DNA of 27,091 nucleotides, from IMG/VR virus record IMGVR_UViG_3300035698_003501, positions 1 to 27,091 of that record. One strand, given 5' to 3'. Below are positions 1 to 27,091 of this stretch, piece after piece (the first letter of the stretch is position 1; the number at the start of each line of letters is the position of its first letter). The position numbers and the translations under genes were made by a program. Source of the stretch: a virus. The notes beneath the pieces were generated by a model. The model was not told the DNA's origin. It made no database searches and saw only the letters and a list, made by a program, of their open reading frames with translations.

Positions 1-585
1 ACCTGGTTGAGGTGCTTCAAATTGGTGCGGATCAGAGCCCCACTCAGGCATGAACACATTCTCATCAGGGCACCACACCGGAGTAGCACCTCTCCAATCA
101 TTGTAGTTTTCCCGGTCACTCATCTGCTCAATCACCATGTCATTACTATAGCTCGCATCAGACCCATCTGGGTTTGCTCCCGTATCGCAGGTGCAATAGT
201 CATTACCACAACCACTACAATCTACACCATGCTCAGTGCTTGGCGGCACGGGTAGTGATCGCCAGATTGACTGATGTATCTGACCCAACGCTACCCAGAA
301 TAACTCTTCTTGAAAGCAACATAGATCAATACTCTTACGTACCAATGCAATGAAGTCATTGGTTATCATAGAGTCACGATCAAATGAATCTTTCATTTGT
401 AATACTTCATTTAGTGAAGTATACTCATGAAGCTCAATAGGGATAGTAGCTAAATCATGATAATGACCTACTAAGTCATTCCACACCTCTTCATGGCTTA
501 ACCATGCAAATGAGGGGATGTTAGCATTAACTAATACCCAAACCAAGGGTCTCATCTTGTTGTCGTACGCTTGATAATTTTTCAT
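1..585 (-). CDS. Hypothetical protein, C-terminus cut by window edge
   Basis: An open frame of 195 codons starts at an ATG at 585 (MKNYQAYDNK...) and stays open to base 1, so the C-terminus lies outside the window. The visible part is rich in Trp and acidic residues. It contains a cysteine cluster around residue 120 (CSGCGNDYCTCD), which could bind a metal or be disulfide-linked, followed by an Asp/Asn/Trp-rich segment. I recognise no family. It is the last visible gene of the minus-strand block, and the space before it carries a copy of a 21-bp repeat. The plus-strand ORF in the same place is a shadow. The call rests on uninterrupted length in an AT-rich genome and on matching strand and spacing with its neighbours. 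Confidence 0.75.
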   Translation of the reverse strand, partial: MKNYQAYDNKMRPLVWVLVNANIPSFAWLSHEEVWNDLVGHYHDLATIPIELHEYTSLNEVLQMKDSFDRDSMITNDFIALVRKSIDLCCFQEELFWVALGQIHQSIWRSLPVPPSTEHGVDCSGCGNDYCTCDTGANPDGSDASYSNDMVIEQMSDRENYNDWRGATPVWCPDENVFMPEWGSDPHQFEAPQPG

Positions 586-612
586 TACTTATAATTGATT
601 AATAAATGATTA

Positions 613-633
613 AATGATACTAGGGCTTAGTAC
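613..633 (-). repeat. 21-bp intergenic repeat, copy A
   Basis: This sequence is identical over 21 bases to 829-849. On the minus strand it starts one base after the TAA stop of the 56-residue membrane protein gene and lies before the gene starting at 585. It can fold as TACTA-AGCCC-TAGTA. It may be an RNA processing or translation-control element, or a phage promoter part; the sequence alone does not decide. Confidence 0.7.
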
Positions 634-634
634 C

Positions 635-805
635 TTAGGCTGATATAAACATTCCAATAAGACTCAATACGAGTCCAAATAATCCTACCATGCCAAATAT
701 AACACCAAGAGCATATCTCCAAGACTTTACATCACCGTCTTCGATGCAAGTAAGGGCGATAAATAATACTGATACTAGGGCTGTTACTACAAATAAATTT
801 ATCAT
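635..805 (-). CDS. Small two-helix membrane protein (56 aa)
   Basis: The ATG at 805 opens a 56-residue frame ending in TAA at 635-637. It begins MINLFVVTALVSVLFIALTC, a hydrophobic segment, then has a short polar loop (IEDGDVKSWR), then a second hydrophobic stretch to the C-terminus (LFGLVLSLIGMFIS). This is a helical hairpin membrane protein with a short charged loop. Family and function are unknown; small phage membrane proteins of this shape include holin-like and superinfection-exclusion proteins, but nothing here shows which. It lies between two copies of the 21-bp repeat, in the same strand and order as its neighbours. Confidence 0.65.
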   Translation of the reverse strand: MINLFVVTALVSVLFIALTCIEDGDVKSWRYALGVIFGMVGLFGLVLSLIGMFISA

Positions 806-828
806 GGTTTCTAGTTATTTATAAGTTG

Positions 829-849
829 AATGATACTAGGGCTTAGTAC
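829..849 (-). repeat. 21-bp intergenic repeat, copy B
   Basis: This is the second exact copy of the repeat at 613-633. On the minus strand it begins 4 bases after the TAG stop of the gene 854-1369 and ends before the start at 805. A 13-base part (TGATACTAGGGCT) also occurs once inside the small membrane gene near 769-781. Position just after a stop codon and the small TACTA/TAGTA stem are shared with copy A. Confidence 0.7.
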
Positions 850-853
850 ATTA

Positions 854-1369
854 CTACTTGGTTATCACCTCTTTGATAAGTGCATCCTTCTCTGGTTGGG
901 TGATGTCCATGGCTTCAATCTCTCTGATCTTAACTAACTCATCATTACTTTCAATTTCTCTAAATTTATGGTTCTTACGAATAGTAAGCTCACCTGTTGA
1001 TATCTTTCTCAACATCTCCATCTTCTCAGGATCATTCATCAATGCTAAGTCATTCTTCCTGGCCTTACCTGCTTCTATCTGCTTCATAGCAGGTGATACG
1101 GCATAGGTCCTAATAGCCATACCATAAGACTCTTCTTCAGTCCATCCCATGTCTACGAATGACATGAACAGTCTAGCTACATCACCATTCACAAACTTAA
1201 ACGGCTTGTTGTACCCCTGGCTATCTACTACATAACACATCTTACTGCTTCGTTGGTAGTACACATTATACAATGCCTTTACCTTCTTATCAGTTGCATT
1301 ACTGTAGATCTCAGCTCTTAACTCTTGAACTGTCTGTGTTGGGGTTGGGGTTGTCTTGTCAGTACTCAT
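854..1369 (-). CDS. Hypothetical protein (171 aa)
   Basis: The protein begins MSTDKTTPTPTQTVQ, a low-complexity Thr/Pro leader, and continues as a mainly alpha-helical, charged and probably soluble protein. A central region contains YNKPFKFVNGDVARLFMSF and GWTEEESYGMAIRTYAV, and the C-terminal half is rich in Glu, Lys and Ile (predicted helices or coiled coil). I see no signal peptide, membrane segment or known motif. It is the first gene of the leftmost minus-strand group, with the large noncoding region upstream, so its promoter probably lies in 1370-1650. Function unknown. Confidence 0.75.
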   Translation of the reverse strand: MSTDKTTPTPTQTVQELRAEIYSNATDKKVKALYNVYYQRSSKMCYVVDSQGYNKPFKFVNGDVARLFMSFVDMGWTEEESYGMAIRTYAVSPAMKQIEAGKARKNDLALMNDPEKMEMLRKISTGELTIRKNHKFREIESNDELVKIREIEAMDITQPEKDALIKEVITK

Positions 1370-1650
1370 AATGATTGATTGTTTAATAGTTAATACATAC
1401 GTTATACTAAAGAACTGTTGATTGATACATTCATATGATACACATGATAATCATCGTGTGTCCGTGCTCCTGTCCGTGGTGTTGCAGTTCAGTCCGTACT
1501 CTATCGAGGTCGTGTCTGTGACTGCTGACATACTTGTAAGTCTGCCGTAGAATATTACTCACTTGTAATATAATCCCCCTCGAAAGAAAATTCAATACCA
1601 ATTAAGGCGGGGGAGGTTGAAAGTCCAGTATTAAACGGGGGTCATTGCTA

Positions 1651-1806
1651 AGGTACTTAGAGTATAAATTTTCACATAATTTTTTTTAAAAATATTTAGA
1701 GTATAAATTTTCATATAATTTTTTTTTTTTAAAATACTTAGAGTATAAATTTTCATATAATTTTTTTAAAAATACCTAGAGTATAAATTTTCACATAATT
1801 TTTTTT
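1651..1806. repeat. Four AT-rich tandem repeats
   Basis: The core TAGAGTATAAATTTTCAYATAA followed by a T-run occurs four times, starting at 1658, 1697, 1739 and 1777. The spacing is 39, 42 and 38 bases, close to four helical turns. The cores differ only at one C/T position; length variation is in the A/T runs between them. Phased A/T tracts may bend the DNA. Possible roles are origin iterons, repeated transcription factor sites, or an array of minus-strand promoters upstream of the gene at 1369. Confidence 0.85.
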
Positions 1807-1841
1807 CGCCCACCAGGAGCCTCGTTGAAAAGTATAGGCAT

Positions 1842-1877
1842 AAAAAAACCTCCGTTGCCCCGTTAGGGGCAAGGAGG
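1842..1877 (-). terminator. Rho-independent terminator, minus strand
   Basis: On the minus strand, CCTCC/GGAGG and TTGCCCC/GGGGCAA arms pair around a TAAC loop, with one bulged base, and are followed directly by seven T. It lies downstream of the minus-strand operon that ends at 2035 and probably closes that transcript before the repeat region. Confidence 0.9.
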
Positions 1878-1901
1878 ATAATATATATGTAGTATGTAAT
1901 T

Positions 1902-1926
1902 AAAATTCCGTTTTCAACGGAATTTT
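1902..1926. terminator. Perfect hairpin, possible bidirectional terminator
   Basis: Perfect 11-bp arms (AAAATTCCGTT and AACGGAATTTT) flank a 3-base loop. Each strand has a run of four T at its 3' side, so it may act weakly in both directions. It stands 25 bases from the stronger minus-strand terminator and may back it up, or may protect RNA 3' ends. Confidence 0.6.
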
Positions 1927-2034
1927 GAACTAGAGATTAATATTTCATAATTGCTGTTTCCTATTAGGGTCTTCCCATATTAGATTACCCATTCTGCTAG
2001 TCTACGATTATATTGATTTTCATAATATCATTAT

Positions 2035-2154
2035 TTAACAACAGCAACAACATCTTTTATGTCTATACGCTGCTGACCACGATTCACCTATAGGTTTTAT
2101 TTGAAATCCAGGACTGAGTTTATGTTTTTGCCATACGGTAAGATCTTTCATCAT
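2035..2154 (-). CDS. 39-aa peptide ending in five cysteines
   Basis: A 39-residue frame begins at an ATG at 2154 that overlaps the TGA stop of the preceding gene (ATGATGA), so translational coupling is likely. The protein begins MMKDLTVWQKHKLSPGF and ends RHKRCCCCC, encoded by TGT TGT TGC TGT TGT TAA. The body is basic with aromatic residues and lacks a membrane segment. Five terminal cysteines could bind metal, be acylated or form disulfides; no function can be assigned. It is the last gene before the operon terminator. The main doubt is its short length. Confidence 0.55.
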   Translation of the reverse strand: MMKDLTVWQKHKLSPGFQIKPIGESWSAAYRHKRCCCCC

Positions 2155-2528
2155 GATGACATTGGTATATCAAAGTCCGAAGCTACGTTCTTTAGTTTTT
2201 TACCAAACATTCCAACTCGCATCGTGCCCCGTTCTTTGGCCCCCTGTCTTCCCCAACCAGTTGATTCCTTTTCGGGTCTGTCAGCTTTTTGATCAGCCCA
2301 TTTAAACTCTTTCTCCTCAACGAGACTCGGAGGCCCCATGAGCTCTGTCCAGTGAGTAACCGTAACTGCGTCCCCGCTGTTCTTGACCCATAAATTATCT
2401 TCTACATTATAAAAGACATTCCATTCATAATGGCTCAATCCTAAATCAGTTTGTTCCGCTACGTAACACCAATATCTATCCGATTCCGTTGGTAGGGACA
2501 CCCCTACGTCTTTCCATGTTCTAGTCAT
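2151..2528 (-). CDS. DUF551-like protein (125 aa)
   Basis: The N-terminal half shows the pattern of the DUF551 domain found in many phage early-region proteins: an opening W-K-D-V...LP motif (WKDVGVSLPTESDRYW), an aromatic core around residues 19-45, and the closing VTHWTELMGPP (about residues 56-66), equivalent to the family's VTHWxPLPxPP. The biochemical role of DUF551 is unknown. After it comes a 55-residue basic, Gly-rich tail (for example GWGRQGAKERG) with no recognised domain. The gene sits in the minus-strand operon; its stop overlaps the start of the penta-cysteine ORF. The domain assignment comes from memory of the family pattern. Confidence 0.7.
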   Translation of the reverse strand: MTRTWKDVGVSLPTESDRYWCYVAEQTDLGLSHYEWNVFYNVEDNLWVKNSGDAVTVTHWTELMGPPSLVEEKEFKWADQKADRPEKESTGWGRQGAKERGTMRVGMFGKKLKNVASDFDIPMSS

Positions 2529-2543
2529 TACTTTTTTATTTTA

Positions 2544-2837
2544 TTAGTTATAAATTCCTGTTCTATCGTATTTTGCTTCTGCATTCATCCCATATTCTAA
2601 TAATACTTCTGCCCCATCTAATAATTCATGTATCTTAGGATATCCTTTTAATACAATATGAATTACATCATTTGATATGTATGAAGGAATATGTAAATGA
2701 TCAGCATCATATATTACATAAATAGGAATAAACTCCGGGACTAGACGAGTAGGTAAAAAAACCGTGTCAGGTAACCATCGTTCTTCACCATTATTGATAA
2801 TGTCATCTTCAAAGTTAATATATACTGCTTGTCTCAT
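2544..2837 (-). CDS. Hypothetical protein (97 aa)
   Basis: A 97-residue acidic, probably soluble protein beginning MRQAVYINFEDDIINNGEER. The middle is rich in Ile, Val, Tyr and Pro (FIPIYVIYDADHLHIPSY), suggesting a small beta-rich fold; the C-terminal third looks helical (IHELLDGAEVLLEYGM). I recognise no motif. Its ATG overlaps the TGA of the gene 2834-3055 (ATGA), so the two are likely translated together. The next gene starts 15 bases further on. Confidence 0.7.
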   Translation of the reverse strand: MRQAVYINFEDDIINNGEERWLPDTVFLPTRLVPEFIPIYVIYDADHLHIPSYISNDVIHIVLKGYPKIHELLDGAEVLLEYGMNAEAKYDRTGIYN

Positions 2838-3055
2838 GAATATATAATGTGCTCTACTTGATTAATAAATGCTTTATATTCGTCATACGTAGCCGTTGGC
2901 TGTGTTCTTATCTGTGCTACTCTATTAGGATCAGGAACCTTATCTAAACTAATAATATATTCACCTACTACAGAATCACATCCTATAGTAATAATACTTT
3001 TGCTAGATACTTTATGTATATAAACTATTCCTGGTTCTATTACTTTGTAATACAT
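2834..3055 (-). CDS. Hypothetical protein (73 aa)
   Basis: I choose the ATG at 3055 (MYYKVIEPGIVYIHKV...). The frame is open upstream to a GTG at 3088, but that start would place the codons inside a GC-rich hairpin (3072-3088), which looks like a leader structure. The protein appears beta-rich (IVYIHKVSSKSIITIGC, EYIISLDKV) with a helical C-terminus (TYDEYKAFINQVEHIIYS). No known domain. Its stop overlaps the start of the next gene by ATGA. Confidence 0.65.
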   Translation of the reverse strand: MYYKVIEPGIVYIHKVSSKSIITIGCDSVVGEYIISLDKVPDPNRVAQIRTQPTATYDEYKAFINQVEHIIYS

Positions 3056-3071
3056 TTCTTTAAATTTAAGT

Positions 3072-3088
3072 GTGCGGTCCGCCCGCAC
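3072..3088 (-). promoter_or_regulatory. GC-rich leader hairpin
   Basis: Arms GTGCGG and CCGCAC (6 bp) enclose a 5-base loop, in otherwise AT-rich surroundings, 16 bases before the ATG at 3055. No T-run follows on either strand, so it is not a simple terminator. It may stabilise the mRNA leader or affect translation of the gene 2834-3055. Confidence 0.45.
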
Positions 3089-3162
3089 AATGGTCTCCTA
3101 TTATAATATATAAGTATTTTCCCCGGCCTACGTTCTTAAGATACAGTATTCTGAGGACAATG

Positions 3163-3327
3163 TCAAGTAAACATATGATTTTCTTTTGTACAATATGTAA
3201 ATTCTTTACACTTAGGGCACTGAACATACCCGCATATAGTGACTGGAACATTTAAACTCCATTTCCCACAACCAGCTTTTGTGTTACTATAGGGGCATCG
3301 GAAGCTACTAATTACTTGTAAGTACAT
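3163..3327 (-). CDS. Small zinc-ribbon-like protein (54 aa)
   Basis: The ATG at 3327 opens a 54-residue frame beginning MYLQVISSFRCPYSNTKAGC. Cysteines fall at 11, 20, 32, 37, 40 and 46. The pair C-x(8)-C near the N-terminus and C-P-K-C at 37-40 look like the two knuckles of a zinc ribbon, with short beta-strand-like segments between them (KWSLNVPVTICGYVQ). Such ribbons bind nucleic acid or protein; no specific role can be given. The reading frames on both strands that cover part of this stretch lack such a pattern. The gene overlaps the end of a 20-codon ORF in the same operon. Confidence 0.6.
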   Translation of the reverse strand: MYLQVISSFRCPYSNTKAGCGKWSLNVPVTICGYVQCPKCKEFTYCTKENHMFT

Positions 3328-3374
3328 TCTCCCAGTGAGTTAAAAAAACATAGTTGATCTAATTGTTTTGTCAT
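3312..3374 (-). CDS. Possible 20-aa coupling ORF
   Basis: The ATG at 3374 overlaps the TGA of the gene 3371-3547 (ATGA). The frame encodes MTKQLDQLCFFNSLGECTYK and stops inside the start of the zinc-ribbon gene. It could keep ribosomes moving between the two flanking genes, which are otherwise separated by 43 bases. It is too short for confidence and may be chance. Confidence 0.25.
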   Translation of the reverse strand: MTKQLDQLCFFNSLGECTYK

Positions 3375-3547
3375 TGTCTTTTTATGTAATAATGATGAAA
3401 CCATGTTCTATATATTGGAGAAGCTTGTTGTCTAGTTAATCCAAATCTTTCTAATAGTTCCCTTTCATATAGTTGTTGTGTTGGTTGGTCCCTGAATTCA
3501 CAGGGGTCCAACGCGGTATTATATTCTACTGTAAAGTTAAATTTCAT
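3371..3547 (-). CDS. Hypothetical protein (58 aa)
   Basis: A 58-residue frame starts at an ATG at 3547 overlapping the TGA of the preceding gene (ATGA). It begins MKFNFTVEYNTALDPCEFRD and ends YRTWFHHYYIKRQ. The middle (QQLYERELLERFGLTRQQAS) is probably helical and resembles a short helix-turn-helix-like segment, but this is too weak to call DNA binding. It is basic and aromatic at the C-terminus. Function unknown. The overlap on both sides (ATGA at each end) supports translation. Confidence 0.6.
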   Translation of the reverse strand: MKFNFTVEYNTALDPCEFRDQPTQQLYERELLERFGLTRQQASPIYRTWFHHYYIKRQ

Positions 3548-3777
3548 TCCACTAGGGTCCCATCTGGTCTAGCATAATTTTTTTCATAAAGACTGTCAAA
3601 TGTAGATTTCTGTATGCAGTCTGGGCAATCGTGCACCCACCCTTCTCCGGGGTCGTCGAAAGCCGTTTCATCCACGTAACCCCAGTCTCTCGTTCCTATC
3701 CATAGCATAGCGACTCCAAGAATCGCACATACTATAATTACTTTAATACTATTAATTAAGTGATCAGGTTTTTTCAT
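3544..3777 (-). CDS. Single-span membrane protein (77 aa)
   Basis: I choose the ATG at 3777, which overlaps the TAA of the preceding gene (TAATG); a TTG two codons upstream is possible but less likely. The N-terminus MKKPDHLINS is basic and is followed by a strong hydrophobic segment (IKVIIVCAILGVAMLWIG). A polar, acidic C-terminal part contains C-P-D-C (about residues 52-55). The layout predicts an N-in anchor with the rest outside the cytoplasm. No lipobox is clear, so a spanin call is not supported. Confidence 0.65.
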   Translation of the reverse strand: MKKPDHLINSIKVIIVCAILGVAMLWIGTRDWGYVDETAFDDPGEGWVHDCPDCIQKSTFDSLYEKNYARPDGTLVE

Positions 3778-4145
3778 TACCAAAGTTTTTTAGCGTAAAA
3801 CATTAGCCATGCAATCAACGGGACTGCGATAAAGCCGGCATGTATATATGAAGATCCGTCCCAGAAAGAATCTGCTACTATTTTAAGTACTGAAGCACCA
3901 ATTAAAGTAAAAGATAAACCTATTCCAAATTTAGCTAACATAGATATGAGTTTAGTGCTTCCATCAGGGAAGATATTAACCTTTGCTAACATGTTGTCTA
4001 ATGGACTATTTAAGTCAAAAGTAACTGGAACATCTAATTCAGATGCTTTATTTAATTCTTCATGGGAGAAGATTCTAGATTTCCTTCCTTGTCTAATAAT
4101 GAGTCCGTCATTATCTAGTATTACTTCTATTGTTGCGCTTCGCAT
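3777..4145 (-). CDS. Membrane protein with two C-terminal helices (122 aa)
   Basis: The first 70 residues are soluble and beta-rich (TIEVILDNDGLIIRQGRKSR; FDLNSPLDNMLAKVNIFPDG). Two hydrophobic segments follow: FGIGLSFTLIGASVLKIVA and GFIAVPLIAWLMFYA, ending in KKLW. It is probably an inner membrane protein with a cytoplasmic N-terminal domain. I recognise no family. It overlaps the preceding gene by 19 bases and the next by one base, so co-translation is likely. Confidence 0.65.
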   Translation of the reverse strand: MRSATIEVILDNDGLIIRQGRKSRIFSHEELNKASELDVPVTFDLNSPLDNMLAKVNIFPDGSTKLISMLAKFGIGLSFTLIGASVLKIVADSFWDGSSYIHAGFIAVPLIAWLMFYAKKLW

Positions 4146-4711
4146 TGTATTGATTGTTTTACTGGTGCTAAGTCTATTGATTCTACCAAAGAGTTATAAT
4201 CTATTCCTGGAGTCTCATTAATCTTTTGTTGAACGTATGCACTCCATTCAGTATTATTAAAAGCTAATACTTTTACTATTGTAGTTAATGCATCTAAAGC
4301 ATTCAATCCAAATACAGCTAGATCATGTGTCCATGTAAAAGAATAAGGAGCAAAATGATAATTACTTATAGTAGCCTGTACTAAGAACTCAGTCCACAGT
4401 GTTTTTTTAGCACTTACAATAGCGTCTGACGTTAGAGTGGTGATCTCTACTTCTTGAAAAAAAGCATCTGAATCAATGCTTGATAGACTTATAATAGCAC
4501 GTTGAGTCTCGTCTTTTATATAAGTAGTTATTTGCATTCTGTGATTAGGAATAGCAATCATAGGGATAAAATAGTCATCTGATTTTGCAGCTAAGAACGT
4601 TCTTAATTCTTCTTCTGTCCAGTGCTTATTTACAAAATTTGAGCTATGTTTTAAGTTTAATAGTAGCTCTGTTAGTAATGGTGTTAATTGTGTAGGTGTA
4701 AGTGTAGTCAT
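4127..4711 (-). CDS. Hypothetical protein (194 aa)
   Basis: A 194-residue protein starting MTTLTPTQLTPLLTELLLNL, Thr/Leu-rich, mostly predicted helical and soluble. There is a Trp-containing motif HWTEEELRTFLAAKSDD near residues 30-45 and a moderately hydrophobic stretch FGLNALDALTTIVKVLAF near residue 135-152 that is probably a buried helix. No family is recognised. A perfect 19-bp inverted repeat lies 25 bases before its ATG, which may be a control site. It is followed by an overlapping membrane protein gene. Confidence 0.7.
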   Translation of the reverse strand: MTTLTPTQLTPLLTELLLNLKHSSNFVNKHWTEEELRTFLAAKSDDYFIPMIAIPNHRMQITTYIKDETQRAIISLSSIDSDAFFQEVEITTLTSDAIVSAKKTLWTEFLVQATISNYHFAPYSFTWTHDLAVFGLNALDALTTIVKVLAFNNTEWSAYVQQKINETPGIDYNSLVESIDLAPVKQSIQCEAQQ

Positions 4712-4735
4712 CGTGTGTTTGTTGTTTGTAATTAG

Positions 4736-4754
4736 ATTAGTTATATTAACTAAT
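4736..4754. promoter_or_regulatory. 19-bp perfect inverted repeat upstream of 4711 gene
   Basis: Arms ATTAGTTA and TAACTAAT are separated by TAT. The site is 25 bases before the minus-strand ATG at 4711. Arm length and a 3-base centre match two other palindromes nearby (4795-4813 and 5307-5323). It may be a dimeric regulator's operator or a small leader hairpin. Confidence 0.45.
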
Positions 4755-4776
4755 ATACATTTATTCTAGGTTAAAA

Positions 4777-4860
4777 TCAATCTTTATTGAAATAATTAAA
4801 GATTTTCTTTAATAAATATATCGTGCCGAAAAAAATAAGTGTGACAATTGCCATGCTCAT
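4777..4860 (-). CDS. 27-aa single-span membrane peptide
   Basis: The ATG at 4860 overlaps the TGA of the nuclease-like gene (ATGA). The frame encodes MSMAIVTLIFFGTIYLLKK followed by IFNYFNKD: one hydrophobic helix with a basic C-terminal flank. This is the usual form of phage small membrane peptides. Start overlap and the clean helix support it; length is the doubt. The palindrome at 4795-4813 lies inside this frame. Confidence 0.5.
   Translation of the reverse strand: MSMAIVTLIFFGTIYLLKKIFNYFNKD
4795..4813. promoter_or_regulatory. Inverted repeat similar to 5307-5323
   Basis: ATTAAAGA and TCTTTAAT flank TTT. The inner arms TTAAAGA/TCTTTAA are the same as at 5307-5323, with the same 3-base spacer. 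It falls in the 27-aa ORF, so shared sequence could be chance in AT-rich DNA; a shared operator is the alternative. Confidence 0.35.
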
Positions 4861-5195
4861 GAGAGTTTTTCTTTAACATATTCTAGTGTAGCATCTAAAT
4901 CTTTATATCCATTACATGTCCATAGAGGAAGATCTAGCATACAGTACTTTTCATATTGGGTAGGTAAGGTATCTTTACAGTCACATTCTCCCGATAATCT
5001 TAAATAAGGGTCCATTTTAAACTCAATAATCAATTTTGGAGTACCCGAATGGTCCAAAACCAACATATCTACGAACGCCTTACCCAGTTCCGTTGTTCCC
5101 ATATACTTATTTAAGTTAAAAGAATATCCATTATCTCTAAGCCAATAGCCTGCTGTAAATACAAGGTCCATTTCAGAAGATACATCATGTGTCAT
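4857..5195 (-). CDS. PD-(D/E)XK nuclease-like protein (112 aa)
   Basis: The core shows the PD-(D/E)XK pattern: after the helix-like GYWLRDNGYSFN (about 16-27), GKAFVDMLVLD carries Asp43, and KLIIEFK (54-60) gives Glu58-x-Lys60 at the end of a beta strand. In this superfamily these residues hold the metal and act in phosphodiester cleavage. The C-terminal part has four Cys (residues 71, 73, 85 and 94) and a final helix. At 112 aa it is a minimal domain, as in phage resolvase-like or recombination-associated nucleases; a catalytically inactive DNA-binding relative is also possible. It is the first gene of the minus-strand operon. Confidence 0.6.
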   Translation of the reverse strand: MTHDVSSEMDLVFTAGYWLRDNGYSFNLNKYMGTTELGKAFVDMLVLDHSGTPKLIIEFKMDPYLRLSGECDCKDTLPTQYEKYCMLDLPLWTCNGYKDLDATLEYVKEKLS

Positions 5196-5344
5196 AATAA
5201 TTAAAGGTTGGAAAACTTATAAAGGGGTATAAGTCTAGGTACGCATAAAAAATTAAATTACAATAAATATCAAATAAATTTTTTAATGTATTCGATTTTT
5301 AGTATATTAAAGATAATCTTTAACACATAACTAACAAATAGAGA
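5196..5344. promoter_or_regulatory. Divergent promoter region between the two gene blocks
   Basis: These 149 very AT-rich bases lie between the minus-strand operon (start 5195) and the plus-strand block (start 5345) and must hold or adjoin promoters for both. I could not place a Bacteroidota-type TTTG/TAnnTTTG promoter with confidence. A 17-bp inverted repeat is at 5307-5323. Confidence 0.5.
5307..5323. promoter_or_regulatory. Operator-like palindrome before the winged-helix gene
   Basis: TTAAAGA and TCTTTAA flank TAA, forming a perfect inverted repeat 22 bases before the ATG at 5345. It could be the binding site of the winged-helix-like protein encoded just downstream (autoregulation), which is a common arrangement. 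Binding itself is inference. Confidence 0.45.
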
Positions 5345-5695
5345 ATGGTCAAATTTAAAACAGAATTAGAAGATAGGAAGTTATACTTATTTTTATTACG
5401 TTTGTATGGAGTAGATAGCTCACCGTTAACAGAGCGTGAAGAGCAGCTGGGAAGTTACCTGTTGTCTTCAGAAAAGTATCCTTTTTCGGGTAGAGGAAGG
5501 AGAGCAATTATAAAGGAAATGAATATTACTTCAGCAAACTTTTCGATTCTGTTAAACGGACTAACTAAGAAAAAGGTGATAATCAAAAGTGATGACCACA
5601 ATGATTACTCTTTTAGTCCATATTTCGATCACTTTAAGAAACTTTGGATTTCTAATAATAAAATAGAATTAGGTTATATAATTAATAAAAAATAA
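5345..5695 (+). CDS. Winged-helix-like regulatory protein (116 aa)
   Basis: After an N-terminal helical stretch, residues about 27-80 look like a helix-turn-helix with a wing: LTEREEQLGSYLLSS (helix), RRAIIKEMNITSANFSILLN (helix, turn, recognition helix) and TKKKVIIKSDDHNDYSFSPY (wing strands). The arrangement resembles MarR-like or plasmid-replication-type winged helices. It is the first gene of the plus-strand block, next to the divergent promoter region and an inverted repeat, so a transcriptional regulator of one or both blocks is likely. It overlaps the next gene by one base (TAATG). Confidence 0.6.
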   Translation: MVKFKTELEDRKLYLFLLRLYGVDSSPLTEREEQLGSYLLSSEKYPFSGRGRRAIIKEMNITSANFSILLNGLTKKKVIIKSDDHNDYSFSPYFDHFKKLWISNNKIELGYIINKK

Positions 5696-5889
5696 TGAGA
5701 GCATACACATACATCATGTACGTACAGCCGGAAAATACAGATAATACTTTTTTAATCACTCCTACTCCTAGACTTATTCTAGCAAGTAGCTTAGAAAAAG
5801 CAAAAACACAAGCAATAATTGCAGAACACATAGGTCTTAAAGATCTTAATATAGATGATATAACTATTGAAGTAAGACTTTTTCTCTAG
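5695..5889 (+). CDS. Hypothetical protein, 64 aa, likely N-terminal part of a frameshifted product
   Basis: The frame begins MRAYTYIMYVQPENTDNTFL and ends IEVRLFL at a TAG. Strand-helix order (YIMYVQ; ASSLEKAKTQAIIAEHIG; DITIEVRLF) looks like a small alpha/beta domain. The next 70 codons have no start codon but are open in the -1 frame, and that frame ends exactly at the GTG start of the next gene. The tract CTTTTTC at 5878-5884 just before the stop would allow a slip or a miscounted homopolymer. Either this ORF is complete alone or it is the first part of a 5695-6095 protein. Confidence 0.6.
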   Translation: MRAYTYIMYVQPENTDNTFLITPTPRLILASSLEKAKTQAIIAEHIGLKDLNIDDITIEVRLFL

Positions 5890-6095
5890 AGACCGACTAT
5901 GATTCTGACTACTGGACTATAGTAGAAGATATCGTAGAGGAGGAAGAAGGTTGGTCAGCAGTATATAATCCATTAAATATTACGCATACAGCATGGGATG
6001 ACTCAGTAACAGTAAATTCAGCAACGACATCAAATCAAGTTTTAACTGTTAATAGTAAGACAGCATCCTTAACATGGACAGATCCTTGTGAATGA
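5871..6095 (+). pseudogene. Continuation of 5695 gene in -1 frame (frameshift or broken)
   Basis: This frame opens after a TGA at 5868-5870 and ends with TGA at 6093-6095. It has no ATG, GTG or TTG start that fits. The translation (LETDYDSDYWTIVEDIVEEE, then GWSAVYNPLNITHTAWDDS and a Thr/Ser/Val-rich end with TWTDPCE) looks like real protein: an acidic helical part and a beta-rich part. Its stop overlaps the next gene's start as GTGAATGA, as expected if ribosomes reach it. Explanations are programmed -1 frameshifting, a one-base deletion in a T-run (real or assembly error), or a decayed gene. Confidence 0.5.
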
Positions 6096-6342
6096 ACTAA
6101 TTAAAAGTGTGTACAATGTCTATGGTTTAACAAGAGCCATAGATAGTTGTTTAGAACAATTAAAAACCCAGGATGATTATGATTTATTTAGAGAAGCAAT
6201 TGAACCTGGTGGAATGCTCCAAGCCCTTGTTAAAGCAGCGGCACATGCAGCAGATAAAAACGCAATTGCAGAGATAGAACACTATATAGAAGTTGAACAG
6301 TTTCAAGATTCTATCCATTGGGAAGATGAACAAGTATTATAA
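6088..6342 (+). CDS. Hypothetical protein (84 aa), GTG start
   Basis: The start is a GTG at 6088 that overlaps the upstream TGA (GTGAATGA); no ATG exists in this frame upstream after the stop at 6070-6072, and the next ATG would remove most of the protein. The product is helical and acidic (YGLTRAIDSCLEQLKTQDDY; MLQALVKAAAHAADKNAIAE), soluble, with no recognised motif. The last 17 bases overlap the HU/IHF-like gene. The coupled GTG start suggests it depends on translation of the frame upstream. Confidence 0.6.
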   Translation: MNELIKSVYNVYGLTRAIDSCLEQLKTQDDYDLFREAIEPGGMLQALVKAAAHAADKNAIAEIEHYIEVEQFQDSIHWEDEQVL

Positions 6343-6634
6343 AATAGTAGCAGAGACTCATGGAATACCAGAAGCTACTATACGATATGCGGTAAAACAT
6401 TTCACCTTAGAGGCGAAAAATTACCTAAAGAATTGTGATAACAAAGGAATACTAATTAATGGTTTCGGAACTTTTTTACCACATAAAAGCAGCATTGATA
6501 GAAAAATCAAACGATATATTCGTTACCTACGAAGCGATGCTGAAGAATATAGAAAAGATAAAGCCAGAGAGAAGCTCAGACTTTATTGGAAGTTTCGTAG
6601 GAAAATACAACCAGAACGTTATAAATATTTTTAA
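6326..6634 (+). CDS. HU/IHF-like DNA-binding protein (102 aa)
   Basis: From the ATG at 6326 the protein follows the HU/IHF layout: helices 1 and 2 (YYKIVAETHGIPEATIRYAV, then KHFTLEAKNYLKN) and the first strand with the family signature at residues 43-50 (LINGFGTF; HU has L-I-G-F-G-T-F). A basic segment follows (PHKSSIDRKIKRYIRYLR) and then a Lys/Arg-rich helix replacing the usual DNA-bending arm. HU/IHF proteins bend DNA in replication, packaging and transcription; crAss-like phages are known to carry IHF-like genes. An upstream TTG start at 6293 is open but would overlap the previous gene by 50 bases. Confidence 0.7.
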   Translation: MNKYYKIVAETHGIPEATIRYAVKHFTLEAKNYLKNCDNKGILINGFGTFLPHKSSIDRKIKRYIRYLRSDAEEYRKDKAREKLRLYWKFRRKIQPERYKYF

Positions 6635-6638
6635 CAAA

Positions 6639-7085
6639 ATGACTCAAACAGAATTGAAAAAAAAGACAAAGCAAGAGCTAGTAGATCTAAATCTTGATTT
6701 GCAAAAGCAAGTACAATCTACTAATGATAAGCTCAAGAGAAAAACTAAACAGATAGATTGTGTTAAGGCGCTCGGAGAATGTTATTCTCCTAAGGAAGCT
6801 GCAGAAAAGATTGAAGGAACAGTCGCTCAAGCAGTATTAATTAGAAATGACAATACACAACTTCGTAATGAGATCAATGCTAGAGACGAATTCATTAAAG
6901 ATGTTCTTGAGAAATATAATAAAGTAATGAGTGTTATCGACGCTATCAAAGAGTATATCGAAGATCAGCAACCATATTACTTCTTGTCTATTCGCAAGTA
7001 TGTTAAAACAGTGAAGTTTGTCTATAATGAAATCAAAACCCTTTTAACTAAAAAAGAAGATGGCCTCGGAAAAAACGATGAATGA
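6639..7085 (+). CDS. Coiled-coil protein (148 aa)
   Basis: I choose the ATG at 6639 (MTQTELKKKTKQELVDLNLD...). The frame is open upstream to 6459, but that would lie wholly within the HU/IHF-like gene. The first 35 residues form a Lys/Gln-rich coiled coil (LQKQVQSTNDKLKRKTKQ). A helical region (CYSPKEAAEKIEGTVAQAV; LRNEINARDEFIKDVLEKYN) and a C-terminal helical part (YFLSIRKYVKTVKFVYNEIK) follow. It is basic and soluble. Function unknown; a nucleic-acid-binding or oligomeric scaffold role is possible. The start is 4 bases after the previous stop, and the 3' end overlaps the GroES-like gene. Confidence 0.7.
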   Translation: MTQTELKKKTKQELVDLNLDLQKQVQSTNDKLKRKTKQIDCVKALGECYSPKEAAEKIEGTVAQAVLIRNDNTQLRNEINARDEFIKDVLEKYNKVMSVIDAIKEYIEDQQPYYFLSIRKYVKTVKFVYNEIKTLLTKKEDGLGKNDE

Positions 7086-7695
7086 TTATATTATTCAAGA
7101 TAAAGAGGACAGAGCTAATTCCCTGGGAGAACCCAGGGATCAGCACTTTATCCAGAATGATGACCAAGACGGTGCGCCAGGGCTCCTAATACCTGAGACA
7201 GAAAGACTGAAAGATATTTACAAACTGCAAGAAAGAGAGATACAAATGGCTCATGCTTTCAACAAAGGCATCGGAGTATTGGATGAGAGATACTCTACAC
7301 AAATTAGTCCTACTAATGGCAAAATGATTGTTAGGGCCTATGTTGTTGATCCAGTAAACGATGATGGAGTATTTGTAGGATTCGGTTCTATATTCGTACC
7401 CGCTAAAGGGAATGAGTACAAAAGTAACGAAATACCCAACCCTCTCCCGTTTCAGATTAGAGCAGTAATTGTCAATGTGGCAGACGGTATTACAGATTTC
7501 TCAGTTGGTCAAGAAGTCCAATTGAATCCTAGTGTTATCGCACTACGACCTGTAAGAGGTACTGAGAGCCTCATGTGTGACAAAATGTTTGAGAGGTATG
7601 ATTCCTCATTTGACCATAATAATCCTTATGAACACTTTGGCTATCTTATGATTAGACCAGGCGACATTGAGTGTAAACTTAATGCAAGTGAATAA
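7060..7695 (+). CDS. GroES-like co-chaperonin with N-terminal extension (211 aa)
   Basis: Residues 86-210 fit the chaperonin-10 fold of GroES and T4 gp31. GKMIVRAYVVDP aligns with the first GroES strand. A loop region GFGSIFVPAKGN carries Ile-Phe-Val where the GroES mobile loop has Ile-Val-Leu. RAVIVNVADGITDFSVGQEV aligns with GroES RGEVLAVGNGR...VKVGDIV, and the end GYLMIRPGDIECKLN matches GroES EVLIMSESDILAIVE. The first 85 residues are extra, charged and partly helical (LKDIYKLQEREIQMAHAF). In the family this protein caps GroEL and closes the folding chamber. A GroEL gene lies 1.3 kb downstream, which supports the call. An alternative start is the ATG at 7078 (ATGAATGA with the upstream stop). 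Confidence 0.65.
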   Translation: MASEKTMNDYIIQDKEDRANSLGEPRDQHFIQNDDQDGAPGLLIPETERLKDIYKLQEREIQMAHAFNKGIGVLDERYSTQISPTNGKMIVRAYVVDPVNDDGVFVGFGSIFVPAKGNEYKSNEIPNPLPFQIRAVIVNVADGITDFSVGQEVQLNPSVIALRPVRGTESLMCDKMFERYDSSFDHNNPYEHFGYLMIRPGDIECKLNASE

Positions 7696-7709
7696 AGGAA
7701 CAACTTCAG

Positions 7710-7731
7710 AGCGAACTCTTATCGGTTCGCT
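7710..7731 (+). terminator. Hairpin between GroES-like gene and tRNA-like element
   Basis: AGCGAAC and GTTCGCT (7 bp) flank an 8-base loop and are followed by only three T. It may be a weak terminator or a signal for RNA processing before the tRNA-like element 10 bases downstream. Confidence 0.4.
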
Positions 7732-7741
7732 TTGGATACTA

Positions 7742-7814
7742 GCTTCGGTAGCTCAACTGGTAGAGCACACAGACTAATTTTCTGTGTATAGCGGTTCAAG
7801 TCCGTTCCTTAGCA
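7742..7814 (+). tRNA. Degenerate tRNA-like element
   Basis: The segment has exact tRNA length (73 bases, then CC) with a standard D arm (GCTC/GAGC, loop AACTGGTA) and T arm (AGCGG-TTCAAGT-CCGTT). The acceptor stem GCTTCGG/CCTTAGC has two internal mismatches. The anticodon arm is out of register: CACAG pairs with CTGTG around a 9-base loop, or a longer stem leaves CTAATTT. The anticodon therefore cannot be read safely (AAU or UAA are possible). It is tRNA-derived but may not be charged. Confidence 0.55.
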
Positions 7815-7828
7815 CCTAATTAAGTATT

Positions 7829-8302
7829 ATGATTATACCAAATACAAAAGGAAAACTTCGTAGAAACGAAGAGATAGATTCTAAATATGTTACACTCGTT
7901 GAAGCCTACGGTGAAGTGATCGAACCTCCCAAGACTGAAGATAGAATAGACTTGATTATGCCAAAAGGCGTTAATCTAGTGGAGATAGAGCTCAGAGGAG
8001 ACACTTCAATTTGTGGCATATTTAAAGAAGAAACCGCCAAATTCAATGTGATCAACATGTTTAAAGTAGCAGACTCTGTTATTAACATGTCCAAAGAAAA
8101 GGCTGGTTTACTACCATTGCATATGGTAGAACAGTTCGATTTTAGAAAAAAGGTATGCAAACCTTGTTTAGACAATGGTAGCTGTTTAGTTTGTGGATGC
8201 GAGACCCCTGGGCGACTCTACTCAAGAACTAAATGTGCTGGCGATAAATACCCTGCTCTTTTAGATAAGGAGGAGTGGGAAAAATTCCAAAACGTTCTTT
8301 GA
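7829..8302 (+). CDS. Protein with C-terminal zinc-ribbon-like cysteines (157 aa)
   Basis: The N-terminal two thirds look alpha/beta (KYVTLVEAYGEVIEPP; VNLVEIELRGDTSICGIFKE), with a helical part (FNVINMFKVADSVINMSKEK). Near residues 109-137 come C-K-P-C, then a short loop, C-L-V-C-G-C and one more Cys (TKCAGDKYP), consistent with one zinc site and possibly more. The ending LLDKEEWEKFQNVL is helical. I recall similar cysteine-rich ends in phage proteins but cannot name a family. It lies between two tRNA-like elements and between the GroES-like and GroEL genes. A link to chaperone work is only positional. Confidence 0.7.
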   Translation: MIIPNTKGKLRRNEEIDSKYVTLVEAYGEVIEPPKTEDRIDLIMPKGVNLVEIELRGDTSICGIFKEETAKFNVINMFKVADSVINMSKEKAGLLPLHMVEQFDFRKKVCKPCLDNGSCLVCGCETPGRLYSRTKCAGDKYPALLDKEEWEKFQNVL

Positions 8303-8304
8303 TC

Positions 8305-8346
8305 TTCAATATTTTATCATCTTCGTGGTTGAAGAGGATTATTGAA
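8305..8346 (+). promoter_or_regulatory. Two-tier stem-loop after the zinc-ribbon gene
   Basis: Outer arms TTCAATA/TATTGAA (7 bp) and inner arms ATCATCTTC/GAAGAGGAT (8 of 9 pairs) form a long hairpin with a 6-base loop, separated by four unpaired T on one side. No T-run follows, so processing or mRNA stability is more likely than termination. It starts 3 bases after the stop codon at 8302. Confidence 0.5.
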
Positions 8347-8367
8347 ACATGATTAGAGTTTTTGGTT

Positions 8368-8437
8368 AGAAGTGAAGCATAGTGCGCGATGCCCTGAACA
8401 GGAGGTCAGGAGGTGGTTTCGATCCCCACCACTTCTA
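8368..8437 (+). tRNA. Second tRNA-like element, abnormal anticodon arm
   Basis: Perfect acceptor arms AGAAGTG/CACTTCT, a D-like arm GCAT/ATGC with an 8-base loop, and a T arm with TTCGATC loop (GTGGT/CCCAC, one mismatch) are present. The middle arm CCTGA/TCAGG closes an 8-base loop that has no U, so no normal anticodon with U33 can be read, and the variable region is only two bases. Total 70 bases, then CAA. It is a degenerate tRNA or tRNA-like structure. Confidence 0.45.
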
Positions 8438-8450
8438 CAAACTTATAGAT

Positions 8451-9026
8451 ATGGATAACAAAATATTTACAATAATAGATAACAAACCTCGTGTTACAGC
8501 TGAGGGGCTTAATATACCAGAGTTTAAAAAAATATGGTATAATGATAAAGAAGGTAAGTCAAAGTGGACAGCTCAAGGAGAACTAGCATATATTTTTCAT
8601 ATGCTAGATCCAGAATCCAGTTATGCTAACCTTGCTGAAGACGCTAAAGAGTTAACCATTATTCAGGACTTTATTCCTAAATTAAAACAGGGATATTGGA
8701 AACCTAATGAATGGGTTGAAGCAGGTATGGCTAAGTATCTTAAATTAATAGATACTCCTGCTAGTAGAATGCTTAATTCTGCTAGAAAAATGGCTGATAA
8801 ATATGCTGATTATTTCGACAGTATCGACTTGCAAGAACGAGACGATGTGGGGAATATGGTAAACGATCCCTCCAAAATAATGTCTATCCTTGGTAAAATT
8901 CCTGATATGGTTAAATCCATTGCTGATCTTGAAGACCAAGTTAAGAAAGGAAATAGAGGAAGTGACATACACGTGCGAGGCAATAAAGAATTCAGTAAAT
9001 TATTTGACGACGTAGAATATGATTAA
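8451..9026 (+). CDS. Hypothetical phage protein upstream of GroEL (191 aa)
   Basis: I choose the ATG at 8451 (MDNKIFTIIDNKPRVTAEGL). The longer frame from 8382 would begin inside the tRNA-like element. A helical protein with the stretch KWTAQGELAYIFHMLDPESS (about residues 38-57), an Asp/Lys-rich middle, a helical part (LNSARKMADKYADYFDSIDL), and a C-terminal coiled-coil-like end (IPDMVKSIADLEDQVKKGNR) followed by an acidic tail. Helical, acidic-tailed proteins before large terminase genes may be small terminases or head proteins; nothing specific shows this. It overlaps the GroEL start by 8 bases. Confidence 0.7.
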   Translation: MDNKIFTIIDNKPRVTAEGLNIPEFKKIWYNDKEGKSKWTAQGELAYIFHMLDPESSYANLAEDAKELTIIQDFIPKLKQGYWKPNEWVEAGMAKYLKLIDTPASRMLNSARKMADKYADYFDSIDLQERDDVGNMVNDPSKIMSILGKIPDMVKSIADLEDQVKKGNRGSDIHVRGNKEFSKLFDDVEYD

Positions 9027-10581
9027 TTACGGAAACGAAGCAAGAAAACGACTCCTTAGTGGAGTTAACATTATAGATAAAACAGTTGCTACTACACTGG
9101 GGCCCAAAGGTCGAAATGTAGCAATCCAGAAAAATGACGGCGTACACGTTACAAAAGACGGTGTTACAGTGGCTAGTGCGGTGCACTCGGCAGATCCCGT
9201 TGAGATGATGGCAATTAATATGGTACGAGAAGCTGCTTCAAATACTGCTAAAGGCGCAGGAGACGGAACAACTACAGCTACCATCATTGCTAGTGAAATC
9301 ATCAGAGAAGGAATGAAGTATATTACTGCTGAACACTCTCCTATTGAGATAGTACGATCTATCGAGAAAGCTAGAGATATAGCATTAGAATCATTACCTA
9401 ACTTTACAACAGATATTAAAGATGAACAAATTAAAGCTATTGCTACTATTTCAGCAAATAATGATGCAGAAATAGGAGGACTTATTGCAGAAGCAATTCA
9501 AGCAGTAGGACGATATGGTATTATTACTGTGGAAGAATCAGAATCTATTCATACCAGTATTCAAGTAACTGAAGGCATGGAATTTGATAGAGGGTATATT
9601 TCTGCTAATTTTATTACTGATCAAGACAGTCTTACTTGTGAACTTCAGAATCCATATATTCTTATTTATAATAAGAAGATTACTCAGGTAAAAGAAGTAA
9701 CTCCGGCTATGGCTATTGCAGCTAGGAATGAGAGACCTCTCCTTATTATCTGTGATGGTATGGAAGGAAATGCTTTATCTACTGTAGTAGTAAACTCTGT
9801 CAGAGGAGTAGTACAATCATGTGTAGTAGAAGCTCCTGCTTACGGAGAAGTTCGTAAAGACTATCTTAGAGATATAGCTACCTTAACAGGTGGTAAATTT
9901 ATTGATACAGATGAGTCTATGAATATTACTAATATTAGTGAAGATCTATTAGGATCATGTTCATCAATAAAAATAGGACCCAACTCAACAGTACTTATTG
10001 AAGGAAATGGAGACAGAGACGCAATTCAAACACGAGCTGCGAGTCTTCGTAAATCAATCGAATTAGAGAAATCACCTTATGAACAGAAAAAACTTAAAGA
10101 ACGATTGGGAAAGATTGATGGTGGAGCAGCTGTTATTAAAGTTGGAGCATCTAGCAGTATTGAACTAAAGGAGAAGCGAGACCGGATAGATGACGCATTG
10201 GGGGCGGCGAAAGCTGCAATTATTGAAGGAGTTATTCCAGGAGCTGGTTTTACTGGATTACGAATAGGAGAATGGGTAGATCGTTCATCTACTATCGGAA
10301 CTAAGATTCTTTCTAAGGCGTTGAAGAAACCATGTTATCAGATATTGATAAATGCAGGATTAGAACCTCATGTAATACTTACAGGCGAACCAGAAGATCC
10401 CACACTAAACGTCTATAATTCATTAACTGAAGAATGGGTAAATCCATGGGATGGTCTATTAGATCCATCTAAAGTATTAAGATTAGCTATTCAGAATGCC
10501 GTTTCGGTAGCGTCAATGATATTGACAACTGAATGTTTAATCTATAGCGATGAAGAACCAGACGAGGAACAAGCACGGTAA
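9019..10581 (+). CDS. groEL: GroEL-type chaperonin (520 aa)
   Basis: The protein aligns with bacterial GroEL over its whole length. The ATP site is intact: GPKGRN (28-33), TKDG with Asp47, GDGTTTAT (81-88) and DDALGAAKAA with Asp392, equivalent to E. coli Asp52, Asp87 and Asp398. The apical domain keeps the GroES and substrate-binding helices (RPLLIICDGMEGNALSTVVV) and RGYISANF. Differences: PGAG in place of the usual AGGG, and an acidic tail (EEPDEEQAR) with no Gly-Gly-Met repeats. It should form a ring chamber that folds phage proteins using ATP, probably with the GroES-like protein at 7060. Position just before terminase, portal and capsid suggests the substrates are virion proteins. It overlaps the terminase gene by 32 bases. 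Confidence 0.97.
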   Translation: MINYGNEARKRLLSGVNIIDKTVATTLGPKGRNVAIQKNDGVHVTKDGVTVASAVHSADPVEMMAINMVREAASNTAKGAGDGTTTATIIASEIIREGMKYITAEHSPIEIVRSIEKARDIALESLPNFTTDIKDEQIKAIATISANNDAEIGGLIAEAIQAVGRYGIITVEESESIHTSIQVTEGMEFDRGYISANFITDQDSLTCELQNPYILIYNKKITQVKEVTPAMAIAARNERPLLIICDGMEGNALSTVVVNSVRGVVQSCVVEAPAYGEVRKDYLRDIATLTGGKFIDTDESMNITNISEDLLGSCSSIKIGPNSTVLIEGNGDRDAIQTRAASLRKSIELEKSPYEQKKLKERLGKIDGGAAVIKVGASSSIELKEKRDRIDDALGAAKAAIIEGVIPGAGFTGLRIGEWVDRSSTIGTKILSKALKKPCYQILINAGLEPHVILTGEPEDPTLNVYNSLTEEWVNPWDGLLDPSKVLRLAIQNAVSVASMILTTECLIYSDEEPDEEQAR

Positions 10582-12883
10582 ATATGACCCTAAAGTAGCA
10601 AGAGTGTGGACTGATTACGAAAGTATTGCCACTTCTTATAGAGAACATATAGATCATAATATTTATGGCGAGCTAACTTCAATTGGCTTGAGAAATCCGG
10701 TTCGTAACCTCGAATGGGATTTTCTCTATTTTGAAGATTCTAGTGTGTTCTCTCCTGCTGCTAACTATTTTGCTACTACAAAAAAAGAATTAGGACGCGG
10801 AGAATATTGTCCCTTTTTAGAAGGAACCCTTAATCATTCTAAATGGTGGAAAGAAGAATGGAAAAGATGTAAAGAAGGATATGAAGTAGGTGGAGTATGG
10901 ATACCAGGAGAGTATTATTTTTACCTCAATTATTGTGTGATTACACGAGTCATTGATGAGAAAGAGGGAACAGTTGGGCAATTCTTTCCCCGATTCTTGA
11001 CCATGGATTTCTATTGGTTTCTAGAATTAGATGCTTGTGAAAACCCAGAACACGCTACAGATAAGCAAAATTTACCAGCAGCCAAGTCTAGACGACTCGG
11101 TTTCTCATATAAACAAGCTGGGGGCTGCGTACACAAGTTCTTTTTCTTTAGAGAGTCTACGTGTATCATTGGATCAGAGTATGGTGAAAAGGCCCGAAAC
11201 ACCTTTGAGATGGCTCTTACTATGATTGACTTTGTCAATGAACATACAGAGTTCAGAACACCTCTTGGGACAAGAAAAGTCTCTGATAACGGATGTATAG
11301 TTGTTGCCGGAGCGAAAGTAAGAGTGCGCGGAAAAGAGTTCTTCAAAGGAAGGAAGTCTCGCATAATCACTGTCTCGTTCCATAATAAACCCGATGCTGC
11401 AGCCGGTTACGGAGCAGTTCGAGTAATCTTTGAAGAGTCTGGCATGATTAAGCATTTTAAAAATGCTTGGGCGTTTACAGAACCTACTCTTAGATCTGGT
11501 GCTATTCGTAAAGGAATATGTATTGCGTTTGGTACAGGTGGTGACATGGATGGAAACACTAAAGACTTTGCCGAAGCAATGGCTGCTCCTGCAGCTAATA
11601 AATTCAGAGAGTACGATAACATTTATGAATACAGTGAACAAATACGTAAATCAGGATTATTCTTTGATGCATTATGGCTCCGAGAAGGGTCAACAATTAC
11701 ATTACTTGATGGATCAGTACATCAAGGTCTTGACATTAATGGAAACGCTATTAGATGGGTAGCAGAGTTATCACTTAATTCAGAAAGGATTAAGTCAAAA
11801 GATGCTGATAAAAAAACAAAGGCTACATTTCTTACTCAGAATTGTAAAACTCTTAGTGAAGCATTTTTAGTATTAGACGGGGCTGTGTTCCCTACTGATG
11901 AGATATTAGACAGAATTAATGTATTAAGAAACAATACAGCTACTTATAAGCCATATATTTCTGGTAACTTAGTAGATACTGAAACTGGAGTAAATTTTAA
12001 GCCAGACCAAGAAGGAAAACTTCATCCTATGGATTACTTCCCATTGACTGGGAATGAGAAGATGGAGGACCTTAAAGGATGTATGGTTCAATATTATGCT
12101 CCTGAAAGAATTAGTGGGGCAGTTCCTGATGACGCATATATAATAGGGCATGACCCTTATGCAGTAGAAGGCTCTGTTCATATTAATGCAGGCACCTCTT
12201 TAGGAGTAGCCTATGTTATGAGAACGAATAAATATATTAGAGAATTAGGATTACCAGGAGAAATTGTAGCAAGCTATATAGGTAGAGAACAAAGATCGGA
12301 TGATTATAATTATAACCTATATAAGCTATCTAAATATTATAATGCTCAGATAATGTTTGAGAATAACCGGGGGCAAGTCAAGCAATATTTCCAACATAAG
12401 CGGATGCTGCACAAATTATGTCAGCCGCCCGGACACATTATTGACAAGCACCTTAGCTCAAATTCTACATCAGCTACTCGTAAGTTTGGGTACACTACTG
12501 TAAATAAACACTTTAAAGAAGAGCTAATACGATACATCATAGACTGGATATTATCTCCAGCATTAGAAGGGGAAGGTAAACGATTACTCGATACTATAAA
12601 TGACGAAGCGCTATTACAGGAGATGGTTCGTTTTAATTTTGAGCACGGAAATTATGATAGGATAATGGCCCTTGTAGGATGCGTCCTATACTTAGAAAAT
12701 CACAAGATAGAACATACTGTAAAAGCAAAACCGAAACCATTGAGTTTCTTATCAAACAACTCTTATCTATTTGATCTAGACAAACTAAATTATGCAAACA
12801 AATATTCTAAAACACAAATTATCTCAAAGCCGCAAACTGGCAGACAAAGCCAAATGGGGTCGCCAATACATGGATTATATTAG
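10550..12883 (+). CDS. terL: Large terminase subunit (777 aa)
   Basis: The N-terminal ATPase has a deviant Walker A (AKSRRLGFSYK, about 178-188, with Phe where most P-loops have Lys), a Walker B-like strand RVIFEESG (291-298), and a coupling motif CIAFGTGGDMD (about 324-334). The C-terminal nuclease fits the RNase H fold: Asp535 in IIGHDPYAVEG, Glu604 in IMFENNRG and Asp703 in NYDRIMALVG. The protein would translocate and cut the genome at the portal during packaging. Its length is above the usual for TerL but within that of large phages. The start at 10550 lies within the end of groEL; the end overlaps the portal gene. Confidence 0.88.
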   Translation: MKNQTRNKHGKYDPKVARVWTDYESIATSYREHIDHNIYGELTSIGLRNPVRNLEWDFLYFEDSSVFSPAANYFATTKKELGRGEYCPFLEGTLNHSKWWKEEWKRCKEGYEVGGVWIPGEYYFYLNYCVITRVIDEKEGTVGQFFPRFLTMDFYWFLELDACENPEHATDKQNLPAAKSRRLGFSYKQAGGCVHKFFFFRESTCIIGSEYGEKARNTFEMALTMIDFVNEHTEFRTPLGTRKVSDNGCIVVAGAKVRVRGKEFFKGRKSRIITVSFHNKPDAAAGYGAVRVIFEESGMIKHFKNAWAFTEPTLRSGAIRKGICIAFGTGGDMDGNTKDFAEAMAAPAANKFREYDNIYEYSEQIRKSGLFFDALWLREGSTITLLDGSVHQGLDINGNAIRWVAELSLNSERIKSKDADKKTKATFLTQNCKTLSEAFLVLDGAVFPTDEILDRINVLRNNTATYKPYISGNLVDTETGVNFKPDQEGKLHPMDYFPLTGNEKMEDLKGCMVQYYAPERISGAVPDDAYIIGHDPYAVEGSVHINAGTSLGVAYVMRTNKYIRELGLPGEIVASYIGREQRSDDYNYNLYKLSKYYNAQIMFENNRGQVKQYFQHKRMLHKLCQPPGHIIDKHLSSNSTSATRKFGYTTVNKHFKEELIRYIIDWILSPALEGEGKRLLDTINDEALLQEMVRFNFEHGNYDRIMALVGCVLYLENHKIEHTVKAKPKPLSFLSNNSYLFDLDKLNYANKYSKTQIISKPQTGRQSQMGSPIHGLY

Positions 12884-15359
12884 TCCTACGTATTTAGGTA
12901 ATTCAACACGATGGGAAAACACCAAGCGATTGGCTGCTAACTATAAGTTGTATAACAATGAGATAGATCAAGATGAATTTGCTAAGTGGTGTTCTCCCTT
13001 TGGTATTGACGTAGGTCAGTATCAAGAAGAGATTATGCCATTTAATAAGATTCCAAATAAAGCCAATATTCTTATTGGAGAAGAAATTATTAGAGGTGAA
13101 ACGTACAAACCAGTACTCATCTCACAGAAAGATATTATTGAAAAAACAGATGAAATGAGAAATCTCACTAAAGAGTATGTAAATGCTGAGATTCAAAAAG
13201 CCATGGAGAAAGCTAAGGTAAGTATGGGAGAAATGAGCGAAGAAGAGTACCAACAAGTAGCAGAACAATATCAAACAGAATACACACCTGATGATTTAGA
13301 TGTAAATGAATATCTATCTCAAAAAGAAATATTTGCTGCTAAAGTACTTGAATTCGCTAAATATGATCAGCGTATCAAAACTCAAAAGAACTTGGGATTT
13401 AAGCACACTATTATTTCAGACATGGAATGTGTGTGGGTAGGCATTGATCGCGGTAAGCCAATGATTAAAATTGTAAATCCGTTAAATCTATTCTTTCAAA
13501 AAGGTCCAGAAGTTGAGTATATACAAGACGGTGATTTTGCGGGGGAAAGATTTTTAATGACACGATTTAGCGTACTTGATAAGTATGGGGATAGAATGAG
13601 TAATGAAGACAGAGCTAAATTCGAACGCCCGTTTTACTCAAGAGCAGGAGGCTCATTAAGCAGTGACATTGATCCCCAGTTTGAAAAAACACTGGATTAT
13701 CTTACTCCTAGAGCTTTTGGTTCTGCACAGAAATTAGACGGAGAAGGGATCGGACAATATGCTTCTGATTTTTCATTTAAAACAACTCTTGATCTAGTTG
13801 AGGTTGTTAATGTTGAATGGAGAACGCAAAGAAGAGTATATTTTCTTACTTCTTTCGATCAATTTGGAGACGCAGATATACAGATAGTAGATGAGCAATA
13901 TCCTATTCCCGACGAAGCTACCAAGATTTCTGTTACGAATAAGTTCGGCGTAGACACGACCCGTTATGAATGGGTGAATCCAATGACGCAGACTCCTGTG
14001 TTTGCAGAAGAAATATGGATTCCTAGAATCTGGGAAGGAACTAGAATTGAAAATGATATTTATATTGACGTTAGAGAAAAGCCTAATCAGGCCATGTCTA
14101 TTGACGACCCTTATCGCTGTGCAAAATTAGGTTACATAGGACGAGTTTATACTTCTACTAATGCTAAATCTATTTCGATTGTATCACGAATGAAGCCTTT
14201 TCAAATGATGTACTTTATTGCAATGCACCAGTTAAGTAAGCTACTAACTCAAAATCAAGGAAAACAATTAGTATTTGATCAAGCACAAATACCAGAATTT
14301 GATGATCCTTATGGACGCAGTGATACTATGATGCAGTTATTTTATCAATCTAAAGGATTAATTTATACCAATTCCATGAGTAATTCTCAAGGAGGGGCTA
14401 TGCCTAGTAATCGTGGCGCAGCTGTAGATGTTCTTGATACTTCTACTACTGCTGATATGCTTAACTTAACTAATCTATGTGATTGGTTAGATGAGCAAAT
14501 TGGACAATCAGCTGGAATCTCGAAAGAACGGGAGGGTCAGATCCAACGTTATACTAATGCTTCTGACAACCAGCAAGCGATTGCGCAATCATCTTACATT
14601 ACAGAGGTTTACTTTAATCTTCATAATGAGCTGTGGCAATATGTTATGGATCAATACTTAACCACCTTTACAGTGTGGGCAAAGAATTGGTTTGAAATGA
14701 ACCCTGGTAATAAAGAGATGATGTTACAGTATGTATTAGGAAATGGTGCTATTCAGATGTTAAAAATGACTCCTAATGTATTGCAAGAATCTGAGTATGG
14801 AATATTCTTAGAGCTTAGTTCTTCTACTGAAGATTATAAAACTAAGATAGAGCAGTATATTATGCCTTTAATTCAGAGTGAAATGCAAGGTGCAGAGATG
14901 GTATCTGAAATACTTAAGTCTAGAAGGGATGGAACAAGTCCTGAAAAGATTCATCAAATGATTGTTTCTATGAGTAATGTCTACGATCAGCGTAAACAGC
15001 AGGCACAACAAGCTCAGTCTGAACAAGAACAGAAAATGATGGAAATGCAGAAACAAATGGCTGAAGAAGAACATCAAAGACAAATAGAGAAAATCATATT
15101 GGAAGAAGAACTTAAGAAAGAACGTGAAATAGCAGTTAATACAATTAAGACATTCTCATGGAATGAGGATAAGGACATGAATGAAAACGGAGTCCCTGAT
15201 GTTGTAGAAATGGCTAACTTACAGCTTAAGCAAGAATTTCAAGAGAGTGATTTAAACATGAAGAAAGATAAAATGAAACAAGAAAAGGAGATGCATAATG
15301 ACAAAATGAAACTTGAAAATAAGAAATTAAGTCAAAAGCTAGCTTCAACTTCTAAATAA
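12792..15359 (+). CDS. Portal protein (855 aa)
   Basis: Position directly after terL, size, and a large helical and beta core support a portal, the dodecameric DNA gate at the head vertex. Motifs include NKIPNKANILIGEEIIRGET near residues 90-110, a central region of mixed strands, and MKPFQMMYFIAMHQLSK near residue 470. The last 150 residues form a long Gln/Lys/Glu/Met-rich coiled coil. It is interrupted at 793-806 by DKDMNENGVPDVVE, which resembles a calcium-binding loop (D-x-D-x-N-x-N-G). I accept the ATG at 12792, which overlaps terL by 92 bases; the ATG at 12870 is an alternative. Confidence 0.82.
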   Translation: MQTNILKHKLSQSRKLADKAKWGRQYMDYISPTYLGNSTRWENTKRLAANYKLYNNEIDQDEFAKWCSPFGIDVGQYQEEIMPFNKIPNKANILIGEEIIRGETYKPVLISQKDIIEKTDEMRNLTKEYVNAEIQKAMEKAKVSMGEMSEEEYQQVAEQYQTEYTPDDLDVNEYLSQKEIFAAKVLEFAKYDQRIKTQKNLGFKHTIISDMECVWVGIDRGKPMIKIVNPLNLFFQKGPEVEYIQDGDFAGERFLMTRFSVLDKYGDRMSNEDRAKFERPFYSRAGGSLSSDIDPQFEKTLDYLTPRAFGSAQKLDGEGIGQYASDFSFKTTLDLVEVVNVEWRTQRRVYFLTSFDQFGDADIQIVDEQYPIPDEATKISVTNKFGVDTTRYEWVNPMTQTPVFAEEIWIPRIWEGTRIENDIYIDVREKPNQAMSIDDPYRCAKLGYIGRVYTSTNAKSISIVSRMKPFQMMYFIAMHQLSKLLTQNQGKQLVFDQAQIPEFDDPYGRSDTMMQLFYQSKGLIYTNSMSNSQGGAMPSNRGAAVDVLDTSTTADMLNLTNLCDWLDEQIGQSAGISKEREGQIQRYTNASDNQQAIAQSSYITEVYFNLHNELWQYVMDQYLTTFTVWAKNWFEMNPGNKEMMLQYVLGNGAIQMLKMTPNVLQESEYGIFLELSSSTEDYKTKIEQYIMPLIQSEMQGAEMVSEILKSRRDGTSPEKIHQMIVSMSNVYDQRKQQAQQAQSEQEQKMMEMQKQMAEEEHQRQIEKIILEEELKKEREIAVNTIKTFSWNEDKDMNENGVPDVVEMANLQLKQEFQESDLNMKKDKMKQEKEMHNDKMKLENKKLSQKLASTSK

Positions 15360-15368
15360 TATGAACTT

Positions 15369-15406
15369 ATTTTGGACAATTAGGGTATTCCTTAGTTGTT
15401 CAAAAT
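15369..15406 (+). promoter_or_regulatory. Long stem-loop between portal and scaffold genes
   Basis: ATTTTGGACAA pairs with TTGTTCAAAAT (11 bp, one G-U), and the loop holds a further AGG/CCT pairing. No T-run follows, so it is not a standard terminator. It may mark an mRNA processing or stabilising site that lets the scaffold and capsid genes be expressed more than the portal. Confidence 0.55.
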
Positions 15407-15451
15407 AATCACAAAACAAATCTTTTAAAATAAACTTTAAATAAATACATT

Positions 15452-16570
15452 ATGGATAATGGAAACTTTGATTTCGGATTCGAAATAGTAGTAGACGAGC
15501 AAGCTTTTGGCGGAGAGACCCTTACGGAACTCCCAGAAGGAGTAGAGTACGCTGAACTAGGAGATCTTACCCTAGAGCCAGTAGTTGATTCAGTCACCCC
15601 TGAAGACACAACGGTTGTTGTACCTGACGCTGATATTATAGACGATCCCGAAAAAGAAACAAAAGTAGAAGACGTAGTAGATACTACAGACTACACCGAT
15701 GTCTTTAAAGATCACTTCAAATTACTAAAGCAAGCAGGGCTTGTTTATAACGATGAATTAGAATTAGACGACACCGCTTCGAACTTTGAAGAAGTTCTTC
15801 AGCAAAACGAAGTAGCACGAAATCAAGCGGTCGCAAGGCAGTTGGTAGATGCTCTTCCAGAAAAACTTAGAGACATTGTAACTTATGGCCTATCAGGTGG
15901 GGACGACTTAGATAAGTTTTTTCAAACTGAAAGCCAAATTCAAGACTTAAATTTTAATCTTAGTGATCCTAATGAGCAAGAAGCAGTCGTAAGACAACAT
16001 CTAGCTTCCAAGGGAAACGATGATTTCGCAATTAATGCTATTGTAGATCGACTAAAAGATGATGATCGCCTTGCTACGCAAGCAACCACTTCTTTTAATG
16101 AGTTGAAAAACACTCTCGATCAAGAAAAACAATCTCTGCTCACACAACAAAAAGAACAGAAGCAGGTACGAGAACAAGGAATGCAAGAAAAGCATGAAGG
16201 CGTAGTCTCTTTTATTAAGGAACAAGATACATGGAATTCAACTGCTCAAGAGCAGGTTTACTCAATGATTTATCGTCCTGAACAAAAGTACGATGGTAAC
16301 TCTTATATTGGCGCAGTACTAAACAAGATATCCTCAACACCCGAGCAGCTTGTGCAATTCACTAAAATGATTACTGATCAATATGATTTTGAGAAAGGGT
16401 TTGACATACAAGGAAAACAAAAGGAGGCTAATAATCTGAAAAAGGGTTTACGTCAACAATTGGGATCTGTGTTACAAGCAAACACTACCTCACGGACATC
16501 AAGTGACAAACAAACAAAGACCATTGACTGGTCGAAAACAAACGTGGTCTTACCTTTCGGGTACGACTAA
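15452..16570 (+). CDS. Scaffold-like head assembly protein (372 aa)
   Basis: This gene lies between portal and capsid genes, the usual place for a scaffold. The protein is strongly acidic in its first 90 residues (Val/Asp/Glu/Thr-rich, low complexity). A helical middle follows (NEVARNQAVARQLVDALPEK), then a Gln/Lys/Glu-rich coiled coil near 225-255 (LDQEKQSLLTQQKEQKQ). A helical C-terminal part ends in KTIDWSKTNVVLPFGYD, which could dock on the capsid shell. Scaffolds often have this disordered, helical and charged form and a short C-terminal docking segment. No protease is visible. Function is inferred from place and composition. Confidence 0.65.
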   Translation: MDNGNFDFGFEIVVDEQAFGGETLTELPEGVEYAELGDLTLEPVVDSVTPEDTTVVVPDADIIDDPEKETKVEDVVDTTDYTDVFKDHFKLLKQAGLVYNDELELDDTASNFEEVLQQNEVARNQAVARQLVDALPEKLRDIVTYGLSGGDDLDKFFQTESQIQDLNFNLSDPNEQEAVVRQHLASKGNDDFAINAIVDRLKDDDRLATQATTSFNELKNTLDQEKQSLLTQQKEQKQVREQGMQEKHEGVVSFIKEQDTWNSTAQEQVYSMIYRPEQKYDGNSYIGAVLNKISSTPEQLVQFTKMITDQYDFEKGFDIQGKQKEANNLKKGLRQQLGSVLQANTTSRTSSDKQTKTIDWSKTNVVLPFGYD

Positions 16571-16585
16571 ACAACAAAACAAATA

Positions 16586-18121
16586 ATGACTAAATCGAAC
16601 GGACAATTAGCAGTCCAATACTACCAAGGCTTCGGTGGTAAATCTTTTGATTCCAATCACTATGCTGACGCGTTTAGAAGCAGTGCTCCGCACCACTTCG
16701 GAATGCAGGTATCAAAATTGTTCACTGCTATCAATAAGTACGAACATCGCGTACTTAACAATTTAACTTACGGACGCGGAATGTATGAAGTAATACAGGA
16801 CGATGTTTATAAGTGGACTATCGCTGGAGATTCTCTGGTAGAGTTCAGAATCACAGAGCTACTTGAATCAGGCAACAGTTACCCAGGTAAAGGAAACCAA
16901 GAGTTTCGTATTTCTTTGGATAAAGGTTGGATGGGCAAGCCAGTAATGATTCAATTCGAGGACAACCACATGCCTCGCGCACTCATCACGCAAGACCCAA
17001 TTAAAGTAGGTGATTCCTATTACTATACATTGAGACTGGAAACTGACGATCCTAACGTATGGCTCGACCCTGAGAACATCCAAGTAGGAAAAGTAGTTAT
17101 CGACGCAGGTACATTGATTCAAAATGAAATGAGTCAAGAAGCTGCTGGTGGATACTACGGATCTCAGATGGACCTCCAATGCCAGATTGGCGCAGTTGCT
17201 CGTGAATTTTCTGTAACCGACAAGGTAGTACGCAAAGAAATTGCTGCTAACAGAGAAAAGCGCAACTTAAATTCCGTTCCTAAAAATCAGCGTTCTAGCG
17301 AAGGCTGGGCATTTGCCATCCGTCAGGGTGACAAGATCGTTCCTCGTGGCGCATTCATCACTATGGCTGAAGCTCACTTATTGGAAATGACTGATATGGA
17401 TATGGAAACGTCTATGAAGTTTGGTAACAAGATGACCTATAACGATCCTACTACAGGATATGTTAAGAAGGCAGCTCCTGGGTGGAGACAACTTGTTAAG
17501 GACGGTCACGTTTTCTACAATAATGGTTCTTTGACAGCACAACAGCTCGAAGATTATCTCCACGGAATTTTCCTTCATAGGATTAATTCTAAGGGACGTA
17601 AAATTAAATTAGCTACTGGTGAAGGTGGTGTTCGTATGTTCCATCAGATTCTTTCTGATGAAGCAAATAGTTTCATGACTATTGACACAACATTTATCGG
17701 AAAAGCTTCTTCTCCATTCAATTCTAATGCTCTATCTTTCGGTGGACAGTTTACTAAGTTCATTGCAACTAATGGTATTGAAGTAGAATTGATCCTTGAC
17801 CCAATGGCGGACGATCCACATTGGTGTAAAGTTAAGCACCCAGATGATCCTAAGTTCACACGCGATTCTTTCCGTTTCGACATTTATGACTTTGGTGAAA
17901 CAATGGACATGGGCACTAACATGCGCATGGTTATTGAAGAAGGTGTAGACCTTTACGCATACGTTGCGAATGTAGTTGACCCTAAGACAGGTGTTGTAAA
18001 CGACGGAAGTCGTGTTGCAAGCTTTGATAAAGGAGTTGCTATTCGTCGTGAGCGTTCAGGATCACTATGGATTTATGATACTTCTCGTTGTGGTTCTATT
18101 ATCTACGATCCAGAGAACTAA
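16586..18121 (+). CDS. Major capsid protein candidate (511 aa)
   Basis: A 511-residue protein starting MTKSNGQLAVQYYQGFGGKS, placed after portal and scaffold genes. Size, position and well-behaved codon use with many C-ending codons (often seen in highly expressed genes) fit an HK97-fold major capsid protein. Visible features: the N-terminal arm, an E-loop-like Gly/Tyr/Lys region (ESGNSYPGKGNQEFRISLDK), a central alpha/beta part, and a C-terminal part with LIDPMADD-like (ILDPMADDPHWCKVK) and DTSRCGSIIYDPEN ends. The fold cannot be proved from sequence by eye. It is a likely client of the phage chaperonin. Confidence 0.8.
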   Translation: MTKSNGQLAVQYYQGFGGKSFDSNHYADAFRSSAPHHFGMQVSKLFTAINKYEHRVLNNLTYGRGMYEVIQDDVYKWTIAGDSLVEFRITELLESGNSYPGKGNQEFRISLDKGWMGKPVMIQFEDNHMPRALITQDPIKVGDSYYYTLRLETDDPNVWLDPENIQVGKVVIDAGTLIQNEMSQEAAGGYYGSQMDLQCQIGAVAREFSVTDKVVRKEIAANREKRNLNSVPKNQRSSEGWAFAIRQGDKIVPRGAFITMAEAHLLEMTDMDMETSMKFGNKMTYNDPTTGYVKKAAPGWRQLVKDGHVFYNNGSLTAQQLEDYLHGIFLHRINSKGRKIKLATGEGGVRMFHQILSDEANSFMTIDTTFIGKASSPFNSNALSFGGQFTKFIATNGIEVELILDPMADDPHWCKVKHPDDPKFTRDSFRFDIYDFGETMDMGTNMRMVIEEGVDLYAYVANVVDPKTGVVNDGSRVASFDKGVAIRRERSGSLWIYDTSRCGSIIYDPEN

Positions 18122-18137
18122 TCACAAAACATAAACA

Positions 18138-19229
18138 ATGACTTTAGATTACATTTCTAATAATATAAAAGAGAAACTTACCAGCAAATCGGGAGGGGTT
18201 AACGCTCCTACCCGCGTTGCTATTATCAGATCAGTTTTTCGTCAATCCGCTCAAGGACGACACAAAAAGACTTTACATAATGGCCAGCTTGCCGAGCAAA
18301 ATAGAGCTTTGGGAGCAGCAGTTCACTTTAGTCCGTCTCTATCCATGAGCCGAAGACAATTAAACACTGGTTTCTGGGAAACCATTGATAATCCTTATAA
18401 AACAAAAACTGTTGAAGAGTCAGAACTTCCGAGTGCCTGGCGCGAAGCAGAGATCTGGAGAAGGGAAACTATTACTATTCAAGAATATCTTGAAATCAAG
18501 TATAACAAGTTACCCGGTTTTTACACATCTGAGCCCGCAGACCTATGGGGACAGAGAAAGTCTACTATACCAACCTATCTCCAAGGCTTTCGTTTTCCGT
18601 TGGAAGATGGTGCCACTGTTTTAAACCTTGATAAAGAAAGAGACGAAGTGATGTACTTATTAGCGTTAAAATCTTCTAAGATTGCTAATAACTCACAAGA
18701 GGCCAATTCATTGACCCATTCACATTACATCTCTCAAGTTAATGAAGGAGAGCTTGCAAAGGCTCAAAAGACAGAATTATATGAGGATGCTATTTCAAGA
18801 TTGTACAAACTTAAAAATGAGTACGATGGCGAAACTGTTAAACAGTTTGCTATTATTCTTGGAATCGTCAAAGATGATGATATGGCATTAAGAATATTGA
18901 AAAATAAACTTAGTGATTACATTAACGATAAACGATACAAAGAAGAAAACATCAAGTCTTTCTTCAAAGTGTTTGACTTATTCGAAGGTAATGAAAATGA
19001 TAAATATGTATTTCAGACCACCCACCTTGTTAAAGTTCTTTTAAATAAGCGCATTATAACAAGAGGTAAGGGAAGCTACACATGGAGCAACGCTCCTGAG
19101 CAGTCTGTCCAAAAGTTGGGCATATCTGAAGCATCTGTTATTAATTTCCTTATGGATACAGACGCTAAAGAATGGAGAGAGAAACTTTGTGAAGAACTAA
19201 AGTCTAAAACTGGAATAGTTTTAAAATAA
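18138..19229 (+). CDS. Putative head or connector protein (363 aa)
   Basis: The gene follows the capsid gene by 16 bases with an A-rich start leader. The protein starts MTLDYISNNIKEKLTSKSGG, has a basic N-terminal part with several Arg and Trp (SAWREAEIWRRETITIQEYL), and a helical C-terminal half (KTELYEDAISRLYKLKNEYD; DMALRILKNKLSDYINDKRY). No signal peptide or membrane segment. I do not recognise the family. Context, in a run of virion genes, suggests a head vertex, internal or connector component. Confidence 0.6.
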   Translation: MTLDYISNNIKEKLTSKSGGVNAPTRVAIIRSVFRQSAQGRHKKTLHNGQLAEQNRALGAAVHFSPSLSMSRRQLNTGFWETIDNPYKTKTVEESELPSAWREAEIWRRETITIQEYLEIKYNKLPGFYTSEPADLWGQRKSTIPTYLQGFRFPLEDGATVLNLDKERDEVMYLLALKSSKIANNSQEANSLTHSHYISQVNEGELAKAQKTELYEDAISRLYKLKNEYDGETVKQFAIILGIVKDDDMALRILKNKLSDYINDKRYKEENIKSFFKVFDLFEGNENDKYVFQTTHLVKVLLNKRIITRGKGSYTWSNAPEQSVQKLGISEASVINFLMDTDAKEWREKLCEELKSKTGIVLK

Positions 19230-19230
19230 T

Positions 19231-19965
19231 ATGCAAATAGAGTTAATACATTGGACCTTCAAAAAGAAGCTTGATAAAGTAGCCTCTGGTGAATACCGGG
19301 ACTTTACTCAGGCAGAGATTGATTCTTTTCTTAATGAAGCGATAAATATTTTTGTTGAAACCAGATTTACTGGGAACAACTTTAAACAGACATCGGTAGA
19401 ATCAGATCAACAAAGGATAGATGAGCTTTCGGCGTTAATTGTCAAGGCCCCGTTTACACAACCGATGCTAACTCCATATAGTTCCAATACTGATTTTGGA
19501 ATTTATGAATTTAGATTAGAAGACCTTAGTTCAGACTATCGTCATTATCTATCTTCAAAAACAAAAGTAACAGATTGTGCTACACTGTTTGATGTTAAAA
19601 TAGTCTCTCATAATCAAATCAATAAGTTCCTAATAGATAGTACATGGAAACCCTCTGCTAAATGGCTGAGAACTCTCGGAACATTTGGCGAATCTACTTC
19701 AAGTAATGCATCATCAATATTTATTTATACAGATGCTGTATTTGAAATAGAAGGGTTATACATGGACTATTTAAGGAATCCAGTTGAAGTGAGCATAGGA
19801 GGATATACTGACATTAATGCAGTAACTAAGACGAAAGTCGAATGTGATCTGCCTGCAGAGTATCATGAACAAATAATTGATGAAGCTGTCAAATTAGCGA
19901 CGGGTGTCATCGAGAATAATTTAGGCTATCAAATAGCCAATAACCAATTAAAAACAAACAATTAA
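19231..19965 (+). CDS. Putative head-tail adaptor (244 aa)
   Basis: It begins 1 base after the previous stop. The protein starts MQIELIHWTFKKKLDKVASG, with an N-terminal helical part (FLNEAINIFVETRFTGNNFK). A beta-rich middle follows (NQINKFLIDSTWKPSAKWLR; SIFIYTDAVFEIEGLYMDYL), then a helical end after CDLPAEYHEQIIDEAVKLAT. A 'LPxxxHxxIxDxAV' ending is a pattern I associate with head-tail adaptor or tail-completion proteins of several phages. The location between capsid and tail-type genes agrees. The assignment is tentative. Confidence 0.5.
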   Translation: MQIELIHWTFKKKLDKVASGEYRDFTQAEIDSFLNEAINIFVETRFTGNNFKQTSVESDQQRIDELSALIVKAPFTQPMLTPYSSNTDFGIYEFRLEDLSSDYRHYLSSKTKVTDCATLFDVKIVSHNQINKFLIDSTWKPSAKWLRTLGTFGESTSSNASSIFIYTDAVFEIEGLYMDYLRNPVEVSIGGYTDINAVTKTKVECDLPAEYHEQIIDEAVKLATGVIENNLGYQIANNQLKTNN

Positions 19966-19966
19966 A

Positions 19967-21409
19967 ATGGCTTTAATGAATAACACATTTAGCATGCACC
20001 CTAGTCCTGAAACGATCTTGGTTGCGTCTAATAATATCGCTTTAAAAACTACAGGCGCACTTATAGATTCTGCTAATGGTTCAGTAAATCTTGCCGATGG
20101 CCAAATTGGCATCGTATCCGCTAAGCACGGACAAACAGTCGCTTATAATAATTTCTTAGATGCTGGTAAAGTAGTAGGAGATGCGCGCTTCGTGAAAATC
20201 GTACAAGGTACTCCTGGCTCTGCTGATTTTACAACACATAAAGGTAACCCTGCTGCTGATCTTCCTTACGTACAGTCTGGATTGATTGATGGTCAGGCTC
20301 CTATGACAGTAACTGGTAAAGTTGCTACAGTCCCTTCTTACTCTGCGTGGGTACTTGGAGACGTTCCTGCTAACGCTGGAGCAATTGCTGTAGTTGATGA
20401 GACAGAATATTTAGCTCACATTGCATTTACTGGCGTTCGTAACGACCGTGAATTCTCTGTATCTGGTATTGAAACTCTTCCTATTTCTGTTACTACTCCT
20501 AATTATACTACACTAGGTACTACAAATGGTCTTGACCATTTACTTAAGAATGTAGCATATAAGGTAAATACTAATTCTAGAATGCTGGGTGCTCAAGCTG
20601 CTAATGGCGGTGGAGCACGTAATATTTTAGCACTAGCTGTTAACCTTGGTGGAGGCGCAGGATCACTTACAGGTAACTCAGTAGCTACTGCTGGATCACA
20701 ATCTACTGCTGTCGTTGACTTGCAGTCAGGTTCTGGTAACCCAGTAACTAGCCTTCCTGTATATTATGATGGCACAAATAGTTATTCTGTAACTGTTGAC
20801 GCTACTATGAATGAGACTTTTGATAATCTGGTAACTAACAGTGTACTTGTTGCTGCTTCTACTGTTGAAGTAATTAACTTGGCTACTGCTGGTGCAGCTC
20901 TTAATGCTGATGCTATTATCCTTATCGGAACCGATGTTGAGAAAGCAGCTGTTGTAGACACAGAAGAAAGAGTTAAGACTCGTATCCATATCGGACTTGA
21001 GTATAACTATAACTCTCTTGCCCCTAACAAGCAAGAAGCTTCTAGACCTTATGAAGGTGCTGGTCAAGGAATCAAGTTAAAATTGATTTCTGATCGTTAT
21101 CATCAGCTGAATCAGTACACTCAGCAAAATCAACCAAGAATGGAATACTTTGTTAATCCACCATCTTACGTTGATGTAACTAAAAACTATAACGTTTATA
21201 CAATAAGCACTACCCGTGAGAACAACGTTCAGTATTCTCATACTGCCTATAATTCAAATAGCACTATTCTTTTGGTAGAGAATACAGCTACATTGGGTAC
21301 AGGACTTGCAACTCTCGTAACATCTTTGAACGCTGTTCTTGATGTATGGTTAGACTCAGCAGCTACAGAGTATGTTGAAAAAGCAGGTGGTTCAAATATC
21401 TTTGCATAA
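19967..21409 (+). CDS. Putative major structural (tail-type) protein (480 aa)
   Basis: A 480-residue protein of Ala, Thr, Val, Asn and Gly-rich composition, with many beta-strand-like stretches (DGQIGIVSAKHGQTVAYNNF; NYNVYTISTTRENNVQYSHT) and a helical end (LATLVTSLNAVLDVWLD). It resembles tail sheath, tube or other major virion proteins in composition. Many preferred codons and the strong terminator immediately after suggest high expression. Without a family match, sheath, tube and decoration protein remain open. It starts 1 base after the preceding stop. Confidence 0.55.
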   Translation: MALMNNTFSMHPSPETILVASNNIALKTTGALIDSANGSVNLADGQIGIVSAKHGQTVAYNNFLDAGKVVGDARFVKIVQGTPGSADFTTHKGNPAADLPYVQSGLIDGQAPMTVTGKVATVPSYSAWVLGDVPANAGAIAVVDETEYLAHIAFTGVRNDREFSVSGIETLPISVTTPNYTTLGTTNGLDHLLKNVAYKVNTNSRMLGAQAANGGGARNILALAVNLGGGAGSLTGNSVATAGSQSTAVVDLQSGSGNPVTSLPVYYDGTNSYSVTVDATMNETFDNLVTNSVLVAASTVEVINLATAGAALNADAIILIGTDVEKAAVVDTEERVKTRIHIGLEYNYNSLAPNKQEASRPYEGAGQGIKLKLISDRYHQLNQYTQQNQPRMEYFVNPPSYVDVTKNYNVYTISTTRENNVQYSHTAYNSNSTILLVENTATLGTGLATLVTSLNAVLDVWLDSAATEYVEKAGGSNIFA

Positions 21410-21433
21410 ATAAACCATAGAAACCAATATTAC

Positions 21434-21470
21434 CGGGGCTGGTTGGACATGTTCCTTCCAGCCCTTTTTT
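21434..21470 (+). terminator. Rho-independent terminator, plus strand
   Basis: GGGCTGG and CCAGCCC (7 bp) with an inner GGA/TCC pairing are followed by a run of at least six T. It sits in the 73-base gap after the 480-residue structural protein gene and before the next gene at 21483. It would end or reduce transcription within the late block. Confidence 0.9.
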
Positions 21471-21482
21471 AATTTTATTATA

Positions 21483-22364
21483 ATGATAAAAACACCAAAA
21501 AACGTAGGTTTTGAAAAACGATGGATAGATCCTGCTGTATTTGTAGATGGATCAAGCACGAGCTCTTATGAGCTTAGTAATCGTAATACAAATAAAGTAA
21601 ACCTATATGATTATATATTTTCATACCTATCAAGACAAACTGTTTGCATAACTGCTCCTGCTGTACTGATAGATGAAGATGATGTATTTTTACCTGTAGG
21701 TAGTTTCTTGCCTTCTGGAAGAAATAAAAGAACAGATGCCATGAACATTGATTTATTTTCAGTAATCAATACTGTATTAAATGATGTAAATGTATGTGAC
21801 GCTGCGATTGCTATAACTAGCATTCCTTATTCTGTTGATTTTGTTAAAGAATTATATCTGAGTCGTCGACATACTCGTATTGCTCAAACAGAAGAATTTT
21901 CTATTAGTTTAAAAGGAATTATAGACGCTTATTCTAATCTTACATCTTTCTATGATGCAAGACCAAGTGGGACAATTACTATCAATGATGCAGATCCCGA
22001 TGCTATAACAGTTGAATTAGTAGGATTGAAAGCAGATGGAGTAACTGGTATAGATGCTGGAGATTACATTAAATTATGGATTACACTAAACGGTGCTGTG
22101 CAGGCAATAAATAGTGGAGCAACTTTACAGACTGCTATATGGAGTGCAGGACAGAAAACTGCTGCTGGTGACGTAGCAGGAATGACTTTTATATCAGGAA
22201 CTCATGCATCATTTGAATTCTCTAAAAACCAGTGGTCTGAAGCTGGATTCTTATATCCTATAACAGTTACCTATCAGATATATCAAGACTATGGAACAGA
22301 TGATGAAAGAGTAGGGCTTCCATTCTCAGATATCGTTCCACTCCTAATTGGCGGAACTAGATAA
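21483..22364 (+). CDS. Putative virion structural protein (293 aa)
   Basis: The protein starts MIKTPKNVGFEKRWIDPAVF and has a mixed N-terminal half (NLYDYIFSYLSRQTVCITAP; NIDLFSVINTVLNDVNVCDA). A beta-rich C-terminal half resembles immunoglobulin-like or fibre-type domains (GTITINDADPDAITVELVGL; DYIKLWITLNGAVQAINSG; FLYPITVTYQIYQDYG). Family unknown. It is the first gene after a terminator, so it probably has its own promoter or relies on read-through. Context suggests a tail or fibre-attachment component. Confidence 0.6.
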   Translation: MIKTPKNVGFEKRWIDPAVFVDGSSTSSYELSNRNTNKVNLYDYIFSYLSRQTVCITAPAVLIDEDDVFLPVGSFLPSGRNKRTDAMNIDLFSVINTVLNDVNVCDAAIAITSIPYSVDFVKELYLSRRHTRIAQTEEFSISLKGIIDAYSNLTSFYDARPSGTITINDADPDAITVELVGLKADGVTGIDAGDYIKLWITLNGAVQAINSGATLQTAIWSAGQKTAAGDVAGMTFISGTHASFEFSKNQWSEAGFLYPITVTYQIYQDYGTDDERVGLPFSDIVPLLIGGTR

Positions 22365-22375
22365 AATAAATCAAC

Positions 22376-23338
22376 ATGTTACAATACTATGATTTCAGTA
22401 TATCAAAAGCTACCGATTGTTCTTTAACAATCTGTGACATGTTTGATACACTAACAACACCAGACGGGGACGAAGAGATCCAATATGATCTATTGGTTCC
22501 TGCAACGCAAACCTCTGAAATTGCAACTATCAGTTCGATAGAAGTAACTAAGAAGAATATGTGCGACGATACCTTCACGCCGATAGAGTACACAATATTT
22601 CCTATCAACCAAGAAGCAGGCACAATGACTTATAATGTAAGTATCGGTACAGGGGCAGGTTCTTCTGATGAAGAACAACTTATATGGGCTAACGCTTTAG
22701 TAGATGTTACAAACATTACTAAATACACAGTAGCTGTTAAAAGGAGTACTGTCACAATTTTTACTGATGAATTCACAATACCGTCTACGACGCACACTGT
22801 TACTTATCAAGAAGTAATTGGTCAAAATCCATCCGTGTTTCAAACAGGGGATGTAGTTGAACTAATTACCACTTATGATAACGGCGTAACAACTGTTACC
22901 TCTTGGCAATTTGGTTCAGTAGGAGCGGGCGATGTAGGTGATCCAAGTAATCCTGTATATACGGACATGATTGTGGACTCGTCTAATGTTTATATACTAG
23001 ATGTTACTGATTGTCTAGAACTAATAACTGATCTTGATGCCTTTGGGGATTGGGATGGTATATGGGGAGTACAATTTAAAGTAAACTATGTAGATGCTAA
23101 TGGAGATAATAAAGTGATAATAACTACTAGATGCGCATTCGTAGATTGTGACAATTCATGTAATGCAGTGAAGAAAATATCAGAACTGCTTTCAAGCAGT
23201 GAAATAGAAAAAGCCATGGAATTAGCTATGGTAAAAGAAATGATAGAATGGAGCACTGATTGCAACCAATGTTGCGCAGCTTGCGACGCTCTATACTTAT
23301 ATAATAACAGAATCAAAGGTAATTGTAAAAACTGCTAA
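22376..23338 (+). CDS. Structural-type protein with Cys-rich C-terminus (320 aa)
   Basis: The body is beta-rich and acidic (Thr/Val/Asp/Ile-rich; for example HTVTYQEVIGQNPSVFQTGD; FDGW-like stretch FGDWDGIWGVQFKVNYVD), like an Ig-type virion protein. The C-terminal 75 residues contain CFVDCDNSCNA-type cysteines (AFVDCDNSCNA), a helix (SSSEIEKAMELAMVKEMIEW) and a cluster at 296, 299, 300, 303, 317 and 320 (CNQCCAACDALYLYN...). These could bind metal or form disulfides. I do not recognise the family. It begins 11 bases after the preceding gene and is followed closely by two other Cys-containing small genes. Confidence 0.6.
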   Translation: MLQYYDFSISKATDCSLTICDMFDTLTTPDGDEEIQYDLLVPATQTSEIATISSIEVTKKNMCDDTFTPIEYTIFPINQEAGTMTYNVSIGTGAGSSDEEQLIWANALVDVTNITKYTVAVKRSTVTIFTDEFTIPSTTHTVTYQEVIGQNPSVFQTGDVVELITTYDNGVTTVTSWQFGSVGAGDVGDPSNPVYTDMIVDSSNVYILDVTDCLELITDLDAFGDWDGIWGVQFKVNYVDANGDNKVIITTRCAFVDCDNSCNAVKKISELLSSSEIEKAMELAMVKEMIEWSTDCNQCCAACDALYLYNNRIKGNCKNC

Positions 23339-23340
23339 TT

Positions 23341-23520
23341 ATGCAATACACACTCAAATGCAAATTCGTTGAAATAATGACTTGCTACGTGAATCATTTT
23401 ATTTATGGTACAAATAAGATTTCCTTACCAAAGGAACTTTACGCCATGATTAAACTACTAGAGTGGGAAAATGCTTGTAGCGATGTTACTATACCTTGTA
23501 ATTATGAAAACTACATATAA
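23341..23520 (+). CDS. Small hypothetical protein (59 aa)
   Basis: An ATG 2 bases after the previous stop opens a 59-residue frame, MQYTLKCKFVEIMTCYVNHF..., ending at TAA just 2 bases before the next gene. It holds four cysteines (7, 15, 46, 53) and a helical middle (LPKELYAMIKLLEWENACSD). Tight packing between two genes on the same strand supports it. No family recognised; a cysteine link with the preceding Cys-rich protein is possible. Confidence 0.65.
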   Translation: MQYTLKCKFVEIMTCYVNHFIYGTNKISLPKELYAMIKLLEWENACSDVTIPCNYENYI

Positions 23521-23522
23521 CT

Positions 23523-24053
23523 ATGTGTAACGATTGTATAACTAGAGACGAAGTCAAAACACTTATGGCTTCATACGGCGTACCAACAGGTGCACAAATG
23601 TTCGTTGGCGCGGATGAACTACAATATTTTGATTCTACAGGAAAAGGATTATCTAACTCTCAGTGGAGATGTTGGGCTATTCAAAATGGGGGTAACGGAA
23701 CGGAAGACGCTAGAGGAAAATTCTTTGCAGGATATTCTTTGGGCGATGCCGATTTCGGTACAGCCGATGGGACAGGTGGAACTAAAACCTTTGTCTTAGA
23801 TATTGATAATATACCAGATCATACTCACTTAACAGTAAGCAGCCTTACCAGTGTAAGTCAAGATGACTCAACACTTGGTGGAGACACTGGACCATATATT
23901 CAAGTAACTGATAATAAGAGCACCGCTCTTAATTATCTTTCTGCGTCTATCACAGGCGGAGTAATAGGAACGACCGATGTCGCAAAACAACATTTACCTC
24001 CTTATCTAGTACGGATACCTGTTGAGAAAATTTGCACAGACTATACATTATAA
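23523..24053 (+). CDS. Tail-collar domain protein (176 aa)
   Basis: The middle shows the phage tail-collar pattern: WAIQNGGNGTEDARGKFFAG (51-70), a Gly/Asp-rich link, TKTFVLDIDNIPDHTH (87-102) where the family has '(L)PxHxH', and a closing LPPYLVRIPVEKIC (about 157-170). Such domains occur in short tail fibres and adhesins such as T4 gp12 and the microcystin-dependent family, at tail tips binding host surface. The N-terminus has CNDC (2-5), possibly linking to the preceding Cys-rich proteins. Size is that of a compact collar protein; a larger fibre partner follows. Confidence 0.75.
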   Translation: MCNDCITRDEVKTLMASYGVPTGAQMFVGADELQYFDSTGKGLSNSQWRCWAIQNGGNGTEDARGKFFAGYSLGDADFGTADGTGGTKTFVLDIDNIPDHTHLTVSSLTSVSQDDSTLGGDTGPYIQVTDNKSTALNYLSASITGGVIGTTDVAKQHLPPYLVRIPVEKICTDYTL

Positions 24054-24074
24054 TAAGAACCAAACACAACAACC

Positions 24075-24287
24075 ATGAAATACCAATTCAACTTAAACGC
24101 AGCTCAGCTTCAAATGATTGTCGAAGCACTTAGAACAAAATCTAATGAGTTTAATACATTTTCTGAATTATTGATACAGAGTGCCCAGCAACAACAACTT
24201 GCAGCCACTCCCGTTGAAACAGAAACTGTTCAAGAATTAGAAGAAGTCGATGTTCAAGAGGAACAAACAGAATCTGAGAACAATTAA
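24075..24287 (+). CDS. Small helical acidic protein (70 aa)
   Basis: It begins MKYQFNLNAAQLQMIVEALR with an A-rich leader. A helical N-terminal half (about 40 residues) ends in a Gln-rich run (SAQQQQLAAT), and the C-terminus is acidic (ELEEVDVQEEQTESENN) and probably disordered. It lies between the collar and fibre genes. It may be an accessory or chaperone-like helper for the fibre; this is inference from location and composition only. Confidence 0.55.
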   Translation: MKYQFNLNAAQLQMIVEALRTKSNEFNTFSELLIQSAQQQQLAATPVETETVQELEEVDVQEEQTESENN

Positions 24288-24297
24288 TTAATAAATA

Positions 24298-27091
24298 ATG
24301 AACCATCCTATATATTTTTTAGACAAGAGTAATCTTTTTAATCGAAAGAATTATCTTGATCCGAGTGATGGTAATGTAAACATTACTGATCACATTATTG
24401 ATCTCATAGGTCAATACGGCGCGGGTGGAGGTGGCAGTGGAAACACTTCTACAATGACCGTTAATGTAAACGGTACTGTAACTCATGATGATGGAACAGG
24501 AAATCCTACTACTTTTAATCATGGGTGGAGCACAGTTGTAGATAATTTAGACGGGACAGCAACTTTTGAATATCCAAACGGATCTACTGTAATATTAACA
24601 CTTGATCAAGTATTAAGTGTTAATGCTCAGACAGGAGTTATAGTATTAGACACAAATGATATAACAGAGGCTGGAAATTTGTATTATACAGAGTCTAGAG
24701 TATCTGGTAATACAACTGTTGCAGCTAATGCAAATGATAGACATAGTCATTCTAATAAAGCAATTCTAGATCTCATAACTGCTGCTGGATCTGGAGATGT
24801 TATAACTACTGCAGAAAGAAATAAATTAACCGGTATTGAAATTAATGCTAAAAATAATACAGTAAGTAACTTAGGAACCGGTGCTGATTTATTTAAACAA
24901 CAAGCCAGTTCAGATTTTCAGTTTAGATCAATAGCAGGAACAGGACTAATTACTACTGTAGAAAATACAAACACCGTAGATATTTCAACAACTGCTGAGA
25001 TAAATACAGCATCAAACATAGGTGCTGGTGTAGGAATTTATAAACAAAAAAATGCATCAGATATTGAGTTAAGATCATTGAATGCAGCAGATGCTAAAAT
25101 TACAGTTGCTTTAGACGGAACAGATGATATAGATATTGGATTTGGAGCAGTTGATATTAATGACTTAAATGATGTTGACACAACAGGTTTTACAAACGGA
25201 TATGTATTAACGTATGATTCCGGATCTGGTAACTGGGAAGCACAAATGAATCCAGGTGCGGTGGTAACATCAGCTTTTGGAATCATTACTGATGGCACAA
25301 CCCCAGCAACAGCAACAGCAACAGATACCTTTAGGCTTCGTTCAAGCGATGCTACAGTCACTATAACAACACAGAATGATGACGGCACCTATGGAGACAA
25401 CGCCAACTTTATTGTTAACCCAGCAAATCTTAATACTGCTGACTTTAACAATGATGCGGGGTTTCTTACTGCCGTATCTTGGGGTGATGTTATCGGCACT
25501 CTTTCTAATCAGACAGACTTACAAAACGCATTGGACGGAAAAGCCGCTACGGCCCATGTCCACGCTGCTTCGACTATCACTTTTGATAATACTGTCAGCG
25601 GTCTTACTGCTACTGATGTCAAAGGTGCTATTGATGAATTAACTACTGATTCTCACATCCATTCCAACAAAACTGTTCTTGACGGCATCGCTTCGGGCGA
25701 CATCATTAATTGGGACAACGCTTTTGGTTGGGGAGACCATTCAGCACCTGGATATTTAACCGCAATAACAGTAGACAAAGGAGGATCTCTTATAGGGACT
25801 CGCCCAGGTCTTAATTTTATTGACGGCAATGCCGCGTCTGTTACGGTAGTAGATAATGGAGGAAATAACGAAGTAGACATAACTGTCGCAGTAGACGAAA
25901 CTGCAATCAGTACTAGTAACTTAATCAACGACGCTAACTTTGTTACTCAAACCACGTTTGATTCAAGCTTAGCAGGTACAACTAACACTACTTCATTTAC
26001 ACCAACACTGGATTATCATGTTGCTACATATAAGTTTGTATTAGATTCTATTGCGGCTAACACTGGAATAGATAACATATCAGAAGCAGACGACACAGAT
26101 ATCACAACTCCTTCCTCAGGACAAGTCCTTATATGGGACGGAACTGACACATGGGATAATAAGAGTTTTTCCGGAGGCGCTACGATCAACTCTACAGGAG
26201 TTGTTAATCTTACAAATACTTCAGTAACTGGGCAAGCTTTAACAGGTTTTAGTGCAGTTAATGGAACTGTAGTAGCGACAGATACTATTCTTCAAGCCTT
26301 TGAAAAAATAGCAGGTAATCAAATAGATCTCACTACTCTTAGCGGAATGGCTCAAGGTTCAATAGACTTCGGTTCAACTTGGACAGGCTCTACTCTTTCA
26401 AGTAACGAGACATTGCATACTTTGCTTCAGGAGTTAGAGACCGCTGTTGAATTAGCTGCTGGAGGGGGAGTATCTTCTGCATATAATTCTATAACAGATG
26501 GCATAACTACGGCAACTGCTAGCGGAGAGGATGTTATTAAATTCAGGTCTGCCAACACAGCTATCACTGCTGCAGTAGAATCTAATGATGTAACACATGG
26601 GGATAATCTACTCCTTACATTTAATGTAGGCAATGTTGACCACGACTCACTGTCAGGGTTTGTTGCAAGCGAACACACAGATCACTCTAGTGTTGCCATG
26701 ACCGCCGGTACAGGGTTGACTGGAGGAGGAAATATTACAACCTCTCGTACATTTGATATTGATACCACAGGGGTATCTGCTAATTCTTATGGGGCGGCAG
26801 GGTCGGTTGCTACGTTTACAGTTAACGCTCAAGGGCAATTAACAACTGCCGCCACTATACCTATATCTATTACAGAGTCACAGATTAGTAATTTACAAGC
26901 TTATGCTTTAGGTTCACATACACACTCAGCATTTGCTAGAACCACTTCTGGTTTAACAGGTGCAGATGTATTTGATGATATAGTAGTTACAAACGGTATT
27001 ACTACTGCGTTATCTACAAGAACATTAACACTTGCAGATCTTGGATTTACAGGAGATGCTACTGCTAATGATTATACCCATCCAACTGGTG
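24298..27091 (+). CDS. Large tail fibre protein, 3' end missing (over 930 aa)
   Basis: An ATG at 24298 opens a frame still open at the last base (931 codons). It has a short N-terminal part and a Gly-rich hinge (about 41-49, GAGGGGSG), then long Thr/Ala/Asn/Gly-rich repeats of fibre type. Familiar fibre motifs: HSHSNKAILD and TAERNKLTGI (near 149 and 175), STITFDNTVSGLTATDVKGA (about 425), NWDNAFGWGDHSAPGY (about 471) and GTGLTGGGNITTSRTFDI (about 804). Internal repeats include SNLGTGADLFKQQASS/SNIGAGVGIYKQKNAS and a 50-residue pair at about 325 and 727. It should bind the host surface as a trimer. Codon use changes inside the gene, suggesting mosaic origin. Confidence 0.85.
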   Translation, partial: MNHPIYFLDKSNLFNRKNYLDPSDGNVNITDHIIDLIGQYGAGGGGSGNTSTMTVNVNGTVTHDDGTGNPTTFNHGWSTVVDNLDGTATFEYPNGSTVILTLDQVLSVNAQTGVIVLDTNDITEAGNLYYTESRVSGNTTVAANANDRHSHSNKAILDLITAAGSGDVITTAERNKLTGIEINAKNNTVSNLGTGADLFKQQASSDFQFRSIAGTGLITTVENTNTVDISTTAEINTASNIGAGVGIYKQKNASDIELRSLNAADAKITVALDGTDDIDIGFGAVDINDLNDVDTTGFTNGYVLTYDSGSGNWEAQMNPGAVVTSAFGIITDGTTPATATATDTFRLRSSDATVTITTQNDDGTYGDNANFIVNPANLNTADFNNDAGFLTAVSWGDVIGTLSNQTDLQNALDGKAATAHVHAASTITFDNTVSGLTATDVKGAIDELTTDSHIHSNKTVLDGIASGDIINWDNAFGWGDHSAPGYLTAITVDKGGSLIGTRPGLNFIDGNAASVTVVDNGGNNEVDITVAVDETAISTSNLINDANFVTQTTFDSSLAGTTNTTSFTPTLDYHVATYKFVLDSIAANTGIDNISEADDTDITTPSSGQVLIWDGTDTWDNKSFSGGATINSTGVVNLTNTSVTGQALTGFSAVNGTVVATDTILQAFEKIAGNQIDLTTLSGMAQGSIDFGSTWTGSTLSSNETLHTLLQELETAVELAAGGGVSSAYNSITDGITTATASGEDVIKFRSANTAITAAVESNDVTHGDNLLLTFNVGNVDHDSLSGFVASEHTDHSSVAMTAGTGLTGGGNITTSRTFDIDTTGVSANSYGAAGSVATFTVNAQGQLTTAATIPISITESQISNLQAYALGSHTHSAFARTTSGLTGADVFDDIVVTNGITTALSTRTLTLADLGFTGDATANDYTHPTG

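Follow-up and report, generated by a model that had tools for sequence, protein, structure and literature searches.

A candidate −1 programmed ribosomal frameshift at the end of a small gene in a crAss-like phage

The g2 locus and its genomic setting

The window analysed here is the whole 27,091-base stretch of IMG/VR virus record IMGVR_UViG_3300035698_003501, from an uncultured crAss-like phage contig. PHROG matches to a terminase, a portal and a major head protein, together with tblastn matches of the terminase to gut crAss-like genomes at <30% identity, place the window among the crAss-like phages (Crassvirales). An IHF subunit inside the structural block has been described as a signature of these phages (PMC7886860), and the window carries an IHF-like gene in that position alongside the group's terminase, portal and head proteins. 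The product of this IHF/HU-like gene has a weak Pfam match (Bac_DNA_binding, E 0.003), and genes related to it occur near the terminase in other crAss-like loci.

The relative used for comparison, L004 (IMGVR_UViG_3300034418_006779), is a 109 kb contig from a different dataset, with a terminase 81% identical to that of the window and a nucleotide identity of about 70–77% over longer alignments; apart from L004 and its near-copies, environmental relatives have terminases at most 45% identical to that of the window. The gene under study, g2, sits at the start of a rightward block comprising g1, g2, g3, the IHF/HU-like gene, further small genes, a GroEL-like chaperonin, the terminase, and the portal, and the gene order around g2 is the same in L004. 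The features of the locus are as follows.

5345–5695, + strand: g1, upstream gene, 116 aa, 72% identical in L004; its TAA overlaps the g2 ATG (TAATG)
5695–5889, + strand: g2, 0-frame ORF, 64 aa, ATG start; orthologue in L004 at 5301–5486
5871–6095, + strand: open, start-less −1 frame (open 5871–6092, TGA 6093–6095), which would add 70 residues after Phe63
5878–5884, + strand: putative slip site CTTTTTC, codons CTT TTT CTC TAG
5887–5889, + strand: 0-frame stop TAG of g2, also TAG in L004
5891–5956, + strand: possible hairpin 7 nt after the slip site, −20.2 kcal/mol, z −1.2, 22 of 200 shuffles as stable, not significant
6088–6095, + strand: overlap GTGAATGA of the g3 start and the −1 frame stop; the L004 junction reads ATGGACTTAA
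6088–6342, + strand: g3, downstream gene, 84 aa, GTG start, 43% identical in L004
6326–6634, + strand: IHF/HU-like gene, 102 aa, 75% identical in L004

Searches with g1, the IHF-like gene, g6, the GroEL-like gene, and the terminase identified L004 as the one relative covering the junction, with none found among genome contigs. Among the crAss-like phages g2 was found in L004 only, and not in the ~80 more distant crAss-like loci searched, though its IHF-like neighbour was found there.

Several other features of the window were observed further downstream. The GroEL-like chaperonin (9019–10581), directly upstream of the terminase, matches the PHROG chaperonin family (E 7e-137) and Pfam Cpn60_TCP1 (E 3e-55). 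A 157-aa protein (7829–8302) combines a start resembling the IF3 N-terminal domain (Pfam E 1e-4, under the curated cut-off) with a part matching phrog_13610, a phage family of unknown function. ARAGORN calls a tRNA-Ile gene at 7742–7816 with the anticodon AAT, which is unusual for a bacterial or phage tRNA-Ile. As called, the terminase and portal ORFs share 92 nt (12792–12883), and the real portal start may lie further downstream.

The g2 product and the reading frame beyond its stop

An earlier note, made from the letters of the window, described g2 as a 64-codon ORF with its stop at 5889, and these coordinates hold. The short product, with the C-terminus ...IEVRLFL, is predicted by AlphaFold2 (two-sequence alignment) to fold as a compact beta-beta-alpha-beta domain with a mean pLDDT of 80 and a pTM of 0.66. 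The last predicted strand, residues 56–62, ends at the VRLF residues, and the 64-aa product is therefore probably a finished small domain by itself, with the −1 frame appending a separate tail. A complete short domain is what is expected if both products are used. Neither g2 nor the fused protein has a homologue above chance in Pfam, PHROGs, or the phage collection; a single E. coli phage match was dismissed as chance, lying antisense to the genes of that phage. The fold search with the g2 domain returned nothing below E 0.001, only unnamed small (~60-aa) phage proteins and weak ferredoxin-like matches, and no tie to the g2 locus was found for a 203-aa crAss-like protein among the matches.

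Past the TAG, the −1 frame is open and lacks ATG, GTG and TTG codons, as the earlier note had claimed, with the exact length being 68 codons past the TAG rather than the 65 given there. The claim that this frame ends upon the GTG of the next gene was borne out, with its TGA falling inside GTGAATGA, where the ORF 6088–6342 begins. Its supposed protein-like character is likewise evident from phage codon usage, the stretch 5883–6085 scoring +0.154 bits per codon compared with +0.152 for g2 and +0.18 for g3 (adjoining ORFs, +0.15 to +0.18), whereas the other forward frames over this stretch score about −0.2 and contain 7–9 stops. Following dinucleotide shuffling of the downstream stretch (n = 20,000), 0.37% of the shuffled sequences are open in the −1 frame, and none is both open and as high-scoring as the observed sequence. 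The gene-like score and the shuffles together argue that the open −1 frame of the window is not a product of chance. The tail that it would encode is acidic and lacks a recognised domain, and modelled by itself gives a pLDDT of 40 with no confident structure model.

Extensions of this kind are rare. Start-less −1 extensions of at least 40 codons follow 4 of the 992 gene ends in ~77 crAss-like loci, and that of g2 alone has a positive coding score. The window and L004 together have seven same-strand gaps of at least 60 nt; only the g2–g3 gap of each phage can be read across without a stop in some frame, and in both phages that frame is −1. No opposite-strand gene spans 5890–6090, and recoding of the TAG itself was rejected, with the 0-frame past the TAG being unrelated, stop-rich sequence in both phages; the window terminase likewise has a TAG stop, within a stretch already shared with the portal gene. 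In a separate contig (L081), two +1 frame continuations with coding-like scores were observed at 7637–10058 and 15511–16642, one of them within the terminase gene; these are probably contig indels, or an interrupted gene.

The putative slip site and its counterpart in L004

The motif CTTTTTC, noted earlier as lying shortly before the 0-frame stop, is present as described, and the proposed pairing of TTT on TTT is possible, with the A-site TTT at 5881–5883 able to re-pair with the TTT at 5880–5882 (tetramer T_TTT). The P-site does not allow re-pairing (CTT to ACT), leaving the A-site Phe-tRNA as the only one able to re-pair. In L004, the g2 orthologue encodes 61 aa ending in VRPF, followed by TAG, and the two proteins align over 58 aa, ungapped, up to the Phe of VR(P/L)F (z 7.7, 0 of 1000 shuffles). 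The end of the L004 gene reads GTG CGC CCT TTT TAG, such that a canonical heptamer, C_CCT_TTT, abuts the stop. A slippery sequence of the form X_XXZ_ZZN or Z_ZZN lies in the zone where both frames are open at the 0-frame stop in each phage; this zone spans 5871–5889 in the window, with the tetramer only, and 5399–5486 in L004, with the heptamer.

In E. coli, the tetramers U_UU.U and U_UU.C rank among those prone to shifting, the six best tetramers giving 0.26–5.6% with a pseudoknot, and H_HH.U_UU.Y heptamers, including C_CC.U_UU.U, are among the most efficient (PMC4066793). Judged by its sequence, the T_TTT site of the window is weaker than the L004 heptamer and of the low-efficiency class. 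Among 9,207 codon pairs in the large genes of both phages, 34 carry an in-frame XXXYYYZ heptamer and none carries CCCTTTT; the frequency of such heptamers is higher immediately ahead of stops (12 of 438 large ORFs), and T_TTY is seldom found within the final two sense codons (2 of 438). No downstream stimulatory structure is significant against shuffles, with z between −1.2 and −1.7 in the window and between −1.3 and +1.7 in L004, and the junction has no Rfam match to a known RNA family. A stimulatory structure downstream, or an SD-like element upstream, is frequent at −1 frameshift sites but is not a requirement.

The layout beyond the stop is also matched in L004, with the −1 frame alone open from the slip site to a TAA at 5615–5617, inside the first codons of g3 (ATG at 5608). 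The L004 tail has a weak coding score of −0.05 per codon, and 2.4% of its shuffles are open, giving a joint shuffle chance for both −1 frames being open of 0.0037 × 0.024, or ~9 in 100,000, before allowing for the gaps and frames examined. No similarity was detected between the tails of the two phages (z −0.2 local, 0.8 global). With tails that do not align and an L004 tail that is weakly coding, L004 is evidence for a conserved layout and site, and not for a conserved tail protein. The earlier note had looked to related phages for a single uninterrupted ORF, or else for two genes each with its own start; neither arrangement was seen, the sole relative having the same break as the window.

Proposed frameshifting, its rivals, and its relation to known systems

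On comparison of the two sequences, −1 programmed ribosomal frameshifting at the end of g2 is the best explanation of these observations, and one that we consider reasonably probable. This reading, favoured by the earlier note, gains partial support from the layout and from the canonical site in L004; slippage itself is inferred. Most ribosomes would translate g2 to the TAG, releasing the 64-aa protein, while a minority with Phe-tRNA on the TTT at 5881–5883 would move back by one base on the T run, pair again with the TTT at 5880–5882, and read the −1 frame (...VRLF-SLETDYDSDYW...) up to the TGA at 6093. The fused product would be ~133 aa in length, consisting of the same small domain and an acidic C-terminal tail whose frame has no start codon. 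As termination at 6093–6095 would fall on the GTG of g3, ribosomes completing the fused product may also feed g3 through coupled re-initiation.

It is rather unlikely, in our assessment, that g2 is simply a complete gene of 61–64 aa stopping at the TAG, with the −1 frame an untranslated chance sequence or the decaying remnant of a gene that meets the g3 start by coincidence. The prediction of a whole domain for the short product, the conservation of its end in L004, the failure of the tails to align, and the weakly coding L004 tail are all consistent with such a gene, as is the presence of ~60-aa phage proteins, none below E 0.001, among its structural look-alikes. However, the codon usage of the window tail is fully that of a gene (0 of 20,000 shuffles), only the −1 frame and only this gap are open through in both phages, and the canonical heptamer lies exactly at the L004 stop.

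The competing reading offered by the earlier note, in which a gene that is truly or ancestrally in one frame was broken in the window by a one-base assembly error or a real indel, is weakened by the same break in L004, and we regard it as improbable. The break does fall at a homopolymer run, and the loss of one base from the pyrimidine run would account for the frame change as well as for the Leu found in place of the Pro of L004 (VRPF). However, in L004, which comes from a different dataset, the reading frame is interrupted at the homologous codon too, and shifts in the same direction. Because the position of the frame change coincides in the two phages, a pure assembly error is unlikely, since two independent errors would be needed. 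Furthermore, comparison of L004 with its near-copies L006 and L003, over stretches outside the junction, showed 3 substitutions and 0 gaps in 13.4 kb and no difference in 5.5 kb, suggesting that assembly indels are rare in L004, and the other large genes of the window are unbroken. More improbable still is separate translation of the −1 frame through re-initiation at a non-standard start after the TAG, or RNA polymerase slippage on the T run. Tight overlaps between the neighbouring genes, with probable translational coupling, are in keeping with re-initiation, yet with no start codon in the window −1 frame independent translation of the tail is hard to explain; L004 also lacks a −1 start near the stop, its first ATG lying ~23 codons in. 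For RNA polymerase to slip efficiently, a run of five T is short.

Frameshifting at g2 would resemble the phage −1 frameshifts that add a C-terminal extension, as in T7 gene 10A/10B and the coat proteins of T3 and Lactobacillus phage A2 (Ig-like tails), where the 0-frame product is self-complete and slippage near its stop codon appends a tail from the −1 frame. The T7 gene 10 motif uses a non-canonical X_XX (G_GU) (PMC5009743). In contrast to these coat proteins, the g2 product is a 64-aa protein with no assigned function, encoded next to an IHF-like gene, its tail is acidic with no recognised domain, and its slip is putative. The frameshift of the tail assembly chaperones (lambda G/GT type), common in tailed phages, is likewise a −1 shift towards the end of the first of two ORFs; however, the genes searched here gave no tail-chaperone or tape-measure match, with neither chaperone homology (no Pfam or PHROG match to g2) nor a place before a tape measure evident among its neighbours, which are g1, g3, the IHF-like gene, GroEL, terminase, and portal. 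The slip site of the window belongs to the same class as the U_UU.Y tetramers of IS1/IS3-family −1 frameshifting (PMC4066793), whilst g2 is not a transposase and has no significant stimulatory structure.

From its sequence, the g2 junction looks like a real case of a familiar type of recoding, and not a sequencing error, and it is plausible that it represents a new case of a well-known mechanism. A literature search, incomplete in coverage, found no comparable programmed frameshift reported for crAss-like phages, the crAss-like mention that it returned concerning disrupted RNA polymerase genes instead (PMC7886860). We suggest only tentatively that the frameshift device may be conserved across a genus-level group of environmental crAss-like phages, with a small conserved domain and fast-changing tails, the site and layout being kept while the tail sequence is replaced completely. 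If frameshifting at g2 is true, the annotation of these phages leaves out the C-terminal half of a late-region protein, and the few phage genes with −1 recoding would be joined by one that encodes neither a coat protein nor a tail chaperone.
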